Below the pieces are notes generated by a model that was not told the DNA's origin, made no database searches, and was given only the letters and a program-made list of their open reading frames with translations. The translations under genes and the position numbers were made by a program. DNA of 64,000 bases. Source: an uncultured Solobacterium sp. (GTDB lineage: Bacteria; Bacillota_I; Bacilli_A; Erysipelotrichales; Erysipelotrichaceae). This document shows positions 1-64,000 of this stretch, piece by piece; the first letter of the stretch is position 1; the number at the start of each line of letters is the position of its first letter. The stretch lies in assembly GCA_900543035.1 (NCBI GenBank), contig UQPV01000007.1, positions 1 to 64,000 of the forward strand. Reading direction: 5' to 3'.

Positions 1-1
1 C

Positions 2-106
2 AAACAGTATAAGACAAGGAGCAAATCAAAGAAGCCGATCTCTCATATCATGCTAGAATGTTTGATCGATGATTCGGCTATTTTAAAGGTCATTTCTGAA
101 AATTGA
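2..106 (+). CDS. C-terminal fragment of an unidentified gene cut by the left edge
   Basis: An open frame enters from the left edge and stops with TGA at 104-106, leaving about 34 codons. The visible tail is lysine-rich and then ends in a short hydrophobic/acidic stretch (LIDDSAILKVISEN). A rho-independent terminator follows about 65 bp later, which fits the end of a real transcription unit. I do not recognise the family, and so short a frame could be chance. Confidence 0.35.
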   Translation, partial: KQYKTRSKSKKPISHIMLECLIDDSAILKVISEN

Positions 107-169
107 TTTGCGTGGACTATGGGTAGCGTTTTCATATATTCAGCCAGAAAGGAGGGGTGCTCTCCCACA

Positions 170-197
170 AGCTAGCCATCGGGCTGGCTTTTTCTAT
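170..197 (+). terminator. Rho-independent terminator
   Basis: The 8-bp stem AGCTAGCC/GGCTGGCT (one G-T pair) has a 4-base loop and is followed by a run of Ts. It would end the transcript entering from the left edge. Confidence 0.65.
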
Positions 198-254
198 TTC
201 ACAACGAAGGAGGTTTTCCTGAGCTTTGAACGTCGCATATAACATAAAGTTCCG

Positions 255-284
255 AATCTGCTTTATTTAGGCAGATTTTTTTAT
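255..284 (+). terminator. Second rho-independent terminator before the insertion sequence
   Basis: The stem AATCTGC/GCAGATT with a 9-base loop is followed by seven Ts. It lies just outside the left end of the insertion sequence and would shield the transposase from read-through. Confidence 0.65.
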
Positions 285-335
285 CTCCTTTTGTCAATTA
301 TTTTACATTTCTGTGTAGCCTTTTGTGGCCTTTTG

Positions 336-344
336 TGATATAAT
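336..344 (+). promoter_or_regulatory. Extended -10 promoter for the transposase
   Basis: TGATATAAT at 336-344 is a TGn extended -10 with a perfect TATAAT hexamer. No good -35 is seen. It lies inside the left end of the IS, about 35 bp before the transposase start. Confidence 0.5.
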
Positions 345-379
345 ATTCCTGTACTTGTATTTGATTGGACTGATTGCCT

Positions 380-2167
380 ATGTATCTTAAAATTAGCCGT
401 AACGCCAAAGGTCGCGCTTCTCTCTCGATCTGTGAAAAATACCGCGATCCCATCACTCGTAAGCCTAAGGACCGTATCATTCGTTCCCTGGGCTTCGCCG
501 ATACCTATGATCACCTCTATGATGATCCTATCGCTCATTTCAGGGATGTCGTCAAACAGATGAACGAAGAACAGAAACATGTTTCTTCACTTTCTGTCCT
601 CATCGACATGGATGAAGCCCTCGTTCCTGATTCCTCTGATCTCAAAAATGTTGGATACGGCTTCATCAAACGCATCTATAAGGCTCTTGAGATCGATAAA
701 TTCTGGAAAGGTGTCGCAAAGAAAGAAAATACCAATATTGACCTGGAAAAGATCTTTTCCTTGCTCGTCTTCATGCGCATCATCCGCCCTGGTTCCAAAA
801 AAGATACTTATGAGCACAGAGATATGTTGTTCGAATCTTTTGAGGATATCAAACTGGATGATGTCTACAGGGCGCTGGATTATTACACAAAGTACGATGC
901 TGAATTCCAGGTATGGCTGTATGATCATTCAGCTCCCCTCTATAAGCGCAATATCCGTACGACCTATTTTGACTGTACCAACTATTATTATGATATTTCA
1001 AAACCTGATATCGACGAGCTCGATGAAGATGGGAACATCCTGAAAAAGAGATACCGAAAGTATGGTCCGGAAAAGAATCACAGAAAGGACCCGATCATCG
1101 AGATGGGACTGTTGATCGATGCAGACGCGATCCCCTTATCTTATGGATTGTTTCCTGGCAATGAATCCGAAAAAGTGAACATGCTTCCGATCATCAAAAA
1201 GGCAAAGAGCAGATTTGGCCTTGAAAGGACGATCGTCGTGGCTGACCGAGGTCTGAATACTTCCGACAACATCTTCTACCTCAACGGAAACAATAAAAAA
1301 GAGAATAATCCAAGAGACGGTTATGTATATGGCCAATCCATACGGGGCGCTGACAAAGAATTCAAGAAATGGTGTATCGACCCTGAAGGTTACCAGAACG
1401 ATAAGATCACGGATGGATGTGATACGATCATCTTCAGGCATAAATCACGGATCTATCCGAAGACCATCCATGTCAATGTAGATAAGGACACGGATCATCC
1501 AAAGAAAAAGGAGATCACGGTGGATCAGAAGCAGATGGTCTACTATTCACAAAAGTATGCCGAAAAACAGGCATTGGAGAGACAGCGCGCCATACAGCGA
1601 GCCGAGGATCTGATCCGGCATCCGAAGAAATATGATAAGGTCTCCGCCAAAGGCGCGAGCGGATATGTGAAGAATATTGCATTTAACAAAGAAACCGGCG
1701 AAGTGATCGATCTGAACCTGAAGCTGGATGTAGAAAAAATAGAAGAAGAGTCAAAATACGATGGGTATTATTCCATCGTCACAAGTGAGCTGAACATGTC
1801 AGACATCGAGATCCGGAAAATCTACAAAGGGCTGTCCAGGATCGAAGAGACCTTCCGGATCACAAAATCCGAACTGGATACAAGACCGATCCACGTGACG
1901 ACAAACGAGCACATCGAATCTCATTTTACGACATGTTTTGCGGCGATCACATTATTACGATTGCTGGAGATCTCGTTAGGGAACAAATATCCAGCGCCGC
2001 AGATCATCGAATCGCTCAGACAATTCAATTGCGTCAACATAAGCTCCAACATATACAGGATGACATATACGAATGAGATATTGAAACAGTGCGGGGCGCT
2101 GCATGACATCGACACGGGCAAAAAGCATCGCACGAAGGAAGAAATTCGAAGAATTTTAAAATACTGA
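380..2167 (+). CDS. IS1634-family DDE transposase
   Basis: This enzyme cuts and joins the ends of the surrounding insertion sequence. The 595-residue length fits the IS1634 group of the IS4-like superfamily. A DDE triad can be followed: Asp in TYFDCTNYYYD near residue 200, Asp in IVVADRG near residue 288, and Glu in the C-terminal YKGLSRIEETFRITK segment near residue 490, which is the Y-(2)-R-(3)-E signature of the superfamily. A TTG two codons upstream (374) is an alternative start; neither has a strong Shine-Dalgarno. The frame is intact, so the element could still be active. Confidence 0.9.
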   Translation: MYLKISRNAKGRASLSICEKYRDPITRKPKDRIIRSLGFADTYDHLYDDPIAHFRDVVKQMNEEQKHVSSLSVLIDMDEALVPDSSDLKNVGYGFIKRIYKALEIDKFWKGVAKKENTNIDLEKIFSLLVFMRIIRPGSKKDTYEHRDMLFESFEDIKLDDVYRALDYYTKYDAEFQVWLYDHSAPLYKRNIRTTYFDCTNYYYDISKPDIDELDEDGNILKKRYRKYGPEKNHRKDPIIEMGLLIDADAIPLSYGLFPGNESEKVNMLPIIKKAKSRFGLERTIVVADRGLNTSDNIFYLNGNNKKENNPRDGYVYGQSIRGADKEFKKWCIDPEGYQNDKITDGCDTIIFRHKSRIYPKTIHVNVDKDTDHPKKKEITVDQKQMVYYSQKYAEKQALERQRAIQRAEDLIRHPKKYDKVSAKGASGYVKNIAFNKETGEVIDLNLKLDVEKIEEESKYDGYYSIVTSELNMSDIEIRKIYKGLSRIEETFRITKSELDTRPIHVTTNEHIESHFTTCFAAITLLRLLEISLGNKYPAPQIIESLRQFNCVNISSNIYRMTYTNEILKQCGALHDIDTGKKHRTKEEIRRILKY

Positions 2168-2195
2168 CAAAGCGGCCAAAATATCACTACACAGA

Positions 2196-2239
2196 GAAAA
2201 CGCCAGATAGCCTATAGATAAAGGCTTTCTGGCGTTTTC
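2196..2239. terminator. Strong bidirectional hairpin at the IS right end
   Basis: GAAAACGCCAGA...TCTGGCGTTTTC forms a nearly perfect stem of about 16 bp including AGCC/GGCT. The A/T-rich stem base allows termination on either strand. It sits directly outside the right inverted repeat and probably ends the transposase transcript. Confidence 0.7.
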
Positions 2240-2376
2240 GTTCAAAACTTGAGATCTATTTTCCTCTCAGTTGTCAAGAAAAAATTTCAGCTGTGTCGTT
2301 TTTTCTCTTTGACGGCACTCATGCCGCATGAACAGACGCTTCCCTGTCTCTGCGATCATCGCTGATGCAGGCTGAC

Positions 2377-2413
2377 AAAAAACGCGGTCTGATGAACGGC
2401 ATGCCATCAGACC
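2377..2413 (-). terminator. Terminator of the pepP-CpXC unit
   Basis: On the minus strand the stem GGTCTGATG/CATCAGACC is followed by GCG and six Ts. It lies about 25 bp after the stop codon of the CpXC-domain gene. Confidence 0.75.
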
Positions 2414-2435
2414 ACTTTTCTTCTTTATGTCAGCT

Positions 2436-2945
2436 TCAGCGATCAGAAAACAGATGTTTTCCATCATCAAGGATCTGCACAGGCACGCCTGCCGGCATCT
2501 GCACACTGCCTTCCTCGATCATAAACCACAAGCACCCATTCTCCAGGCAGTCGTAAGTGATCTTCGCCTGAGGATAGCGTCTTTGCAGCCGTGCCTTGAT
2601 CCAGTCGATCTGCGGCGGACAGAACCCATCGTCCAGAAACCGCAGGCTTTCGATGAAGTCCTCGCCGGTATGCACATGCACGCACTGGATCCCTTCCTCA
2701 TGCGGCAAGGCGCTGTCCTCACTGCTCAGCACGAGCATGAAGCGCTTCTGCGCATCATAATACAGCATCGGATGGGCGTAAAGAGAGGCTTCATGACAGC
2801 GTGGGCAATGAAACGTAAAATATTCCTTGCTGCGCAGCTGTTCCTTCATCGTTCCGCCGAAGGAAGCGACCACATACGTTTCCTTTTTCAGAAATGTCGT
2901 ATATCCGCATGCCGGACAGCGCACATTGACCAGTCTGCTTTTCAA
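2436..2945 (-). CDS. CpXC domain zinc-ribbon protein
   Basis: A cytosolic protein of 169 residues with two knuckles, RCPACG at residues 9-14 and HCPRC near 46-50, which together match the CpXC domain, a zinc-ribbon-like fold of unknown role common in Firmicutes. The reading frame begins with TTG at 2945, six bases after the stop codon of the upstream peptidase gene, with only a weak ribosome site, so translation is probably coupled to it. The rest carries no motif that I know. It forms the last gene of a two-gene unit ended by a hairpin. Function unknown. Confidence 0.75.
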   Translation of the reverse strand: MKSRLVNVRCPACGYTTFLKKETYVVASFGGTMKEQLRSKEYFTFHCPRCHEASLYAHPMLYYDAQKRFMLVLSSEDSALPHEEGIQCVHVHTGEDFIESLRFLDDGFCPPQIDWIKARLQRRYPQAKITYDCLENGCLWFMIEEGSVQMPAGVPVQILDDGKHLFSDR

Positions 2946-2951
2946 CGCCGC

Positions 2952-4748
2952 TTAGATCGCTCTGGTGGCATGCTTGAGCCATGCCTTCTCTTCATCGTTC
3001 AGATACGGTGAAACCTTATCATATACCGCCTGATGATATTCATTCAGCCACTTGCGCTCATACTGTGTCAGCACATCCGGATCTACGCCGTCCAGATCGA
3101 TCGGAACGAAGGTGATCGTCTCCAGGTACATGAACTGACCGTACTCATTCTTCTCGCCCTTGCGGACGACCGTCTCGTTCTCATGACGGATGCCGTATTC
3201 GCCTTCGAGATAAACGCCCGGCTCATCGCTCTGCACCATGCCTTCTTCCAGCACGCAGCTGTCGTTGCGCTCAGGCACGATGCGCCAGCGGAATCCGTTC
3301 GGCGCCTCATGCACATTGAGCACATGGCCGATGCCATGGCCTGTTCCGCATTTATAATCCAGATCCAGATCCCACAGCGGTCCGCGTGCCAAAATGTCCA
3401 GGTTCATGCCGCGGCAGCCATACAGGAAGCGCGCCTGTGCCAGACGGATCATGGAACGCAGCGCCGTCGTAAAGTGCAGACGGCATTCCGCAGAGATCGG
3501 CCCCAGCACGAACGTGCGGGTGATGTCGGTCGTTCCCTCATAATACTGACCGCCGCTGTCCACCAGCAGCACGCCTTCCGGCTTCAGTTCCACATCGCTT
3601 TCTTCATTTGCGCTGTAATGCATCATCGCCGCATGATCCTGATATGCCGCAATGGTGTCGAAGCTCGGTTCGATGAACAGCTCCTGTTCCTGACGGAATG
3701 CCAGCAGCTGATCGCTTGCGGAGATCTCCGTGATCTTCATTTTTCCCACATTGGTCTTCAGCCAATACATGAAGCGGGTCATCGCCACCGCGTCACGGAT
3801 ATGACAGCGGCGGATATTTTCCAGCTCCACCGGATTCTTTACCGCCTTCATCAGCACGATCGGATTCGGACGGCTGATCACTTCCACGCCCTGCGGCAGA
3901 GAAGAGACGATGCGGTAGTTGGTATTTGCCTTATCCAGCAGCACCCGGCTGCCTGCTCGAATATGCTTGACATCCTCATAGATCGCATCATAGTCTGCCG
4001 TACGCACGCCGATCTGTGCAAATGTCTGTTTCAGATCATCGCTCAGCCGATCCGCATGGATATAGAGCACGGCATCATCCGCATAGATGATCGCATAGCA
4101 CAATGCCACCGGGAAACAAGGAACGTCATCCGCGCGCATGTTGAGCAGCCAGGCGATGTCATCAACACGGGTGATGATGTGGGTATCTGCGCCTTCTGCC
4201 TGCATGGCCTTGCGGACTTCTGCCAGCTTCTCCCCTGCGCTTTTGCCGGTATACTTGACATCCAGTTCAAACGTCTGTGTGGCCGGGAACGCCGGACGTG
4301 TCGTCCAGATCTCCCCGACAAGATCCATATCACAGCTGATCTTCGCTCCGCGCGCCTGCAGCACGCTTTCCAGCTTTTCCACCATGGCCGTGTTCATGAC
4401 GCGGCCGTCAAAGCCCAGAACGGCATGCTCAGGCAGAGCGTCCAGCAAATACTCTTCGATCGTCGGCACACCTTCATCGCCCATGCGCATCAGATCGATG
4501 CCGCTGCCTTCCAGCTGCTTGGCAGCCTGGATGAAATAACGGCCGTCCGTCCACAGCTTCCCTTCTTTTGCGGTAAAGACACACGTTCCTGCCGAACCGG
4601 TGAATCCGCTCATATATGCCCTTGCCTTGAAATAATCACAAACATATTCTGTTTCGTGAAAATCAGATGTCGGCACGATGTAGGCATCCACTCCGTGCGC
4701 CTTCATCTGCGCGCGAAGCTGTTCTGTCCGTCTCATGATCTCATTCAT
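2952..4748 (-). CDS. Xaa-Pro aminopeptidase (M24B, aminopeptidase P family)
   Basis: Metallopeptidase predicted to remove an N-terminal residue that precedes proline, in the cytosol. At 598 residues it has the three-part long aminopeptidase P layout: creatinase-like N-terminal domain (from about 8 to 135), a second repeat of it, then the pita-bread catalytic domain. Metal ligands are visible: Asp in LLVDSGGQY (about 398) and Asp in TTDITRTF (about 409), His in GTGHGIGHVLNVHE (about 480), Glu in QSDEPGVY and Glu in RHENETVV (about 525-545). The start follows an AGAAAGAGG ribosome site. The CpXC gene follows in the same transcript. Gut Firmicutes use such enzymes for proline-rich peptides. Confidence 0.93.
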   Translation of the reverse strand: MNEIMRRTEQLRAQMKAHGVDAYIVPTSDFHETEYVCDYFKARAYMSGFTGSAGTCVFTAKEGKLWTDGRYFIQAAKQLEGSGIDLMRMGDEGVPTIEEYLLDALPEHAVLGFDGRVMNTAMVEKLESVLQARGAKISCDMDLVGEIWTTRPAFPATQTFELDVKYTGKSAGEKLAEVRKAMQAEGADTHIITRVDDIAWLLNMRADDVPCFPVALCYAIIYADDAVLYIHADRLSDDLKQTFAQIGVRTADYDAIYEDVKHIRAGSRVLLDKANTNYRIVSSLPQGVEVISRPNPIVLMKAVKNPVELENIRRCHIRDAVAMTRFMYWLKTNVGKMKITEISASDQLLAFRQEQELFIEPSFDTIAAYQDHAAMMHYSANEESDVELKPEGVLLVDSGGQYYEGTTDITRTFVLGPISAECRLHFTTALRSMIRLAQARFLYGCRGMNLDILARGPLWDLDLDYKCGTGHGIGHVLNVHEAPNGFRWRIVPERNDSCVLEEGMVQSDEPGVYLEGEYGIRHENETVVRKGEKNEYGQFMYLETITFVPIDLDGVDPDVLTQYERKWLNEYHQAVYDKVSPYLNDEEKAWLKHATRAI

Positions 4749-4954
4749 TTTTCTGCACCTCTTTCTCTTGCTTTATTATAGAGCCGCCGACACAAAAATA
4801 CAAACAAAAACCGTGTTTTGCGGCATGAACCACACAAGGCGCGCCAAAAGCGGTGAGTCGCGGGATCCGCACGCCATCCATGGATGGGCGACCTGCGCAG
4901 AAAAGAGAAAAAGCCGCAGCACCAAGACAGATGACACTGTCTCGCTCACCGCAG

Positions 4955-5752
4955 CTAGATCTGCTCCCTTCCCAGCAGCGCGCAGGCATTCTGATAGAAG
5001 ATCTGCTCTTCTTCTTGTTCGCTCAAGCCCAATGAGCGGATAAACTCTGCATCCATGGCCGAGCTGTGCCATGGACAGTCGCTGCCAAACAAGATCCGAT
5101 GCGCGCCATGCGCACGAATGATCTGCCGCGCGGTATCAGCGGGGATGTTTCCAGCAGAAAGCGCCGTATCCAGATACACCTGTTTGCCGACAAGATGACG
5201 AAGCACATCGTCCCAGCAGTCTGTCCCGCCAAAATGCGCGGCGACCAGGATCAGCCTGGGAAACCGGTCAAGGACGCGGGCGATGGCTTGCGGGTCCGCA
5301 TGGATCACCCCGGGCGACACCGGATCGCTGCCGGCATGGATGACCACGATCAGACCGAGATCAGCGCACCGTTCATAGACCGGATATGCGCGCGGATCAT
5401 CAAAGAAGAACCCCTGATAATCCGGATGCAGCTTGATGCCCTTCATCCCCAGCTTCTTCACCCGCTCCAGCTCCTCCAGCCGATCTTCGCTGTCTATATG
5501 CACCGAGCCAAACGGGATGATGCGCGGATCGTTCATGGACAGACAGCGGTCATTGATGGTCCGCTGCTGAGAAGGCTTCGTGGCAATGTTCAAAAAGACC
5601 CCTTTGTCCACCTTCCACTGCTTCATCTTCCGCAAGGTATCCGTCACTGTCCCATCCGTATAGCTGGGGATCTTCGCGGTCTCGGACAGCTTCTTCACTG
5701 CCCGCTCGGCCAGCGCGTCGGGAAATGTATGAATATGAAAATCGATGATCAT
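4955..5752 (-). CDS. Amidohydrolase 2 family metal-dependent hydrolase
   Basis: A 265-residue TIM-barrel hydrolase of the amidohydrolase-2 (TatD-like/decarboxylase-like) group. The metal-binding DFHIHTFPD is at residues 3-11, KLHPDYQGF near 106, VVIHAGSD near 134 with VAAHFGG near 167, and the terminal Asp in LFGSDCPW near 222. Substrate cannot be told from sequence; the family includes decarboxylases and lactonases. Start ATG at 5752 follows GGAAGG by 7 bases. It appears to be a single-gene unit: the gap of 206 bp to the peptidase gene holds no recognisable coding sequence. Confidence 0.85.
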   Translation of the reverse strand: MIIDFHIHTFPDALAERAVKKLSETAKIPSYTDGTVTDTLRKMKQWKVDKGVFLNIATKPSQQRTINDRCLSMNDPRIIPFGSVHIDSEDRLEELERVKKLGMKGIKLHPDYQGFFFDDPRAYPVYERCADLGLIVVIHAGSDPVSPGVIHADPQAIARVLDRFPRLILVAAHFGGTDCWDDVLRHLVGKQVYLDTALSAGNIPADTARQIIRAHGAHRILFGSDCPWHSSAMDAEFIRSLGLSEQEEEQIFYQNACALLGREQI

Positions 5753-5924
5753 GATGCATCCTTCCTATCTGGTTGCTTGTTTCCTCTTCATTTTAAAAAT
5801 CCTGAGCGAACTTGTCAATCATCGCTCACTTCCAATTTTCTTCAAGCAACGGCCTGACCGCGGCAGATGCATTTCATGCCGTTTCGGCCGGAAACGCTTC
5901 TTTCCCTATCCAGGGCGCTCTGCC

Positions 5925-5971
5925 AAAAAAGGCCGGGCAGCCCATCATCCGCTGATGATGACTGCAGCAGC
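5925..5971 (-). terminator. Terminator behind the P-type ATPase remnant
   Basis: On the minus strand a long imperfect stem built on CATCATC-AGCG-GATGATG, with flanking CTGCAG and GGCTGCC arms, is followed by GGCC and six Ts. It lies 10 bp after the truncated frame, so the terminator of the former full gene seems to have survived the deletion. Confidence 0.6.
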
Positions 5972-5980
5972 CTCATTCGA

Positions 5981-6418
5981 TCAATGATCCCCATGCCTCA
6001 GCGCATCCCGGTCCTCACGGCATGCCTGTCCTGTATCCATCGCTGACACAGACAGCAGCGCGTCCATCGCTTTTTCTGCCTTGCTTTCCTGCAGCACGCC
6101 CATGACCGCATTTAAGACCACGATCAACAAGATCAATACCGGTTCAAAAAACTCCTCCAGCTTTCCTTCTATACAGGCGATCACAAAAGAGATCACTGCC
6201 GCCGCGATCAAGATCAGGATCATCACATCTTTGAACTGCTCCGCAAATTTCTGCAAATTCGTCTTTTTCTTCTTTTCCTTCAGTTTGTTCTCGTCATACC
6301 GCTGACGATTTTCCTGTACCTTCCGCTCATCCAGACCGTTCTTCACATCTGATCGAAAAGCCTGCACGACGCTTTGGGCCGGTTCATGATGCACTGACAT
6401 ATCCTTCCCTCCGTTCAT
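5981..6418 (-). pseudogene. Truncated cation-transporting P-type ATPase (N-terminal remnant)
   Basis: Residues 8 to about 128 match the N-terminus of calcium/PMCA-type P-type ATPases: the cation-ATPase N domain (GLDERKVQENRQRYDENKL), a basic KEKKKK stretch, the first membrane hairpin (VMILILIAAAVISFVIA and EPVLILLIVVLNAVMGV) and the ESKAEKAMDALLS segment that leads into the actuator domain. After LLSVSA the frame loses all homology and stops within about 20 residues. The actuator, phosphorylation (DKTGT) and nucleotide domains and six or more membrane helices are missing, while a terminator follows at once. This suggests one large internal deletion of about 2 kb. A pump is very unlikely to be made. 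Confidence 0.8.
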
Positions 6419-6615
6419 CTCATCCTGCCCTCATGATATGATGGCACTCATGAGATTTCATCGGACACAGAAAGCGAGGTGACGCATTTTTCCGCTCCAT
6501 GCTGAAGCTGTCGCTTTTTGGGACAGCTCCTCCTTTGTACGCAAAGATCATTTTCAATCTCTCGCTGAGCGAGCAGCACGCTTCTTGCTCAAGGATGCGC
6601 ATGTCATTATCTTAT
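6419..6615 (-). other. Non-coding leader of the ATPase remnant
   Basis: About 200 bases without a credible gene. On the minus strand it holds the hairpin AGCTGTC-CCAAAAAGC-GACAGCT (about 6505-6530) just after an isolated AAAGGAGG, and CTCGCTCAGCGAG near 6560. A frame of 60 codons crosses it but has no ribosome site and no family look. It may be the old structured leader of the ATPase gene; it does not match the M-box, yybP-ykoY or NiCo consensus as I know them. Confidence 0.3.
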
Positions 6616-6685
6616 GAAAAAAAACAGAGACAATGGGAATGCCAGACCCTGGTCTATCTTTGACTGGCATCCACCATTATCTCTG
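6616..6685 (-). terminator. Long terminator after the VanZ/propeller operon
   Basis: CAGAG..AATGG..TGCCAG pairs with CTGGCA..CCATT..CTCTG over about 60 bases, and eight Ts follow on the minus strand. It ends the two-gene unit whose second gene stops at 6728. Confidence 0.8.
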
Positions 6686-6727
6686 ATTTTCCTATCTGAC
6701 TGAAAAGAGGACAAGGAGACAGAAAGC

Positions 6728-7744
6728 TCATCGCTGCCTGATCAGCTGCACGCTGCACACAGACTCGTCGGCGTTGAAATAATACGTTTTCACGAACTTC
6801 TGCTGATCAAGGTCATAACCATATGCCCCTTCTGTGCCTCCGCCGCGCGCGATGCAGATCAGCTGCGCTCCATCCAGCCCAGCAAGGTCAACGATATCTT
6901 CATCCAGATCGATCCGCCGTCTCTCCTTTCCTTCGATCTTCTCAAATTGAAGATCCCCGAAGCCTTCATCGCTCTTCCCATAAATGATCCGATCTTCGTT
7001 CTTCACGACGACAGGGATGCTTCCGGTCTCTATCGCCGCGATCGTCTCCAACTGATCTCTCCAAAGATAGATCCTGTTTTCGATCGTGAACATGCTTTCT
7101 CCAGTCACCGGATCATATCGTTCCTCATTTGTCGCTTCGATCTCACGCTCCTCCATGTCCGCACGATCTTGTTCCGCATAGCCGCAGATGATGAGCTCGC
7201 CGGTACGCGAGTCATAATTTGCCCCGCTATATGCTTCGCCATCTAAGCCCATCGCACGCATCGATCCATCTGCGGGATCATACAGATATGGCTGTACGGC
7301 CGAAGATTCATCCTCTTGTGCCAGGATGACCAACGTCCCCTCATTCATCAGATACAGATCCACGATCTGAATCAGCGTATCGACGATGACCTCATCCTCT
7401 CCTGTCCTGCAGTCATGGCGGATCAGCTGATCATGATATAGCTTCTCTCTTGTTTTTCCCGAATAATAGACATATTGGTTCACCGCATCGTAGACAGCTG
7501 CCGGATGCGATGCCGAACATGAGACAGAAAAAATTTTCTGACTCGCCTCTTTATCCAGATCATAAGCATACACATTCAATATCTCTTCATCGTCTTCCGC
7601 CGTCTCTACGGTCAACATGGACAGAGCGTACTTTGGAGAGGTAGTCTTCCATATCAAAGCTGCGATCATTGAGCCGATCGCCAATAAAGCGACGATCGCC
7701 CATATACGCCATTTCTTATTCATTCTTTTTCTGGATGTATTCAC
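6728..7744 (-). CDS. Membrane-anchored propeller-like protein of unknown function
   Basis: 338 residues. One N-terminal membrane helix (about residues 12-30) preceded by RKRMNKKWR makes this a signal anchor with the bulk outside the cell. The exported part consists of short repeated beta-rich units that each mention a two-residue hinge such as YDLDKEA, YDAVNQYVYY, YDPADGS, YDSRTGEL, YDPVTGES and YDLDQQK, the pattern of a beta-propeller similar to DUF5050-type surface proteins. No catalytic motif is seen. It follows the VanZ gene by 17 bp and shares its transcript, ending at a strong terminator. I cannot assign a function. Confidence 0.6.
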   Translation of the reverse strand: MNTSRKRMNKKWRIWAIVALLAIGSMIAALIWKTTSPKYALSMLTVETAEDDEEILNVYAYDLDKEASQKIFSVSCSASHPAAVYDAVNQYVYYSGKTREKLYHDQLIRHDCRTGEDEVIVDTLIQIVDLYLMNEGTLVILAQEDESSAVQPYLYDPADGSMRAMGLDGEAYSGANYDSRTGELIICGYAEQDRADMEEREIEATNEERYDPVTGESMFTIENRIYLWRDQLETIAAIETGSIPVVVKNEDRIIYGKSDEGFGDLQFEKIEGKERRRIDLDEDIVDLAGLDGAQLICIARGGGTEGAYGYDLDQQKFVKTYYFNADESVCSVQLIRQR

Positions 7745-7761
7745 TTTCCCTGTGTCCCCCT

Positions 7762-8367
7762 TCAGTTCCTGTCTTTGCGCGATGATGCATCTTCCTGATC
7801 TTTCTTTTTCAACCTGCTCGCCAAGACAGCAGAGATCGCTGGAACGATCACCAGCTTTACCACGATATATCCGATCGCTGCACCCAAAGTATTTGCGATC
7901 AAATCATTGACATCAAAATACCATTCCGGCACTTGAAGCAGACAGCTCAACCCTAACTGAACCGTCTCGATCAACAGCGAAAAGATGGATCCTGACGATA
8001 AAGCCGTCTTCAGCCTGATCTTGCCTTGATACAACGGCCATAAGATCCCGAAGGGAACAAACAGGATGATGTTCAACAAAAACTGTTCATACGCATAACG
8101 TATATGATAAAACGGGATCAAATTCAAATAATCCGAAAACCCCGCGTATTCATTGACAGCTCTCGCAGAAGACAATGCTGCCTCGTCCAACGGAAACGGC
8201 GTCAATGTCACACCGATGACCATCGTGATATAGATGAACAGCAGCAATAACAAAAACAGTTTATACACCGGATATGCTTTCTTTCGAAAACAGCATACAT
8301 ATCCGATCACAAATAGAAAAACACCGATCAGCACTCCGCCCAAATCATTTCCAAATGTTATGCTCAC
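7762..8367 (-). CDS. VanZ family membrane protein
   Basis: 201 residues with five predicted membrane helices. The VanZ-like signature is plain: VTLTPFPL near residue 53, NLIPFYHIRY near 83 and NIILFVPFGILWPL near 101-114, followed by the helix pair around ANTLGAAIGYIVVKL. The original VanZ lowers teicoplanin susceptibility, but most chromosomal homologues have no proven role and act at the cell envelope. The reading frame starts at ATG 8367 after an AGGGAGGCTGTTGGCG ribosome site. It is the first gene of a pair with the propeller-like anchored protein. Confidence 0.85.
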   Translation of the reverse strand: MSITFGNDLGGVLIGVFLFVIGYVCCFRKKAYPVYKLFLLLLLFIYITMVIGVTLTPFPLDEAALSSARAVNEYAGFSDYLNLIPFYHIRYAYEQFLLNIILFVPFGILWPLYQGKIRLKTALSSGSIFSLLIETVQLGLSCLLQVPEWYFDVNDLIANTLGAAIGYIVVKLVIVPAISAVLASRLKKKDQEDASSRKDRN

Positions 8368-8690
8368 GCCAACAGCCTCCCTGCATATCCTTTATCCCTT
8401 ATTATCCATTTCAGCATTTATTCGATCATTTGTCGAAAACCAATATGATCGACCACTCCGCAGACATGATGGCGATCACCTAGCTTTAGTATAACATAAT
8501 GCGATGAGAAGCAGAATAACGCGAACACAAAAGGACAGCGATATTCATCGACGCACACGGCAATCAATGAATGGGACATCCTGCTTCCTCTCAGCCGCGT
8601 AACATGAAACGGCAAGGGTCCAGCAAACAGCAGTCCTCGTCAAAACAAAGATCATTCGCCCCTTGTCCGCATGATGTTAAGATATGTTGC
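8368..8690. other. Intergenic stretch without a gene
   Basis: About 320 bases between the VanZ gene and the divergent regulator gene. Apart from the promoter candidates listed separately I see no coding pattern, no tRNA and no convincing hairpin. Confidence 0.5.
8488..8516 (-). promoter_or_regulatory. Candidate promoter of the VanZ unit
   Basis: On the minus strand TTCTGC, a 17-base spacer and TATACT lie about 120 bp before the VanZ start. The -10 is good but the -35 is weak. Confidence 0.4.
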
Positions 8691-8719
8691 TTGTGGCAAC
8701 GGGCAGTTCAAACTACAAT
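8691..8719 (+). promoter_or_regulatory. Promoter of the XRE regulator gene
   Basis: TTGTGG, 17 bases, TACAAT. The -10 lies 30 bp before the ATG. Confidence 0.6.
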
Positions 8720-8748
8720 AGTGGCGTAAGAGAAAGGAGGACATCCTG

Positions 8749-9258
8749 ATGCTGAATGAAAACATCAAAGCGATCAGAAAATCAAAGGGACTGTCGCAGC
8801 AGGAACTAGCCGTCAGGCTGAACGTCGTGCGGCAGACGATTTCCAAATGGGAACAGGGGCTGTCGGTCCCAGATTCCGATATGCTGATCTCCATATCGGA
8901 AGCGCTCGAAACGCCGGTGAGCAGGTTACTGGGAGAAACGGTCATCGAAACGGAAGCTGACCGCCTGAGCGCCATTGCTGAAAAACTGGAGATCATCAAT
9001 TTGCAGCTGGCGAGAAAGAAAACCATGAGAAGAAAGATCATCCGCTGGCTGCTTGCTGCATCATGCGTAATGATCGCAGTGATCTTTGCGGCCTTGCTCT
9101 TCTGCGGCAGCCCTTATCTGAGCTGGAACCTTCATGATCCTGAAACTGCCGTTCTCAGCGTGGCGTTCCACACATTTGAATGGCTGTTTGTCAGAACAGC
9201 GCCGATCATCTTGGCAGTTGCGGTCATCGGCATCGTCTTCACCCGGAAGAAGGAATGA
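8749..9258 (+). CDS. XRE-family regulator with C-terminal membrane helices
   Basis: 169 residues. A Cro/C1-type helix-turn-helix fills residues 4-58 (IRKSKGLSQQELAVRLNVVRQTISKWEQ), followed by a short linker (about 60-85) and a basic KKTMRRK boundary, then two hydrophobic helices (about 98-118 and 142-162) ending in TRKKE. This membrane-tethered XRE form is common in Firmicutes and probably senses envelope or transport state, but its target genes cannot be read here. Start ATG follows AAAGGAGG by 8 bases. It stands alone, divergent from the VanZ operon, so that operon is a plausible target. Confidence 0.85.
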   Translation: MLNENIKAIRKSKGLSQQELAVRLNVVRQTISKWEQGLSVPDSDMLISISEALETPVSRLLGETVIETEADRLSAIAEKLEIINLQLARKKTMRRKIIRWLLAASCVMIAVIFAALLFCGSPYLSWNLHDPETAVLSVAFHTFEWLFVRTAPIILAVAVIGIVFTRKKE

Positions 9259-9477
9259 TCTCGATGTAGAGACGAATCTCGCGTTTTCTGGATAAACAGA
9301 AAGGCTGGTAAACGGAAAAAAGCGGCACGGCTCTGGCACGATCATATGTCAATCGATCTTCACCGCTGTGCTGACGAATATCAGCTTGCTTGTCCCTCTG
9401 CGATCCTGTCCGCAATAAAAGATGATACGAACAGATGATCAAGCCAGCAGGAACACATCAAATCAGAAAAACGATAC

Positions 9478-9504
9478 AAAAAAAGCCGCTCATCAGAACG
9501 GCTT
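9478..9504 (-). terminator. tRNA-Gln terminator
   Basis: On the minus strand AAGCCG-TTCTGATGAG-CGGCTT followed by a T run, 10 bases past the CCA of the tRNA. Confidence 0.8.
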
Positions 9505-9513
9505 GATTTTCTA

Positions 9514-9589
9514 TGGCTGGGGTACTTGGATTCGAACCAAGGAAATGCCAGATTCAGAGTCTGGTGCCTTACCGCTTGGCTATACCCCA
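9514..9589 (-). tRNA. tRNA-Gln (anticodon CUG)
   Basis: Cloverleaf on the minus strand with acceptor TGGGGTA/TACCCCA, anticodon stem CCAGA/TCTGG around loop CTCTGAA, and T-loop GGTTCGAATCC. The anticodon CTG reads CAG. CCA is encoded (9514-9516). A second Gln tRNA with UUG lies in the five-tRNA operon and shares most of this sequence. Confidence 0.95.
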
Positions 9590-9612
9590 ATGCCTCGTGC
9601 GGAACGATTTAT

Positions 9613-9641
9613 ATTCTACAGAAGAACAAGGTTTTTGTCAA
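9613..9641 (-). promoter_or_regulatory. Promoter of tRNA-Gln
   Basis: On the minus strand a perfect TTGACA, 17 bases, TAGAAT. It ends about 24 bp before the tRNA 5' end. Confidence 0.85.
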
Positions 9642-9790
9642 CAGTTTTCCAAAAAAATTATTTCCTTTTCTCTGCTCAGATCCTCGATCCTGCTTCTTTC
9701 CCCTGTTTTCCGCTTTTCCTTCCCGTTCGTCTTTGATTCGCGGGCATAGAAGACAAATCGATCAGAAAAGGACTTTGCCATAATTCTTTC

Positions 9791-9819
9791 TTGCGCCTGC
9801 ATTCTCTTTATTATATGAT
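9791..9819 (+). promoter_or_regulatory. Promoter of gltX
   Basis: TTGCGC, 17 bases, TATGAT, 30 bp before the start codon. Confidence 0.65.
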
Positions 9820-9848
9820 TATGAAAGAAAGCGGAAAGGAAGTAAACT

Positions 9849-11315
9849 ATGAAAAAAGTCAGAACACGTTTTGCGCCAAGTCCGACGGGCTATATGCACA
9901 TCGGCAATCTGCGCACAGCATTATTCGAATACCTGATCGCCAAACATGAAGGCGGAGATTTCATCCTCCGCATCGAAGATACCGATCAGGGCCGTCTGGT
10001 GGAAGGGGCCACCGACATCATCTATGATACGCTGCGTACAGTTGGTCTGAAGCACGATGAAGGACCGGATGTCGGCGGCGATCATGGACCATATGTACAG
10101 TCCGAACGTCTTCCGATGTACAAAGCATACGCTGAACAGCTCGTGGAACTGGGCGGCGCGCATTACTGCTTCTGCAGCGAGGAAGAAATCGAACGTCAGC
10201 GCAAGGAAGCAGACAGCCTGGGCATCTCCTTCAAATACGATGATCCTTGCAAACACATCTCTCTGGAAGAGGCAAAAGCACGGGTCGCAGACGGCGAGCC
10301 TTACGTCATCCGCCAGACCATCAACAATGTCGGCGAAACTTATTTTGATGACGAGGTCTACGGCCGCATAGAATTTGACACCGACGTGCTGGATGAATCC
10401 GTCCTGATCAAGTCTGACGGATTCCCGACATACAACTTCGCCAATATCATCGATGATCATCAGATGGAGATCACCCATGTCGTCAGAGGAAACGAATACC
10501 TCTCTTCCACGCCGAAGTATAATTTGATCTATGAGGCATACGGATGGGATATCCCGACCTATGTCCACGTCCCGCCGGTGATGAAGGATGAGCACCACAA
10601 GCTGAGCAAGCGCAACGGCGATGCCAGCTTCCAAGATCTGGTCGCAAAAGGATATCTGCCTGAGGCCATCCTGAACTACATCGCCCTGCTAGGCTGGTCT
10701 CCGGAGACCGAGCAGGAGATCTATACGCTGGATGAGCTGATCAAGGTGTTCAACATCTCCCGCATCTCAAAGAGCCCTGCCATCTTCGACATCGACAAGC
10801 TGACGTGGATGAACGGCGTCTATCTGCGCAACATGGATCTCGATCAGTACTATGATCTGGTCAAGCCATATCTGGAAGAGGCCATTCATTCCGAAGTAGA
10901 TCTGCGCAGCGTGGCAAAGATCCTGCAGCCGCGCGTAGATACGCTGGCACAGATCAAGGAAAGCGTGGATTTCATCGACGAACTGCCTGAATATGACTGC
11001 GCCATGTACATCCACAAGAAAATGAAGACGACGCTGGAGATCTCTCTGCGCTCGCTCAACGCTGCGCGGGAAGCACTGGCGGCGCTGGATGACTGGTCAG
11101 AAGAAGAAACGATCCACGATCTGCTGCTCTCGCTGCCAAAACAGCTGGAAATGAAAAACGGACAGGTGCTCTGGCCGGTACGCACCGCCATCACCGGCAA
11201 GCAGTTCACTCCGGGAGGCGCCATCGAGATCGCGCACATCCTGGGCAAGGAAGAGACGCTGAAGCGCATCGACCGCGGCATCGCCAAACTGGAAGAAGCC
11301 ATCAAAGCTGAATGA
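9849..11315 (+). CDS. gltX: Glutamate--tRNA ligase
   Basis: Class I aminoacyl-tRNA synthetase that charges tRNA-Glu in the cytosol. 488 residues, the usual size. The HIGH-type motif PSPTGYMHIGN is at residues 10-20 and the KMSKS-type motif HHKLSKRNGD at about 249-258. The C-terminal anticodon-binding domain follows. Start ATG is preceded by GGAAAGGAAG. It is a single-gene unit with its own promoter and terminator. Many Firmicutes lack GlnRS and use a non-discriminating GluRS plus GatCAB; whether that applies here cannot be read from this window. Confidence 0.97.
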   Translation: MKKVRTRFAPSPTGYMHIGNLRTALFEYLIAKHEGGDFILRIEDTDQGRLVEGATDIIYDTLRTVGLKHDEGPDVGGDHGPYVQSERLPMYKAYAEQLVELGGAHYCFCSEEEIERQRKEADSLGISFKYDDPCKHISLEEAKARVADGEPYVIRQTINNVGETYFDDEVYGRIEFDTDVLDESVLIKSDGFPTYNFANIIDDHQMEITHVVRGNEYLSSTPKYNLIYEAYGWDIPTYVHVPPVMKDEHHKLSKRNGDASFQDLVAKGYLPEAILNYIALLGWSPETEQEIYTLDELIKVFNISRISKSPAIFDIDKLTWMNGVYLRNMDLDQYYDLVKPYLEEAIHSEVDLRSVAKILQPRVDTLAQIKESVDFIDELPEYDCAMYIHKKMKTTLEISLRSLNAAREALAALDDWSEEETIHDLLLSLPKQLEMKNGQVLWPVRTAITGKQFTPGGAIEIAHILGKEETLKRIDRGIAKLEEAIKAE

Positions 11316-11321
11316 TCGATC

Positions 11322-11379
11322 AAAGAGCCGCAACGCTCACAAGGAGCCCGAATTTCCTGTTGAGCATGCGGCTCTTTTT
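11322..11379 (+). terminator. gltX terminator
   Basis: AAAGAGCCGC and GCGGCTCTTTTT form a 10-bp stem with a long loop that may itself fold. The 3' arm runs into Ts. Confidence 0.8.
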
Positions 11380-11453
11380 CCATGACGGTGCATAGACCGC
11401 GCGCTCATCCGCCGGTGAAAGCATGTATCATCTGGGAAAGCGCGCATTTCCGC

Positions 11454-11482
11454 TTGAAAGGAAAAAACGGGAATCGTATAAT
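11454..11482 (+). promoter_or_regulatory. Promoter of the four-helix membrane protein gene
   Basis: TTGAAA, 17 bases, TATAAT, about 40 bp before the start codon. Confidence 0.75.
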
Positions 11483-11522
11483 GTCTGTGCATCGATCATG
11501 ATATGCAGATAAAGGAGCCGAT

Positions 11523-12170
11523 ATGAACATTCTCTCTTATTTTGAAAACGATGAAAAATATCTGTCACAGGTGGATCCTGAATACCGCGGTTTTCTGCGC
11601 GGCTGCTGGATCCAGCTCAAGAAGCATTCCATCCCCGGACATGCCACAGAATCCTTCATGGCTAAGGCCGTGCGTTCCTGTGAACAGCGCGAAGTCGGAC
11701 CAGAAAGCGACCCGGCCGCATTCACGCTTCCCTTCATCACTTCGTTTACTGAAAAGCTGTCCGCATTCCAGCGTCTGATCCTGCGGTTCGCCGATCTGCC
11801 GCTCATCCTCTTTCTCTATGCCGGCATCTATGAAGTCGGGCTCGACTGCCTGGTGGAGCCGCTGCTGAACGGACAGGGCATGCAGATGCAGTTTCCCTTT
11901 ACCATCTCCCTGCTGGCCAATACGCTGATCATCTATGCGATGGCGCAGGTCCTGATGCTTCTGCTCATGCGCGCTTCCAGCACGCTCAGCCTGTATTACT
12001 GGGCCGTGATCCTGGTCGGTTTTCTCTGCTTTCTCGGCCTGATGTACCTTTCCCGCACGTTCCTGAGCATCACGCTGTTTGAGATGCACACGATCGTGTT
12101 CATCATCGCCGCGGGATTTCTGGCCTGGGGCGCCTTGCATCTCTACCGCCGCCTCGACCGCGTACGCTGA
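11523..12170 (+). CDS. Hypothetical four-helix membrane protein
   Basis: 215 residues. A soluble N-terminal part of about 85 residues (MNILSYFENDEKYLSQ at the start) is followed by four hydrophobic helices near residues 88-108, 124-150, 157-177 and 182-203, and a short basic tail (RRLDRVR). The layout resembles small integral proteins of the DUF1129 type, but I would not assign it. It is a single-gene unit with a good promoter, converging on the patatin-like gene, and the hairpin at 12181 serves both. Confidence 0.7.
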   Translation: MNILSYFENDEKYLSQVDPEYRGFLRGCWIQLKKHSIPGHATESFMAKAVRSCEQREVGPESDPAAFTLPFITSFTEKLSAFQRLILRFADLPLILFLYAGIYEVGLDCLVEPLLNGQGMQMQFPFTISLLANTLIIYAMAQVLMLLLMRASSTLSLYYWAVILVGFLCFLGLMYLSRTFLSITLFEMHTIVFIIAAGFLAWGALHLYRRLDRVR

Positions 12171-12175
12171 ACAAA

Positions 12176-12199
12176 TAAAAACCGTCTTGCACAGACGGT
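12176..12199 (-). terminator. Terminator shared by convergent genes
   Basis: ACCGTCT-TGCAC-AGACGGT with an A run on the left, which is a U run for the minus strand. It begins at the stop codon of the patatin-like gene. Confidence 0.8.
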
Positions 12200-13056
12200 C
12201 AATCCATTTCGATGAACGCACGGATCTCATCCATGCGTTCTTTTGTTTCATCATATCCCAGCTGGAACCACGGAGCAAGCAATTCGCGGTCTGTCGTATA
12301 CCGGGTCACACCCAGATCCTTGTGCGGGCGAAGCACGAGCGCCTTCCCTGCTTTTTCCAGTTCTCTGACCTTCCCCCACTGCTCCTTATAACGCACGTGG
12401 CGCAGCTTCAGGTTCTCCCTGATCTCCTTGTTGCCCGGATAAAACAGGCTGGTCAGACGAAGCTGCCATGCCGGCGCCGGCTTACGCACATAATTCTCCT
12501 CTTTGGTCGAGATAAAGATATGCTTTTCATTGCCGCGGCGGATGCTCTGCTCGATCGGGATCATATCGATCAGCCCGGCATCCATGTAAAGATGTCCCTG
12601 AAAGCGATATGGCTTTGCCAGCATCAGCAGCGCGCATGCCGCCTTGACCAGCGTCTGTTCCTTGGGATCAAAGTAAGACTTGTCAAAATACTCTACCTGA
12701 TTGGTTTCGATATTGTACAATCCGATATCCAGCTGCGTGCTGCTCGTCTTGAACGTCTCATAATCAAGCGGAGCATGCCGCTCGATATAGTCGCAAGTCG
12801 CTTCGATGCCGAACAGGCCATGCTCATGGATCAGCGGACGGATGCCTACCGCGCTCTTCTGCGATGCAGATTCCACGCCGGTCACATACAGCCGCTCGCG
12901 CTGTCTGGAGACATAGGCGAGCAGGATCTCAGCCCCGGCACTGATGCCGGCAGTATACGGAAGATATATCTCGTGATCCAGAAGACACTGCAGGACGCCG
13001 GCGGAATATGCCGCCTTGGTGCCGCCGCCTTCACAGATCAATCCAACATTTTTCAT
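12199..13056 (-). CDS. Patatin-like phospholipase family protein
   Basis: Serine acyl hydrolase of the patatin/RssA type. The oxyanion segment CEGGGTKAAYSAG is at residues 8-20, the nucleophile elbow GISAGAE at about 38-44 (Ser in GxSxG), and the catalytic Asp in YMDAGLID near 155-162. At 285 residues it is the single-domain bacterial form, probably cytosolic or loosely membrane-bound, acting on lipid acyl esters. I placed the start at ATG 13056 because GAGGTG lies 9 bases before it; a GTG four codons upstream is the alternative. Single-gene unit. Confidence 0.9.
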   Translation of the reverse strand: MKNVGLICEGGGTKAAYSAGVLQCLLDHEIYLPYTAGISAGAEILLAYVSRQRERLYVTGVESASQKSAVGIRPLIHEHGLFGIEATCDYIERHAPLDYETFKTSSTQLDIGLYNIETNQVEYFDKSYFDPKEQTLVKAACALLMLAKPYRFQGHLYMDAGLIDMIPIEQSIRRGNEKHIFISTKEENYVRKPAPAWQLRLTSLFYPGNKEIRENLKLRHVRYKEQWGKVRELEKAGKALVLRPHKDLGVTRYTTDRELLAPWFQLGYDETKERMDEIRAFIEMD

Positions 13057-13147
13057 CACAGTCAACACCTCAGCACCATATTATATAGTATGATTCCCGT
13101 ATTTTGAAGTTTTTTTCACAATATTGTCGTTTTGTAACACATTGGAC

Positions 13148-13179
13148 AAAAAAAGGATCCACGCTGTCGTGTGATCCTC
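13148..13179 (-). terminator. Terminator of the XRE gene
   Basis: On the minus strand AGGATC(A)CACG-ACAG-CGTGGATCCT followed by seven Ts, six bases after the gene. Confidence 0.85.
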
Positions 13180-13185
13180 TCATGC

Positions 13186-13545
13186 TCAATGTGTTTCTTT
13201 TCCGGCAAACATCTTCAGGATTTCCTCATACAGATCGACGCTCATCTTTTTGCGATCTTCAGGAAACTGATGATACAGATCGATCAGCCGGGATTCCTCT
13301 TTATCCAGGTAAAATGCCGCATGCTCATCTTTCAGCATGAATATGCTATCCAGGCTGATTTCCAGAATGACTGCCATTCTCGCCATCACATCGTAAGAGG
13401 GCGCGGTCTTCCCGCTTGCATAATCTGAAATCGTGCGCTGCGACACACCGATCATGCTGCCAAGCTGTTCCTGTGTGATCCCTTTGCGCCGCATCTGTGT
13501 GGCAATTGCGTTCGCCAGTCGTTTTCCGTAATCTCTCTTATCCAT
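13186..13545 (-). CDS. XRE-family transcriptional regulator
   Basis: 119 residues. A helix-turn-helix of the Cro/C1 type lies at residues 9-63 (QMRRKGITQEQLGSMIGVSQRTISDYASGK), followed by a short acidic tail that ends in KMFAGKETH. It is likely a DNA-binding repressor; no partner gene lies beside it and the target is unknown. The start is taken as ATG 13545, preceded by GAGAGAGG; in-frame ATGs at 13560 and 13566 lack a ribosome site. Confidence 0.85.
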   Translation of the reverse strand: MDKRDYGKRLANAIATQMRRKGITQEQLGSMIGVSQRTISDYASGKTAPSYDVMARMAVILEISLDSIFMLKDEHAAFYLDKEESRLIDLYHQFPEDRKKMSVDLYEEILKMFAGKETH

Positions 13546-13666
13546 AAAACCTCTCTCCATGGGCATTATAAATTATTACTCTGCTGAGCCCTCACTTTCA
13601 GCGAGTATTCCGCTGAAGGCGTTTTGCAGCGGAAACGATCTGCGCGTCATTTCATCCATGCTGTGC

Positions 13667-13672
13667 TATAAT
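13667..13672 (+). promoter_or_regulatory. -10 element for the PHP phosphatase gene
   Basis: TATAAT lies 30 bp before the start codon. GCGTCA 17 bases upstream is a weak -35. Confidence 0.55.
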
Positions 13673-13701
13673 ACTCTCACAGAGAAAAAGGAGGAACTCA
13701 C

Positions 13702-14499
13702 ATGATAGACGGACATGTACATCTTGAAAACGGAGACCTGAGCGTCGACTATGCGATGCAATTTGTCGATGCAGCCGTAAAAAAAGGGATCCGAACGCTT
13801 CAGATCCTTGACCATACGCATCGATTCCTGGAATTCGCCCCTATGTATGCGGGCGTCCGCAGCGCTTCAACGCTGCAGGCTGACTGGCTGAAGAAAAAGA
13901 CGAAGGACCACCTCTCGACGTATCATCACCTGATCGAGACGATGAAGCAGATGGATCTGCCCATCGAGGTCCGTTTCGGGCTGGAGGTCTGCTACACGCC
14001 CGAGGCTGAACCCTTTCTGCGGGACATCCTCAGCCAATATCCTTATGATTTTCTTGTCGGAAGCGTCCATTCCGTTGACGGGATCTTATATGATATGCCA
14101 TTCTCACGCGAACTGCTGTGGGATCGTTACCCTGCCGACGGCATCTACCGGCGTTATTATGAACTGATCGAGCAGCTCATGCGCTCCGGCCTCTTCACCC
14201 AGGTCGCCCATCCGGATACGATCAAGCTGTTCGACATCTACCCTTCCTATGACCTTGTCCCGACTTATGAAAAGCTGGCAAAGCTCGCTGTGGAACAGGA
14301 TCTGTACATGGAGGACAATACCGGCTGCCATTATCGGTACCATACGGCTGATATCGGGCTCAGCGATGCGTTCTTGCGCGTGCTGATCGATCAGCAGGCA
14401 AAGATCATGACTGCCTCAGACGCGCATGTCCCTGAGCATGTCGGCAATTTCATTCCTGAAGCATGCGAAAAGATCAGGCAGATGGAGGCTCAGCGCTGA
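13702..14499 (+). CDS. PHP-domain phosphatase, histidinol-phosphatase (HisJ) family
   Basis: 265 residues of a single PHP domain. Metal ligands typical of HisJ are visible: DGHVHLENGD at residues 3-12, DHTHRFLE near 37-44, GLEVCY with Glu near 95, GSVHSVDG near 117, VAHPDTIK near 171 and ASDAHVPEH near 239-247. Such enzymes remove phosphate from histidinol-phosphate or other small phosphoesters. No other his gene is nearby, so the true substrate is uncertain. Start ATG follows AAAAAGGAGG. The gene overlaps the convergent hflX by 10 bp. Confidence 0.88.
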   Translation: MIDGHVHLENGDLSVDYAMQFVDAAVKKGIRTLQILDHTHRFLEFAPMYAGVRSASTLQADWLKKKTKDHLSTYHHLIETMKQMDLPIEVRFGLEVCYTPEAEPFLRDILSQYPYDFLVGSVHSVDGILYDMPFSRELLWDRYPADGIYRRYYELIEQLMRSGLFTQVAHPDTIKLFDIYPSYDLVPTYEKLAKLAVEQDLYMEDNTGCHYRYHTADIGLSDAFLRVLIDQQAKIMTASDAHVPEHVGNFIPEACEKIRQMEAQR

Positions 14500-15752
14500 G
14501 CCTCGTCTGCCTTTTCATATGCCCGAAACAGCGTCCGCCACGCCGGATCGAGATATCCGCGCATGCGGATCCCCTCATCCGTATCCTCACGCTGCAAAAG
14601 GGCGGCATGGGCATGCAACCGGGGAAGCAGATGAGCCTGCGCATAAGGGAACAGCCAGGTCAAGGCGATTTTCCCGGAAAGGAAGAGCTGATCCAGCGCG
14701 CACAGCAGAAGTTCCATGTCGTCCGCTGTGCTGGCGCTGATCCACACCCGTCCGCCATCGGCATGCGCCGCGATGTCTTCACATCGGTCGATCTTGTTCA
14801 TCACCGTCAGTCGTTCGCTGTCCGCGCATCCGATCTTCTGCAGCGTATCTAACGTTGTCTGCATCTGAACATCATGCTGCGGGTCGGCCGCGTCAACGAC
14901 ATGCAGCAGCAGATCCGCCTCTTTCGCTTCTGAAAGCGTGGCGTCGAACGCTTCGATCAGCGTATGCGGCAGGTCGTTCAGAAAGCCGACCGTATCGCTG
15001 AGCAGAAAGGGCTGATGCGGCGGGATATCGATGAGACGCACGCTGGTATCCAGCGTCGCAAACAGCATGTCCTGCGCAAACACCTGTTTCTTTTGTCCGC
15101 GCTTGCTCAGGCTGAGCAGCTGATTGAGGATGGTCGATTTCCCCGCGTTCGTATAGCCGACCAGCGCGACCCGGGGATACGGCGAACGGCTGCGCGACGC
15201 ATGCTGGACCGTCTGCTTCTTCGACAGCTGCGCAAGCTGACGGCGAAGTGCGCTGATCCGCTGCTGCAGCGCACGCTTATCCAGCGCCAGCTGCTGTTCG
15301 CCGCTGCCTTTGTTGCGGCCGCCGCTCTGCCGGCCCAGATGCGCATGCGCGCCGATCAAACGCGGAAGCTCATACTGACACATCGCCATCTCCACCTGCA
15401 GCCGCGCCTCTTTTGTCCGCGCCCGCTGCGCAAAGATCTTCAGGATCAGCAAGGTCCTGTCGCTCACCTGAGCGCCAAGCGTCCGCTCCATCGTCCGCAG
15501 CTGCGCCGGCGTGCACTCATGCAGCAGGATGACATCATGGACATCCAGCTCCTCCAGGCGCTCCTTCAGTTCCAACAGACGGCCCGCTCCGAAATACGAC
15601 GCCGGATTGCGCGAAGACAGTTTCTGAGTAAATGTTTCTGCCACGCAGAGCCCACAGGCCTCCGCAAGGCTGCACAGCTCCTTCATCTGCGCATCAAAAT
15701 CCATATTCTGCTGTTCACAGACGCCTGCTGCGATCACGCTGATCTGTTCCAT
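14490..15752 (-). CDS. hflX: Ribosome-associated GTPase HflX
   Basis: 420 residues. HflX binds the 50S subunit and splits stalled or hibernating ribosomes, for example under heat or antibiotic stress. The N-terminal HflX domain (about 1-180) carries the conserved LHECTPAQLRTME region and the glycine-rich GRQSGGRNKGSGE linker near 142-154. The GTPase domain follows with G1 ALVGYTNAGKST (about 191-202), G3 DTVGFLNDLPHTLIEAF (about 249-265) and G4 MNKID near 315. The start ATG at 15752 follows GAAGGGAT. Convergent with the PHP gene and divergent from the amidase gene. Confidence 0.94.
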   Translation of the reverse strand: MEQISVIAAGVCEQQNMDFDAQMKELCSLAEACGLCVAETFTQKLSSRNPASYFGAGRLLELKERLEELDVHDVILLHECTPAQLRTMERTLGAQVSDRTLLILKIFAQRARTKEARLQVEMAMCQYELPRLIGAHAHLGRQSGGRNKGSGEQQLALDKRALQQRISALRRQLAQLSKKQTVQHASRSRSPYPRVALVGYTNAGKSTILNQLLSLSKRGQKKQVFAQDMLFATLDTSVRLIDIPPHQPFLLSDTVGFLNDLPHTLIEAFDATLSEAKEADLLLHVVDAADPQHDVQMQTTLDTLQKIGCADSERLTVMNKIDRCEDIAAHADGGRVWISASTADDMELLLCALDQLFLSGKIALTWLFPYAQAHLLPRLHAHAALLQREDTDEGIRMRGYLDPAWRTLFRAYEKADEAQR

Positions 15753-15861
15753 GCGATCCCTTCTTTCTCACTTCGTCTATCATATCATACCCGCTGACCT
15801 AAACAAAGCCCATCACCGCTTGCCCTTTTTTCATAGGATGATACAGAGAGGAGGGGCAGAA

Positions 15862-16443
15862 GTGACGATCCGCATATTCATCGATCAGGGGCATAATCCA
15901 GGCACGGTCAACGCCGGCGCTTCCGCCAACGGGCTGGAGGAGCAGGCAGTCAATTTCGAAGTGGGGAACATGCTCGCTGACCTGCTCGATCAGGACTGCC
16001 GCTTTGCGGTGCGTACTTCCCGCATGTACCCGCAGCAGGTGCTAGGGAGCAGTACGGCCAGCAGCCTGCAGACACGTGTCGATATGGCTAATGCCTGGGG
16101 CGCCGATTATTTCATCAGCATCCATTGCAATTACAACGTCAGCCCCGCAGTCAACGGCAGCGAAGTCTATGTCTATCAGGAACCATCCATCGCATGGACA
16201 CTTGCGCAGAGCGTATTGGAAAACATGGTGCGCACGGCAGGCACAAGAGACAATCTGGTGCGCGTGAACGCATCACTTTATGTGCTCAGACGCACCAGCA
16301 TGCCGGCCATCCTGGTAGAGCTCGCTTATCTATCTAACCCATCCGACGCTCAAAAGCTTCGGGATGATCCGTTCTCCTTCGCCTATGGCATCTATCTGGG
16401 GATCTTGCAGTTCATCTTTGAACAAGGCGGTTTTCCAGCATAA
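15862..16443 (+). CDS. N-acetylmuramoyl-L-alanine amidase (Amidase_3)
   Basis: 193 residues made almost entirely of one Amidase_3 zinc-peptidase domain that cuts the bond between MurNAc and the stem peptide. The first zinc His is in IDQGHNPG near residue 10, followed by GLEEQAVNFEVG with Glu near 34, SIHCNYN with His near 92, and the catalytic Glu in ILVELAYLSNP near 155. No signal peptide is present with this start, unusual for a wall enzyme; it resembles the short CwlD-like forms. The GTG at 15862 is preferred because GAGGAGGGG precedes it by 5 bases; the longer frame upstream overlaps the hflX promoter region. Confidence 0.88.
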   Translation: MTIRIFIDQGHNPGTVNAGASANGLEEQAVNFEVGNMLADLLDQDCRFAVRTSRMYPQQVLGSSTASSLQTRVDMANAWGADYFISIHCNYNVSPAVNGSEVYVYQEPSIAWTLAQSVLENMVRTAGTRDNLVRVNASLYVLRRTSMPAILVELAYLSNPSDAQKLRDDPFSFAYGIYLGILQFIFEQGGFPA

Positions 16444-16444
16444 A

Positions 16445-16473
16445 AAAAGCAGGGGATGTCCCCTGTATTTTGT
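16445..16473 (+). terminator. Amidase gene terminator
   Basis: CAGGGGA-TG-TCCCCTG followed by TATTTTGT, directly after the stop codon. The A run on the left lets it work on the other strand too, behind tRNA-Glu. Confidence 0.75.
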
Positions 16474-16476
16474 TCA

Positions 16477-16552
16477 TGGTGACGCGTACGGGATTCGAAC
16501 CCGTGAATGCATGCGTGAAAGGCATGTGAGTTAACCGTTTCTCCAACGCGCC
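16477..16552 (-). tRNA. tRNA-Glu (anticodon UUC)
   Basis: Acceptor GGCGCGT/ACGCGTC, anticodon stem CATGC/GCATG around loop CTTTCAC, T-loop GGTTCGAATCC, and an encoded CCA at 16477-16479. The anticodon is TTC. Confidence 0.95.
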
Positions 16553-16564
16553 ATCAGCGGGGAT

Positions 16565-16593
16565 ATCATAACATACCTTTTCTCACGGTGCAA
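16565..16593 (-). promoter_or_regulatory. Promoter of tRNA-Glu
   Basis: On the minus strand TTGCAC, 17 bases, TATGAT, ending 12 bp before the tRNA. Confidence 0.75.
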
Positions 16594-16607
16594 TACCTTT
16601 TTGATGT

Positions 16608-16934
16608 TTATCCGATATATAGCGCAAAAGCTACCGCATATTCCCGCTCATGCGCAATGGATAACCGGATCCCCGGCAGCGCGCACACCGGTGCGCCGCT
16701 GTCATCGCTGCGGATCTCGATATCGCAGATATGCAGTTCCCGAACACCGTGCATCGCCTTGACGATGGCTTCCTTGGCCGCAAACCGGCCGGCCAGCCAT
16801 TCCGCCTGCCGCTGGCCCTTCAGCGCCTCAAACTGCGCACGCTCATGTTCGCTCAGAAAATTCGGAAATCCCGGCGTATGGGCCAGCGCATCCTTTACCC
16901 GGGAGATCATCACGATGTCACAGCCGACGTTCAT
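16608..16934 (-). CDS. acpS: Holo-[acyl-carrier-protein] synthase
   Basis: Transfers 4'-phosphopantetheine from CoA to the acyl carrier protein, switching on fatty acid synthesis. 108 residues, the usual AcpS length. The first magnesium ligand is Asp in VGCDIVMISRV (residue 6), and the second is Glu in WLAGRFAAKEAIVKA near residue 51-55; the C-terminal LSIAHEREYAVAFAL is also typical. The ATG at 16934 follows CAGGAGG by 6 bases and overlaps the deoD stop as ATGA, so translation is coupled to deoD. That pairing is unusual; acpS more often sits beside alr or nnrE. Confidence 0.95.
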   Translation of the reverse strand: MNVGCDIVMISRVKDALAHTPGFPNFLSEHERAQFEALKGQRQAEWLAGRFAAKEAIVKAMHGVRELHICDIEIRSDDSGAPVCALPGIRLSIAHEREYAVAFALYIG

Positions 16935-17650
16935 GCGTCCTCCTGCCACATCCAGGCGCTTTCCAGCGCCGTCTCCATCATCTGTCCAAAAGCGCGTTCA
17001 CGCTGCGCGGCGCTTGTCTGGACCCCGCTGATCAGTGAGTCAGAAATGGTGAGCAGACAAGCCGCCTGCTTTCCGCACACCCTGGCATTGTGAAAGAGCG
17101 CAAAGCTCTCCATCTCGACACAGACACAGCCATGGCTGCGGTAACGCGCCAGCTCATCCTGCTCATGATAAAATACATCGCTGGAATGGATCCTGCCTTC
17201 ATGCAGCGGCACCTGCAGCTTATGCGCGGCGCTGCGGATGATCTCGTTAAGCTGCGGATCTGGCTGCTGCACATCCTGAGATTCTCCCGACTGTGCCAGC
17301 GCATAGGTCGATTCGCTCCATGCGCTGTCCGCGAGCACCAGATCAAACAAATTCAGCTCACTGACATAGGCGCCGGCACTGCCGACGCGGATGATGGCGT
17401 CCACATCATAAAACCGGAACAGCTCATAGGAATATATGCCGATGCTGGGCATCCCCATGCCGGATCCCATCACCGACACCTTTCTTCCGCGGTACTCCCC
17501 GGTATACCCAAGCATGCCGCGTACCGCGTTGAACTGCACCGGCTGATCCAGATAAGTCTGCGCGATATGCCGCGCGCGCAGCGGATCGCCCGGCATGAGC
17601 ACGATGCGCGCGATCTCTCCCTTTTCCGCCTCATTATGCGCTGTCGCCAT
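16931..17650 (-). CDS. deoD: Purine-nucleoside phosphorylase, DeoD type
   Basis: Phosphorolysis of purine (deoxy)nucleosides to free base and (deoxy)ribose-1-phosphate in salvage, in the cytosol. 239 residues, as expected for the hexameric low-molecular-weight form. Visible motifs: VLMPGDPLRAR (about 17-27, phosphate-binding Gly and Arg), VMGSGMGMPSIGIYSYELF (about 61-79), RVGSAGAY near 88 and VEMESFALFHNARV near 177-190 with the ribose-binding Met-Glu. ATG 17650 is chosen because GGAGGGATCATT precedes it and the product then begins like known DeoD proteins. acpS is translated directly behind it. Confidence 0.95.
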   Translation of the reverse strand: MATAHNEAEKGEIARIVLMPGDPLRARHIAQTYLDQPVQFNAVRGMLGYTGEYRGRKVSVMGSGMGMPSIGIYSYELFRFYDVDAIIRVGSAGAYVSELNLFDLVLADSAWSESTYALAQSGESQDVQQPDPQLNEIIRSAAHKLQVPLHEGRIHSSDVFYHEQDELARYRSHGCVCVEMESFALFHNARVCGKQAACLLTISDSLISGVQTSAAQRERAFGQMMETALESAWMWQEDA

Positions 17651-17717
17651 AATGATCCCTCCTTTTTTCTTATTATGGCATGCGATGGACGCATTTGCAA
17701 TGCGCATGTGGTCATTT

Positions 17718-17735
17718 GCACATTTGTGCTATACT
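17718..17735 (+). promoter_or_regulatory. pepF -10 with adjoining small palindrome
   Basis: TATACT at 17730-17735 is a good -10 placed 27 bp before pepF. The palindrome GCACA-TT-TGTGC (17718-17729) touches it and would overlap RNA polymerase, so it may be an operator. The -35 (TGTGGT) is weak. Confidence 0.45.
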
Positions 17736-17761
17736 AAGGAGTGAGAAAGTGAGGAATCCAC

Positions 17762-19531
17762 ATGAACCGAAATGAAGCCGATATCCGTTATACCTGGGAT
17801 CTGCGTTCCTTATTCGCCTCACAGGAGGCCTTTGATGCGCAGTTGGACACAAGCAAGGCTCAGCTGCAGGCGCTGTGCGCACGCAAAGGGCACATCAGCG
17901 ATACCATAGACACCTACATCGCCTTCCTCAATGATCAGGAGACATTCGAGCGAGGCCTGGAAGATCTGGTCGTTTATGCGCGGATGTGCACTGACGTCGA
18001 GCCAAAGGACATGCAGAACCAGCAGAACCTGGCTGCCGCAAATAATCTGCTGCAGCAGGCACAGCTTGATCTGACCTTTGTCTCTCTGGAGCTGATCCGC
18101 CATGCGGACACCATCAGCACCTATTTGAAGCAGCCGCAGTGCGCGGACTTCCGCTATCCGATGGAAGAGCTCTTCCGCACCATCCCGCACCGTCTCAGCG
18201 ACGAGATGGAAGCCTTCATGAGCGAGGTCAATGAGATCGCCGCTGTCCCTGACGAGACCTTCCAGAGCATCAGGCTCACCTATGAAGATGTGGAGGTCAA
18301 CGGTGAAAAGCAGTTCCTCAACGGAGCGACCTATCATGAATTCCTGCGCAACCCGGATGTCCGTGTGCGCAAACAAGCCTTCGAGCATTATTTCCGCGAA
18401 TATGAAAAGCTGGAAAACGCGTTCGCCAGCCTGCTCATCGGCAACGCCAAAGGACAAGTGCTCAATGCCAAGACACGTCACTTTGACAGCGCCCTGCAGG
18501 CGAGCTTGTTTCAGGATGGCGTCGATGAGACCTTGTATGACAAGATCCTTTATATGGCCAACGAAAAATACATCCACGCCCTGCATGAATACTTCGCCAT
18601 GAAGAAGCGCGTGCTGGGCATCGAAGAGTTCCACGAATATGATATCTCGCTCGACCTGGAACAAAGCACAGACATCAGCTATACGATCGAAGAATGCCTG
18701 GACATCCTGAAGCAGGCGTTGGCGCCGCTGGGCGAGGATTACACCGCCCTGCTGCAAAAAGCGTTCGATGAGCGCTGGATCGATTTCTACCCGTCCCCGG
18801 ACAAGCGGACCGGCGCCTATTCCTGGGGGACTTATGATTCCAATCCATATATCCTGACAAATTTCACCGGCAGCTATGATTCGCTGAGCACGCTGGCGCA
18901 TGAGCTGGGTCATTCCCTGCATTCTTATTTCTCACACCGCCATCAGCGGCCGATGCTGGCAGGATATCAGATCTTCGTCGCAGAAGTCGCCTCTACCGTC
19001 AATGAGCTGCTGCTGAGCGAACATCTTCTGCAGACCTCGGATGACGACGCATACCGGCGGTATATCCTGAGCAACCTGATGGAACAGTTTGTCGGCACCT
19101 GCTACCGCCAGCCGATGTTCGCGCAGTTTGAAAAGGATCTGCACGAGTGGATCGAGCAGCGCCGCCCGATCTCTTCCAAGACGATCACCGATCGATGCCT
19201 GGAGCTTAACCGCGCTTACTTCGGCGACGCCGTCATCGTTGACGATCTGCAGAGATATGGTTTCTATTATGTGCCGCATTTCTACTACAACTTCTATGTC
19301 TACAAGTACACGCTGGGCATGGCTGTCGCCATCTCCTTCGTGAAGGAGATCCGTAAAGGAAATGTCGCTCCTTACCGCGAATTCCTCACCAAAGGCGGAA
19401 GCGAATCTCCGCTGGATGAGCTGCGGCACGCCGGTGTCGATCCCGCAAGCGACAAAGTCTACGACGATGCCTTCACCTATTTCCAGGAGATCATGGCACA
19501 GTTCATCTCGCTGCGAAAAGAAAACGCCTGA
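17762..19531 (+). CDS. pepF: Oligoendopeptidase F (M3B metallopeptidase)
   Basis: Cytosolic zinc peptidase that cuts peptides of roughly 7-17 residues. 589 residues, standard for PepF. The HExxH zinc site is LAHELGHSLHSYFS near residue 379-385, with the third ligand Glu in FVAEVASTVNELLL about 25 residues later. The N-terminal helical domain (about 110-185) shows the usual oligopeptidase F layout. ATG follows GTGAGGAATCC. It is a single-gene unit that converges on the SPFH gene at a shared terminator. Confidence 0.96.
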   Translation: MNRNEADIRYTWDLRSLFASQEAFDAQLDTSKAQLQALCARKGHISDTIDTYIAFLNDQETFERGLEDLVVYARMCTDVEPKDMQNQQNLAAANNLLQQAQLDLTFVSLELIRHADTISTYLKQPQCADFRYPMEELFRTIPHRLSDEMEAFMSEVNEIAAVPDETFQSIRLTYEDVEVNGEKQFLNGATYHEFLRNPDVRVRKQAFEHYFREYEKLENAFASLLIGNAKGQVLNAKTRHFDSALQASLFQDGVDETLYDKILYMANEKYIHALHEYFAMKKRVLGIEEFHEYDISLDLEQSTDISYTIEECLDILKQALAPLGEDYTALLQKAFDERWIDFYPSPDKRTGAYSWGTYDSNPYILTNFTGSYDSLSTLAHELGHSLHSYFSHRHQRPMLAGYQIFVAEVASTVNELLLSEHLLQTSDDDAYRRYILSNLMEQFVGTCYRQPMFAQFEKDLHEWIEQRRPISSKTITDRCLELNRAYFGDAVIVDDLQRYGFYYVPHFYYNFYVYKYTLGMAVAISFVKEIRKGNVAPYREFLTKGGSESPLDELRHAGVDPASDKVYDDAFTYFQEIMAQFISLRKENA

Positions 19532-19571
19532 AGACATCCGTATCCAGATGATCCGTAATGGCATCAAGCCG

Positions 19572-19609
19572 AAAAAATGGAAAGACCGCGCATCAGTCTT
19601 TCCATTTTT
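19572..19609. terminator. Bidirectional terminator between pepF and the SPFH gene
   Basis: AAAATGGAAAGAC and GTCTTTCCATTTTT form a 13-bp stem with A and T runs on both sides. It ends pepF on the plus strand and the long minus-strand unit on the other. Confidence 0.9.
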
Positions 19610-19615
19610 CGTTTT

Positions 19616-20797
19616 TTATTCTGGCTTCTTCTTCCCGCAGTTGCTGCAGAAATTGCCGGTATTCGTCTGTCCGCAGTCACATTTCCACGGTCCGTTGGGA
19701 TTCGGCTTGCCGCAGTTGCTGCAGAAGTTTCCGTTGTTTACGTTCCCACAGCTGCATGTCCAGGATGCCTGCTTCGGCGCTGCCTGCTGAAACAGCGGAT
19801 TGTCATTTTGCGGCGGCATGGAATTGAACATGCCTGCCGCGTTCATGCCGCCGGCCTGCTGGGCAAAGCCCATGCCGATAAACCCGTTCATGGCGCCGGC
19901 CTCATTGCTGGCAGCGTTCTCCATGGCTGTCGCCTGCGCGTCGGCCAGACGTCCGGCCGCCACACGCTGATCGCCCATCATGATCGCGTCATCGATCTTC
20001 TCGATGCGGCGCCGGCTCTCTTCATCCGGCGTCACCTTCTGGATGGCCACCATCTCGACCACCATGCCGCGGCGCTCATTCCAGGCATCATCAAGCGCAT
20101 CGTTCATGTAATGTGCGATCTCCATCTGCTTCTTCGGCAGATCGCTGAACACATAGCCCTGATCCGCGCATTCCGCCAGCGCCGTGTCCAGCGCGTTGAC
20201 GAATTCCGCATCACACTGCTGCATCAGCTGTGTCTTCGTATATACATCGCTGACATTGCCGCTGAGGTTAGCATAGAAACGCACCGGATCCTGTATGCGG
20301 AACGTATATTGTCCGAAGTATCGGATATAGATGTTGCGGTACATCGGATCATGATACGGCATCGGCGAAGCGCTGCCAAACTTGTTGTCGATGATCTCCT
20401 TGAGGTTGACGAAATACACGCGCTGATCCTTTCCCGGCGTGCCGCCCATCGTGAAGCGCTTGCCAAAAATGCGGAAAGAATCCTTCAGGCCCTGGAAGCC
20501 ATTGTCAAACAGGCTTGGTTCACTGGAGGATTCCCAGGTAAACCGCCCGGGCTCTGCGGAAAACTCGATGATCTTTCCATCCTCCACGATCAGCAGCGCC
20601 TGTCCCTCATTGACGGCGAAGCCGCTGCCATTGGTGATGATATTGGGGCTCGCCTTCGTGTTGCTGCCGGAAGTAACGACCTTTTCGCCCTTCTTCAGCA
20701 ACACCTCATTGCTGAGCGAATCACAGTAATAATATTCGATCCACTGGTCAGCCAGCGTCGTCTTCGCCGCGTCAAATGCGGCACGGATCAGTCCCAT
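19616..20797 (-). CDS. SPFH domain protein with two C-terminal zinc ribbons
   Basis: 393 residues of the YdjI-like branch of SPFH (virion core protein domain) proteins, which assemble as scaffolds on membranes. The SPFH domain spans about 25-290 and contains the typical SGSNTKASPNI and YIRYFGQYTFRIQDPVRFYANLSG stretches in its second quarter. An alanine/methionine-rich linker (about 290-345) leads to two nearly identical zinc ribbons (CSCG-x7-CSNCGK and CDCG-x7-CSNCGKK). It has no membrane helix of its own. It lies 14 bp after the Tim44-like gene, in the same order as envelope-stress modules. Partners in recruiting are inferred, not seen. Confidence 0.88.
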   Translation of the reverse strand: MGLIRAAFDAAKTTLADQWIEYYYCDSLSNEVLLKKGEKVVTSGSNTKASPNIITNGSGFAVNEGQALLIVEDGKIIEFSAEPGRFTWESSSEPSLFDNGFQGLKDSFRIFGKRFTMGGTPGKDQRVYFVNLKEIIDNKFGSASPMPYHDPMYRNIYIRYFGQYTFRIQDPVRFYANLSGNVSDVYTKTQLMQQCDAEFVNALDTALAECADQGYVFSDLPKKQMEIAHYMNDALDDAWNERRGMVVEMVAIQKVTPDEESRRRIEKIDDAIMMGDQRVAAGRLADAQATAMENAASNEAGAMNGFIGMGFAQQAGGMNAAGMFNSMPPQNDNPLFQQAAPKQASWTCSCGNVNNGNFCSNCGKPNPNGPWKCDCGQTNTGNFCSNCGKKKPE

Positions 20798-20811
20798 TGC
20801 TCATTCCTCCT

Positions 20812-21690
20812 TTACCAGGCCATGTACTGATTCAGCACCCAGCCAAAATCACCGTTGGTGATCACTGAGTGACAGTATTCACACTCTCCGCTGCTCGTCA
20901 CCTGTGTCGGCGCACCGCAGTTGGGACAGTTGGTGATCTGCGGATCCTTTTCCGCCGCCGTCTTCACCCCGGCGGAACGGATGAATTCCAGATAATAGAA
21001 ACGATGCTGATACTGCGTCTTGCTGCCCTCCAGCACCTCGCCGCTCTCATCATCCGTGGTATAGTCCAGCAGGCTTGCTTCCAGCTTTACGCTGAGCACC
21101 TCCCGCGCGCCATCCGCATGAAAGTCCGCGATGGTGATGCTGCGCACATTCTGCATGTTCAGATGGTTGGTCTTTCCGCTGTCGATATATTCCTGGATCT
21201 GATGGCTGTGCATGTTGAACAGCGAATTGCTCTCAAACGGGCGGACCTTGCGCCATTCTTTCGCCTCCCACGCCTCCTGCAGCGTCAGGTATACCTCGGA
21301 CGCAAAGCTCTTGAAGCCTTCGACCGAAAACTGCGGGTCGATCTCACGCAAGGCGCTGACTGCCGCCGTCTCATTGCAGATCCGATGGCTCACGCCGCCC
21401 TGATAAGGCGTGTCCTGCCTTCTGCTGTTCTGGGTATTCTTGGAAAAATATGCCCATGCCACGATGATCAAGATCATGATGATGGCGCCGAGGATGCTTC
21501 CGCCTCCGCCGCCCATGAAGAAGAACATGCCGCCAAGGCCAGAGCCGCCGGAATATCCTCCGCCGCTGTATCCTCCGCCGCTATAGCCGGATCCTCCTGA
21601 AAACGAATTGCCCACATCCGCATGCACGACGGCCGGGATCAGCAGCAGCGCCGCGATGAGGCACAATCCGGTCAATCTTCGTCTATTCAT
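20812..21690 (-). CDS. Tim44-like domain membrane protein with zinc ribbon
   Basis: 292 residues: a signal peptide (1-24, cut after VHA), a low-complexity Ser/Gly/Tyr stretch of about four GYSGG repeats (residues 31-50), a membrane helix near 64-84, then a Tim44-like domain (about 105-245, with DPQFSVEGFKSFASEVYL and the HSHQIQEYIDSGKTNHLNM segment) and a zinc ribbon CPNCGAP...CEYCHS near 256-277. Such proteins are thought to bind membranes or partner proteins. It is followed after 14 bp by the SPFH gene, and both end in zinc ribbons, which suggests a common complex at the membrane. Confidence 0.82.
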   Translation of the reverse strand: MNRRRLTGLCLIAALLLIPAVVHADVGNSFSGGSGYSGGGYSGGGYSGGSGLGGMFFFMGGGGGSILGAIIMILIIVAWAYFSKNTQNSRRQDTPYQGGVSHRICNETAAVSALREIDPQFSVEGFKSFASEVYLTLQEAWEAKEWRKVRPFESNSLFNMHSHQIQEYIDSGKTNHLNMQNVRSITIADFHADGAREVLSVKLEASLLDYTTDDESGEVLEGSKTQYQHRFYYLEFIRSAGVKTAAEKDPQITNCPNCGAPTQVTSSGECEYCHSVITNGDFGWVLNQYMAW

Positions 21691-21752
21691 TCCCCTGTCC
21701 TCCTGTAATTGATTTCATTGTACGATGAAAGCGGTTTTCAGGCAACCTTTTT

Positions 21753-22862
21753 TCACCGGCCGAGCATCTGCTGCAGCGAATCATCTGTGCAGAATGTGTT
21801 CATGTTGAACAAAAACAGCGTTTCGCTGATCTCCTCGCTTTCGATCAGTTCGTCAAGATCATCATAATAATAACGCGGATCCACGATCACGATCTCCTCA
21901 TAATACGGGATCAGATACGGGATGAATGCATTGGCATAGCTGTCCTTGATGACGAGCAGCCGCTTGCCGTTGGCCAAGGCGCTGTCCACGCGAAGCAGCG
22001 GCGCGTTTCCGCCGAAGAACACCGTATACGGATCTGCGGAAGAAAGCGCATCCTGCGCATACAATGTCGTCGACGTCGTGTCAGCTGAAGGATCCTCCAC
22101 CGTGTACGGCGTCTCCTCTTTCGGCAGCTGCAGCTGCAGATCATCCTGCGTGTGTGTCCAGGCGATCTGCCGTGCCAGCGAGCCATAGAAGCCAGACACC
22201 GCGTCCACGCTCGTGAACGCATCCAGCGGCTGATCCAGGAAGACCTCCGCGGCATATTTCGCCCCCAGCGGGGTCCAATGATGATCGCTGCGGAAATAGA
22301 TGGCTTCCTGTTGATGCGATCGCAGCGCATCCCACACATCGACCGCTCTCACCTGCTCATCCAGCGCATCGATCAGCTGCGCATGCACATCCTGCTGCAG
22401 CGGTTCCTGCGGATTGCGCGAGATGGTGTCCTCCGCAAATGCGATGCGTGTCGGAGCCAGCAGCAAAGAGACATCCATGTCCGCATGCTCCGCGGCAAAC
22501 TCATTCACTGCCTGCACCTGTCCAGCAGCCAGCGTCATCTGCGGGACAAAGGCCTGGATCAGCGAATCATCCTCTGCGATATACACATCTTCCACTCGCC
22601 GATCATGCAGAGCAGCTAAGATATCGCTGCGCATCTGCATCCAGCCTTCCCGACCCGGGAACTGATCGCTGACGAAGGCAGAAGCGGCGTCCTGATAGCT
22701 TCGATCGAGCAAAGACGCCTCCCAGGGCATGACCCACTGCTGCAGCTCGCGATTCTCCGCTGCGGAAAACGTCCGGGAGGGATGGATCAGCGAAACGAGC
22801 ATGCCGGCGCAAAGCAGCACCACGAGCAGCGCAAGATAGGGAAAAGACTCATTCTGTTTCAT
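21753..22862 (-). CDS. DHHW family protein (AlgX/AlgJ-like SGNH fold)
   Basis: 369 residues with an N-terminal signal anchor (about 8-26, LALLVVLLCAGMLVSL). The DHHW signature FRSDHHWTPLGA lies near residue 197-208; the final His belongs to the acetyl-handling site of the AlgX/AlgJ family. A further IKDSYANAFIPYLIPYY segment near 315 carries the conserved DSYAN serine region. The protein would work outside the membrane with the neighbouring MBOAT to move acetyl groups to a cell-surface polymer. The ATG at 22862 follows AGGAGGTGAGATC; a much longer upstream frame lacks a ribosome site. Third to last in the minus-strand run. Confidence 0.88.
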   Translation of the reverse strand: MKQNESFPYLALLVVLLCAGMLVSLIHPSRTFSAAENRELQQWVMPWEASLLDRSYQDAASAFVSDQFPGREGWMQMRSDILAALHDRRVEDVYIAEDDSLIQAFVPQMTLAAGQVQAVNEFAAEHADMDVSLLLAPTRIAFAEDTISRNPQEPLQQDVHAQLIDALDEQVRAVDVWDALRSHQQEAIYFRSDHHWTPLGAKYAAEVFLDQPLDAFTSVDAVSGFYGSLARQIAWTHTQDDLQLQLPKEETPYTVEDPSADTTSTTLYAQDALSSADPYTVFFGGNAPLLRVDSALANGKRLLVIKDSYANAFIPYLIPYYEEIVIVDPRYYYDDLDELIESEEISETLFLFNMNTFCTDDSLQQMLGR

Positions 22863-22873
22863 GATCTCACCTC

Positions 22874-24241
22874 CTAGAACGCACGATATAAGAACGACTG
22901 ATAACTGCTGCCGATGATGAATGCGATGCAGAGGATCATCAGCGCGGTATACACAAACGGCTTGACCCAGACGAACCAGGAAAAACGCGCGCTCAGCGCG
23001 GCATTGGCCCGATGGATCAGCGGCGTGCAACCGATGAGGCAGATCGCGAGCATCGCCCCATAATTGGCGAACACCCAGCCTGCCAGCGAAACATCGATCG
23101 ATGTCAGGTCAAACATGCTGCCCAGCAGGGCAAACGCCGAAGCGAGATCCGGGCTGAAAAAGAACACCCAGCCGATGACGGCCAGCAGATCCGTGATCGC
23201 GATCCTTCCCCAGCGCGGCAGCTTCATCCGCCATTTCGCGCTGAAGCGCTCCACCAGCACGATCACGCCATGATACAGTCCCCAGAACAGAAACGGCAGC
23301 GTGATGCCATGCCACAGACCCGTGAGCAGCCAGACCGCAAGCAGGCTGATGATCATCCGCTTTTTCCCACGGCGGCTGCCGCCCAGCGGGATATACACAT
23401 AATCCCGGAACCAGGCACCCAGCGTGATATGCCAGCGCCGCCAGAATGCCGAGATGGAATCAGACAGATAAGGATAACGGAAATTGACCGGCACATAGAA
23501 GCCGAACATCGACGCTAAGCCAAAAGCCATGAGCGAATAGCCGGCGAAATCAAAATACAGCTGCAGCGAATAAGCGACTGCCTGTCCCCATCCGCTCACA
23601 AACGAAAGCGGAAGCTGTCCCATGCGGGCGAACAGGTCGGCCATCCAGGCCGAAAGGATCACCTTCTGCGCCAGGCCGGCGATGAACAGGCAGACCCCCT
23701 TGTTCATCTGATCCCGCTGCGCATAAGGCCGTTCCAGCTGGATGCGGAAATCCGCATAACGCATGATCGGGCCCATGAGCAGCTTTGGGAAAAACGACAC
23801 ATACAGCAGGAAACGGCACAGGCTGCGCTCCGGCTCGATTTTGCCGCGCCCGACATCCGCAAGATAAGACAGCAGCGAGAACATGAAGAACGAAATGCCT
23901 GAGGGCATCGGCATGACCTCATAAGAGAGAGAAAAGAACGAAGAGAGCTGGTCCAGGATGGTGCCGTAATACTTGAAATACACCAGCAGGAACACATCCG
24001 CGATGACCGCCGGCAAAAGGAGCCAGCGCCACCATTCATCGCTCATCCGGCGGGCGAGCACATAATGCGCAGCCCCCAGCGCGATCAGCAGGAAGACATA
24101 AAGCGGTTCGCCCCACGCATAGAACAGCAAGCTGACCACGAGCAGGAAAGCTTCCCGGGCATGCGTCCTGAAATACAGCAGATACAAGAGCAGCACGACT
24201 GGCAGCCAGCGAAACAAGAAAAGCAAGGTATGAAATTCCAT
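22874..24241 (-). CDS. MBOAT family O-acyltransferase (AlgI-like)
   Basis: 455 residues and about ten membrane helices. It resembles AlgI/DltB-type acyltransferases that pass acetyl groups across the membrane for modification of an exported polymer. Conserved features include FPKLLMGPIMRY near residue 155, NFRYPYLSDSISAFWRRWHITLGAWFRDYVYIPLGG near 255-290, and the active-site His in LLTGLWHGIT near 312. ATG 24241 is chosen: GAGGTG lies 6 bases before it; a GTG three codons upstream overlaps the previous gene. It sits between the DUF4358 and DHHW genes. Confidence 0.93.
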   Translation of the reverse strand: MEFHTLLFLFRWLPVVLLLYLLYFRTHAREAFLLVVSLLFYAWGEPLYVFLLIALGAAHYVLARRMSDEWWRWLLLPAVIADVFLLVYFKYYGTILDQLSSFFSLSYEVMPMPSGISFFMFSLLSYLADVGRGKIEPERSLCRFLLYVSFFPKLLMGPIMRYADFRIQLERPYAQRDQMNKGVCLFIAGLAQKVILSAWMADLFARMGQLPLSFVSGWGQAVAYSLQLYFDFAGYSLMAFGLASMFGFYVPVNFRYPYLSDSISAFWRRWHITLGAWFRDYVYIPLGGSRRGKKRMIISLLAVWLLTGLWHGITLPFLFWGLYHGVIVLVERFSAKWRMKLPRWGRIAITDLLAVIGWVFFFSPDLASAFALLGSMFDLTSIDVSLAGWVFANYGAMLAICLIGCTPLIHRANAALSARFSWFVWVKPFVYTALMILCIAFIIGSSYQSFLYRAF

Positions 24242-24246
24242 CGCGA

Positions 24247-24708
24247 TCACCTCAATGCGGCCCGCACGATCTGCATCAGCTCACTGCTGCCGCTGACGAC
24301 ACATACCGCATAATTGCCGATAACGCTGACCTCGGCCTTTTCCAGCATACGGGTCTGCTGTTCCCCATATCCCTTGAATGCCGTGATCTGCCGCTCGATA
24401 TGTTCCTGCATCTTCTCGAGCAGCTCACCTTTATGCGAAGGAGAATAGAGGATGATGATCTCCTCGACATCCATATACGAAGGCGCGCCGAAATACACTG
24501 CTTCTTCATAGGCATCGCTGCGGATCTGAAGCAGCGTGCACAGCTGTCCTTCATCCTTTTGTTCCATGCCTTCCTCCTCGGCTGCCGGCGCCAGCGCCGC
24601 TTGCAGCTCCTGTGCGCTCACCGCGGCAGTCCCGCGGGCAAACGGGAGAGCCAGCAGCGCCGCCATGACCAGCGCCAGGATGAGATATACGGTCTTTTTC
24701 ATCTTCAT
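24247..24708 (-). CDS. DUF4358 domain lipid-anchored or exported protein
   Basis: 153 residues with an N-terminal hydrophobic signal (about 4-21). The remainder matches DUF4358: YFGAPSYMDVEEIIILYSPS in the middle and GNYAVCVVSGSSELMQIVRAAL at the end, the region that recurs in small exported proteins next to MBOAT/DHHW genes. The biochemical role of DUF4358 is not known; the constant gene context points to O-acetylation of a surface polymer. The start may be ATG 24708 or the ATG two codons later. Its stop overlaps the region before the MBOAT start. Confidence 0.82.
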   Translation of the reverse strand: MKMKKTVYLILALVMAALLALPFARGTAAVSAQELQAALAPAAEEEGMEQKDEGQLCTLLQIRSDAYEEAVYFGAPSYMDVEEIIILYSPSHKGELLEKMQEHIERQITAFKGYGEQQTRMLEKAEVSVIGNYAVCVVSGSSELMQIVRAALR

Positions 24709-24711
24709 CAC

Positions 24712-25527
24712 CTACAATCCTGCGCTGTCTGCCATATGCTGTGCCCACAGCGGATAGTAATCCGGACGCGGATGGATGCCGTCCTGTTCAAATGGCTGTG
24801 CCAGCGAGAGCAGGATGCTGCCATTGTCGATATACATCACGCCCTTCTGCGCGCAAAGCGCTGACAGGCTGGCATTATATGCTGACCAGCTGCCATTGGC
24901 CGGCGTCTGCGCGATCGCCTGCTGAGAGATCGGCAGGACCGAATTGACATAAATGCGCATCTGCGGGAAACGGCTGATCAGCATATCGAGCTTTTCCTGA
25001 TAGACACGCGCGAACTGCTCTGCGTTTCCCTGCCAGTATTCCAGATCGTTCATGCCGAATTCCAGGAAGAGCACGGCAGGAGAACGGCGCGCGATCTCAT
25101 CGATGTATTGATCCAGCTGATCGATGCGCAATCCTCTGACGCCGATGCATTCTGCTTCATTCAGCACGCCATAGGCCAGCAATCCCTCAGCGATCGAGTC
25201 GCCGATGACCAGCGAACCGGAAAACCGCGCAGCGATATCCTGCGAAGCTCCCTCCTGCACGTTTTCCGGCGGGGCCTGTTCGACGGGCGGCTTTGGCTGG
25301 GAAGCCTCTGCTTTTCGCTCCTGCTCCTCTTTGAGCTGCGCGCGGCGCGCATACACATCCTCGCTCGTGTAAGCCGATGCGCGCTGCTCGAGCAAAGCGG
25401 CCGTCTGGCCGTTCACGCTTGTTTCCCTGCGCGCATCTTCATCCTGAAAATGCCAGAGAAAAAGCACACAAGCGGCAGCTATGATCACAGCTGCCGCGGT
25501 CTGTTGTAACCGTTTTTTGTTGTTCAT
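24712..25527 (-). CDS. SGNH/GDSL hydrolase, membrane anchored
   Basis: 271 residues. After a short basic start (MNNKKRLQ) comes a signal anchor (about 10-26) and a charged, proline-containing stalk (about 30-95). The hydrolase domain begins with SLVIGDSIAEG near residue 100 (block I Ser), has FLEFGMNDLEYW near 152 (block III Asn) and ends with DGIHPRPDYY near 253 (Asp-His of block V). Such enzymes add or remove acyl esters of exported glycans. First gene of the O-acetylation cassette and possibly of a six-gene minus-strand operon down to the SPFH gene. Confidence 0.88.
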   Translation of the reverse strand: MNNKKRLQQTAAAVIIAAACVLFLWHFQDEDARRETSVNGQTAALLEQRASAYTSEDVYARRAQLKEEQERKAEASQPKPPVEQAPPENVQEGASQDIAARFSGSLVIGDSIAEGLLAYGVLNEAECIGVRGLRIDQLDQYIDEIARRSPAVLFLEFGMNDLEYWQGNAEQFARVYQEKLDMLISRFPQMRIYVNSVLPISQQAIAQTPANGSWSAYNASLSALCAQKGVMYIDNGSILLSLAQPFEQDGIHPRPDYYPLWAQHMADSAGL

Positions 25528-25643
25528 TCCATCTCACCTATTCATCTGTTTACGCCTTTAACTGTAGGCTAGCACAGCTGCGCCGCAATGTAAAGAGGGC
25601 ATCTCGAAAGCCATCGCTACCTTACATTTTTGATACATTTCTC

Positions 25644-25672
25644 AAAACGGCCATGCCCGCGGGCATGACCGT
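25644..25672 (-). terminator. Terminator of the amino-acid transport operon
   Basis: On the minus strand ACGGTCATGCCC-GCGGGCATGGCCGT followed by TTTTGAG, overlapping the last codons' surroundings of the aminotransferase gene. Confidence 0.75.
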
Positions 25673-25674
25673 GT

Positions 25675-26778
25675 TCAGCTCTTCTGATGCAGCCAGCGGG
25701 ACAGGCGGCTGAGCCCTTCCCGCATCACCGTATTGTTTATCCCCAGACCGAGCCGCAGATGTCCTTCGACACCAAAGCATGACCCAGGCGCAAAGAATAC
25801 GCCGGTATCCGCCTGCAGCTGCTCACACAGCTGCGCAGAAGGCATATCCAGATGTACCTGCAGGAAGCAGACCGTCCCGCATCGCGGGATGACGCAGTCC
25901 GCCAGCGGCTCCCCTTCCAGCCATTCATGCAGGATACGGCGGTTCTCCTGTACGATGCGCCGGTTTCTCTCCATGATCTGTTCTCGGTGCGCAAACGCGA
26001 TCTGCGCCAGCGCGTCGATGAGCGCGCTCTCGCTGATCACATGATAATCCCTGCGCGCATTGATCCGCTGCAGCAGCTGCGCATCGCGGGCATGGATCCA
26101 CCCGATACGCAGACCGGCCAGCGCCATCGTCTTGGACATGGACGATGTGCTCACCCCGCGCGCATACAGATCAGAGACGCTGCATTCCGCTTCCGGAACG
26201 AGCCCCTGATACACCTCGTCACACAGGATCCAGATCCCTCTGGGCGCGCAGAACGCGCACAGCGCCTCCAGAAAAGTGCGGTCCGGACAAGTTCCCGTGG
26301 GATTATTGGGAAAGTTGAGGCAGATGAGCCGGGTGCGCGGCGTCACGGCTTCGCAGATTGCCTGCAGATCCGGCTGCCAGCCATCCTCCTCATTCAGCGC
26401 GACCTTCGTGACCGTACAGCCGATCGACTCCGGAAACGAATAGAGCTGCTGATAAGTCGGAACGAGCGTCACCACATGATCGCCCGCCTCCAGCAAGGTC
26501 ATCAGCACCAGCTCATTGGCATTGATACAGCCATGCGCCAGCGTCACGCTGCCGGGATCGTCATATTCATAAAGCGACGCGATCTGCCGGCGCAGCGCGA
26601 GGGAGCCGGTGATCGGGCCATAATCCAGCACGATATCCTTCAGCTTTTCCTCATCGCCCGCAAGATCCAACAGCGAGCGCACGGTGAGCGCCGCGCAGCA
26701 GCTGTCCGCCATATTGTATTCACAGCAGTTTTCGTGGTCTGTCATCCAGCCCTCGACGGCAAACTGATCGATCTTCAT
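25675..26778 (-). CDS. PLP-dependent aminotransferase, class I/II
   Basis: 367 residues of a fold-type I aminotransferase, acting in the cytosol. The Asn-Pro-Thr-Gly motif FPNNPTGTCP is near residue 150, ILCDEVYQGL with the PLP-ring Asp near 183, and the Schiff-base Lys lies in SMSKTMALAGLRIGWI near 213. A C-terminal Arg for the substrate carboxylate is in GHLRLGLG near 345. The start overlaps the stop of the transporter ATPase gene (TGATG), so the enzyme is made with the transporter and probably works on the amino acid it imports or a product of it. Which amino acid depends on the T-box reading discussed separately. Confidence 0.88.
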   Translation of the reverse strand: MKIDQFAVEGWMTDHENCCEYNMADSCCAALTVRSLLDLAGDEEKLKDIVLDYGPITGSLALRRQIASLYEYDDPGSVTLAHGCINANELVLMTLLEAGDHVVTLVPTYQQLYSFPESIGCTVTKVALNEEDGWQPDLQAICEAVTPRTRLICLNFPNNPTGTCPDRTFLEALCAFCAPRGIWILCDEVYQGLVPEAECSVSDLYARGVSTSSMSKTMALAGLRIGWIHARDAQLLQRINARRDYHVISESALIDALAQIAFAHREQIMERNRRIVQENRRILHEWLEGEPLADCVIPRCGTVCFLQVHLDMPSAQLCEQLQADTGVFFAPGSCFGVEGHLRLGLGINNTVMREGLSRLSRWLHQKS

Positions 26779-27503
26779 CAGTGCATCACCTTGCTGAGGA
26801 AGTCCTGCGCACGCGCGCTCTTTGGATGTTCAAAGAACTCCTTCGTGTTTCCTTCCTCCACGATCTTCCCATCTTCCAAAAAGACCATCCGAGTAGCCAC
26901 TTCCTTGGCAAAGCCCATCTCATGGGTCACGATGACCATCGTCATGCCCTGATGCGCCAATTCCTTCATGACATCCAGCACTTCCACGACCATTTCCGGG
27001 TCGAGGGCGCTGGTCGGTTCGTCAAACAGCATCACTTCCGGATTGATGCACAGCGCGCGGGCGATCGCTACACGCTGCTTCTGTCCGCCGGAGAGCTTGC
27101 TTGGATATTCATCACGCTTATCCAGCAGACCGACACGCTTCAACAAATCTGCGGCAGTCTTCTCCGCTTCTTCCTTCGTCTTCTTCATCACCTGGATCTG
27201 CGCCAGAGTCAGATTATCCATCACGCTCATGTTCGGGAACAGATGAAAATGCTGGAACACAAAGCCCATGCGGCGGCGCAAGGTCATATAGTCCGGCTTG
27301 CTGGGATCGAGGAGCTGCCCATCGATGTAGACCTCTCCCTTTTCCGGCTTCTCCAGTCCATGGATGCAGCGCAGCACCGTGCTCTTGCCGCTGCCTGAAG
27401 GACCGATCAGACAGACAATCTCTCCCTTTTCGATTTCCAGAGAAACATCATCGACCGCCTTCAGCTGCTTGAACTGTTTGGTGATATGATCTACCTTAAT
27501 CAC
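26778..27503 (-). CDS. Amino acid ABC transporter ATP-binding protein
   Basis: 241 residues of the GlnQ/HisP type. Walker [10 protein letters not shown] near residue 35, Q-loop [12 protein letters not shown] near 83, signature [15 protein letters not shown] near 137 and Walker [13 protein letters not shown] near 160 are all intact, followed by the switch His in IVTHEMGFA. The GTG at 27503 is used: it follows AAAGGAGG by 10 bases and overlaps the permease stop by 8 bp. It drives import by the permease and binding protein encoded just upstream. Confidence 0.95.
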
Positions 27504-28179
27504 TTTCCGCCAGCCTCCTTTCCAGATGACGCGCCAGGTAGGCAATGCTCAGCGTCATGATGAGATACATCACGCCGGCAATGATCAGCGGGCTCATCAG
27601 GTCCGCATAATTTCCGCCCAGCACCTGCGCGCTCTTCAGCAGCTCCACCACACCGATGGTGGACACGAGCGATGAATCCTTGATCAAAGTGACAAACTCA
27701 GAGACCAGCGGCGGTACGATGCGTTTGAACGCCTGCGGCAGGATGACCAGCTTCATCGTCTGCCCGCGCGTGAGGCCGAGCGTCTCGCACGCTTCCCACT
27801 GACCTTTGTCCACACCGTTGATGCCGCTGCGGATCAGTTCGGTCACATAAGCGCCGCTGTTGATGCCCATGGCGATGACACCGATCAAAAACACATTCAT
27901 GACCAGGCGTTCCCCGGTGATCTCCATGTAGATCAGCGGCACCACCGCAAACAAGATGAGGATCTGCAGCAGCATCGGCGTGCCGCGGATGATCTCCACG
28001 TAGACATTGCCGATACAGCGCAGGATCCGATTTTTAGATATTTTCGCCGATGCCCCCAGCGTCCCCAGAACCAGACCGATCAAAAGGGACAGCACTGCCA
28101 TCGCAAGTGAAAGTCCTGCCCCTTTTAACAGAAAGATCAGGTTCTCGGAAGTGAGGACTTCACCCATTGCACTAAACAT
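27496..28179 (-). CDS. Amino acid ABC transporter permease (HisM/GlnP type)
   Basis: 227 residues, about five membrane helices, the size of a polar-amino-acid transporter permease. The EAA loop is intact ([30 protein letters not shown] is its core region, residues about 128-157). The N-terminal [12 protein letters not shown] near 60-71 is the usual substrate-path motif of this family. It forms a homodimer with the ATPase GlnQ-like protein. The ribosome site AAAGGAAAGGGACAGC precedes ATG 28179. Confidence 0.95.
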
Positions 28180-28212
28180 TGCTGTCCCTTTCCTTTCTGA
28201 TTTTTCCTTGAA

Positions 28213-29001
28213 CTATTCTTCCAGCGCCTTTACGCCATACTGGTCGCACAGCTCCACATAACGATCGGATGCCATGAACTTCTCCAGCGCCGCGTTGACC
28301 TTCTCCAGCAGCTCATCATTGCCTTCATAGGTGATGATATAGTTTTTCTCATCCATCAGCGTCTCATCCAGCATCACATAGTCGCCGCTATCCACATAGT
28401 TCTTCGCCACGGCAAGGTCGACCACTGCCGCGTCATACTGTCCGGAAGCCAGGCCGCTGAAGATGACCTTGACATCCGAGATCGACTGCACGTTCGCATC
28501 TTCGATCTCATTGGCCGCCTTTTCACCGGTAGACGCCGTCTGCGCCGCGATCGTCTTACCCTTCAGATCATCCACGCTCGTGATCTCCGTATCTTTCGGC
28601 ATGACTGCTACCTGTGCCGTCGCCGTGTACGGATCAGACCAGGCGACCTTACGTTCCTCATCATACGTGAAGCCGGAGATGGCCATGTCCAGCTGCTTGG
28701 CCGGCAGCTGAGAAAGGATCGCGTTAAATTCCATCTGGCGGAACTGCAGATCATAATTTCCGCCGTCCTCATTCATATACTTTTCCAATTCGACCAGCAT
28801 GTCGGCATCAAAACCGACGATGTTGCCGTCGCTGTCCAGTGACTCATACGGCGGATAATCTGGAGATACGCCGACCAGGATCACCGTCGGATCTTCGCTC
28901 TGCGCATCGTCTCCCTGCGCGCTTCCGCAGCCAGCCAGCGTGCCGAGCATCAGGCATGCACATAAGCCGCTCATCATCATCTTCTTCAGTTTCATCTTCA
29001 T
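28213..29001 (-). CDS. Amino acid ABC transporter substrate-binding lipoprotein
   Basis: 262 residues. A lipoprotein signal (MKMKLKKMM, then LMLGTLAGCG with the lipid Cys near residue 25) is followed by a type-II periplasmic binding fold (SBP family 3). The family signature GFDADMLVELEKYM lies near residue 65-78, and MAISGFTYDEERKVAWSDPYT near 110 contains the ligand-contacting Arg. It captures an amino acid outside the cell for the permease/ATPase behind it. First gene of the T-box-controlled operon; the start follows AAGGGAGGAAATGAAG. Confidence 0.94.
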   Translation of the reverse strand: MKMKLKKMMMSGLCACLMLGTLAGCGSAQGDDAQSEDPTVILVGVSPDYPPYESLDSDGNIVGFDADMLVELEKYMNEDGGNYDLQFRQMEFNAILSQLPAKQLDMAISGFTYDEERKVAWSDPYTATAQVAVMPKDTEITSVDDLKGKTIAAQTASTGEKAANEIEDANVQSISDVKVIFSGLASGQYDAAVVDLAVAKNYVDSGDYVMLDETLMDEKNYIITYEGNDELLEKVNAALEKFMASDRYVELCDQYGVKALEE

Positions 29002-29079
29002 TTCCTCCCTTTTCGCTGTTGCGCTCTCGCAAATTCATGACGGATCGATAATCCGCTGACGGTTCTGACAGAGCTGCAT

Positions 29080-29325
29080 CTACAAAAAAACGCCCTCTGC
29101 CAATGCAAAGGACGAAATCGTTCGCGGTACCACCCTGCTTCCACTGCAAACAAATGCAGCAGCACTCTTCCCTTTTAACGTCAGGCTCACGGATACGGGC
29201 TCGGCTTCGCTTCGCCCGATCGACTCCCAGACACGTTCACCCTTACTCGCCCATCCGCTCGCACCATCCGCGGACTCTCTGAAGCAGCTTTTTCAGGATT
29301 ACTCCTTCTGTTCACCGTCTTTATA
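29080..29325 (-). ncRNA. T-box leader upstream of the amino-acid transporter operon
   Basis: On the minus strand stem I contains AGGAGTA (5' side) and AGGGT-GAAC-GTG (3' side, near 29238-29249), the AGAGAG-type bulge and GGTGCGAGC. The antiterminator carries GGGTGGTACCGCG (29123-29135) and the terminator is CGTCCTTTGC-ATTG-GCAGAGGGCG followed by seven Ts. Uncharged tRNA would favour read-through. By analogy to the metG leader in this window (AGTA...GAAC then ATG), the specifier would be GTG (valine); one base earlier CGT (arginine) is also possible and is followed by a purine as is usual. The family of transporter suits arginine better. The identity is unsettled. Confidence 0.9.
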
Positions 29326-29330
29326 CGACT

Positions 29331-29358
29331 ATTATACACAACTCTGCGATAATTGCAA
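29331..29358 (-). promoter_or_regulatory. Promoter of the T-box operon
   Basis: On the minus strand TTGCAA, 16 bases, TATAAT, directly upstream of the T-box stem I. Confidence 0.8.
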
Positions 29359-29406
29359 TACCATTCGCCCAAAAGTACGCACGATTTTCATTCTATTTTC
29401 TGAAAA

Positions 29407-30198
29407 TTATTTCAAAGCCTCCATGATCTTCTGATCGATCTTCTCTGCATATTCTTGCGCGAGCTGATGCTCTCCTTTGCTCCTCAAGATCTGCATCGTC
29501 AGCTGATGATTGCGTACATCATGCGATACCAGCCGCAGCCGCTCATACTCATCGGCAAGCGTTTTCCGCCGCCCTTCGCCATGCCCGCGCTGCATCTTCC
29601 CGCCAAAACGATACAGCGCATACCCATTGAATGCCGCCACCACGAAATAGATCAGCGAGAACAGCATATACCACAGCACCTCGATCTTTCCCGGATAGAC
29701 AAAAGCAGTCAATAACATTGCATTGCTCAGCGGCAGGAGCACCGGCAGAAGGAAGATCCCAGATTCGCGTCTGCGCTTGACGAAACGCAGACAGATCGGA
29801 CAGGCAATCACATAGACGATGATTTTGATCAGCGTGCCAAACACAAGTCCAGATACGAACATCAGGTCGGGAACAGCTAAGATCAAAAGCACCGAAATAA
29901 GAAGCAAAATCCCATATTGGATCATCACATATAACAAGACCCTGCCTCTGGGGACATTATACAGCCATGGGATCCAAAATAGAATAAAAGCAGAAGTTAA
30001 TATAAAAGTGATCAGATTGTTTGCGGCAGTGGGCGTCAAGAAAAATACATCTATCACCAGATTGAGCGCAATGAAGCTCAGCACGCATGCCGCCAGCTTT
30101 TTCCCCTGCCGACCATGCTCTACGCAGAGAATGTGGTAATAGATCCCGCTGAATACCGACAAGATCGTGTCGGCCGCGATCGTCTCAATCATCATCAT
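29407..30198 (-). CDS. AgrC-like sensor with phospho-acceptor helix but no ATPase domain
   Basis: 263 residues. Six hydrophobic helices fill about residues 8-205, like the sensor part of AgrC/HPK10 kinases. They are followed by a linker and RLRLVSHDVRNHQLTMQ near residue 222-238, the HDxxNH phospho-acceptor motif of this group, and the rest of its two-helix unit (SKGEHQLAQEYAEKI). The protein stops about eight residues later, so the GHKL ATPase domain that should follow is absent. The downstream DNA does not encode it. The upstream gene, overlapping by 14 bp, encodes an ATPase domain without this acceptor motif. Together they make one complete kinase. No response regulator lies nearby. Confidence 0.8.
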   Translation of the reverse strand: MMMIETIAADTILSVFSGIYYHILCVEHGRQGKKLAACVLSFIALNLVIDVFFLTPTAANNLITFILTSAFILFWIPWLYNVPRGRVLLYVMIQYGILLLISVLLILAVPDLMFVSGLVFGTLIKIIVYVIACPICLRFVKRRRESGIFLLPVLLPLSNAMLLTAFVYPGKIEVLWYMLFSLIYFVVAAFNGYALYRFGGKMQRGHGEGRRKTLADEYERLRLVSHDVRNHQLTMQILRSKGEHQLAQEYAEKIDQKIMEALK

Positions 30199-30931
30199 GC
30201 TCTCCTTCCAGCAGCAGGGTCACTTGCACGATATAGCGCCCATCCTGCACTTCCCGCCTCACCCAGCCATCATAGCGTTCCGCGATCTCCTGTACGATGA
30301 GGCTGCCAAAGCCATGACGCCAGTCTCGCTCACCGTGCTGCGCACGAAAATGATTGGCAATGGACAGCGAAAGCATATTGCCGCTTTGATGGATCTGCAT
30401 GCTGATGACTTTGGTTTCGGCATCTGCCGCAGCACGCAGAGCATTGTCCAGCAAGTTGGAAAACAAGGAGATGAGATCATCACAGGAGATGCGCGTGCCT
30501 TGTCTCAGTCCGCCGCTGATCTCCAGCTTCACCCCTTTTTCTTCGGCCTGCGCCTGTTTGAGGATGAGCAGTGCATTCAGATAAGGGTCCGCGCAATAGG
30601 TCTGATGGATATGGACATATGCCGGCAGTGTCTCCTTGTCTTTCTGCGCACGCACTTGCCGCAGATACTGACGCTCATGTTCGATCTCTGCTTCCAGTTC
30701 CGCAATGATCCGCACATCTTCCTTTGGCGACCGGCTCAGCCGTCTCGCCCACAGCAAGATGACAGTCAGGATGCTTGCCGTAAGCAGATAATAAAGAAGC
30801 AGCAGCACGCCTGCCTCAGCCGGATCGAGCATGCCCAATGTGCCGCCGTCCCACATCCAGTGGGCAAACAATACATATGCGGCAACACTGAGCAGCAGGT
30901 AGATAAAGACGATCATCCGCCGATGCTTCAT
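30185..30931 (-). CDS. GHKL ATPase-domain membrane protein lacking an acceptor histidine motif
   Basis: 248 residues. Two N-terminal membrane helices (about 7-25 and 42-64), a coiled-coil-like EAEIEHERQYLRQVRAQKD stretch (about 80-98), then a GHKL domain of the AgrC type: the region before it (YLNALLILKQAQAEEKGVKLEI), the N-box LFSNLLDNALRAA near 155-167, and the G-box HGFGSLIVQEIAERYDGW near 211-228. The HDxxNH motif expected before this domain is missing. ATG 30931 follows GCGAGGGGG. It is translated ahead of the overlapping acceptor-helix gene; the order is opposite to that in a single-chain kinase, so a frameshift does not explain the split. Confidence 0.8.
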   Translation of the reverse strand: MKHRRMIVFIYLLLSVAAYVLFAHWMWDGGTLGMLDPAEAGVLLLLYYLLTASILTVILLWARRLSRSPKEDVRIIAELEAEIEHERQYLRQVRAQKDKETLPAYVHIHQTYCADPYLNALLILKQAQAEEKGVKLEISGGLRQGTRISCDDLISLFSNLLDNALRAAADAETKVISMQIHQSGNMLSLSIANHFRAQHGERDWRHGFGSLIVQEIAERYDGWVRREVQDGRYIVQVTLLLEGEHDDD

Positions 30932-30945
30932 GTCCATCCCCCTCG

Positions 30946-30970
30946 CAAAAAAGGCTGTGCGCACACAGCC
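30946..30970 (-). terminator. Terminator of sufCB
   Basis: On the minus strand GGCTGTG-TGCG-CACAGCC followed by six Ts, right after the sufB-like gene and before the kinase pair. Confidence 0.85.
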
Positions 30971-30972
30971 CG

Positions 30973-31902
30973 TTATTTCAAGAATCCGTCTACGATGACT
31001 TGCTCCGCTTCTTCCTCGCTCAATCCGAATGTCTGCAGCTTGATCAGCTGATCGCTGTTGATCTTGCCGATGGCCGCCTCATGGATGACCTGCGCATCCA
31101 CATGATTCGCCGCGATCTCAGGGATCGAGGAGATCTTCGCATTGCCCATCAGGATCGAATCGCACTGCACATGCGCACGGCATTTGCTGTTGCCGCGGGC
31201 GATCGGATGGAACACCTGCACGGAGTCATCCTTGCCGACAGAACGCGATACGATCTGCAGCACGCTGTCTTCCCCATCCAGATCGACGCTCACATCAGAG
31301 AGCGCATGCTGTCTGCCATGCGTCATCAGCTTCTCGTTGATCACCAGCTTGGCCTTCGGCCCCAGCTTGGCATATGTCTTGCGCTCAGTGGAGTCCACGC
31401 CGCGGATCTGGCTCATGTCCATCTGGGCAAAGCTTCCCTCTTCCATATAGATATTGGTCGTCGGATTGAGGATACGCTCCCCTTCGCCATTGCCCTCGCC
31501 ATAGTGCTTTTCGGTATAGACCACGCGGGCATTGCGACCGATATGGAACGTGTGGATGCCATCGTGCTGCGAGGTGTCGCAGCCGTCATTGTGGATGCCG
31601 CAGCCGGCGATGATCTCCACATCTGCGCCTTCCCCGATATAAAAATCATTATAGACCAGATCGTGAATGCCGCTGTCCGTCAGGATGACCGGGATATGCA
31701 CCTGTTCCCCGATCGTTCCCGGCGCGACGATGATGTCGATACCGGGCTTGTCGGCCTTCTGGCGGATCTGGATATTCGGGGTGGAATGACGTTCCACGCC
31801 CATGCCGTTGGCCCGCAGGTTGAAGGCAGATCCCGGCATGAAGCCGCTGATGCCCGCAATTTCCTGCAGCAGTCCTTTTTCCGTCTGATTCAGCATGTTC
31901 AT
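30973..31902 (-). CDS. SufB/SufD family Fe-S assembly scaffold (minimal SufBC type)
   Basis: 309 residues, close to the short SufB-like form found with SufC alone in anaerobes. The SufBD beta-helix core is seen: GDxxxH-like elements NDGCDTSQHDGIHTFHIG (about 106-123), RNARVVYTEKHYGEG (about 124-138), and the C-terminal NHVDAQVIHEAAIGKINSDQL near 268-288, which also holds the usual HEA(A/T) motif. The N-terminal extension of classical SufB is lacking. It overlaps sufC by ATGA and ends in a terminator. No SufS, SufU or SufE gene is near, so sulfur delivery must come from elsewhere. Confidence 0.88.
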   Translation of the reverse strand: MNMLNQTEKGLLQEIAGISGFMPGSAFNLRANGMGVERHSTPNIQIRQKADKPGIDIIVAPGTIGEQVHIPVILTDSGIHDLVYNDFYIGEGADVEIIAGCGIHNDGCDTSQHDGIHTFHIGRNARVVYTEKHYGEGNGEGERILNPTTNIYMEEGSFAQMDMSQIRGVDSTERKTYAKLGPKAKLVINEKLMTHGRQHALSDVSVDLDGEDSVLQIVSRSVGKDDSVQVFHPIARGNSKCRAHVQCDSILMGNAKISSIPEIAANHVDAQVIHEAAIGKINSDQLIKLQTFGLSEEEAEQVIVDGFLK

Positions 31903-32615
31903 GCACCTGCCTTTCTGTTGATGCCGCATGGCTCAAAATCCATGAGCAGCGTCGGCAGGATCTCTTCCCGGCTGCCGCGCGCTTTCACTGCGCCATTCTC
32001 GATGACGATCATCTCATCTGCCAGCTGCATGATGCGCTCCTGATGCGAGATGAGCAGGATATCCTGTTTCTTCTTCTCATGCAGGGCGCGGAACGTGTCC
32101 ACCAGACGGGAGAAGCTCCACAGATCGATGCCGGCTTCCGGTTCATCGAAGATGCTCACCTTCAGTTCGCGCGCAAGCAGCGTAGCGATCTCGATGCGCT
32201 TCACTTCTCCACCGGACAATGAGGCATCCACATCGCGGTCGAGATAATCGCGGGAGCACAGTCCCACATCGCTCAGATAAGAGATGCAGTTTTCTTCCTC
32301 CAGCGGGCGGCCATGCGCCAGCTCGAGCAGACGGCGCACGCTCATCCCCTTAAAGCGGGGCGGCTGCTGAAATGCGTAGCCGATGCCCAGCCGGGCACGC
32401 TCATCCACGCTGCACGCCGTGATGTCCTTTCCATCCAGAAGGATGGCGCCTGCCGTAGGCTTTTCGATGCCCATGATGAGCTTCGCCAGCGTTGACTTTC
32501 CGCCGCCGTTTGGCCCGGTGATCACCGTGAAGGCATTTTCGGTAAACTGCAGGCTGATATCGTTGAGGATCTTCTTTCCTTCGACCTCGAAGGAGAGATT
32601 TCTGATTTCCAGCAT
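31899..32615 (-). CDS. sufC: Fe-S assembly ATPase SufC
   Basis: 238 residues, an ABC-type ATPase that drives the SufB-like scaffold in the cytosol. Walker A TGPNGGGKST (about 33-42), Q-loop FQQPPRFKG near 81, signature DASLSGGEVKRIEIA near 129 and Walker B VSIFDEPEAGIDLW near 152-165, with Glu followed by EAGID as in SufC, not [11 protein letters not shown] 32615 follows AAAAAAGGATGTGAAACT. First gene of a two-gene unit with the SufB/D-like gene, the minimal layout seen in many anaerobic Firmicutes and archaea. Confidence 0.93.
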   Translation of the reverse strand: MLEIRNLSFEVEGKKILNDISLQFTENAFTVITGPNGGGKSTLAKLIMGIEKPTAGAILLDGKDITACSVDERARLGIGYAFQQPPRFKGMSVRRLLELAHGRPLEEENCISYLSDVGLCSRDYLDRDVDASLSGGEVKRIEIATLLARELKVSIFDEPEAGIDLWSFSRLVDTFRALHEKKKQDILLISHQERIMQLADEMIVIENGAVKARGSREEILPTLLMDFEPCGINRKAGA

Positions 32616-32766
32616 AGTTTCACATCCTTTTTTGACCACATCATTTTAGCATAATCCCCGTAAAAATAAAGCAGAATGACACGCAATATGCAAAAGCTCT
32701 TCCTGCACGCACACATCGCCGCCTGTTCAACGGCCTTTGCGGCGCGCAAACGATCATCCGTCCGCA

Positions 32767-32799
32767 TAAAAAAGGACAGCGGATATGCTCCGACTGTCC
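32767..32799 (-). terminator. Terminator of the UPF0237-UPF0210 unit
   Basis: On the minus strand GGACAGTCGGA-GCATA-TCCGCTGTCC followed by six Ts, just past the UPF0210 stop. Confidence 0.85.
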
Positions 32800-32805
32800 A
32801 TGAGA

Positions 32806-34164
32806 TCAGTTTTTCAAGCTCTGCAGCGGCGCAGGGATCCTTCCCCCGCGATGGATCATGACACTGTTGTCTGCCGGATTCATCTTCATGACCGGGCCAT
32901 AGCCCAGCAGTCCGCCAAAGTTCAGCTGATCGCCTTCCTTGCGGCCGATGGCCGGGATGACACGGACCGCCGTCGTCTTGGAGTTGACCATGCCGATGGC
33001 TGCCTCATCCGCGATCATGCCGGAGATGAGCTCTGCGCTCACATCGCCCGGGACCACGACCATATCGAGCCCGACACTGCATACCGCCGTCATCGCTTCC
33101 AGCTTTTCCAGCGTCAGCACGCCTTTTTCCGCAGCGGCGATCATGCCGGCATCCTCAGAGACCGGGATGAAGGCGCCGCTCAGTCCGCCGACCGAGGAGC
33201 TGGCCATGACGCCGCCCTTCTTCACCGCATCATTGAGCATGGCCAGGCAGGCGGTCGTTCCATAAGCGCCGCAGGTTTCCAGGCCCATCTCTTCGAGGAT
33301 GTAAGCGACCGAATCGCCTACCGCAGGCGTAGGCGCCAGCGACAGATCGACGATGCCGAAAGGCACCTGCAGACGCTCGCTCGCCACGCTGCCTACCAGC
33401 TGGCCCATACGGGTGATCTTGAACGCCGTGCGCTTGATGAGATCGGCCAGTTCATTCATCGGCAGATCCTTCGGCGCCTTTTCCAGCGCCGCGCGCACCA
33501 CGCCCGGACCGCTGACGCCGACGTTGATCACGCAGTCTGCCTCGCCTACGCCATGGAAGGCGCCCGCCATGAACGGGTTATCCTCAGGCGCATTGCAGAA
33601 GACGACGATCTTCGCCGAACCGATGCAGTTGCGCTCCGCGGTCAGCTCGCTCGCCTTCTTCACCACATCGCCCATCATGCGCACCGCGTCCATGTTGATG
33701 CCGGCCTTCGTGCTGCCCACATTGACCGAAGCGCAGATGTGATCGGTCTGCGCCATGGCCTGCGGGATGGCTTCGATCAGCGCCTTGTCTCCCGCGGAAA
33801 AGCCCTTCTGCACCAGGGCGCTGAAGCCGCCGATGAAATCCACGCCGGTCTGTTGCGCGCACTTCTCCAGCGTCAGCGCATACTTGAGCGGATCGCCGCC
33901 GCTCACGCCGACGAGCATGGCGATCGGCGTGACCGAGATCCGCTTATTGATGATGGGAATGCCATATTCCCTGCCGATGTCATTGCCTACCTTGACCAGA
34001 TCCTTGGCCATCGTGGTGATCTTGCGATATATCTTCTCACAGGAACGGTCGATGTCCGCATCTGCGCAGTCAAGCAGCGAGATCCCCATGGTGATCGTGC
34101 GGACGTCGAGATACTCCTCATCGATCATCTTGATGGTTTCCAGCACATCCTTTGAACTGATCAT
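32806..34164 (-). CDS. UPF0210 / PFL family protein (DUF711)
   Basis: 452 residues of a widely conserved cytosolic family related in fold to pyruvate-formate-lyase-like proteins but without known activity. The characteristic [12 protein letters not shown] near residue 27, the [11 protein letters not shown] stretch near 75-85, a [13 protein letters not shown] loop near 222-234 and [24 protein letters not shown] near 380-400 identify it. It is translated 5 bp after the ACT-domain gene (UPF0237), the standard pairing in Bacillota, so the small protein is likely a ligand-sensing partner. No catalytic residues can be proposed here. Confidence 0.9.
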
Positions 34165-34169
34165 GCGCC

Positions 34170-34445
34170 TTACCCCTGGATCCGGTGCATGGAATTAAAG
34201 ATATCCTCATGCATCACATGGATCACCAGACCCATTTCCTTTCCGACTTGCTCCATATGCGTAACAAATTCGCTCAGCTCCATGCTGATGTGATCGATAT
34301 CCACCAGCATCGTCATCGCGAACGTATCGCGCAGCAGCGTCTGTGTCACCTCCAGCACATTGGCGTTGGCGTTGGCACATTCCGTGCTCACCCGTGCCAG
34401 GATACCGACACGGTCCTTTCCGATTACACTTACCACAGCGTTCAT
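34170..34445 (-). CDS. UPF0237 ACT-domain protein
   Basis: 91 residues of a single ACT domain ([16 protein letters not shown] at residues 5-20, followed by the second half around [14 protein letters not shown]). ACT domains bind small ligands, often amino acids, and dimerise. The constant neighbour is UPF0210, read in the same transcript 5 bp later. The start at ATG 34445 follows GGAGGTACGGTG; a slightly longer frame begins inside that ribosome site. Confidence 0.9.
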
Positions 34446-34497
34446 CACCGTACCTCCATTCATTTCAGATTGAATACAGTATACTTTAATTTGGAAA

Positions 34498-34531
34498 AAA
34501 ACACAACAAAGGCGAGGTCATTCCCCGCCTC
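34498..34531 (-). terminator. Probable terminator after the hypothetical gene following tex
   Basis: On the minus strand AGGCGGGG-AATGA-CCTCGCCT (one mismatch) followed by TTTGTTGTGTTTTTTT, two bases after the stop codon. Confidence 0.6.
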
Positions 34532-34533
34532 AT

Positions 34534-35031
34534 TCAAAACTTCATGCTGACCGTCGCTTTTTCCTGCATCTCAAAGGGCTGCAGCGCGCTCATGAGCCCC
34601 TGTGCGTTGACGTCGAATTCCCCTTCGTGATAACGCACCTCATTTTGTTCCCGCAGCAGCTGGATGATCTGCTGTGAGTCTGCCTTCGGGAAAGTCACAT
34701 CCCTGCGGCAGCACACGATATTGTCCTGATTGAGCAGGATGAGGCTGGCCTGCAGTGTCGTTGAGGAAAGCAGCTGCTCCTTCCATTCGCACTCCTGCAC
34801 ATTGAAATAAAAATCGCTGGTGTCGATATCGCCGCCGCTCACCAGGAACACGGCGACGTCATAACGGTAATAGAGAGCGACTTCCATCGGCTCTTGCATG
34901 AGCATCGCTTTTTCTTCCTCGCTCCAGAACTCATCCTTCACGATGAAGAGGAAACGATCCTCCACATAATCCATGATCGTCCCTAAGCCTTCGATCTCGA
35001 AGGGGAACGGCTGTGATACGGTGATGTTCAT
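34534..35031 (-). CDS. Hypothetical protein translationally coupled to tex
   Basis: 165 residues, soluble, acidic, without signal peptide or membrane helix. It starts at an ATGA overlap with the end of tex. Predicted beta-rich segments (ALYYRYDVAVFLVSGGDIDTS and QASLILLNQDNIVCCRRDVTF) suggest a compact domain, but I recognise no family. Its last place in the tex operon, just before a terminator, suggests a minor accessory role, which is speculation. Confidence 0.65.
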   Translation of the reverse strand: MNITVSQPFPFEIEGLGTIMDYVEDRFLFIVKDEFWSEEEKAMLMQEPMEVALYYRYDVAVFLVSGGDIDTSDFYFNVQECEWKEQLLSSTTLQASLILLNQDNIVCCRRDVTFPKADSQQIIQLLREQNEVRYHEGEFDVNAQGLMSALQPFEMQEKATVSMKF

Positions 35032-37181
35032 GTTCTTTCCTCCCGGGGCGGCAGCAGTGACAGCTGCACTTTTCCCCTCTCCTCATCGATATGGCACACC
35101 CAGACGGTGACGATGTCGCCCACAGACACCAGTTCGCCCGGATGCCGGATCCGCTTCTTGCTCATCTTGGAGATGTGCACCAGGCCGTCTTCATGCAGGC
35201 CGATGTCAACGAATGCGCCGAAATCGACGACATTGCGCACCGTCCCTTGCAGCTCTTCACCCTCATGCAGATCGCTGAGCTCCAGCACGCCGCTCTTGAG
35301 CAATGCCTGCGGATAGCGGTCGCGGTAATCTCTGGCCGGGGCGGCGATGGCATCCAGGATATCCTGGATCGTATAAGGGTCGCTGCCCAGCGCTTCGCTC
35401 AGCTGCCGCGCATCGGCCTGCGCCGCCTTTTCCCGGGCAGCTGCCGTGCCCATGTCCGTTTCTGCCAGACCCATCTGTGTCAGCACCTGGCGGGCCAGGG
35501 CATAGCTTTCCGGATGGATGGCCGTCGCATCCATGCGTTCCTCTCCATCGCGCACACGCAGAAAGCCCGCGGCCTGTTCATAAGAGCGCTCTCCGATACG
35601 CGGCACCTTCTTGATCTCCCGGCGAGAGCGGATCGAACCGTGCTCCTCCCGGTAAGCGACGATATTGCGGGCGCTGACGGCATTGAGGCCCGAGACATGC
35701 CGAAGCAGCTGCGCCGACGCTGTATTGATGTCCACCCCGACGCGGTTGACCACTTTGCTGACGGCAAAATCGAGCCGTTCCTTCAGCCGTGTCTGGCTGA
35801 GGTCATGCTGATACTGCCCTACCCCGAGCGACTGCGGATCGATCTTGATCAGCTCAGCCAGCGGGTCGATGATGCGCCTGGCGATCGATACGGCCGAACG
35901 CTGCTCCACCTGCAGATGCGGGAATTCCTCCTTGGCCAGCGGACTGGCAGAATAGACGCTGGCCCCGGCCTCGCTCACCAGGGTAAAGGACGTATGCAGC
36001 TGATGGGTCCGGATGACCTCAGCGACAAATGCCTCGCTCTCCCTGGACGCCGTGCCATTGCCGATGGCGATGACATCGATCCCATACTTCCGCACCAGGC
36101 GGCACAGCTCCTCCTGCGCTTCCTTCACCTTTGCCTTGGGCGGATGCGGATAGATCACGCTCACCTCGCACATGCGCCCGGTCGGATCGACGACCGCCAG
36201 CTTGCAGCCGGTGCGGAAGGCAGGGTCAAACCCAAGGATCCATTTGTCCCGCAGCGGCGGCTGAGAGAGCAGCCGCTCCACGTTCATGGAAAAGACATCG
36301 ATGCTGGATTCCTGCGCATGCGCATACAGCGTGCGCCTGACCTCGCGTTCCACCGCCGGGAAAGCCAGCCGCGTCAATCCGTCTTTCACCGCGTCCGAAA
36401 TGATCGCGCGCATCGACCCATGCCCTTTGGCATACATACGCAGCGCTCGCTCAGCGATCCGCGCTTCATCGATCTCGATGCTGACCGTGATCACCTTTTC
36501 CCGCTCGGCCCGCTCGATGGCCATGATGCGGTGCGGCTGTATGCGATTCACCTTTTCGCTGTACGCATAATACATCGCATAGACATGCCGTTCATCCCCG
36601 TGATCCTTCTTTTCCTTGGTGACGATGGTGCCGAAGCGCTCCATCTCGGTGCGGATGAGGCCGCGCACCTTCGCATCATCGCTGACCATTTCCGCGATGA
36701 TGTCCTGCGCCCCTTGCACGGCCGCCTGCGCGTCGCTGACCTCGTCCCCGACATAACGCTGAGCCTGCGTCATCAGATCTGACGCATCCCCATGCGACAA
36801 GATATGCTCGGCCAGCGGCTGCAGTCCCCGGGCGATCGCCACGCCGGCGCGGGTCTTGCGCTTCTGCTGATAAGGGCGGTACAGGTCTTCCACCTGCGAG
36901 AGCTTTTCGCACGCTTCGACAGCCGCTTTGATCTCCTCATCCAGCTTTCCCTGCTGATCGATGAGCCTCAGCACATCCGCCTTGCGCTGTTCCAGCTTCT
37001 GCTGCGCATGAACCATCTCCTGGATCTGGCGGATGGCCTCTTCATCCAGCCCCTTTGTCCGCTCTTTGCGATAGCGGGCGATGAAGGGCACCGTGCTGCC
37101 TTCCTCCAGCAGCGTCATCACTGCCTGCACCTGGGCACGCTGCACTTGCAGCCGGCGTGCCACCGTTTCCATCAGTTCCAT
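35028..37181 (-). CDS. tex: Tex family RNA-binding transcription accessory protein
   Basis: 717 residues, the usual Tex size. Order: N-terminal Tex domain (about 1-190 with VPFIARYRKERTKGLDE near residue 31), YqgF/RuvC-like domain (about 315-445, ILGFDPAFRTGCKLAVVDPTG), a helix-hairpin-helix unit near 490-560 (GVDINTASAQLLRHVSGL, then RREIKKVPRIGERSYEQAAGF), and a C-terminal S1 RNA-binding domain near 640-710 (GTVRNVVDFGAFVDIGLHEDGLVH). Tex helps RNA polymerase or RNA turnover; it is bound to nucleic acid. The ATG at 37181 lies 6 bases after GGAGAG. A small hypothetical gene overlaps its end. Confidence 0.95.
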   Translation of the reverse strand: MELMETVARRLQVQRAQVQAVMTLLEEGSTVPFIARYRKERTKGLDEEAIRQIQEMVHAQQKLEQRKADVLRLIDQQGKLDEEIKAAVEACEKLSQVEDLYRPYQQKRKTRAGVAIARGLQPLAEHILSHGDASDLMTQAQRYVGDEVSDAQAAVQGAQDIIAEMVSDDAKVRGLIRTEMERFGTIVTKEKKDHGDERHVYAMYYAYSEKVNRIQPHRIMAIERAEREKVITVSIEIDEARIAERALRMYAKGHGSMRAIISDAVKDGLTRLAFPAVEREVRRTLYAHAQESSIDVFSMNVERLLSQPPLRDKWILGFDPAFRTGCKLAVVDPTGRMCEVSVIYPHPPKAKVKEAQEELCRLVRKYGIDVIAIGNGTASRESEAFVAEVIRTHQLHTSFTLVSEAGASVYSASPLAKEEFPHLQVEQRSAVSIARRIIDPLAELIKIDPQSLGVGQYQHDLSQTRLKERLDFAVSKVVNRVGVDINTASAQLLRHVSGLNAVSARNIVAYREEHGSIRSRREIKKVPRIGERSYEQAAGFLRVRDGEERMDATAIHPESYALARQVLTQMGLAETDMGTAAAREKAAQADARQLSEALGSDPYTIQDILDAIAAPARDYRDRYPQALLKSGVLELSDLHEGEELQGTVRNVVDFGAFVDIGLHEDGLVHISKMSKKRIRHPGELVSVGDIVTVWVCHIDEERGKVQLSLLPPREERT

Positions 37182-37302
37182 GTTCATCTCTCCTCAGACT
37201 CTAAGACCCATTATACATGATTCTGCGCGCTGCCTAAAGCAAAATTCCTTTTCTTTCCGGCGGCCGCTTTATATAATGAAGACAAACGGAAAGGGGAACG
37301 AT

Positions 37303-37935
37303 ATGAAAAAACAAGATGATCTCCCGCAGGCGCCGCGATGCCGCACCCATGCGCAGGCCGACAGCTTTGCCGGCGCGCTGAATGAACACGGCCTGCTCTA
37401 TGGCCGCTCATTTCACGCCCTGCAGGCGCCCGCAGAGTCCCTGCACGCCGATTCCTGCCAGTTTGTCCGCTGTGACTTCTCCGCAGCGCAAGGCAAAAGC
37501 GAGTTTCTGGACTGCATTTTCGAAGGCTGCGACTTTTCCAGCGCTGACCTCAGCGGATCCCGCTTCTTCCGCTGCCAGTTCCTGCACTGCCGCATGATCG
37601 GCGTCGACCTGATCCAAAGCACGCTGCGCGACGTCTCTTTCGAAGAGTGCGCCATGGACTATGCCGGCTTTGGCGGCAGTCAGTTTTCCCGCTGCCGCTT
37701 TCACGCGTGCTCCCTCAAGGAATCCGGCTTTTCCAACTGCACGCATAAAAGCCTGCAGTTTCTGTCCTGCAGGCTGCAGCGCAGCGAATTCGCCTCGACC
37801 TCGCTGTCTTCATTGCATTTTGAAAGCGACGAGATCGAAGGCATCCTCGTCTCGCCCGACTGTCTGAAGGGGCTCAGCGTCCGTGATGATCAGGCGCTCG
37901 AGCTTTCCCGCATCCTCGGCCTCATCATCGTCTGA
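37303..37935 (+). CDS. Pentapeptide repeat protein, Qnr-like
   Basis: 210 residues made of pentapeptide repeats with Phe or Leu at the centre and many Cys at the fifth place (FVRCDF, FLDCIFEGCDF, FFRCQFLHC, FSRCRFHAC). The segment DFSSADLSGSRFFRCQF near residue 80 and the C-terminal tail DDQALELSRILGLIIV closely follow the pattern of Qnr proteins, which are 210-220 residues, form a right-handed beta-helix mimicking DNA and shield gyrase from quinolones. Family membership is inferred from pattern, and pentapeptide proteins vary. ATG follows AAAGGGGAACG. It is divergent from tex and ends in its own hairpin. Confidence 0.75.
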   Translation: MKKQDDLPQAPRCRTHAQADSFAGALNEHGLLYGRSFHALQAPAESLHADSCQFVRCDFSAAQGKSEFLDCIFEGCDFSSADLSGSRFFRCQFLHCRMIGVDLIQSTLRDVSFEECAMDYAGFGGSQFSRCRFHACSLKESGFSNCTHKSLQFLSCRLQRSEFASTSLSSLHFESDEIEGILVSPDCLKGLSVRDDQALELSRILGLIIV

Positions 37936-37957
37936 AGCGCGCAGGCGCTTCTTTTAT
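37934..37957 (+). terminator. Terminator of the pentapeptide repeat gene
   Basis: GAAGCGC-GCAG-GCGCTTC followed by TTTTATTT, overlapping the stop codon region. Confidence 0.75.
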
Positions 37958-39168
37958 TTGCTGTCCTTGGCCATCATCAGCACATTGCGGATGATCTTCA
38001 CCATCGTCCGCATCTCCTGAATAGAGGCAAACTCATATTTTCCATGGTGATTGTAGCTGCCGGTCCCGAAATTCGGGCAAGGCAGTCCCATATACGTCAG
38101 CGTGGCGCCGTCTGTTCCCCCGCGCACCGGCACAGATCTCGGGGTCAGGCCGGCTGCCGCGATGGCCTTCCGCGCCAGATCGACCACGAACATATCCTTT
38201 TCGATATAGGCACGCATGTTGCGATACTGATCCGTGATCGTCAGCTCGAAGGTCCCCTCGCCATAACGATCGTTGAGATAGTCACAGATCGCGGTGAACT
38301 GCGCCTTCTGCGCCGCAAACTTCTCATCATCGTGATTGCGGATGATGTAGGTGAGCGTCGCTTTTTCACACTCTCCCTCCATATGCGTCAGATGATTGAA
38401 GCCTTCATAGCCTTCCGTATATGCCGGATTGAGCTCTACCGGCAGCATCGAATGAAACTGCATGGCCAGCAGCGAAGCATTCACCATCTTGTTTTTGGCC
38501 GTTCCCGGATGGATGCTCCTGCCGTGGATGACGATCTCTGCCTGTGCGGCATTGAAATTCTCATAGCAGATCTCATCGATGCCTCCGCCGTCCACCGTAT
38601 AGGCAAAATCCGCATGGAAGCCCTCGACATCAAAGTGCTCGGCGCCTTTTCCCACCTCTTCATCCGGGGTAAAGGCCACATGGATCTCTCCATGCTCGCA
38701 GCCTTCTTCCAATATTTCCTGCAGGGCGCGCATGATGATGGCGATGCCGGCCTTGTCATCCGCTCCCAGCAGCGTAGTGCCATCCGTCACGATCAGATCC
38801 TCTCCAACATGCTTGCGCAGCACCGGAAACGCCGCAGGATCCATGATGACCTCCGGATTCAGCGTGATCGCCCCGCCATCATAGTTCTCGATGATGCGCG
38901 GCCTTACATTTGCCCCGCTCAGATCCGTCGCCGTATCCATATGCGCGTTGAGGCCGATGGAAGGATACCCCGGCGCATTGGCCTTCACGCTGCCATAGAC
39001 GATCCCATATTCATCCACATGCGCGTCCTCCACGCCGATCTCCTTCAGCTCCTTCACCAGCACCCTGGCCAGATCCAGCTGCTTGGCCGTCGTCGGCACA
39101 CTGTCTGAATGCTCGTCAGACTGCGTGTCGATCTTCACATAATTCAAAAAGCGTTCCTCCACTTTCAT
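37954..39168 (-). CDS. pepT: Tripeptidase T (peptidase T)
   Basis: 404 residues, the usual M20B length. Cytosolic di-zinc aminopeptidase removing the N-terminal residue of tripeptides. Ligands and catalytic residues are visible: NAHMDTATDLSG (His and Asp near residue 78-80), GADDKAGIA near 139 (bridging Asp), TPDEEVGKGAEHFD near 172 (catalytic Glu, zinc Glu), FAYTVDGGGI near 195, and NFGTGSYNHHGKYE with the last His near 375. The ATG at 39168 follows AAGGGAGAGATCGAG; the frame upstream of it has no ribosome site. Confidence 0.95.
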   Translation of the reverse strand: MKVEERFLNYVKIDTQSDEHSDSVPTTAKQLDLARVLVKELKEIGVEDAHVDEYGIVYGSVKANAPGYPSIGLNAHMDTATDLSGANVRPRIIENYDGGAITLNPEVIMDPAAFPVLRKHVGEDLIVTDGTTLLGADDKAGIAIIMRALQEILEEGCEHGEIHVAFTPDEEVGKGAEHFDVEGFHADFAYTVDGGGIDEICYENFNAAQAEIVIHGRSIHPGTAKNKMVNASLLAMQFHSMLPVELNPAYTEGYEGFNHLTHMEGECEKATLTYIIRNHDDEKFAAQKAQFTAICDYLNDRYGEGTFELTITDQYRNMRAYIEKDMFVVDLARKAIAAAGLTPRSVPVRGGTDGATLTYMGLPCPNFGTGSYNHHGKYEFASIQEMRTMVKIIRNVLMMAKDSK

Positions 39169-39220
39169 CTCGATCTCTCCCTTCTTCGCTCTGCCTCCCA
39201 TTATACCATATCAGGCCCAT

Positions 39221-39664
39221 TCAGTCCGCATGAAGCAGTGCATACTGATGAAAAGCATGGTAGATGATCATGTAGTCGTCCCGCATGTAATACAGGCTGC
39301 GCTGGACCATCGGCTCCATGATGAGCTGCTTCTGCTCAAACTGATTCAACGCCTTGATGGCAGATTCCATATACCTCATGCACTCGTTCACCAGCTCGCG
39401 CTCATCGAGCATCGCCTGCCGCACCATGGCGCCCAGTTCGCTGAGCGTCCCGAAGAAGCCGCTGTCTTCGCTTGGCTCCTCCTGCATCAGCTCGACATGA
39501 TGCGTAAGCAGCTCCTCATGCTTGCGCAAGCGCTTCAAGCAATCATCGATGAGCCGCCTGAGCTGATCGTCTCTGACATTGGCTTTCAGATCCTCAAACA
39601 AGGAAGCGCCCATATGCGTCCCTTTCAACAGCTGATTCAGCTCTTCTGCACATGCTGTATTCAT
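39221..39664 (-). CDS. Four-helix-bundle protein, ferritin-like/DUF2383-like
   Basis: 147 residues of four long amphipathic helices without signal peptide or membrane helix. Acidic and His residues recur at heptad positions (DDQLRRLIDDCLKRLRKHEELLTHHVELMQEEPSED; the same pattern later). The length and helix pattern match ferritin-like bundle proteins of the PA2169/DUF2383 type, but the metal-ligand signature is not certain. ATG 39664 follows GGAGGG by 6 bases. Divergent from the DarA-like gene with about 100 bp between them. Confidence 0.55.
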   Translation of the reverse strand: MNTACAEELNQLLKGTHMGASLFEDLKANVRDDQLRRLIDDCLKRLRKHEELLTHHVELMQEEPSEDSGFFGTLSELGAMVRQAMLDERELVNECMRYMESAIKALNQFEQKQLIMEPMVQRSLYYMRDDYMIIYHAFHQYALLHAD

Positions 39665-39768
39665 ATTCATCCCTCCTGACGATTCACTCTCAGTATGGAA
39701 TGTCCATGCAAAATTATTCCGCTGCCCGTGCCATTCTGTGTTATGATGATTACAGAGGTGATCCATTC

Positions 39769-40122
39769 ATGAACTTACTGTGGCTGATTGTCAGCGGAGA
39801 ATTCGGCGAAAGGCTCTCGCAGGATCTGCGCGCCGCAGGATATGCGATAACCGAAGTCGCCAGCACCGGGGACTTCCTGAATTTTGGAAACATGATCCTT
39901 CTGCTGAGCGTGGAAAAGCGCGAAGTGGATGCAGCGACGGCGCTCATCCGGCAGAAAATGAATGAGTACCGCCATCTTGATGCCTTTGACCAGGATGCCC
40001 TGCCCGGCAGCGACATCGCCATCTACGATATCCCGCTGTACCAATATGCCAAGGTCGGCAAAGGCCCTATCCCGGAACAAGAAAAGCATGCATCATCAGA
40101 CAACAGGACGGAGCCGGCATAA
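39769..40122 (+). CDS. Cyclic-di-AMP receptor of the DarA/PstA type
   Basis: 117 residues. The P-II-like PF06153 fold is indicated by the N-terminal strand MNLLWLIVSGEFGERLSQDL, the loop ITEVASTGDFLNFGNMILLLSV (about 26-47, where the ligand-contacting Thr-Gly and Gly-Asn stand in known DarA proteins) and VEKREVDAATALI. The binding family is a homotrimer that senses c-di-AMP and connects it to osmotic and metabolic control. The product ends with an extra charged tail (QEKHASSDNRTEP). ATG 39769 follows AGAGGTG. A tRNA operon begins just downstream but with its own promoter. Confidence 0.82.
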   Translation: MNLLWLIVSGEFGERLSQDLRAAGYAITEVASTGDFLNFGNMILLLSVEKREVDAATALIRQKMNEYRHLDAFDQDALPGSDIAIYDIPLYQYAKVGKGPIPEQEKHASSDNRTEPA

Positions 40123-40183
40123 GCCGGATATCCGCCTGTCTGACGCCGATCGATATTTTTTCGCTTTTTTTCGCATTTTGTTG

Positions 40184-40212
40184 TTGACAGGAAAATGCTG
40201 TAATGCTATTAT
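40184..40212 (+). promoter_or_regulatory. Promoter of the five-tRNA operon
   Basis: Perfect TTGACA, 17 bases, TATTAT; the first tRNA starts 19 bp later. Confidence 0.9.
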
Positions 40213-40230
40213 ATGTGGGCACCAAGCGAT

Positions 40231-40306
40231 GGAGGCTTAGCTCAGCTGGGAGAGCGTCTGCCTTACAAGCAGAGGGTCGGGGGTTCGAGCCCCTCAGCCT
40301 CCACCA
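40231..40306 (+). tRNA. tRNA-Val (anticodon UAC)
   Basis: Acceptor GGAGGCT/AGCCTCC, anticodon loop CTTACAA, encoded CCA. First of five tRNAs in one transcript. Confidence 0.96.
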
Positions 40307-40308
40307 TT

Positions 40309-40384
<76 letters not shown>

Positions 40385-40404
40385 TCTATAAAACCCTTAA
40401 ATAT

Positions 40405-40488
40405 GGAGGAGTAGCGAAGTGGCTAAACGCGGCAGACTGTAAATCTGTTCCTTCGGGTTCGGCAGTTCGAATCTGTCCTCCTCCACCA
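40405..40488 (+). tRNA. tRNA-Tyr (anticodon GUA)
   Basis: Long-variable-arm tRNA of 84 bases with anticodon stem CAGA/TCTG around CTGTAAA, variable arm CCTTCGGG, and encoded CCA. Confidence 0.95.
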
Positions 40489-40493
40489 TTTAT

Positions 40494-40569
40494 TGGGGTA
40501 TCGCCAAGCGGTAAGGCACAGGACTTTGACTCCTGCATTCCACTGGTTCGAATCCAGTTACCCCAGCCA
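40494..40569 (+). tRNA. tRNA-Gln (anticodon UUG)
   Basis: Acceptor TGGGGTA/TACCCCA, anticodon loop CTTTGAC between CAGGA and TCCTG, encoded CCA. Partner of the CUG copy at 9514-9589. Confidence 0.96.
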
Positions 40570-40594
40570 AACGTAAACCCATGGATAAAGCCAT

Positions 40595-40668
40595 GCAGGT
40601 GTAGTTCAATGGTAGAACTTCAGCCTTCCAAGCTGACTACGTGAGTTCGATTCTCATCACCTGCTCCA
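40595..40668 (+). tRNA. tRNA-Gly (anticodon UCC)
   Basis: Acceptor GCAGGTG/CACCTGC, anticodon loop CTTCCAA, encoded CCA. Last tRNA before the operon terminator. Confidence 0.96.
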
Positions 40669-40679
40669 TTTAAGCACAG

Positions 40680-40707
40680 CTCATGATCATTCATGAGTTT
40701 TTTTGTA
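40680..40707 (+). terminator. Terminator of the tRNA operon
   Basis: CTCATGA-TCAT-TCATGAG followed by seven Ts. Confidence 0.9.
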
Positions 40708-40791
40708 TTCCGCTTACGATGATCGACGAACACGCTCATGAGCGGGCTGCCAATAAGATGAAAAACAATAGAAATGGAGAGCACAACAACA

Positions 40792-41367
40792 ATGGAGCAC
40801 ATCCGGATCGAAACAGACAGGCTGATATTGAGAAAATTTGAAGAAAGCGATATGGAAGCGATCTATTCGCTGCTTTCCGATGAAGAGGTCAACACGTTTC
40901 TGCCATGGTATCCCGTCAAAGACATGGCGGAAGCCAAGAGCTTTTTTAAAGAACGGCTGCGCGATCAAAAGTATGGTTTTGCGATCTGCCTGAAAAGCGA
41001 CGATCGCCCGATCGGCCATGTGCACGTAGAAGCGGAAGATGACAGTCACGATCTGGGATATGCGCTTGACAAAGCATACTGGCATCAAGGCTTGGTCAGC
41101 GAAGCATGCCTTGCAGCGATCAATCTGGTAAAGGCCGCAGGGATGCCCTATATCACCGCGACACATGACAAAAACAATCCGAGGAGCAGCGCCGTCATGA
41201 AACGGATCGGAATGAGCTACCGCTATTCATACAAGGAGCTGTGGCAGCCCAAGAACTTCCCCGTGATCTTTCGCATGTATCAGCTGAACCTCGATGGAGA
41301 ACAAGATCGCGTATATCGAAAATACTGGGATCTCTATGATGAACATTTCGTGGAAACAGCGTTCTAG
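40792..41367 (+). CDS. GNAT family N-acetyltransferase
   Basis: 191 residues of the RimJ/RimL-like GNAT group. The N-terminal RIETDRLILRKFEESD at residues 4-19 is typical, DLGYALDKAYWHQGLVSEACLAAINL near 84-109 carries the acetyl-CoA loop in degenerate form, and ITATHDKNNPRSSAVMKRIGM near 124-144 closes the fold. The substrate is an unknown amine, either a small molecule or a protein N-terminus. ATG 40792 has GGAGAG ten bases before it; an in-frame ATG at 40774 lies within that site. Confidence 0.88.
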   Translation: MEHIRIETDRLILRKFEESDMEAIYSLLSDEEVNTFLPWYPVKDMAEAKSFFKERLRDQKYGFAICLKSDDRPIGHVHVEAEDDSHDLGYALDKAYWHQGLVSEACLAAINLVKAAGMPYITATHDKNNPRSSAVMKRIGMSYRYSYKELWQPKNFPVIFRMYQLNLDGEQDRVYRKYWDLYDEHFVETAF

Positions 41368-41453
41368 ATCCCCCGCCTCGACACGCCGGTCCCGCTGCAT
41401 GTCTTACCAGGATTGCATGAATGCCGAAAGCAAAGTCAATTCCAAAGATGTTT

Positions 41454-41480
41454 TTAGCACTCTAGTGTTGACAGTGCTAA
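41454..41480 (+). promoter_or_regulatory. CIRCE element (HrcA operator)
   Basis: TTAGCACTC, nine bases, CAGTGCTAA. This is the CIRCE consensus TTAGCACTC-N9-GAGTGCTAA with a single mismatch. It overlaps the -35 of the hsp20 promoter, as expected for HrcA repression. Its start-to-gene distance is about 110 bp. Confidence 0.92.
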
Positions 41481-41495
41481 AAGAATGAGTATAAT
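41468..41495 (+). promoter_or_regulatory. Promoter of hsp20
   Basis: TTGACA (inside the CIRCE spacer), 16 bases, TATAAT. Confidence 0.88.
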
Positions 41496-41589
41496 CATAA
41501 GTGTGATCGGGGAAAGCCCGATGGAAGGACATTCATGAAGACGGCTGCGAGAAAGACAACCGTAAGGATGTGTAATGGAGGCGATTGAG

Positions 41590-42009
41590 ATGAAATTCTT
41601 CCCTGGAACAACAAACTTATTTGACGACATGCTGGATGATATGTTTACTTCACCGTTCTTTAGCAATCGGAGCGATATGGTGATGAAGACGGACATCACA
41701 GAGAAAGACGGGTATTATACCTTGGATATGGAACTGCCTGGCTGCAAGAAGGAAGACATCCATCTGGAGCTGAAGGATGGCTATCTGAACGTGAGCGCGG
41801 CCCGCAATGCGAAGAAAGAGGAGAAGGACGCGAAAGGCAGCCTGGTGCGCCAGGAGCGTTACAGCGGCACGTTCTCGAGAAGCTTCTATGTGGGAGACAA
41901 GCTGAGCGAAGAGGACATCAAGGCAGGCTATGAAAACGGCGAGCTGAAGATCACCTTCCCGAAGGAAGTCAAGAAGCTGCCGGAAAAGAAGACCATCACG
42001 ATTGAGTGA
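41590..42009 (+). CDS. Small heat-shock protein, Hsp20/alpha-crystallin family
   Basis: 139 residues. The alpha-crystallin domain covers about 38-130 (VMKTDITEKDGYYTLDMELPGCKKEDIHLELKDGYLNVSA in its first half) and ends with the GELKITFPKEV strand near 118-130, followed by the short C-terminal tail ending KKTITIE, a variant of the IXI motif. Hsp20 binds unfolding proteins without ATP. The gene is a single-gene unit under a CIRCE site, so it is derepressed with groESL and dnaK after heat shock. ATG 41590 follows GGAGG by 8 bases. Confidence 0.95.
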   Translation: MKFFPGTTNLFDDMLDDMFTSPFFSNRSDMVMKTDITEKDGYYTLDMELPGCKKEDIHLELKDGYLNVSAARNAKKEEKDAKGSLVRQERYSGTFSRSFYVGDKLSEEDIKAGYENGELKITFPKEVKKLPEKKTITIE

Positions 42010-42015
42010 TCGGCA

Positions 42016-42050
42016 AAGGACGCAGGGGATATCTCTGTGTCTTCTTTTTC
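42016..42050 (+). terminator. Terminator of hsp20
   Basis: GACGCAG-GGGATATCT-CTGTGTC followed by TTCTTTTTC, just after the stop codon. Confidence 0.7.
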
Positions 42051-42061
42051 TTTGAGTTATA

Positions 42062-42073
42062 AACCTGCAGGTT
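42062..42073 (+). promoter_or_regulatory. 12-bp perfect palindrome upstream of the aldo/keto reductase promoter
   Basis: AACCTGCAGGTT lies about 46 bp before the TATAAT (42119-42124) of the next gene. A second, imperfect repeat CTCG-N8-CGAG follows. This could be an operator, but no regulator gene is adjacent. Confidence 0.3.
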
Positions 42074-42153
42074 CACACCTCGTAACGAAGCGAGACTTCT
42101 GTCAGCGGGCAGACGGGATATAATAAAGTCAGAATGAGACAGGAGGCAATGAC

Positions 42154-42999
42154 ATGGAATATGCAATGTTGAATAACGGCGTGAAGATGCCGATGGCGGG
42201 AATCGGAACATTCCTGCTTTCACCGGACGAAGCGGAAGCGTCCGTGCTTAGCGCATTGCAATGCGGTTATCGCCTGATCGATACTGCGAATGCGTATGTG
42301 AATGAGAAAGCGGTAGGACGGACCATGAAGAGATTCGGGCTGAAGCGCGAGGAGATCTTTTTGGAGACAAAGCTGTGGCCGAGCTTCTATGAACAAGATG
42401 ATGCGGTAGATAAGACGCTGGCGCGCCTGGATACCGACTATATCGATCTGCTGCTGATCCATCAGCCGGCCGGAAACTATATTGCCGGATACCGTCAGAT
42501 GGAAAAGGCATACAAGGAAGGAAAAGTCAGAGCGATCGGACTGTCCAACTTCAATGAATCGCAGATCCGGGAGATCCTGGAGATCTGCGAAGTGAGGCCG
42601 TCTGTGCTGCAGACTGAGGTGCATCCGTATTCCCAGGAAAAAGCGCTGAAGCAGTTTTTGGCGCAGGAAGGCATGGTCATCCAGGCATGGTATCCGCTGG
42701 GACATGGCGACAAAGCGCTGATCAACGAATCGCTGTTTGCCGAGCTTGGAGAAAAGTATGGCAAGCGCAATGCGCAGATCATCTTGCGCTGGCATATCCA
42801 GGCGGGCAACATCGTCATTCCGGGATCGAAGGACCCGGATCATATCCGTGACAACTTCGATCTGTTTGATTTCCGTTTGACGGAAGAGGAGATGGCGCAG
42901 ATCGCTGCCATGGATCAACAGAAACGCTATTACACCAGCACGCCGGAAATGCTGCGGAAATACGCAGAGATGGTGCCGCCGGTGGATGAGCAGAAATAA
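42154..42999 (+). CDS. Aldo/keto reductase
   Basis: 281 residues of an NADPH-dependent (beta/alpha)8 barrel. The catalytic tetrad is readable: Asp in LIDTANAYVNEKAVG near residue 47, Tyr in ANAYVNE near 52, Lys in LETKLWP near 74 and His in LLLIHQPAG near 107. The C-terminal cofactor motif IVIPGSKDPDHIRDNFD is near 227. The substrate, a small aldehyde or ketone, cannot be told. ATG follows ACAGGAGG. It runs in the same direction as the flavin reductase gene 14 bp later, so the two likely form an operon. Confidence 0.95.
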   Translation: MEYAMLNNGVKMPMAGIGTFLLSPDEAEASVLSALQCGYRLIDTANAYVNEKAVGRTMKRFGLKREEIFLETKLWPSFYEQDDAVDKTLARLDTDYIDLLLIHQPAGNYIAGYRQMEKAYKEGKVRAIGLSNFNESQIREILEICEVRPSVLQTEVHPYSQEKALKQFLAQEGMVIQAWYPLGHGDKALINESLFAELGEKYGKRNAQIILRWHIQAGNIVIPGSKDPDHIRDNFDLFDFRLTEEEMAQIAAMDQQKRYYTSTPEMLRKYAEMVPPVDEQK

Positions 43000-43013
43000 G
43001 GAGGAAGATGAAG

Positions 43014-43571
43014 ATGAGAAAAGATTTCGGGACAAAGTCATGGTTTTACCCGCTGCCGGTGCTGATCATTTCCACATATGATGAGCATGGCAAGGCAGAT
43101 GCGATGAACGCAGCCTGGGGCGGACTGTATGACGCAGACAAGGTCGTGCTGTGCCTGAGCGCAGGGCACAAGACGACCAAGAACATCATGGCGCGCAAGG
43201 CGTTTACCGTAAGCTTTGCCGATGCGGCGCATGTGATTCCTGCGGATTATGTGGGTATGGTCAGCGCCAACGATGAGCCGGATAAGCTGGAAAAATCCGG
43301 TTTCCATGCGGTCAAGAGCGATAAGGTCGACGCGCCGCTGATCGAAGAGCTTCCCGTCACGCTGGAATGCACCTTGATGAAGGTAAATGAAGACGGCAAC
43401 ATCATCGGCAAGATTGAAAACGTGAGCATCGATGAATCGGTCCTGGATGAGAAGGGCGAGATCGATTTTGCGAAATTCCGTCCGATCGCTTTTGAGCCGG
43501 TGCATAATGGGTATCATGTGCTCAAGGAGCGCGTGGGCAATGCGTTCAGCGACGGAGGCAGGCTGAAATAA
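43014..43571 (+). CDS. Flavin reductase family protein
   Basis: 185 residues of the FMN-binding split-barrel (flavin reductase-like) family. Conserved blocks are WFYPLPVLIISTYDEHGKADAMNAAWGG (residues 8-35) and HKTTKNIMARKAFTVSFAD near 52-70. It would bind FMN and either reduce it with NAD(P)H or act as a flavoprotein itself. ATG 43014 lies 9 bases after AAGGAGG; another ATG two codons earlier is possible. Gene order suggests a redox pair with the aldo/keto reductase. Confidence 0.9.
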   Translation: MRKDFGTKSWFYPLPVLIISTYDEHGKADAMNAAWGGLYDADKVVLCLSAGHKTTKNIMARKAFTVSFADAAHVIPADYVGMVSANDEPDKLEKSGFHAVKSDKVDAPLIEELPVTLECTLMKVNEDGNIIGKIENVSIDESVLDEKGEIDFAKFRPIAFEPVHNGYHVLKERVGNAFSDGGRLK

Positions 43572-43668
43572 AGGATGCAGGACATGCATGCGGCGGGGAC
43601 AGGGATCGATGATTTCTGTCCCCTTTCTCATTGCGTGCCTGCAGGCAGAGACTGCCGGGAGGATATGG

Positions 43669-44475
43669 ATGAAACGAATGATGATCGCGGCGCTGTGCCT
43701 TTTGCTGTGCGGATGCCAGAGCGTACAGGAGGATACACTGCGCGTATCGCAAACAGAAGATGCACCGGCACAGCTGGTGGCAGAGCAGGTCCTGGAAGGA
43801 GAGAGCGGGACCATTCATTACAGTTATCAGCTGCCAGAGGGCTATCATGAAACAGGCAGCTATCCGATGATGGTCGTCATGCCGGGTTACGATATGATGT
43901 GGTTCGGCGAGGATTCTTCCGGGGCGAATCCGGATTGGCAGGGGTTTCGCTGCTGGAGCGATCTGGACGAAGAGATGATCGTCGTCTCGGCACAGCTGAC
44001 GGATTGGGGCGAGACCTCGGCACGTCAGGCCATCGAGCTGACCGAGCATTTCCTGGATGATTTTGCCGTGGATGCAAAGCGAGTCTATGCGGCCGGCTAT
44101 TCGGCTGGCGGAGAGACGATGTCCAGAGCGGTGTCCATGCGTCCCGATCTGTATGCGGCTTATCTGCATGCCGCATCACAGTGGGACGGGGATCTTGTTT
44201 CGGTCACAGCGCATGATGTCGGCGTCTACATCTACATCGGATCAAATGACGAATACTATGGATCACAGCAGGCACAGGATACGTATGACGCGCTGTATGC
44301 GGCGTATCAGGCGGATGGGCGAAGCGATGAACAGATCGCCTCGCTGCTGCAGATCCAGATGCCCGATGACGCATACTTTGCCCAGCAGGGAGCAGGCGGC
44401 TATGCGCACGCGGCAGCCAATGTCGTGTTTGACGATGACGAGGTGCTGAATTGGATCATCGATCACCACAAATGA
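43669..44475 (+). CDS. Secreted esterase-like lipoprotein with alpha/beta-hydrolase fold
   Basis: 268 residues. The signal peptide MMIAALCLLLCGC gives a lipobox with Cys near residue 16. The rest resembles polyhydroxybutyrate-depolymerase/feruloyl-esterase-type hydrolases: MVVMPGYDMMWFGEDSS near 68-84, the nucleophile elbow AGYSAGGETMS near 142-152, and late GSNDEYYG near 196 with the Asp; the final His is in GYAHAAAN near 245. The substrate is unknown; esterified glycans or polyesters are both possible. ATG 43669 follows GGGAGGATATGG. It lies about 100 bp after the flavin reductase and before the metG leader. Confidence 0.8.
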   Translation: MKRMMIAALCLLLCGCQSVQEDTLRVSQTEDAPAQLVAEQVLEGESGTIHYSYQLPEGYHETGSYPMMVVMPGYDMMWFGEDSSGANPDWQGFRCWSDLDEEMIVVSAQLTDWGETSARQAIELTEHFLDDFAVDAKRVYAAGYSAGGETMSRAVSMRPDLYAAYLHAASQWDGDLVSVTAHDVGVYIYIGSNDEYYGSQQAQDTYDALYAAYQADGRSDEQIASLLQIQMPDDAYFAQQGAGGYAHAAANVVFDDDEVLNWIIDHHK

Positions 44476-44539
44476 GAGCCGATCAGACACGTTCACGCCG
44501 GATTCAGAAAAAACGATGGCCGAGGCTGATGAATTATGA

Positions 44540-44545
44540 TATACT
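44540..44545 (+). promoter_or_regulatory. -10 element before the metG leader
   Basis: TATACT, just upstream of the T-box. A -35 (TGGCCG, 17 bases upstream) is poor. Confidence 0.45.
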
Positions 44546-44772
44546 GTTTGCAATGGCAGAGAAGGAAAGAGTACCGGTGCGGAATGCATAGAGAGCAGAT
44601 GGTTGGTGGAAATCTGACAGGAAGCATCCGGGAACATGGCTCCGGAGCCGCTTTTCCGAATCATGAGGAAAGGCCGCGGAAACGGCGTTAACGTTCAGAG
44701 GTGCATGACATGCATGAAAAAAGGTGGTACCGCGAAGCTTTCGCCCTTTGGCGCAAGCTTTTTTTCTTTTTC
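44546..44772 (+). ncRNA. T-box leader of metG, methionine specifier
   Basis: Stem I carries AGAGAAGGAAAGAGTA on the 5' side, and GAAC-ATG-G on the 3' side with the specifier ATG at 44636-44638; GGTTGGTGGAAATC forms the apical region with AGAGAG before it. The antiterminator contains AAGGTGGTACCGCG (44721-44734), and the terminator is AAGCTTTCGCC-CTTT-GGCGCAAGCTT followed by a T run. Uncharged tRNA-Met should permit read-through into metG. Confidence 0.94.
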
Positions 44773-44810
44773 AGCTGAACGCGCTCTGCAAGAGGACAGG
44801 AGGAATTTTC

Positions 44811-46751
44811 ATGGACAAAAAACCGTACTATATCACCACGGCGATCGCGTACACGTCCGGCAAGCCGCATATCGGCAATACTTACGAGATCGTGCTGACG
44901 GATGCGATCGCCCGTTACCGCCGCGCACAGGGCTATGATGTGTTCTTTCAGACCGGCACGGATGAACATGGGCAGAAGATCGAAGAAAAGGCAAAGGAAA
45001 AGGGCATTTCCCCGAAAGAATTCGTCGACGGCGTAGCCAATACCGTCAAGGAAACGTTCGACATGATGAACACCAGCTATGACTACTTCATCCGCACCAC
45101 GGATGAGGGGCATGAGAAGCAGGTGCAGAAGATCTTCCGCCGGCTGTATGAGCAGGGGGATATCTACAAGGGAACGTATGAAGGCATGTACTGCACGCCT
45201 TGCGAATCGTTCTGGACCGAGAGCCAGCTGGTCGACGGCTGCTGCCCGGACTGCGGCAGACCGGTGAAGAAAGCCAAGGAAGAAGCGTACTTCTTCCGGA
45301 TGCAGAAATATGCGGACCGTCTGATGAAGCATATCGAGGAGCACCCGGAATTCATTCAGCCGGAATCCCGCCGCAATGAGATGATCAACAATTTCCTGAA
45401 GCCGGGCCTGCAGGATCTCTGCGTGTCTAGGACCTCATTCAAATGGGGCATCCCGGTCGACTTTGACCCGAAGCATGTCATCTATGTCTGGATCGACGCG
45501 CTGAGCAACTATATCACGTCGCTGGGCTATGACGCGGATGGAGAAAGCGCGGAAAACTTCCGGAAGTATTGGCCGGCCGATGTGCACATCATCGGCAAGG
45601 ACATCCTGCGTTTCCATACGATCTACTGGCCGATCATGCTCATGGCGCTGGATCTGCCGCTGCCTAAGCAGGTGTTCGGACATCCTTGGCTGCTGGTCGG
45701 CGATGGCAAGATGTCCAAGTCCAAGGGCAACGCCATCTATGCCGATGAGCTCGTGCATTATTTCGGCGTCGACGCCGTGCGCTACTTCGTCCTGCATGAG
45801 ATGCCGTTTGCCCAGGATGGAACGATCACCTGGGATCTGATGGTGGAGCGCGTGAACGCTGATCTGGCCAATATCCTGGGCAATCTGGTCAGCCGGACCA
45901 TCTCTATGTCCAACAAGTATTTCGGCGGTCTCGTATCCGATCCGAAGGTCAGCGAGCCGGTAGATGATGAACTGATCGCGCTGGCGCTGGATACGCCGAA
46001 AAAGGTGGAAAAGAAGATGGACGAGCTGCGTGTCGGCGACGCCATCAGCGAGATCTTTACGTTGCTGCGTCGTTCCAACAAATACATCGATGAGACGACG
46101 CCGTGGGTGCTGGGCAAGGATGAGCAGAAGAAGGATCGCCTGGCCACGGTGCTGTATAACCTGCTGGAGAGCATCCGCTTCTCCGCTGTGCTGCTGTCCA
46201 GCTTCATGCCGCAGACCGCAGAGAAGATCCTCGATATGCTCAACACGCAGCAGCGCTCGCTGGACAGCTTGACGCAGTTCGGCAATCTGGAATGCGGCCA
46301 GTGCGTCGTCAAGAAGGCGGAGATCCTGTTTGCCCGCATCGATGCGGAGGAATTCCAAAAGCAGCTGGAGGCAGACCGCAAGCAGGAGGAACAGCCTGCC
46401 GAGGAGAAGAAGCCTGCTAAGCCGCAGATCACGTATGATGACTTCAGCAAGCTCGAGCTGAAGGTGGGGACCGTCGTCTCCTGTGAGAAGCATCCTAAGG
46501 CGGACAGGCTGCTCGTGGAACAGATCTCTCTGGGGGATGAGACCCGTCAGATCGTCAGCGGCATCGCTGCGCATTTCGCGCCGGAAGACATGGTCGGCAG
46601 ACGCGTCATCGTCGTCACCAACCTCAAGCCGGCCAAGCTGCGCGGGGTGGAGAGCCAGGGCATGATCCTGTGCGCCGCATCGGAAGATGACCGCGATCTG
46701 GATCTGGTCACGCTCACGAAGGATCTGCCGGACGGCACGATCGTCAGCTAA
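44811..46751 (+). CDS. metG: Methionine--tRNA ligase
   Basis: Charges tRNA-Met. 646 residues, the long bacterial form. HIGH-type motif PHIGNTYE at about 21-28, a zinc knuckle CTPCESFWTESQLVDGCCPDCGR (in two parts, about 127-149), the KMSKS motif KMSKSKGNA near 300-308, and the C-terminal tRNA-binding OB domain KLELKVGTVVSCEKHPKADRLLVEQI near 544-570 all agree. The start at ATG 44811 follows ACAGGAGGAATTTTC. It is regulated by the Met T-box. A weak hairpin separates it from metF, so some transcription may continue into that operon. Confidence 0.97.
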   Translation: MDKKPYYITTAIAYTSGKPHIGNTYEIVLTDAIARYRRAQGYDVFFQTGTDEHGQKIEEKAKEKGISPKEFVDGVANTVKETFDMMNTSYDYFIRTTDEGHEKQVQKIFRRLYEQGDIYKGTYEGMYCTPCESFWTESQLVDGCCPDCGRPVKKAKEEAYFFRMQKYADRLMKHIEEHPEFIQPESRRNEMINNFLKPGLQDLCVSRTSFKWGIPVDFDPKHVIYVWIDALSNYITSLGYDADGESAENFRKYWPADVHIIGKDILRFHTIYWPIMLMALDLPLPKQVFGHPWLLVGDGKMSKSKGNAIYADELVHYFGVDAVRYFVLHEMPFAQDGTITWDLMVERVNADLANILGNLVSRTISMSNKYFGGLVSDPKVSEPVDDELIALALDTPKKVEKKMDELRVGDAISEIFTLLRRSNKYIDETTPWVLGKDEQKKDRLATVLYNLLESIRFSAVLLSSFMPQTAEKILDMLNTQQRSLDSLTQFGNLECGQCVVKKAEILFARIDAEEFQKQLEADRKQEEQPAEEKKPAKPQITYDDFSKLELKVGTVVSCEKHPKADRLLVEQISLGDETRQIVSGIAAHFAPEDMVGRRVIVVTNLKPAKLRGVESQGMILCAASEDDRDLDLVTLTKDLPDGTIVS

Positions 46752-46759
46752 ATGTATAC

Positions 46760-46791
46760 AGACCGGCCTGAGATACAGACCGGTCTTGCTT
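46760..46791 (+). terminator. Weak terminator between metG and metF
   Basis: AGACCGG-CCTGAGATACAGA-CCGGTCT followed by TTGCTTT. The U run is short, so read-through into metF seems likely. Confidence 0.5.
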
Positions 46792-46811
46792 TAAAGAAAG
46801 GAAGAGTGAAC

Positions 46812-47705
46812 ATGAAGATCAGTGAACTGCTCAGACAGCGTCCTACGCTGTCCTTTGAAATCTTTCCGCCGAAGAACAAGGATGGAGACATCTCTTCGAT
46901 CTACAGTACGATCGATCAGCTGGCTCAGCTCAAGCCGGATTTCATCAGCGTCACATATGGCGCAGGAGGATCGACGACCCGCAATACCGTGGAGATCGCA
47001 ACGATGATCAAGGAGCGCTGGCAGATCGAGAGCGTCGCGCACCTGAGCTGCATCGACGCCACGGCGGAAAACCTGCGGGGCGTGCTCGATCAGCTGAAGG
47101 AGAAGGGCATCGAGAACATCCTGGCGCTGCGCGGCGATTACCCCAAAGGCTATGACCCGCAGACGGCGCCGCAGGAGTTTCGTCATGCCAGCGATCTGGC
47201 GGCATTCATCACAGCGAATTATCCGGATGCGTTCTGTCTCAGCGGCGCCTGTTATCCAGAGGTGCATGAGGAAGCGGATTCGCTGGAGGCGGATCTGCGC
47301 CATCTGAAGATCAAGGCGGATGCCGGCGCATCCTATCTGGTCACGCAGATCTTTCTGGACAATAATTATTATTACCGGCTGCTGCGAGAGGCGCGCAAAC
47401 GAGGCATCCAAGTGCCGATCCTGGCGGGCATCATGCCAGCGACAAACGCGAAGCAGCTGCTGAACATGTCCAAGATGTGCGGCTGTTCGATCCCATATAC
47501 GCTCTCTGCGATGATCGAGCGGTTCTCCGCACATCCGGCGGCCATGCAGGAGATAGGGCTCAATTATGCCGCATGGCAGATCATGGACCTCATCACCAAC
47601 GGGGTGGAGGGCATCCATCTTTACACCATGAACCGACCGCAGATCGCCACGGAGATCATGCGCCGCTGTGATGCGATCCTCAGGGAATTCCGCGATGCTC
47701 ATTGA
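46812..47705 (+). CDS. metF: 5,10-methylenetetrahydrofolate reductase
   Basis: 297 residues, a FAD-containing (beta/alpha)8 barrel that makes 5-methyl-THF for methionine synthesis. Conserved stretches: RPTLSFEIFPPKNKDGD near residue 10 (catalytic Glu), FISVTYGAGGSTTRNTVEIA near 50-69, LALRGDYPKG near 106, DAGASYLVTQIFLDNNYY near 171-188 and GIMPATNAKQL near 208. ATG 46812 follows AAAGGAAGAGTGAAC. Three genes on this strand overlap in series (metF, the B12 activation protein and metH), giving a complete methyl transfer route from methylene-THF to methionine. Confidence 0.96.
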   Translation: MKISELLRQRPTLSFEIFPPKNKDGDISSIYSTIDQLAQLKPDFISVTYGAGGSTTRNTVEIATMIKERWQIESVAHLSCIDATAENLRGVLDQLKEKGIENILALRGDYPKGYDPQTAPQEFRHASDLAAFITANYPDAFCLSGACYPEVHEEADSLEADLRHLKIKADAGASYLVTQIFLDNNYYYRLLREARKRGIQVPILAGIMPATNAKQLLNMSKMCGCSIPYTLSAMIERFSAHPAAMQEIGLNYAAWQIMDLITNGVEGIHLYTMNRPQIATEIMRRCDAILREFRDAH

Positions 47706-48327
47706 GCGCACGCTGCGCTATCTGGGCGGGAGCGGCATGGCGCTCAACGATGCGATGCGTCAGCTTCTGGCTTCTTGCGAGCAGGAGGTGCGCGCGCTGC
47801 GCCCGGCATTCACCCATGCGCGCTTTACGCTTGCGCATGATCCGCTGCGGCTTTGCGAGGCAGATATCGCGCTGCCTTCTGCGCAGCTTGAACGCAGCTT
47901 TCGTGACTGCGGGGCATGTGAGGCCGTGGCCATCACGCTGGGCAGGGAGGCAGAGCGCCTGGTGCGTTATTATGCCTGCATCGATATGGCCAGGATGAGC
48001 GTGCTGGATGCCATGCTCAGCGCCTGGGTGGAGGAATGCTGCGATGAGCAGGAGCGGCAGATCATCACGGAGAAGAGGACGGCGCGTCTTTGTCCGGGAT
48101 ACGGGGATATCCCGTTGGCGCTGAATGTCCAGCTGGGCATGGCGCTTTCCTTGCCGAAGCAGATCGGCCTCCATGTGAAGGAGGGCGGGGCGCTTTCCCC
48201 GCAGAAATCGATGATCGGCTTGATCGGCATCGGCGATGCCGGCGAAGCAAAAGAATGCGGACGATGTGTCCGCCTGCATGCATGTGAATACAGAAAGCGG
48301 GGAGAAAGATGTTACGACAGCGACTAG
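47695..48327 (+). CDS. Vitamin B12-dependent methionine synthase activation domain protein
   Basis: 210 residues. It corresponds to the C-terminal reactivation domain of MetH, here as a separate protein, as in many Clostridia. The domain uses SAM to remethylate oxidised cobalamin. Recognisable parts are LTLGREAERLVRYYACIDMARMSVLDAMLSAWVEE in the middle (split here, about 81-115) with RLCPGYGDIPLALN near 133-146 containing the conserved RxxPGYGD. It overlaps metF by 11 bp and metH by 19 bp, so the three are translated together. The end is Cys-rich (CGRCVRLHACEY), perhaps a metal or redox site. Confidence 0.9.
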   Translation: MLIERTLRYLGGSGMALNDAMRQLLASCEQEVRALRPAFTHARFTLAHDPLRLCEADIALPSAQLERSFRDCGACEAVAITLGREAERLVRYYACIDMARMSVLDAMLSAWVEECCDEQERQIITEKRTARLCPGYGDIPLALNVQLGMALSLPKQIGLHVKEGGALSPQKSMIGLIGIGDAGEAKECGRCVRLHACEYRKRGERCYDSD

Positions 48328-50654
48328 GAAAAGAGATGCTCCTCTTTGACGGAGCCATGGGATCGATGCTGCAGCAGGCAGGAATGCCTGCCGGCGCTGT
48401 CCCTGAGGAATACAATATCGACGACCCGGCCCTGATCGAACGCATCCATCGCGAGTATCTGCGCGCTGGCGCGGATATCCTGACGACCAACACCTTCGGC
48501 TGCAATGCGCTCAAGATGAAGGACAGCCGGTATGCGGCGCAGGACATGATCCGCGCTGCGCTTGGCTGTGCCCGCCGGGCAGTCGAGGCCGAAGGAAAGC
48601 GGGCATACATCGCGCTGGATATCGGCCCGATCGGTCAGCTGATGGAGCCGATGGGAACGCTGAAGTTCGAGGAAGCCTATGCTTTGTTCCGGGACATGAT
48701 CGTCTGCGCGAAAGACATGGCGGATGTGATCTTGTTTGAGACCATGAGCGATCTGTACGAGGTCAAGGCCGGCGTGCTCGCCGCTAAGGAAAACAGCACG
48801 CTGCCGGTATTCGTCTCCATGACTTATGAGCGCAGCGGACGCACGCTTTCCGGCTGTGATCCGCTCACGATGGTGAATGTGCTGGAGGGACTTGGCGTGG
48901 ATGCGCTGGGGGTCAACTGTTCGCTTGGCCCGGATGAGCTCGGCGATATCATGGAAGAGGTGCTCTCGCATGCGCATGTGCCGGTGTTCATGCAGCCCAA
49001 TGCGGGCTTGCCGCATCTGGAGCATGGCGTGACTTGCTATGCGATGGACGCGCAGCAGTTTGCGCAGCGCACCGTGGATTACGCACAGCGCGGCGTGAGC
49101 ATCCTGGGCGGCTGCTGCGGGACCACGCCGCAGGGCATCGCCTTGCTCAGGCAGAAGATGCCCAAGATGTGCGTGCGCCGCGATAATCCCTATCGCACCA
49201 TCGTATCCAGCGGCGTGCGCAGCGTATGCATCGGCGATCAGCCTGTCGTCTGCGGAGAGCGCCTCAACCCCACCGGAAAGAAAAAGCTGAAGCAGGCGCT
49301 TCTGGAAGAGCGCTATGAAGATGTGCGCAGAGAGGGCGTGCTGCAGGATCAGGCCGGCGCGCAAGTGCTGGATGTCAATGTCGGCGTGCCGGGCATCGAT
49401 GAGCAGAAGGTCATGCCGAAGGTGATCGCCATGCTTCAGGAAGTGCTCACGCTGCCTCTGCAGATCGATACGAGCGATCCGCAGGCCATGGAAGCCGCAT
49501 GCCGGCGTTACAACGGCCGGCCGCTGATGAACTCGGTGAATGGCAAGCGGGAGACGATGGAACAGATCTTCCCGATCGCGAAGAAATATGGCGGCGTGGT
49601 CATCGGGCTGACCCTGGATGAGGAGGGCATCCCGGATACGGCAGAAAAGCGTGTGGCGATCGCACAGCGCATCATCGATACGGCCAGATCATATGGCATC
49701 CCATCCAGTTCGATCATCATCGATACGCTGGTGCTGACGGCCAGCGCCCAGCAGGCGGAGGTCATCGAGACCATCCGGGCGCTGCGCATGGTGCGCGCGC
49801 TCGGCGTGCGCACAGCGCTTGGTGTCAGCAACGTCTCTTTCGGCCTGCCGCAGCGTCCGCTGCTCAACCGGACCTTCCTGGTCATGGCGATGACGGCGGG
49901 ACTTTCACTGCCGATCATCAACCCGCTGGATAAGGCGCTCATGGCAGCCATCGACGCCTTCAATGTGCTCTGTGACCATGACCGGGATGCATCGCTCTAC
50001 ATCGCCAGACATGCGCAGGAGCAGACGGTGCTCAGCACGGATGCTTCCCTGCCGCTGCAGGAGATCATCCTGCATGGGCTGAAGGATGAAGTGAAAGGGG
50101 CCATCCGCTCCCTGCTCACCCAGAAGCAGCCGATGGAGATCATCAACGACATCTTGATCCCGGCGCTCGATCAGGCGGGCACCCTCTATGAGCAAAACAA
50201 GCTCTTTCTGCCGCAGCTCATGCAGTGCGCAGAGACGAGCAAGAGGGCCTTTGCCCTGCTCAAGGAACACTTTGCCAGCGATGCGCCGCAGAAGGGCGTC
50301 GTCATGATGGCAACGGTGGAGGGCGATATCCATGACATCGGCAAGAACATCGTCAAGGTCGTCGTGGAGAGCTATGGCTATCGCGTGATCGATCTGGGCA
50401 AAGATGTGAAGGCGGAGGATGTCGTGGCAGCCTTCCGCCGTCATCACCCGCAGGCGATCGGCCTGAGCGCGCTGATGACGACCACGCTGCCTTCCATGGA
50501 GAAGACGATCCGTTTGCTGCGCGAGGAACCAAACATCTGCCCGATCTGGGTCGGCGGCGCGGTGCTCAGCGAAGAATATGCGAAAGAGATCCATGCGGAT
50601 CACTATACCGCGGACGCCATGGCCACGGTGGACCTGTTAGAACGCATCCTGTAA
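48309..50654 (+). CDS. metH: Methionine synthase, cobalamin-dependent (short form)
   Basis: 781 residues. Transfers the methyl of 5-methyl-THF to homocysteine through cobalamin. Order: homocysteine-binding barrel with zinc Cys in GVNCSLG (about 200) and GGCCGTT (about 270); pterin-binding barrel about 310-570; B12 cap and binding domains with GDIHDIGKNIV near 676-686, whose His binds cobalt, SALMTTTLPS near 726 and VGGAVLSEEY near 752. The activation domain is absent and supplied by the preceding gene. The terminator follows at once. No metE was seen. Confidence 0.96.
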   Translation: MLRQRLGKEMLLFDGAMGSMLQQAGMPAGAVPEEYNIDDPALIERIHREYLRAGADILTTNTFGCNALKMKDSRYAAQDMIRAALGCARRAVEAEGKRAYIALDIGPIGQLMEPMGTLKFEEAYALFRDMIVCAKDMADVILFETMSDLYEVKAGVLAAKENSTLPVFVSMTYERSGRTLSGCDPLTMVNVLEGLGVDALGVNCSLGPDELGDIMEEVLSHAHVPVFMQPNAGLPHLEHGVTCYAMDAQQFAQRTVDYAQRGVSILGGCCGTTPQGIALLRQKMPKMCVRRDNPYRTIVSSGVRSVCIGDQPVVCGERLNPTGKKKLKQALLEERYEDVRREGVLQDQAGAQVLDVNVGVPGIDEQKVMPKVIAMLQEVLTLPLQIDTSDPQAMEAACRRYNGRPLMNSVNGKRETMEQIFPIAKKYGGVVIGLTLDEEGIPDTAEKRVAIAQRIIDTARSYGIPSSSIIIDTLVLTASAQQAEVIETIRALRMVRALGVRTALGVSNVSFGLPQRPLLNRTFLVMAMTAGLSLPIINPLDKALMAAIDAFNVLCDHDRDASLYIARHAQEQTVLSTDASLPLQEIILHGLKDEVKGAIRSLLTQKQPMEIINDILIPALDQAGTLYEQNKLFLPQLMQCAETSKRAFALLKEHFASDAPQKGVVMMATVEGDIHDIGKNIVKVVVESYGYRVIDLGKDVKAEDVVAAFRRHHPQAIGLSALMTTTLPSMEKTIRLLREEPNICPIWVGGAVLSEEYAKEIHADHYTADAMATVDLLERIL

Positions 50655-50659
50655 ACATG

Positions 50660-50697
50660 CGGACCCTTGACACAGAACGTGAAGGGTCCGTTTTTTT
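50660..50697 (+). terminator. Terminator of the metF-metH operon
   Basis: CGGACCCTT-GACACAGAACGTG-AAGGGTCCG followed by seven Ts. Confidence 0.9.
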
Positions 50698-50718
50698 GGT
50701 TGCTGCAGAGGAAATCTT

Positions 50719-50747
50719 CTATTGTGACAACGATGATGTCACAATAG
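50719..50747 (+). promoter_or_regulatory. 29-bp palindrome, operator of unknown regulator
   Basis: CTATTGTGACA, seven bases, TGTCACAATAG: 11-bp perfect arms. It covers the place of the -35 of the next promoter. The inner TGTGA/TCACA halves resemble CRP/FNR and Rex half-sites, but the 11-base gap between them does not match either family. Confidence 0.65.
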
Positions 50748-50753
50748 GGGGTA

Positions 50754-50762
50754 TGGTATAAG
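50754..50762 (+). promoter_or_regulatory. Extended -10 promoter of the small membrane peptide gene
   Basis: TGGTATAAG (TGn plus a near-consensus hexamer). It sits 7 bp after the 29-bp palindrome, so a protein bound there would likely affect it. Confidence 0.5.
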
Positions 50763-50816
50763 CGTAAAGGGAAAGCCGCATCAGCGGCGCATATACTGAT
50801 GGGAAGGAGTGAGGAC

Positions 50817-50954
50817 ATGCATGCATTCGATATATTTTTGGGGATCGCATCGGTCATCGTCGGCAGCGGATATCTGATCTTTTGCGCGTATCACCACATC
50901 AATCCGTTTTTTGACTATGTGATCGAAGAAGAACAGGAGAAGAACGAACCATGA
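50817..50954 (+). CDS. Small single-pass membrane protein (45 residues)
   Basis: A short frame preceded by GGAAGGAGTGAGGAC, a strong ribosome site 5 bases before the ATG. It begins MHAFDIFLGIASVIVG, has one hydrophobic helix (about 5-25) and an acidic tail (EEEQEKNEP). It could regulate or stabilise a membrane complex, but the function is unknown. The YtrA-type operon begins 130 bp downstream with its own promoter. It is easily missed because of its size; the ribosome site and palindrome support it. Confidence 0.6.
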   Translation: MHAFDIFLGIASVIVGSGYLIFCAYHHINPFFDYVIEEEQEKNEP

Positions 50955-51022
50955 AAGAGGCATATCCCAGGCGATGTCTCTTTTTTTCTATATAACACTT
51001 TTGTCATAAAGACGCATGGCCC

Positions 51023-51071
51023 TTGCACAGAAGCGGAAAATCCGGTACTGTATGATTGCAAATAGTACAGT
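51023..51071 (+). promoter_or_regulatory. Promoter and YtrA-type operator of the ABC operon
   Basis: TTGCAC (51023-51028), 17 bases, TACTGT (51046-51051). Overlapping the -10 lies ACTGTA-N13-TACAGT (51047-51071), an inverted repeat with exactly the 13-base spacing of YtrA-family GntR sites (AGTGTA-N13-TACACT in Bacillus). The GntR gene encoded in this operon is the likely repressor, controlling its own transcription. Confidence 0.75.
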
Positions 51072-51085
51072 TGGAGGTTGATGCG

Positions 51086-52534
51086 ATGATGACATTCAGA
51101 CAGTGGATGATGCAGATGGCACGTCAGTACGGCCGTCATTATGTGGTTGCGCTGTTCATGTGCTGCCTGCTTTTCCCGCTGTTGTTCAGCGGGTACGACA
51201 TCGTGCGGGATACGGTGATCATCAGTTCCGGATTCACCGTGGCCGTCGCCATCTTTCAGTTTCGTTTTCTCTATCAGCGCAATGCGGCCATCTTCATGAT
51301 GGGCGTTCCGCTGAAACGCAGACAGCTGTTTCATTACTGCTGGTTCAGCGGCTGGCTGGCGCTTTTGCCGATCGCGGCGATCAATGGCGGATGCGCCGCT
51401 GCCGATGACATGAGCGGGATCTCTGCGATACTGGCGTCCATCCTTTATCAGACGCTGAACTATGCGATCACGGTGTTCTTCGTGTCGCGCAGCCGGCGGC
51501 TGCTGGATGCGGTGCTGATCGGCTTTGGCTGGCTGCTGGCGCTGTTCCTGCTGCAGCAGAGCTTCCTGTCGTTCTTCAATGACCGCAGCCAGTTCTTCAT
51601 CCAGGCAGACGCTTACAATATCACCAACATGCAGCTGCAGACGGCGCTTTCCTTCGTCAGTCTGCTGAGCCTGGGCGGGATGTACTTTCGGGGCAATACC
51701 GGCCTGCTCATGACGGCGTCATGGCTGTGGTGGATCCTGCTTGCCATCGCGGCGTTTTATTGGTCGAGGCGCTCGTTCGAGCAGCTGAAGTGTGAGACAT
51801 GCGGCTCGCCTTCGCGCTCATACGCCGTCTATCCTTTCCTGCTGCTGGTGGTCACGATGTCCCTGCTCAATCTGATCTCGCTGAACGAGTGGACGCTGTT
51901 CTTGATCGTGATGATCTTCCTGCTCTATATGTCCGTCTACTTCCTGTATAAACGCAGGATCCGCTTCACTTTCCATATGGCGGCAGGCTTTGCGCTGCTG
52001 GCGGCCATGGAGGCGGCCGTCTCTGCTGTCTTCGTCTATACGAACGGACTGGGCATCGTACAGGAATCTCCGCGATCCGGCTTTATCCAGATGGAGCTGT
52101 ATGCCCCGGTGGATTCGGTGCTGAGCGAGGAAAACCAGCAGAAGCTGGCCGAAGTGAACACGCGCTATGGAAAGGAGCTGCAGGAAAATGAAGTGATCTC
52201 TGAGTTCATCGTCAAGTTTGCGCCGGAAAGCGTCTCTTATGAACGGATGCGCCAGCTGCAGCAGCAGATGATGGAGGATGCCGGCAGTCAGGAAGACGGG
52301 GTCAGCGATTATTATCTGAACATGTCATTGTCTTTCATCAACCGGATCGGTCTGGAAAGCGAGTTCAGCTATGACATTGATTCGCAGGAGAACTACGACC
52401 GCTACATGGGCGAGCTGTTTGATCTGCTGCTGGATCCGCAGGCAGATGCCGGTGTGGAGATCGGCTATTATGACACAGGCGGAGACTTTTACGCCGTTTA
52501 TGACACGATAAGCGATGAAGAGGAGGTGCAGTGA
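51086..52534 (+). CDS. ABC transporter permease-like membrane protein with C-terminal outer domain
   Basis: 482 residues with nine to ten hydrophobic helices in the first 320 residues and a soluble, acidic C-terminal region (about 335-482). Two basic cytosolic loops (VPLKRRQLFHY near 75 and SRSRRLLDAV near 134) recall ABC-2-type permeases. The last part contains ELYAPVDSVLSEENQQKLAEV and ends DTISDEEEVQ. A second protein of the same build is encoded at the end of the operon, so the pair may be a heterodimeric channel. Substrate unknown; YtrA-type systems often export peptides or respond to wall antibiotics. ATG 51086 follows GGAGG by 8 bases. Confidence 0.7.
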   Translation: MMTFRQWMMQMARQYGRHYVVALFMCCLLFPLLFSGYDIVRDTVIISSGFTVAVAIFQFRFLYQRNAAIFMMGVPLKRRQLFHYCWFSGWLALLPIAAINGGCAAADDMSGISAILASILYQTLNYAITVFFVSRSRRLLDAVLIGFGWLLALFLLQQSFLSFFNDRSQFFIQADAYNITNMQLQTALSFVSLLSLGGMYFRGNTGLLMTASWLWWILLAIAAFYWSRRSFEQLKCETCGSPSRSYAVYPFLLLVVTMSLLNLISLNEWTLFLIVMIFLLYMSVYFLYKRRIRFTFHMAAGFALLAAMEAAVSAVFVYTNGLGIVQESPRSGFIQMELYAPVDSVLSEENQQKLAEVNTRYGKELQENEVISEFIVKFAPESVSYERMRQLQQQMMEDAGSQEDGVSDYYLNMSLSFINRIGLESEFSYDIDSQENYDRYMGELFDLLLDPQADAGVEIGYYDTGGDFYAVYDTISDEEEVQ

Positions 52535-52908
52535 TGTTTTCGATCAAGACACAGAGCAGGATCCCGATCTTCGAACAGCTGAAGAAACAGATCCTGGAAT
52601 ATATCAGCGCCGGAGTCCTGCATGGAGATGACCAGCTTCCCAGCGTGCGCATGCTGGCATCTTCTCTGGGCATCAACCCGAATACGGTAGCCAAAGCTTA
52701 TCAGGAGCTGGAAGAAAAACGAATCATCTACAAGGTACAGGGAAAGGGCTGCTTCATCCGTTCTGATCACATCGAGGTGCTTGTCCGGGAAGAGAAGCTG
52801 GCACAGTTCGATGACTGTGTCCGCGACATGAAGCGTCATTCCATCGATGCGGAAGATCTGGAAGGCAGGATCAGACGCATTTACAGAGAGGAGGAGCCAC
52901 ATGCTTAA
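52534..52908 (+). CDS. GntR-family repressor, YtrA subfamily
   Basis: 124 residues, the compact length of the YtrA group. The winged helix-turn-helix covers about 7-70 (PIFEQLKKQILEYISAG, then DDQLPSVRMLASSLGINPNTVAKAYQELEEK). Only a short helical tail of about 50 residues follows, so there is no ligand-binding domain of the FadR or HutC kind. It starts at a TGATG junction with the upstream permease and overlaps the ATPase gene by 8 bp. Its inferred operator lies at 51047-51071, making the operon autoregulated. Confidence 0.93.
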   Translation: MFSIKTQSRIPIFEQLKKQILEYISAGVLHGDDQLPSVRMLASSLGINPNTVAKAYQELEEKRIIYKVQGKGCFIRSDHIEVLVREEKLAQFDDCVRDMKRHSIDAEDLEGRIRRIYREEEPHA

Positions 52909-53794
52909 TATACGATGTGTGTCAAAGAAATTGGGGGACAATCAGGTCCTGGATCAGGTGAATCTGGAGCTGAAGGCGGGCAGCGTCTTCGGACTGGTCG
53001 GTCCGAACGGAGCCGGCAAGAGCACGCTGCTGCGGATGATCGCCGGCGTTTACCGAGAGGACAGCGGGGTCATCACCTGGAACAACGAGCCGGTGTTCGA
53101 TCATCCCGCCGTCAAGCAGGAGATCCTGTTCATCAGCGATGAGCCGTTCTATTTTTACAACGCCTCTATCCGCGACATGAAGCAGTTCTATCAGCGCTGT
53201 TATCCTTCGTTCAACGAGGATGCCTATGCGCATTATCTGGAACAGTTCGGACTGGATGAGAAACGGCCGATGTCCCAGTTCTCCAAAGGCATGAAGCGTC
53301 AGGCGTTCATCATCTTCGCCCTGGCCATCCGCCCCAAGCTGCTGCTTCTGGATGAGATCTTTGACGGCCTAGATCCGATGATGCGGCTGATGTTCCAGCG
53401 TGCGCTTGCCCAGTGCGTGCAGGAAAATCAGATGACCGTGATCATCTCCAGCCACAACATCCGCGAGCTGGAGGATATCTGCGATGCCTTCGGCATCCTC
53501 GATGAGCGCCACATGATCACCAGCGGAGATATCGAGAGCGTGAAGGGCAATGTGCATGCCATCCAGCTGGCGTTTGCCAAAGAGGTCGACCGTTCGCTGT
53601 TCAGCCATCTGGATGTCCTCAGCATCCGGGTAGAGTCCCGCTTTGTCAAAGTGGTGGTCAAGGGCAATGTGGAAAAGATCGTCAACTATCTGCGTTCCCT
53701 GGATCCGGTGATCCTGGAAGTACAAGATGTCAGCCTGGAGGAAGTGTTCCTCTACGAGATGGAACAGAAAGGATATGGTGTGTATGAGCAGTAG
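52901..53794 (+). CDS. ABC transporter ATP-binding protein
   Basis: 297 residues of the YtrB-like/DrrA-like type. Walker A GPNGAGKST near residue 36-44, signature PMSQFSKGMKRQAFIIFALA near 126-145 with the C-loop in the variant SKGMKRQ that is common in this group, Walker B LLLLDEIFDGLDP near 149-161, and switch His IISSHNIRELED near 183. A C-terminal extension of about 80 residues probably contacts the permease. It follows the regulator and precedes the second permease by an 11-bp overlap. It would supply energy for export by the two large membrane proteins. Confidence 0.93.
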   Translation: MLNIRCVSKKLGDNQVLDQVNLELKAGSVFGLVGPNGAGKSTLLRMIAGVYREDSGVITWNNEPVFDHPAVKQEILFISDEPFYFYNASIRDMKQFYQRCYPSFNEDAYAHYLEQFGLDEKRPMSQFSKGMKRQAFIIFALAIRPKLLLLDEIFDGLDPMMRLMFQRALAQCVQENQMTVIISSHNIRELEDICDAFGILDERHMITSGDIESVKGNVHAIQLAFAKEVDRSLFSHLDVLSIRVESRFVKVVVKGNVEKIVNYLRSLDPVILEVQDVSLEEVFLYEMEQKGYGVYEQ

Positions 53795-55259
53795 CTTTTC
53801 CTGGTTTTGCTGGCAGATGCGCAGGGACCGCAGCCTGTTGATCCTGTATGCGGCCGTGCTGATCTGTCTGTTCCCGCTGCTTTCACTGGCGCTGCAGGAC
53901 CTTGGGAACACGCCGTTCATGTTCATCGAACTGGTGTTCGTGCCGATGGCCTGCATGTTCATCCTGAGCTTCTGTCTGCCTGCTCATCTGTTTTCTCATC
54001 TGTGGAACAAAAGGGAGCTGGATATGTACAGCAGCATCCCGCTCAAACGCAGCACGATGTTTTGCATCCGCTATGCCGCGGGGCTGTGCTGGCTGCTTGT
54101 TCCGATCACGGTGATCATCGCGCTGGAATGCCTCGTGCTGTTCCTGATGCATATGCCGCCATATGACATGCTGCATATGCTGCAATCGACGGCGGAGCTC
54201 ATGGTGCTGAGCGTCCTCGTGTATTCTCTCAATGTGTGGATCGCGATCCATTGCCGAAACCGCAGCGATGCCCTCGTGATGAGCATCGCTTACCTGCTCG
54301 TTCCTCTCATCGTCGTGCTGGGGCTGTATACGACCATCTCAAGCAGCATCTATGAAGTCTCGGTCGGTTATTCCTCGAGCATGCAGATGAGCCTGTTGAC
54401 GGATAATGAGCTGGTGCGCTGGCTGGTGAATCTGATCTGTGCACCGATCTCCTATGGGATGATCTGCGCAGAAGGATTCGGCAGCGTGATCGGCAGCTTG
54501 GAGGGCGTGATCTGTCTTCCGCAGTATATCTGGATCGTGTGGCTGATGGAAAGCGTGCTGCTGATCGTCTGGTCGCATCGGGCATACATCACCATGCCGG
54601 GCGAGGAGAGCGGTCAGCGTACGACGCACGCCCTGATGTATCCGCTCATGACGCATCTGCTGACGCTCGGTCTGTTTCTGTATGCGGTCGATACGGACGA
54701 TGCCGCCTTCGGGAAGATGCTGTTCGTCGCCGCAGCCTTCTTCTTCCTGCTGCTCAGCTTCATCGCGCAGCGCCAGGTGCGGATCCGGCTGCGGCAGCTG
54801 ATCGCGCTGCCATTGCTGGCCGTTTGCGCGTTCCTGCTTCAGGTCTCATCCGTTCAGACCTCTGGCTTCGGCCTGATCCAAGAGCTTATCCCGGCAGATG
54901 CCGAGCGTTACCGGCTCATCATCACCATGGATCAGTATGAGGAAGGACAGACCGTGACCCTGACGACGACATGGATCAGCGCCGGAAAAGATGATGCGCT
55001 CATCGAAGTGATGCGCGATTTCCAGGAACAGGTCATCGATGACGCCAAGGATAATTCCGATGAGGGCATCGAGGAATCGCCGCAGACCCTGGACATCCAG
55101 TTCGATTATGCGAGCGCCAGCGGCGGCGGAAACCGAGAGTATTTCCTCTTTGATCCGGATGGCAGCCTGCTGCGGAAATACAGCGCGAGCATCGCGCAGT
55201 TTTCCGAGGAAGAACACCTGACGACAGAAACCGTTTCACAGAGCTATGTCGGATCGTGA
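53784..55259 (+). CDS. Second ABC permease-like membrane protein with outer domain
   Basis: 491 residues. About twelve hydrophobic helices in the first 365 residues, with basic cytosolic loops (WNKRELDMYSSIPLKRSTMF near 73-92) that match the loop found in the other permease of this operon (VPLKRRQLFHY), and a soluble C-terminal part (about 370-491; includes TTTWISAGKDDALIEVMRDF). The shared order points to common origin. It ends 30 bp before the next gene. Related genes in other Firmicutes are annotated as ABC permeases without known substrates. Confidence 0.7.
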   Translation: MSSSFSWFCWQMRRDRSLLILYAAVLICLFPLLSLALQDLGNTPFMFIELVFVPMACMFILSFCLPAHLFSHLWNKRELDMYSSIPLKRSTMFCIRYAAGLCWLLVPITVIIALECLVLFLMHMPPYDMLHMLQSTAELMVLSVLVYSLNVWIAIHCRNRSDALVMSIAYLLVPLIVVLGLYTTISSSIYEVSVGYSSSMQMSLLTDNELVRWLVNLICAPISYGMICAEGFGSVIGSLEGVICLPQYIWIVWLMESVLLIVWSHRAYITMPGEESGQRTTHALMYPLMTHLLTLGLFLYAVDTDDAAFGKMLFVAAAFFFLLLSFIAQRQVRIRLRQLIALPLLAVCAFLLQVSSVQTSGFGLIQELIPADAERYRLIITMDQYEEGQTVTLTTTWISAGKDDALIEVMRDFQEQVIDDAKDNSDEGIEESPQTLDIQFDYASASGGGNREYFLFDPDGSLLRKYSASIAQFSEEEHLTTETVSQSYVGS

Positions 55260-55264
55260 TCTCA

Positions 55265-55273
55265 TGGTATAAT
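55265..55273 (+). promoter_or_regulatory. Extended -10 promoter for the small lipoprotein gene
   Basis: TGGTATAAT, a TGn extended -10 with a perfect hexamer, 20 bp before the ATG. Confidence 0.65.
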
Positions 55274-55292
55274 GGGGCAGGAGGTACGCCCG

Positions 55293-55967
55293 ATGAAAAA
55301 AATCAGTATTTTGCTTGCCGGTGCGCTGCTGCTGTGCGGATGTCAGCGTGCGCTCATTCAGCCGGACAGCGTAAAGGCCATATATGTGCAGGCTGATTTC
55401 GAGACCGAACGCACACCGGTGTCAGGATCGCTGCAGGAAGATCTGCTGGAAGTGCTGTCTTCGCTGTCCTTTGCTTCTGCCGAAGAGAAAGAGACGCCGG
55501 AGGGCGTCCGCATCGATGTGGAAGAGGAAGACGGCACGCTGTCCTTCTATTGCGGCGATGATGCCATGATCGGCGTGCGCGGCCCGGATGAGGGATCCGT
55601 CCGCATCGCACAGGACGAAGAGGCTGCCGAAACGCTGCGCGATCTGCTGCAGGAATGCAATGAAGCCTATTTCCGTCCCGAGCTCACCGCTGCTGTCTCA
55701 AGCCGGGACGAAGAAGCGATCGTCGTGACTGCCGCGGAGGATTCCGGGGAGATCAAAGCCGGGGCGAGCGTGCGGTTCACGCTGGATGCGCATGTGCAAG
55801 AGCATCTCGATGAAGAGCTGCAGGAAGGCGCAGAGATCCTCATCGTCTATGATCCGGACAGCTATGACGCACAGACACAGCAGATCGGCAAAGTATTGGT
55901 GATCACAGATGCCGAAAAAGAAAACGCTTCCCATGGCTGCAGCTATGGAGAAGCCTCAGATTGCTGA
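55293..55967 (+). CDS. Hypothetical lipoprotein
   Basis: 224 residues. The signal MKKISILLAGALLLCGC ends in a lipobox with Cys at residue 17. Two parts follow: an acidic domain (about 30-125) and a second one (about 133-205) with beta-strand spacing SRDEEAIVVTAAED and EGAEILIVYDPDSYDAQ, which resembles OB-like DUF3221/YobA-type lipoproteins. The final residues are unstructured (EKENASHGCSYGEASDC). It has its own promoter and terminator and probably is not part of the ABC operon, although it follows it closely. Role unknown. Confidence 0.6.
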   Translation: MKKISILLAGALLLCGCQRALIQPDSVKAIYVQADFETERTPVSGSLQEDLLEVLSSLSFASAEEKETPEGVRIDVEEEDGTLSFYCGDDAMIGVRGPDEGSVRIAQDEEAAETLRDLLQECNEAYFRPELTAAVSSRDEEAIVVTAAEDSGEIKAGASVRFTLDAHVQEHLDEELQEGAEILIVYDPDSYDAQTQQIGKVLVITDAEKENASHGCSYGEASDC

Positions 55968-55991
55968 TCAGATCGATGTAAGATCGAAGTG

Positions 55992-56016
55992 AAGATGCCC
56001 GCGGGCATCTTTTTCT
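55992..56016 (+). terminator. Terminator of the lipoprotein gene
   Basis: AAGATGCCCGCGGGCATCTT, a perfect palindrome, followed by TTT. Confidence 0.8.
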
Positions 56017-56142
56017 ATGCGCGGGAAAAAGGGAAGACGATGGGGAAGACCGCATTTTCTTAACCGGAATTTGATGTCGTTTTTACTTCGATCATACACA
56101 GATGATCATTTTTTTCAAATTGTTAAACCATTGTAAGTTCGG

Positions 56143-56170
56143 TTGATTTTGTCTTCTGGAAGATTAGAAT
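56143..56170 (+). promoter_or_regulatory. Promoter of the exported phosphoesterase gene
   Basis: TTGATT, 16 bases, TAGAAT, 30 bp before the start codon. Confidence 0.65.
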
Positions 56171-56200
56171 AAACGATGTGAAAACAGGAGGGAATTCATT

Positions 56201-57883
56201 GTGATGAAGAAAAAGACAGCCGCAAAAGTTGGCCTCGCGTCACTTGCTGTGATGCTGGGCGGCGGAACGATCCTCATGAACACCCAGGCATATACGCCGG
56301 TTCATGCGGAAACGCAGAACGAAAACGATGTAGAGACCAAAGCAGGAGAGACCGTACAGAAGTCTGTGATCCTGATGGTCGGATCAGATGAGACAAGCAG
56401 AAACCTGACCTGGTATGCGAATGTCGATACGGCAGGCAGCGTGCAGTGGGCAAAGCAGTCTGATATGCAGGACGGCCTGTTCCCGGCACAGTATAACGAA
56501 GCCGCTGCGACTTCCATCGCCACCAACGATGAAGGGTTCTACAGCAATCAGGCAACCATGACCAACCTGGAAGAAAACACAGCGTATGTGTACCGTGTGG
56601 TCAATGGCGACACCGTCAGCCAGATCTATACCTTTGAGACCGGTGATTTCGATGAGGGCTTCAGCTTCATCCTCGCCGGTGACCCGCAGATCGGCGCAGG
56701 CAATACGGAGACCGATACCGTAGGCTGGGATGAGACGCTCGATACGGCCATCGCACAGCTGGATCCGGATTTCCTGGTATCTGCCGGCGACCAGGTCAAC
56801 ACCAACAACAATGAAACGCAGTACACCGGCTACCTGAACGATGCGCTGACCTATCTGACGAGCGCGACGACGATCGGTAACCACGACAGCGGATCTGCCG
56901 CATACAACGAGCACTTCAACCTGCCGAATGAGAGCACGCAGCTCGGTGCGACGACAGCGGGAACGGACTACTGGTTCGTCTATGACAACACGCTGTTCAT
57001 GGTGATCAACTCCAACAACCGCTCCACGGCAGAGCATAAGGAATTCCTGGAGAGCGCGATCGCACAGAATCCGGATGTGAGATGGAAGACGGTCGTATTC
57101 CACCACTCTGTATACTCCACGGCATCCCACGTAGATGACGGCGACATCATCGAGCGCCGCGAGGAACTGCCGCCGATGTTCAGCGAGCTGGATATCGATG
57201 TAGTGCTGATGGGCCATGACCACGTATACACGAGAACATACATGATGAATGGCACGACGCCGGATGATTCCCAGGGCGTGCAGAGCGAAGTGACGAATCC
57301 GGAAGGCGTGCTGTATCTGACCGCAAACTCCGCGAGCGGAAGTAAGTACTATGACATCAAGGCGCCGGAAGCAGCATACTCCGCAGTGATGGATCAGAGC
57401 TACCGCCGGACGATCACCGACATCGATGTGACGGATACATCCTACACGATGACGACATACTACATGGATACGATGGAAGTGCTGGATACGTTCACGATCA
57501 ACAAGATCGACACAGACAAGAGCGAGCTGGAAGGACTTGTGGAGAAGGCAGAGCAGGTGAGCGAGGCAGACTGCACGGCAGAAGAGTGGCAGGCACTGCA
57601 GAGCGCGCTGGAAGCAGCCAAGAGCGTGCTGGCCGATGAGAAGGCAACGCAGGATGCGGTGAACGAAGCATATACGGCGCTGCAGAGCGCATATGACGCA
57701 GCGACCACGCAGGATCCGGCAGATCCGGGCGAAGGCAACGGCCAGGGCGGCGATGATGAGCAGAAGCCGGCCGATGGCAAAGACGACGTCGACACCGCAG
57801 CAGCAGGCACGAGTGCAGCGGCAGCAGCGCTCATCCTGGGCGCAGCTGGTGTGGCGATTGCCGCACGCCGACGCAAAGCGTAG
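56201..57883 (+). CDS. Exported purple-acid-phosphatase-like metallophosphoesterase
   Basis: 560 residues. Signal peptide (about 1-36, cut near VHA), fibronectin-like N-domain (about 50-145, TWYANVDTAGSVQWAK), then a calcineurin-like phosphoesterase domain about 150-420: AGDPQIG near 162, SAGDQVN near 192, TIGNHDSG near 224, VVFHHSVYS near 302 and LMGHDHVYTR near 338. These are the two-metal ligands. A coiled FIVAR-like unit (about 430-500) and a Gly/Asp-rich linker precede a C-terminal hydrophobic stretch and RRRKA tail. There is no LPXTG; DVDTAA is in the place where a sorting motif would lie. The substrate is an exported phosphoester. GTG 56201 and ATG 56204 are both possible. Confidence 0.9.
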   Translation: MMKKKTAAKVGLASLAVMLGGGTILMNTQAYTPVHAETQNENDVETKAGETVQKSVILMVGSDETSRNLTWYANVDTAGSVQWAKQSDMQDGLFPAQYNEAAATSIATNDEGFYSNQATMTNLEENTAYVYRVVNGDTVSQIYTFETGDFDEGFSFILAGDPQIGAGNTETDTVGWDETLDTAIAQLDPDFLVSAGDQVNTNNNETQYTGYLNDALTYLTSATTIGNHDSGSAAYNEHFNLPNESTQLGATTAGTDYWFVYDNTLFMVINSNNRSTAEHKEFLESAIAQNPDVRWKTVVFHHSVYSTASHVDDGDIIERREELPPMFSELDIDVVLMGHDHVYTRTYMMNGTTPDDSQGVQSEVTNPEGVLYLTANSASGSKYYDIKAPEAAYSAVMDQSYRRTITDIDVTDTSYTMTTYYMDTMEVLDTFTINKIDTDKSELEGLVEKAEQVSEADCTAEEWQALQSALEAAKSVLADEKATQDAVNEAYTALQSAYDAATTQDPADPGEGNGQGGDDEQKPADGKDDVDTAAAGTSAAAAALILGAAGVAIAARRRKA

Positions 57884-57910
57884 TCTGCGCGATACAGATT
57901 GAACACGACG

Positions 57911-57952
57911 ATCAATAGCGGGGAGAGCTCTTCGCTATTGATTTCATTTTTT
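57911..57952 (+). terminator. Terminator of the phosphoesterase gene
   Basis: ATCAATAGCG and CGCTATTGAT form a 10-bp stem followed by TTCATTTTTT. Confidence 0.75.
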
Positions 57953-57968
57953 AGGAAGGATGCTTGAA

Positions 57969-59174
57969 ATGCAGAAACTGAGAGATAACCGATGGGTGAT
58001 CGTGATCATCCTGCTTACGATCGCCGGCGCTATGCTGTTTCAGACATACGGCATGGAGTCATACAGCCGCTTTAACAGCACCACGCTGGAATATGTGAAA
58101 GGAACGGTCATGCAGGTCACTGCAGAAAACCTGACCTATGAAGAAGACCTTGACATCAACGTGGGCACGCAGGATCTGATCATCCGGCTGGATGAAGGGG
58201 AATACCAGGGAGAAGAGATCGAAGTGACCAACTATGTCTCCAATACGCACCAGTGCGAAGTCAGCGAAGGCATGTCGGTCATCATCAATGTCGATGAGCC
58301 GGAAGGGATCGAGCCATATTACACGCTGTACAATTATGACCGCTCCATCCCGATGGCATTCGGCATCGCCGTGCTCATCCTGGCCATCGTGCTCATCGCG
58401 AAGGGCAAGGGCGTGAAGGCGATCCTCGGTCTGGCATACAGCCTGTATCTGGTCGTCTGCGTGCTGCTGCCGATGGTATTCTCGGGATATTCTCCGATCG
58501 CGGTCAGCATCTTGTGCGCGATCCTCTCCGTCACCGTGACGCTGCTGCTGCTCAATGGCCAGAGCAAGAAGACCTACGCGGCCATCGTGTCCACCGTGGC
58601 CGGCGTCATCGTATCGCTGATCTTCTTTTTGATCCTGTCCAATATGATGCATCTGGACGGCTTCAGCGCAGAAGAGAGCGAAGGGCTGATCCTGATCGGC
58701 GAATCCACAGGCCTGCGCGTCAAGGACATCTTGTTTGCGGGCGTGCTGATCTCCTCGCTGGGCGCCATCATGGATACCGGCATGTCCATCGTCTCCTCGC
58801 TGTATGAGGTGTATCGCCACAATACTGCGCTGACCTCAAGAGAGCTTTTGCGCTCAGGCATCGAGATCGGCAAGGATATGATCGGAACGATGTGCAATAC
58901 GCTGATCTTGGCGTTCACCGGAAGCTCCTTCCTGACCCTGCTCGTCTTTCTTTCCTATGACGTGCAGTTCAATCAGCTGTTCAACAGCAACTTCCTGAGC
59001 ATGGAGATCGCGCAGGGCATCTGCGGATCGCTGGGCATCGTGCTCACTGTGCCGATCGCTTCGCTGATCACGGCCTATGTGCTCTGCCGTTCGCCGCAGT
59101 CACCTGAGACGATCGAAGAGGACGAGAGCGAAGAAGAGGAAGAAAACGACGAAGCGTTCCTGGAACGCTCATGA
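57969..59174 (+). CDS. YibE/F family multipass membrane protein
   Basis: 401 residues. Signal-anchor helix near 9-28, an extracytoplasmic region of about 80 residues, then eight helices. The YibE/F signature is visible in KGKGVKAILGLAYSLYLVVCVLLPMVFSGYSP (in two parts, about 138-170), DILFAGVLISSLGAIMDTGMSIVSS near 252-276 and MCNTLILAFTGSSFLTLLVFL near 305-325. Function is not established. ATG 57969 follows AGGAAGG by 9 bases; an ATG three codons earlier lies too close to it. The tail is strongly acidic (EEDESEEEEENDE). Confidence 0.9.
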   Translation: MQKLRDNRWVIVIILLTIAGAMLFQTYGMESYSRFNSTTLEYVKGTVMQVTAENLTYEEDLDINVGTQDLIIRLDEGEYQGEEIEVTNYVSNTHQCEVSEGMSVIINVDEPEGIEPYYTLYNYDRSIPMAFGIAVLILAIVLIAKGKGVKAILGLAYSLYLVVCVLLPMVFSGYSPIAVSILCAILSVTVTLLLLNGQSKKTYAAIVSTVAGVIVSLIFFLILSNMMHLDGFSAEESEGLILIGESTGLRVKDILFAGVLISSLGAIMDTGMSIVSSLYEVYRHNTALTSRELLRSGIEIGKDMIGTMCNTLILAFTGSSFLTLLVFLSYDVQFNQLFNSNFLSMEIAQGICGSLGIVLTVPIASLITAYVLCRSPQSPETIEEDESEEEEENDEAFLERS

Positions 59175-59210
59175 TCAAAAACAGCGGGGAATATCCTCGC
59201 TGTTTTTGAT
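59174..59210 (+). terminator. Terminator of the YibE/F gene
   Basis: ATCAAAAACAGCG and CGCTGTTTTTGAT form a perfect 13-bp stem with U-rich arm. Confidence 0.85.
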
Positions 59211-59281
59211 GCAGGAGGAAGAAAGGATTTCTTTCTCCCTGTCATTGCGTTATGATAATAACAAACAGCAGGAGGGATCGT

Positions 59282-61204
59282 ATGCAAGAGACGATACAGA
59301 TATTGAAACAAGAGATCAAAGAGAAGCGGCTGATGCGGATGCTGAATGAGACGGCAGGACACCATCGGATACAGACGACGGAAGGCTACAGGGAAGCCGC
59401 CCATGCGTGCGCGCGGACGCTCAGCAGCCACGGCATCGATGCGCGGGTGCTTTCTTACCCGATGAAAGAACATGCTTATGCGGGGACATACCGGCTGTTT
59501 CCCCAGTGGGACTGTCATGGCGGCGCATGCCGGCTGATCGAGCCCTTTGCCCTCGATCTGGCAGATTATGATGATGATCCGATCCAGATCATCACGCAGA
59601 GCATCGCCTGTGATTACCGCGGTCATCCTCTGGAGATCGTGGAGATGACCCGTGGCAGCAGCGAGCAGGAATATGCGCAGTGGGACCTGGAAGGGAAGAT
59701 CCTGTTTACGCATGAGCAGGTGAAGAAGTACCGCTGGGCAACGGAACGCCGCGGCGCGCTGGGCATCATTTCCGATTATCTCAATGAGACCGATTTTTAC
59801 CGCTCGCCGCAGGATCTGCCGGATACCGTAAACTATACCGGCTTCTGGTGGGATTACCATGAGCAGCATAAGGCATTTGGCTTTGTCATCTCGCCGCGGC
59901 TTTCCGCCCGGCTGCATGCGGCATGCGAGCTGCAGCGGGAACGCTATGCACGCAAAGAATGTGATTCGCCTTATCCCAAGGCAGAAGCCTGGATCGACGC
60001 TGAGATCCATGAAGGAAGCATCGAAGTCGTGGAAGCGCACCTGCCCGGACAAAGCGAGGAGAACGTGCTCATCTGCGCGCATCTGTGTCATCCTTATGCG
60101 TCTGCCAATGACAACGCATCCGGCGTGAGCGGTGCGATGGAGACGATGATCGCCTTGCATGACGCTGTTCAAAAAGGAAAGCTGCCGCCTTTGGATAAAG
60201 GCGTGAAGATGATCCTCGTGCCGGAATTCACCGGGACATTCCATTATCTGTATGACGGCCGGAAATGGACAGACGACATCGCCGCCATCAACCTGGACAT
60301 GATCGGCGCCAGACAAGATGACATCAACGGGCCGATCACCCTGACTCATCTTCCTTATGCCTGCACATCCATATGCGGGGAACTGGGCTCCCTGCTCCTG
60401 GAAGAAGTAAAAGCGCAGGCTGCCTGCCGGGAAGATGTCTTGATCCAGAACGTGATGACCAAGGAAGAAGAGTTCGTGCTGGGCAGCGATCACTATATCC
60501 TCAGCGATCCATCTGTCCGCATCCCCTGCGTGATGCTGGGGCAGATGCCCGATCTGTATTATCATACGAGCAGCGACACGGTGTCCCGCATCGATCCGGA
60601 TGTGCTGAAGTTCTCTACGGTCTTCGCGGCATCTTATGTCTATACGCTGTGCAACATGAAGAAGGAGGATGTCCGGCTCATCTTCCTGCACCAGCGCACA
60701 CATCTGATGAAGCAGATCGAGCATAAGGTCCGACATGCCATGCGGGAGGAGATGACGGAAGAGCAGCTGAACGACATGCTCGCCGTGCTGAAGGATCATC
60801 ATTGCCGAAGCGCACGGAGCATCACGCAGTTTTGCCCGGATGCGCAGGGGATCCAGGAACAGATCGACTGGATCTGCCGTCTGTGCCCGGCAGAACTGCC
60901 GCAGGATGACGGCAGCTCTTCGGTATATGTGCGCACGTTCCGCACGCCGCTGCATGATCTGCGCGAGCTTTTCCTAGAAGAGCCGGACGCGCTGGAAAAA
61001 GTCATGGCCTATGAGAAACGCCATGCCGGCGCATTACAGAAGGAGCTGTGCGAAGTGCTCTGCGTATATTGGATCGACGGCAGGCTGAGCAGGGAAGGCG
61101 TCATCGCGCGTACAGAAGCAGAGAGCGGCGTGCCATGCCGTCATCTGCTGGAGGATTATCTGGATCTGCTGGAAGAGCTGAAGCTGATCGAAATCAGCGC
61201 ATGA
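59282..61204 (+). CDS. DUF4910 domain aminopeptidase-like protein
   Basis: 640 residues. The DUF4910 region (about 20-420) resembles M28-type zinc aminopeptidases: ICAHLCHPYASANDNASGVSGAMETM near 262-287 contains His-Pro, Asp and Asn/Ser ligand positions, and VPEFTGTFHYLYDG near 315 the catalytic Glu. The middle part holds the PA-like inserted domain (about 100-230). The C-terminal region (about 430-640) is helical and ends in a winged-helix-like unit (IDGRLSREGVIARTEAESGV), probably DNA- or protein-binding. Cytosolic, no signal peptide. ATG 59282 follows AGGAGGGATCGT. Substrate unknown. Confidence 0.85.
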   Translation: MQETIQILKQEIKEKRLMRMLNETAGHHRIQTTEGYREAAHACARTLSSHGIDARVLSYPMKEHAYAGTYRLFPQWDCHGGACRLIEPFALDLADYDDDPIQIITQSIACDYRGHPLEIVEMTRGSSEQEYAQWDLEGKILFTHEQVKKYRWATERRGALGIISDYLNETDFYRSPQDLPDTVNYTGFWWDYHEQHKAFGFVISPRLSARLHAACELQRERYARKECDSPYPKAEAWIDAEIHEGSIEVVEAHLPGQSEENVLICAHLCHPYASANDNASGVSGAMETMIALHDAVQKGKLPPLDKGVKMILVPEFTGTFHYLYDGRKWTDDIAAINLDMIGARQDDINGPITLTHLPYACTSICGELGSLLLEEVKAQAACREDVLIQNVMTKEEEFVLGSDHYILSDPSVRIPCVMLGQMPDLYYHTSSDTVSRIDPDVLKFSTVFAASYVYTLCNMKKEDVRLIFLHQRTHLMKQIEHKVRHAMREEMTEEQLNDMLAVLKDHHCRSARSITQFCPDAQGIQEQIDWICRLCPAELPQDDGSSSVYVRTFRTPLHDLRELFLEEPDALEKVMAYEKRHAGALQKELCEVLCVYWIDGRLSREGVIARTEAESGVPCRHLLEDYLDLLEELKLIEISA

Positions 61205-61246
61205 AAAAACACAGTGTATCTGTCGGGGTACACTGTGTTTTTTTTT
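61204..61246. terminator. Bidirectional terminator
   Basis: AAAAAACACAGTGTA and TACACTGTGTTTTTTTTT form a 15-bp stem. It serves the DUF4910 gene and the convergent flavoprotein gene. Confidence 0.9.
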
Positions 61247-61272
61247 ACGGATGATGCCGTTCTCTGTGACCG

Positions 61273-61890
61273 CTAACGGATGAAGTGCGTGAACACATGC
61301 GGCTCGCTGACCGGCAGGCCGAACTGCTCTTTGCCCAGCGCGATGCTCTTCATCAGAAACGCCATGTTGTGGGCCAGGACGCGCATGGTCTGCAGTCCCT
61401 CTTCGTCCTGCGCCGCCTGTCCGGCCTCTCTGCCATGGACGCTGTTCCAGTATTGGCTGGACGCGACCGGCATGCCGCTGATCGTAAAGTATTTGTTCAG
61501 CTCATCAAAGGTTGCGGAGCATCCGCCTCTGCGGGCGACGGCGACGCTGGCGCCGACCTTCATCGTCTTGTCAAAGGAGGTGCTGTAAAACAGCCGGTCC
61601 AGACAAGCGATCAGCGTGGCGTTGGCTGACGCATAATAGACCGGCGAGGCGATGACGAGCCCATCCGCCTGTTCAAATTTCGGCGCCAGCTCGTTGACCA
61701 CATCGTCAAACACACATTTTCCCTTCTTGGCACAGCTGCCGCAGGCAATGCATCCGCGCACATCCTGCATGCCGATCTGCACACACTCGCAGTCGATGCC
61801 CTCCAGCTTGAAGATCTGTTCCATTTCCCGCAGCGCGATGGCGGTATTGCCGTTTACCCGCGGGCTGCCATTGATCATCAGTACGTTCAT
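61273..61890 (-). CDS. Iron-sulfur flavoprotein-like NAD(P)H-dependent FMN protein
   Basis: 205 residues of the flavodoxin-like FMN reductase family. The FMN-binding loop INGSPRVNGNTAIAL lies at residues 6-20, ASPVYYASANATLIACLDRL near 78-97. A cluster motif CIACGSCAKKGKC near 47-59 has the spacing C-x2-C-x2-C-x5-C of iron-sulfur flavoproteins of anaerobes. It could pass electrons or detoxify oxidants. ATG 61890 follows AGGAGGAATCGTG. It is divergent from metK, and convergent with the DUF4910 gene. Confidence 0.9.
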   Translation of the reverse strand: MNVLMINGSPRVNGNTAIALREMEQIFKLEGIDCECVQIGMQDVRGCIACGSCAKKGKCVFDDVVNELAPKFEQADGLVIASPVYYASANATLIACLDRLFYSTSFDKTMKVGASVAVARRGGCSATFDELNKYFTISGMPVASSQYWNSVHGREAGQAAQDEEGLQTMRVLAHNMAFLMKSIALGKEQFGLPVSEPHVFTHFIR

Positions 61891-61996
61891 CACGATTCCT
61901 CCTGTTCTTCACTTTCATTCTCTATTATAGCCGCAAAACGAGATTAGTGAACTTCTTCCCGGCGGAAAGTCGATCGCAAGATCCGTTGTTTTATGG

Positions 61997-62025
61997 TTGC
62001 TTTTTGGATAAGGGTGTGCTTTAAT
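61997..62025 (+). promoter_or_regulatory. Promoter of the metK leader
   Basis: TTGCTT, 17 bases, TTTAAT, about 10 bp before the riboswitch. Confidence 0.6.
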
Positions 62026-62033
62026 ATACCTGC

Positions 62034-62178
62034 TATTTATCAAGAGATGGGTGAGAGAGTCAGCTCGTTTGACCCCACGCCAACCTGTATGACGCATCAT
62101 ATAAGGTGGTAAAGCTGACAGCGATAAGAGAATATAGATATCGGTCATCTTCTCTGTCGCGGGAAGATTTTTTTATGA
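62034..62178 (+). ncRNA. SAM riboswitch (S-box, SAM-I class)
   Basis: The elements appear in SAM-I order: P1 arms TTATC and GATAA, AAGAGATGGGTGAGAGAG (P2 start), TTGACCCCACGCCAACC (the core element, normally GGCAACC), P3 ACCT-G-TATGA-CGCA-TCATA-TA-AGGT, and the short P4 GCT-GAC-AGC. The expression platform is ATCTTC-TCTGTCGCGG-GAAGAT followed by seven Ts. SAM binding should stop transcription before metK, giving feedback control. The core differs from consensus at a few positions, so it is a divergent copy. Confidence 0.85.
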
Positions 62179-62198
62179 AATAGCGAAAGGAGAGCGGA

Positions 62199-63296
62199 AT
62201 GAAAGACTACATTTTCACATCAGAGAGCATCACAGAAGGTCATCCGGACAAGATCTGCGATAAGATCGCGGACTCCATCCTGGATGAGGCGCTGCGTCAG
62301 GATCCTTATTCCAACATGGCGGTGGAAGCCACGATCAAGGACGACTTCGTGCTGATCTATGGAGAGGCAGACACCAAGGCACATATCGATTATGCGCAGA
62401 TCGCGAAAGACGTGATCCGCAAGATCGGTTACGAGGAAGAGTACACGGTCATGATCCGGGTGAACAAGCAGTCCAGCGAGATCCATCATGCGGTCAACCA
62501 TGCGGATCATGTGATCGGCGCAGGCGATCAGGGCATCATGTTCGGCTATGCCTGCAATGAGAGCGATGAATACATGCCGGCTCCGATCTATTATGCGCAC
62601 AAGCTGGCGCGTCAGCTGACCAAGGTGCGCCGCGAAAATCCGCTGCTGAAGCCGGATGGCAAGACCCAGGTTTCCGTGGAGTACAAGGATGGCAAGATCG
62701 CCCGGATCGACACCATCGTCGTCTCCACCCAGCATTCTGCGCAGGCGTCGCAGGAACAGATCCGCGAGATCGTCATGAACGAGGTCATCCGTCCCTGCAT
62801 CGAAGCGGAGCTGATCGATGAGCGCACGCGGTTTCTGATCAACCCCAGCGGAAGCTTTGTCGTGGGCGGAAGCTTCGGCGATTCCGGCACGACCGGACGC
62901 AAGATCGTCTGCGATACTTATGGCGGCATGGGCCGCATCGGCGGAGGATGCTTCTCCTCCAAAGACCCGACCAAGGTAGACCGCAGCGCGGCATACTATT
63001 GCCGTTATGTCGCGAAGAACATCGTGGCCAACGGGCTGGCTGAACGCTGTGAGGTGCAGGTCGCTTATGCCATCGGCAAGAGCGAACCGGTCTCCCTGTG
63101 CGTAGATACATTCGGCACCGGAGTGAAGAGCGATGAGGAGCTGCTGCAGATCATCCGAAACAACTTCAACTTCGAGGTAGGCAACATCCTGGAAGAACTC
63201 GATCTGCGCAAGCCGATCTATTCCAAGACGTCTTGTTACGGACACTTCGGCGATCCCCAGTTCTCCTGGGAGAAGATCAAAACGCTGACCTATTGA
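62199..63296 (+). CDS. metK: S-adenosylmethionine synthetase
   Basis: 365 residues, shorter than the usual 380-400. Makes SAM from methionine and ATP. Recognised: TSESITEGHPDKICDKI near residue 7-23 (His17-type ligand), GAGDQGIMFGY near 108-118, the ATP and metal-binding PSGSFVVGGSFGDSGTTGRKI near 210-230 and DPTKVDRSAAY near 251-261. Some positions differ from the common form: the loop before it reads GGMGRIGGGCFSSKD, where most enzymes have MARHGGGAFSGKD. Essential motifs for ATP and Mg are otherwise present. ATG follows GAAAGGAGAGCGGA. Controlled by the SAM riboswitch. Confidence 0.93.
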   Translation: MKDYIFTSESITEGHPDKICDKIADSILDEALRQDPYSNMAVEATIKDDFVLIYGEADTKAHIDYAQIAKDVIRKIGYEEEYTVMIRVNKQSSEIHHAVNHADHVIGAGDQGIMFGYACNESDEYMPAPIYYAHKLARQLTKVRRENPLLKPDGKTQVSVEYKDGKIARIDTIVVSTQHSAQASQEQIREIVMNEVIRPCIEAELIDERTRFLINPSGSFVVGGSFGDSGTTGRKIVCDTYGGMGRIGGGCFSSKDPTKVDRSAAYYCRYVAKNIVANGLAERCEVQVAYAIGKSEPVSLCVDTFGTGVKSDEELLQIIRNNFNFEVGNILEELDLRKPIYSKTSCYGHFGDPQFSWEKIKTLTY

Positions 63297-63306
63297 TTAA
63301 ACGAGC

Positions 63307-63354
63307 AAAAACAGGCAGATGCACACGTGGATATCCGTGTGATCTGCCTGTTTT
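63307..63354. terminator. Bidirectional terminator of metK and the BlaI-type gene
   Basis: AAAACAGGCAGAT(GC)ACACG and CGTGTGATCTGCCTGTTTT form a long stem with T-rich flanks on both strands. Confidence 0.9.
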
Positions 63355-63374
63355 CATTTTGTTCAGCGCTTTGG

Positions 63375-63731
63375 TTACTTCAGCTTTTTCGCAATGATCC
63401 CTTGCAGCTCTTCGAGGAAAGTCTTGTCCTTGCACTGCTTGACCATGAGCAGGAGGATCTCCTGCGACGTGTGCTGGTCCATCAAAGAAACGATATGCTG
63501 CGCCTTGCTGACCAACGGGCGATAGACCCGCATCAGCGATTTGGTATGCTGAGAAAAACCGGAAACGTGAATGTATTCCTTTTTCTGAAGCCGTTTCAGC
63601 ACAGGCTGAATAGAATTGACGGTGATGTCGGGAAGATATTGCTGAATATCTCTGGCGGACAGATCTTCATCATGAGCCCAGAATATCTCCATGACATCGG
63701 TTTCTCTTTTGGTGAGATGGGTTTCTGCCAT
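63375..63731 (-). CDS. BlaI/MecI/CopY family repressor
   Basis: 118 residues of the penicillinase-repressor family. The winged helix (about 3-75) contains TKRETDVMEIFWAHDEDLSARDIQQYL and TVNSIQPVLKRLQKKEYIHVSG (the recognition helix is near TVNSIQPVLKRL). The rest is the helical dimerisation region. The CopY-type Cys motif is absent at the C-terminus. No BlaR/MecR-type peptidase gene lies within the window, so the partner or signal is unknown. ATG 63731 follows AAGGAGTGATGATC. A candidate operator overlaps its promoter. Confidence 0.9.
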   Translation of the reverse strand: MAETHLTKRETDVMEIFWAHDEDLSARDIQQYLPDITVNSIQPVLKRLQKKEYIHVSGFSQHTKSLMRVYRPLVSKAQHIVSLMDQHTSQEILLLMVKQCKDKTFLEELQGIIAKKLK

Positions 63732-63753
63732 GATCATCACTCCTTACGATTTT

Positions 63754-63782
63754 ATTTTAAACGAACGAAACTACAAATGCAA
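63754..63782 (-). promoter_or_regulatory. Promoter of the BlaI-type gene with candidate operator
   Basis: On the minus strand TTGCAT, 17 bases, TAAAAT. At 63772-63781 the sequence TACAAATGCA departs from the TACAnnTGTA site of this family at one base, and overlaps the -35. It may allow autoregulation. Confidence 0.5.
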
Positions 63783-63796
63783 TCGGTTTTGACCGC

Positions 63797-63838
63797 TAAA
63801 AAAAGCAAGCGCGATCACGATAAATCTGCCTGCTTTTT
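63797..63838. terminator. Weak hairpin between the BlaI-type gene and the edge gene
   Basis: AAAAAAGCA and TGCTTTTTT form a 9-bp stem with a long loop. The T run on the minus strand suggests termination of the gene cut by the right edge. Confidence 0.45.
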
Positions 63839-63887
63839 TCATTAGATCATCCGATGATGAACATCATTCAACCTGATCTAAACGATA

Positions 63888-64000
63888 TCATTTGACTAAG
63901 ATCCAATCGGTTTCCCATTTTTGTAAAGTAGCATTATATAATCTTTTATAAATTTTTCCATTGACTGTTTTAAAATGCCATACTAGTTTATCGGATAATG
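63888..64000 (-). CDS. C-terminal fragment of a gene cut by the right edge
   Basis: An open frame of about 36 codons runs from the right edge to a TGA at 63888-63890 (minus strand). Its reading LVWHFKTVNGKIYKRLYN and final WETDWILVK are aromatic and basic. Base composition is clearly more AT-rich than in the rest of the window, suggesting recent acquisition. A weak hairpin follows about 50 bp downstream. I do not recognise the family. Confidence 0.5.
   Translation of the reverse strand, partial: LSDKLVWHFKTVNGKIYKRLYNATLQKWETDWILVK

Follow-up and report, generated by a model that had tools for sequence, protein, structure and literature searches.

A candidate split AgrC-like sensor kinase with its ATPase and acceptor histidine on two membrane proteins, and its relatives in Erysipelotrichales

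Introduction

Sensor kinases of bacteria are commonly depicted as single chains that act as homodimers. AgrC of Staphylococcus aureus is of this kind: a single chain with a six-helix transmembrane (TM) sensor, homodimeric, with AgrB/AgrD and AgrA encoded in the same locus. The DNA analyzed here, referred to as the window, is a 64,000-nucleotide stretch of contig UQPV01000007.1 from an uncultured Solobacterium sp. Two overlapping genes in it, ORF1 and ORF2, appear to divide such a kinase between two membrane proteins. A preliminary description of the sequence regarded them as complementary partners and knew of no described system with this layout. The locus raises the question of whether the two proteins are working halves of one sensor kinase or the remains of a broken one, and whether the arrangement stands alone.

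Anatomy of the gene pair

Both open reading frames are present on the minus strand exactly where the preliminary description had placed them (Table 1). ORF1 has two predicted TM helices and a GHKL domain (PF14501, E=6.4e-13) with the N-box FSNLLDNA and the G-box HGFGSLIV. Its AlphaFold model (pLDDT 72.9, pTM 0.49) has the S. aureus AgrC kinase module 6e95/6e52 as the closest solved structure (Foldseek E=2e-10) and matches the AgrC ATPase domain 4bxi with a TMt of 0.72. The HATPase_c_5 domain and AgrC-like kinase fold that characterize AgrC/HPK10-type kinases are therefore found in ORF1; sensor, H-box and ATPase are not united on one chain in the window pair. With AgrC (6e95, 6e52, 4bxi) the pair shares the fold of the ATPase/kinase module and the type of H-box.

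ORF2 has about six TM helices (six in a weak model, seven hydrophobic stretches by a simple count). SHDVRNHQ occupies residues 225-232 and is followed by 31 residues to the C-terminus. Neither Pfam nor NCBIfam gave a match to ORF2, and for this reason domain annotation overlooks the receptors. His226 is kept in ten of the 11 aligned ORF2 sequences and the full HDVRNH in nine; the variants without it, P0015 (SYDVRNHQ, two members) and P0016 (SHDVRDHQ, one member), are perhaps sequence errors. The structure model of ORF2 is poor overall (pLDDT 47.1) and unsuited to a fold search, and comparison of the receptor profile with solved structures returned weak TM matches only (best E=0.0074).

The two proteins were aligned by hhalign to a profile of 20 one-chain AgrC-like kinases (431 positions). 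ORF2 was placed on positions 1-283 with a probability of 97.1% (98.6% with a wider receptor alignment) and ORF1 on positions 149-430 with a probability of 100%. ORF2 therefore corresponds to a kinase minus its ATPase end, and ORF1 to a kinase minus its first TM helices. The acceptor motif, the lack of Pfam and NCBIfam matches and the restriction of the alignment to the N-terminal 283 positions all identify ORF2 as an acceptor domain without an ATPase domain. On the DNA the domain order is reversed relative to a one-chain kinase. This order, from which the preliminary description had already argued that a frameshift cannot explain the pair, and the recurrence of both halves (see below) led us to reject a single kinase split by frameshift.

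Table 1. Features of the gene pair and its surroundings (window coordinates)
Feature	Position	Strand	Details
ORF1	30185..30931	-	putative ATPase (CA) subunit, 248 aa; two TM helices, helix and GHKL domain; acceptor His in register absent
ORF2	29407..30198	-	putative receptor with acceptor domain, 263 aa; about six TM helices, H-box and second helix; no ATPase domain
ORF1/ORF2 overlap	30185..30198	-	14 bp if translation of ORF2 begins at the most upstream in-frame ATG (30198)
Two predicted TM helices of ORF1	30734..30928	-	model residues 2-27 and 37-66; aligned by hhalign with the final two TM segments of one-chain kinases
GHKL/HATPase_c_5 domain of ORF1	30215..30481	-	residues 151-239; Pfam; Foldseek to AgrC 6e95/4bxi
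Swapped sensor blocks of ORF2	29818..30063	-	residues 46-127; blocks 46-72 and 87-127 replaced wholesale in other alleles, flanks near identical
DHp-like helical hairpin of ORF2	29413..29568	-	residues 211-262; predicted; mean pLDDT 64-72 over 231-260 only
Acceptor motif HDVRNH of ORF2	29506..29523	-	His226 at 29521-29523
Terminator-like hairpin	30952..30971	-	directly 3' of sufD; stops 20 bp short of the start codon of ORF1

No His occurs 82-89 residues before the ORF1 N-box, where 23 of 27 controls have one; these controls are long kinases from 26 loci, each a single chain or nearly so. Among the other four, the pattern script gave earlier matches for two (112 and 117 residues) and no match for two (L169 and L187). 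The H-box His of database one-chain proteins with a pattern match (n=70) lies at 82-89 in 65 and at 75-77 in three. In a profile alignment to 6e52, the ATPase family likewise has no His opposite RHDYVN. ORF1 is thus an ATPase domain without an acceptor His apart from the out-of-register H85, which stands in EIEHERQYL, 74 residues before the N-box. The preliminary reading of ORF1 as a two-helix membrane protein with an intact GHKL ATPase and no HDxxNH motif, and of ORF2 as a six-helix protein stopping soon after SHDVRNHQ, agrees with all these data.

Because a Glu follows H85, self-phosphorylation of ORF1 was retained as an alternative. ORF1 would then be a self-sufficient two-TM kinase using H85, and ORF2 only a sensory activator with a relic H-box. 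The HE context is kept in the database homologs P0001 and P0002, and in one relative (L147, genome G274) a complete two-TM kinase with RFRHDISKH lies beside six-TM proteins with decayed kinase ends. However, the spacing of H85 from the N-box departs from that in the controls and database proteins, the ORF1 model forms a single helix around H85 followed by a low-confidence stretch, with no hairpin, and the complete, conserved H-box is that of ORF2. We therefore regard this alternative as unlikely.

The overlap of the two genes is 8-14 bp depending on the ORF2 start used, as in-frame ATGs are present at 30198, 30195 and 30192; the homolog P0009 starts at the second ATG and P0012 at the third. 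ORF1 lies 41 bp past the sufD stop codon. Genes resembling suf genes lie 5' of the pair; on the 3' side a T-box leader (29105-29324) is followed by genes resembling an amino-acid ABC transporter (both sets of genes named by eye). The terminator-like hairpin abuts the ORF1 ribosome site, and a promoter serving the pair would hardly fit in unless it lay within sufD. The position of the hairpin so close to the ORF1 start implies either transcription continuing from suf or a promoter located inside sufD; a simple scan of 29000-31400 gave no promoter-like site. Besides the T-box leader mentioned, which is on the minus strand, the window has a second one at 44550-44751 (plus strand). Elsewhere in the window (20812-25527, minus strand) a cluster encoding MBOAT, DHHW/AlgX-like, GDSL and DUF4358 proteins, adjoined by a gene for a Tim44-domain protein, resembles a surface-polymer acetylation system.

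A search of all window ORFs of at least 50 aa with a receiver+LytTR profile, down to E=10, yielded no regulator, and a Pfam scan of 10 further neighbouring proteins was also negative. This accords with the preliminary statement that no response regulator lies beside the pair. Nor does the locus have the composition of agr, in which AgrB/AgrD and AgrA are encoded with the kinase, as the profile search gave no LytTR regulator in the window.

Recurrence and alleles of the pair

Both halves were found in protein databases. The ORF1 homologs are P0001 (99% identity, cluster of 381 sequences) and P0002 (83%, 52 sequences). Those of ORF2, P0009-P0019, have 74-99% identity and include P0009 (99%, 248 sequences), P0018 (81%, 171), P0010 (90%, 30) and P0014 (85%, 37). 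In a second lineage, at 83-85% identity to the window, both halves remain separate, open frames. This recurrence as two proteins rules out the assembly error at 30185-30198 that the preliminary description had named as a possible refutation. More generally, an assembly or annotation artefact would have to be shared by P0001 and P0009, which derive from different data and whose ends are identical or almost so; nothing spoke for such an artefact, and we consider it refuted for practical purposes. The preliminary description had also singled out the two domain losses and the 14-bp overlap for comparison across genomes. Both losses recur in the second lineage; as to the overlap, an 8-bp core can be kept there, judging from the protein ends (ORF1 ...DD-stop, ORF2 MIET...). 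P0006, from one other contig, reaches from SufD, with a shift of frame, into the beginning of ORF1 and shows the same neighbourhood.

A first scan of genome contigs with ORF2 as query gave no match. A second scan with SufD as query provided the taxonomic home of the window and relatives with an empty site. SufD identity to the window is 87% in an uncultured Erysipelotrichaceae bacterium (L001), 86% in Merdibacter massiliensis (L002) and 85% in Candidatus Merdibacter merdigallinarum (L003), which places the window near Merdibacter (Erysipelotrichaceae). The pair is absent 3' of sufD in these three near relatives; tblastn of their sequences (11.8, 20.9 and 14.6 kb) returned nothing convincing (best E=0.72), and the ORF2 profile A1, used without a positive control, matched none of five genomes, those of L001-L004 and L033.

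The empty sites, and the interrupted genes of one family member (L124, see below), would be expected if the pair were a decaying kinase, left as pseudogenes after a rearrangement. Against this, the frames are open and the N-, G- and H-boxes intact both in large clusters and in the second lineage, and the domain order excludes a simple frameshift. Decay thus appears very improbable.

The ORF2 alleles differ by blocks within the sensor part (Table 1). P0018 is identical to the window protein over residues 1-45 (44/44), agrees in 7/27 positions over residues 46-72, 12/14 in the next stretch and 16/41 over residues 87-127, and then in 71/73 and 61/63; P0010 has the second foreign block only. P0019, in which one swapped-block allele is fused to a second-lineage tail, is either a recombinant or an assembly chimaera. 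AgrC has allelic groups. The confinement of block replacement in ORF2 to the sensor recalls these groups and by analogy suggests a variable ligand; to name a peptide as that ligand is a guess.

A family of probable split kinases in Erysipelotrichales

We searched samples of 244 family genomes (ORF1 as query), 315 order genomes (alignment A3), and 395 class and 392 phylum genomes (alignment A5). Twenty-four comparable systems were found in 20 genomes, all of them in the order-wide sample, each with a short ATPase protein having mostly two TM helices. The systems were picked from short frames in the family and order scans and their neighbourhoods were inspected; the figure of 20 in 315 genomes is a minimum and should not be taken as an unbiased rate, weaker short frames (e.g. 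in G262, G286, G288 and G201) being outside the count. The class- and phylum-wide samples contained no further short frame above 160 bits. All nine places that exceeded 200 bits had been found before as short frames, and eight of these sequences are part of alignment A5 itself; long kinases reached 154 bits at most. At such similarity the family is therefore seen only in this order.

A receptor ending soon after its HD box is adjacent to the ATPase gene in 23 of the 24 systems by inspection and in 21 by a fixed rule, which missed the receptors recognized by eye in L139 and L141; the sole system without one is L115 (G113). A regulator is encoded no more than five ORFs away in 22 of 24 systems (profile search), sometimes on the opposite strand, and a Pfam scan of nine regulators identified a receiver and a LytTR domain in every one. 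The remaining two systems are L137b, which has a transposase neighbour, and L138, at a contig end. Compared with these 22 systems, the absence of a regulator beside the window pair counts against our best explanation. Gene orders vary (regulator-ATPase-receptors, regulator-receptor-ATPase, receptor-ATPase-regulator); the ATPase-then-receptor order of the window is also seen, for example, in L137b. AgrB (PF04647) was found in 10 of the 20 draft genomes with split systems and not in the other 10; the agrB genes found are on contigs other than those of the split systems or, in G113, 1.2 Mb off.

For control, 21 kinases at 20 loci were hand-picked from the higher-scoring long frames of the class-wide scan. 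An H-box was present in 20 of them and an H-only receptor neighbour in none. A further 18 long kinases (L127, L153-L167), fetched for other reasons, were kept apart; the fixed rule found no H-box in ten, eight of which are in or like the mirror-image systems described below and two in L157. An in-register HD/HE is present in 2/23 split ATPase proteins including that of the window (HDMEH in L115, HEIKN in L142) versus 23/27 one-chain controls. This test left out L124, with its interrupted ATPase gene, and L143, cut by a contig end; in L141 and L146 an HD/HE stands at 81 residues, just outside the 82-89 range. L115, receptorless yet with an H-box, is a single case that fits complementarity, and L142, with an H-box on both chains, counts against a clean split.

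Several loci were left out of the 24: L118 (G134), whose kinase is interrupted between the TM part and the H-box and ATPase part; L120 and L125-L130, soluble GHKL proteins of 215-234 aa with an H-box; L121, L132, L150 and L162, which are short, yet have an H-box; the complete two-TM kinase of L147; and L122 (G028) and L165 (G257), ATPase pieces without TM helices, the latter in an interrupted frame. The soluble kinases of L120 and L125-L128 (217-226 aa, WRHDYRN or YRHDFRN) have as neighbours a LytTR-like regulator and some larger membrane proteins (about 600 aa) resembling ABC exporters.

In a tree of ATPase domains built by a quick method, the split label needs seven changes, and the starred branches force only one. 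The tree is compatible with one origin of split kinases or several, and neither shows nor excludes either. Window ORF1 joins other split groups weakly (SH-aLRT 84, long branches flagged), and the group holding it together with split proteins also includes two one-chain kinases. Five short TM and GHKL proteins (P0084, P0124, P0077, P0079 and P0082), in which the pattern found no H-box, lie apart from the window group in the tree.

Several receptors beside one ATPase protein

In ten of the 24 systems a single ATPase protein is accompanied by two, three or four receptors. Two are present in L134, L135 and L148, and in L113 together with a cut third; three in L117, L119, L133 and L140; and four in L145 and in L124, where the ATPase and regulator genes are interrupted. 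We compared the 38-residue acceptor tails with the sensor parts, after setting aside L119 and L138, which nearly duplicate L117 and L137, respectively, and the L113 receptor cut by the contig end. Within arrays the median identity is 50% for tails and 30% for sensor parts, and tails are more alike than sensors in 23/25 pairs. Tails from different arrays have 21% identity (641 pairs), and 19 of the 25 receptors have their closest tail within their own array. Duplication may account for part of this likeness. Faster change of the sensor is what would be expected if receptors for different signals shared one kinase.

Twenty-six of 37 receptors stop 9-26 residues after the His and are therefore too short for a full hairpin of their own. 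The other 11, with 32-46 residues after the His, may include a second helix like that of window ORF2 (37 residues). The systems of L117, L119, L140 and L145 adjoin genes for large proteins with one predicted TM stretch and similar C-termini (VNGKE... or GKKYYGSYS...); these are perhaps secreted and possible targets of the regulators.

Proposed mechanism and known systems

The hhalign placement, the Foldseek match of ORF1, the recurrence in the second lineage and the 24 comparable systems support the reading of the two proteins as complementary halves, as was first proposed. We think it probable that the pair is an obligate two-protein sensor kinase in which the ATPase of ORF1 phosphorylates the His of ORF2 and the phosphate passes to a regulator encoded elsewhere. 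ORF2 would be the receptor: an extracellular signal, probably a peptide, would bind to its TM domain, and the acceptor His226 would lie on the helical hairpin at its C-terminus. ORF1 would be the ATPase subunit, anchored by two TM helices matching the last two of a one-chain kinase; it would keep the ATP-binding domain, whereas its bundle is reduced and lacks a His in register. The two proteins would pair via coiled coils, His226 would be phosphorylated in trans from ATP on ORF1, and the phosphate would go on to a LytTR-type regulator.

The regulator missing from the neighbourhood could also be explained if ORF2 were a RetS-like or phosphatase-like modulator of a different, complete kinase, and ORF1 likewise. 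Heterodimeric modulation of kinases is known (GacS/RetS, cited in PMC12675982), and other partners are possible elsewhere in the genome of the window species. However, overlapping genes, complementary domain loss and pairing in 23/24 relatives favour mutual partners, which makes modulation of other kinases improbable.

The view that no described system has this layout needs correction on two points. The window pair is one case of a family, in which several receptors often adjoin one ATPase protein, and split kinases have been described elsewhere. According to a 2025 report (PMC12675982), FasB and FasC of Streptococcus pyogenes, two AgrC-like membrane kinases encoded with the single regulator FasA in one operon, have nearly the same logic. 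FasB and FasC form a heterodimer by two-hybrid analysis; the TM part of FasB and the kinase domain of FasC are dispensable when overexpressed from plasmids; H246 of FasC is required; and the FasB ATPase was proposed to phosphorylate FasC (PMC12675982). Judged from that description, the likeness to the window pair lies in the anatomy of an ATPase chain and a sensor/acceptor chain, and FasB/FasC is an experimental precedent for the scheme proposed here. As described there, each Fas chain is full length (six TM, DHp and ATPase), with one receptor and an adjacent regulator. In the window pair, by comparison, the dispensable parts are truly missing, the ATPase chain has two TM helices and no regulator is adjacent, and the relatives have up to four receptors per ATPase, not one.

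Two further split kinases belong to other classes. In CheA3/CheA4 of Rhodobacter sphaeroides the ATPase and the acceptor His are on separate proteins that must combine, as is proposed here; these are of the CheA class, with a P1 acceptor domain and an acceptor chain without a membrane receptor (PMC3591291). Hik36/Hik43 of Synechocystis was termed a split histidine kinase and its chains interact by two-hybrid analysis, but the acceptor is an HPt domain and the genes are distant (PMC7656254). The available part of that report gives Hik43 CheW-interaction and receiver domains and describes no six-TM receptor (PMC7656254). The proposed mechanism therefore has precedents. A SMART count quoted in PMC3591291 lists 1556 of 42417 HisKA proteins without HATPase; these have the acceptor domain alone, like ORF2, although in the HisKA and not the LytTR/AgrC class. 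In the open-access literature, we found FasBC alone among split, truncated or heterodimeric kinases of the AgrC/LytTR class, Erysipelotrichales included, and no account of receptor arrays with a common AgrC-class ATPase.

From the sequences, the larger find seems to be the family with several receptors per ATPase, and its surprising part the arrays of many receptors with one ATPase. We give an even chance to a general scheme for Erysipelotrichales in which a split AgrC kinase consists of a universal ATPase subunit and exchangeable receptor-acceptors, up to four receptors in tandem acting with one LytTR regulator. Receptors would be added or swapped by duplication and block recombination while the kinase is not rebuilt, and the window pair would be a reduced version of the scheme, its sensor exchangeable and its regulator encoded at a distance. 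This scheme may be likened to many chemoreceptors sharing one CheA. A group of gut bacteria would seemingly have separated receptor from ATPase, in several cases combining many receptors with one ATPase. If the model is correct, these systems would offer a natural test bed for how receptors control a common kinase core and how new receptors evolve, and could be used for plug-in receptors in engineered signalling.

Mirror-image and other relatives

Splits of the opposite kind were observed in G081 (L153, 5273-8526), G039 (L154, 4328-7534), G106 (L155, 4082-7565) and G127 (L156, 6943-10360). In these four, a small TM protein has FYHDLSN and no recognizable ATPase N-box; the ATPase lies on two larger TM proteins (411-426 aa) that have no in-register HD/HE. 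The acceptor stretch of the window, SHDVRNHQLTMQILRSKG, resembles those of the mirror-image systems (YHDLSNHLMTLQILKEQG in L153), and the best ORF1 match among the 244 family genomes is in G081. Both types of split would follow if an ancestral pair of complete kinases had undergone complementary decay in one direction or the other; FasBC, with both chains full length and each having a dispensable part, would by analogy resemble the preceding stage.

Two other arrangements were noted. In L147 (2393-5970) the complete two-TM kinase has 249 aa including its ATPase, and it is followed by two TM proteins (406-407 aa) whose kinase ends are decayed, and by the beginning of a third protein. In L158 (6202-7958, G148) a 129-aa two-TM protein with IHHDYNN adjoins a 427-aa ATPase protein without an in-register H-box.
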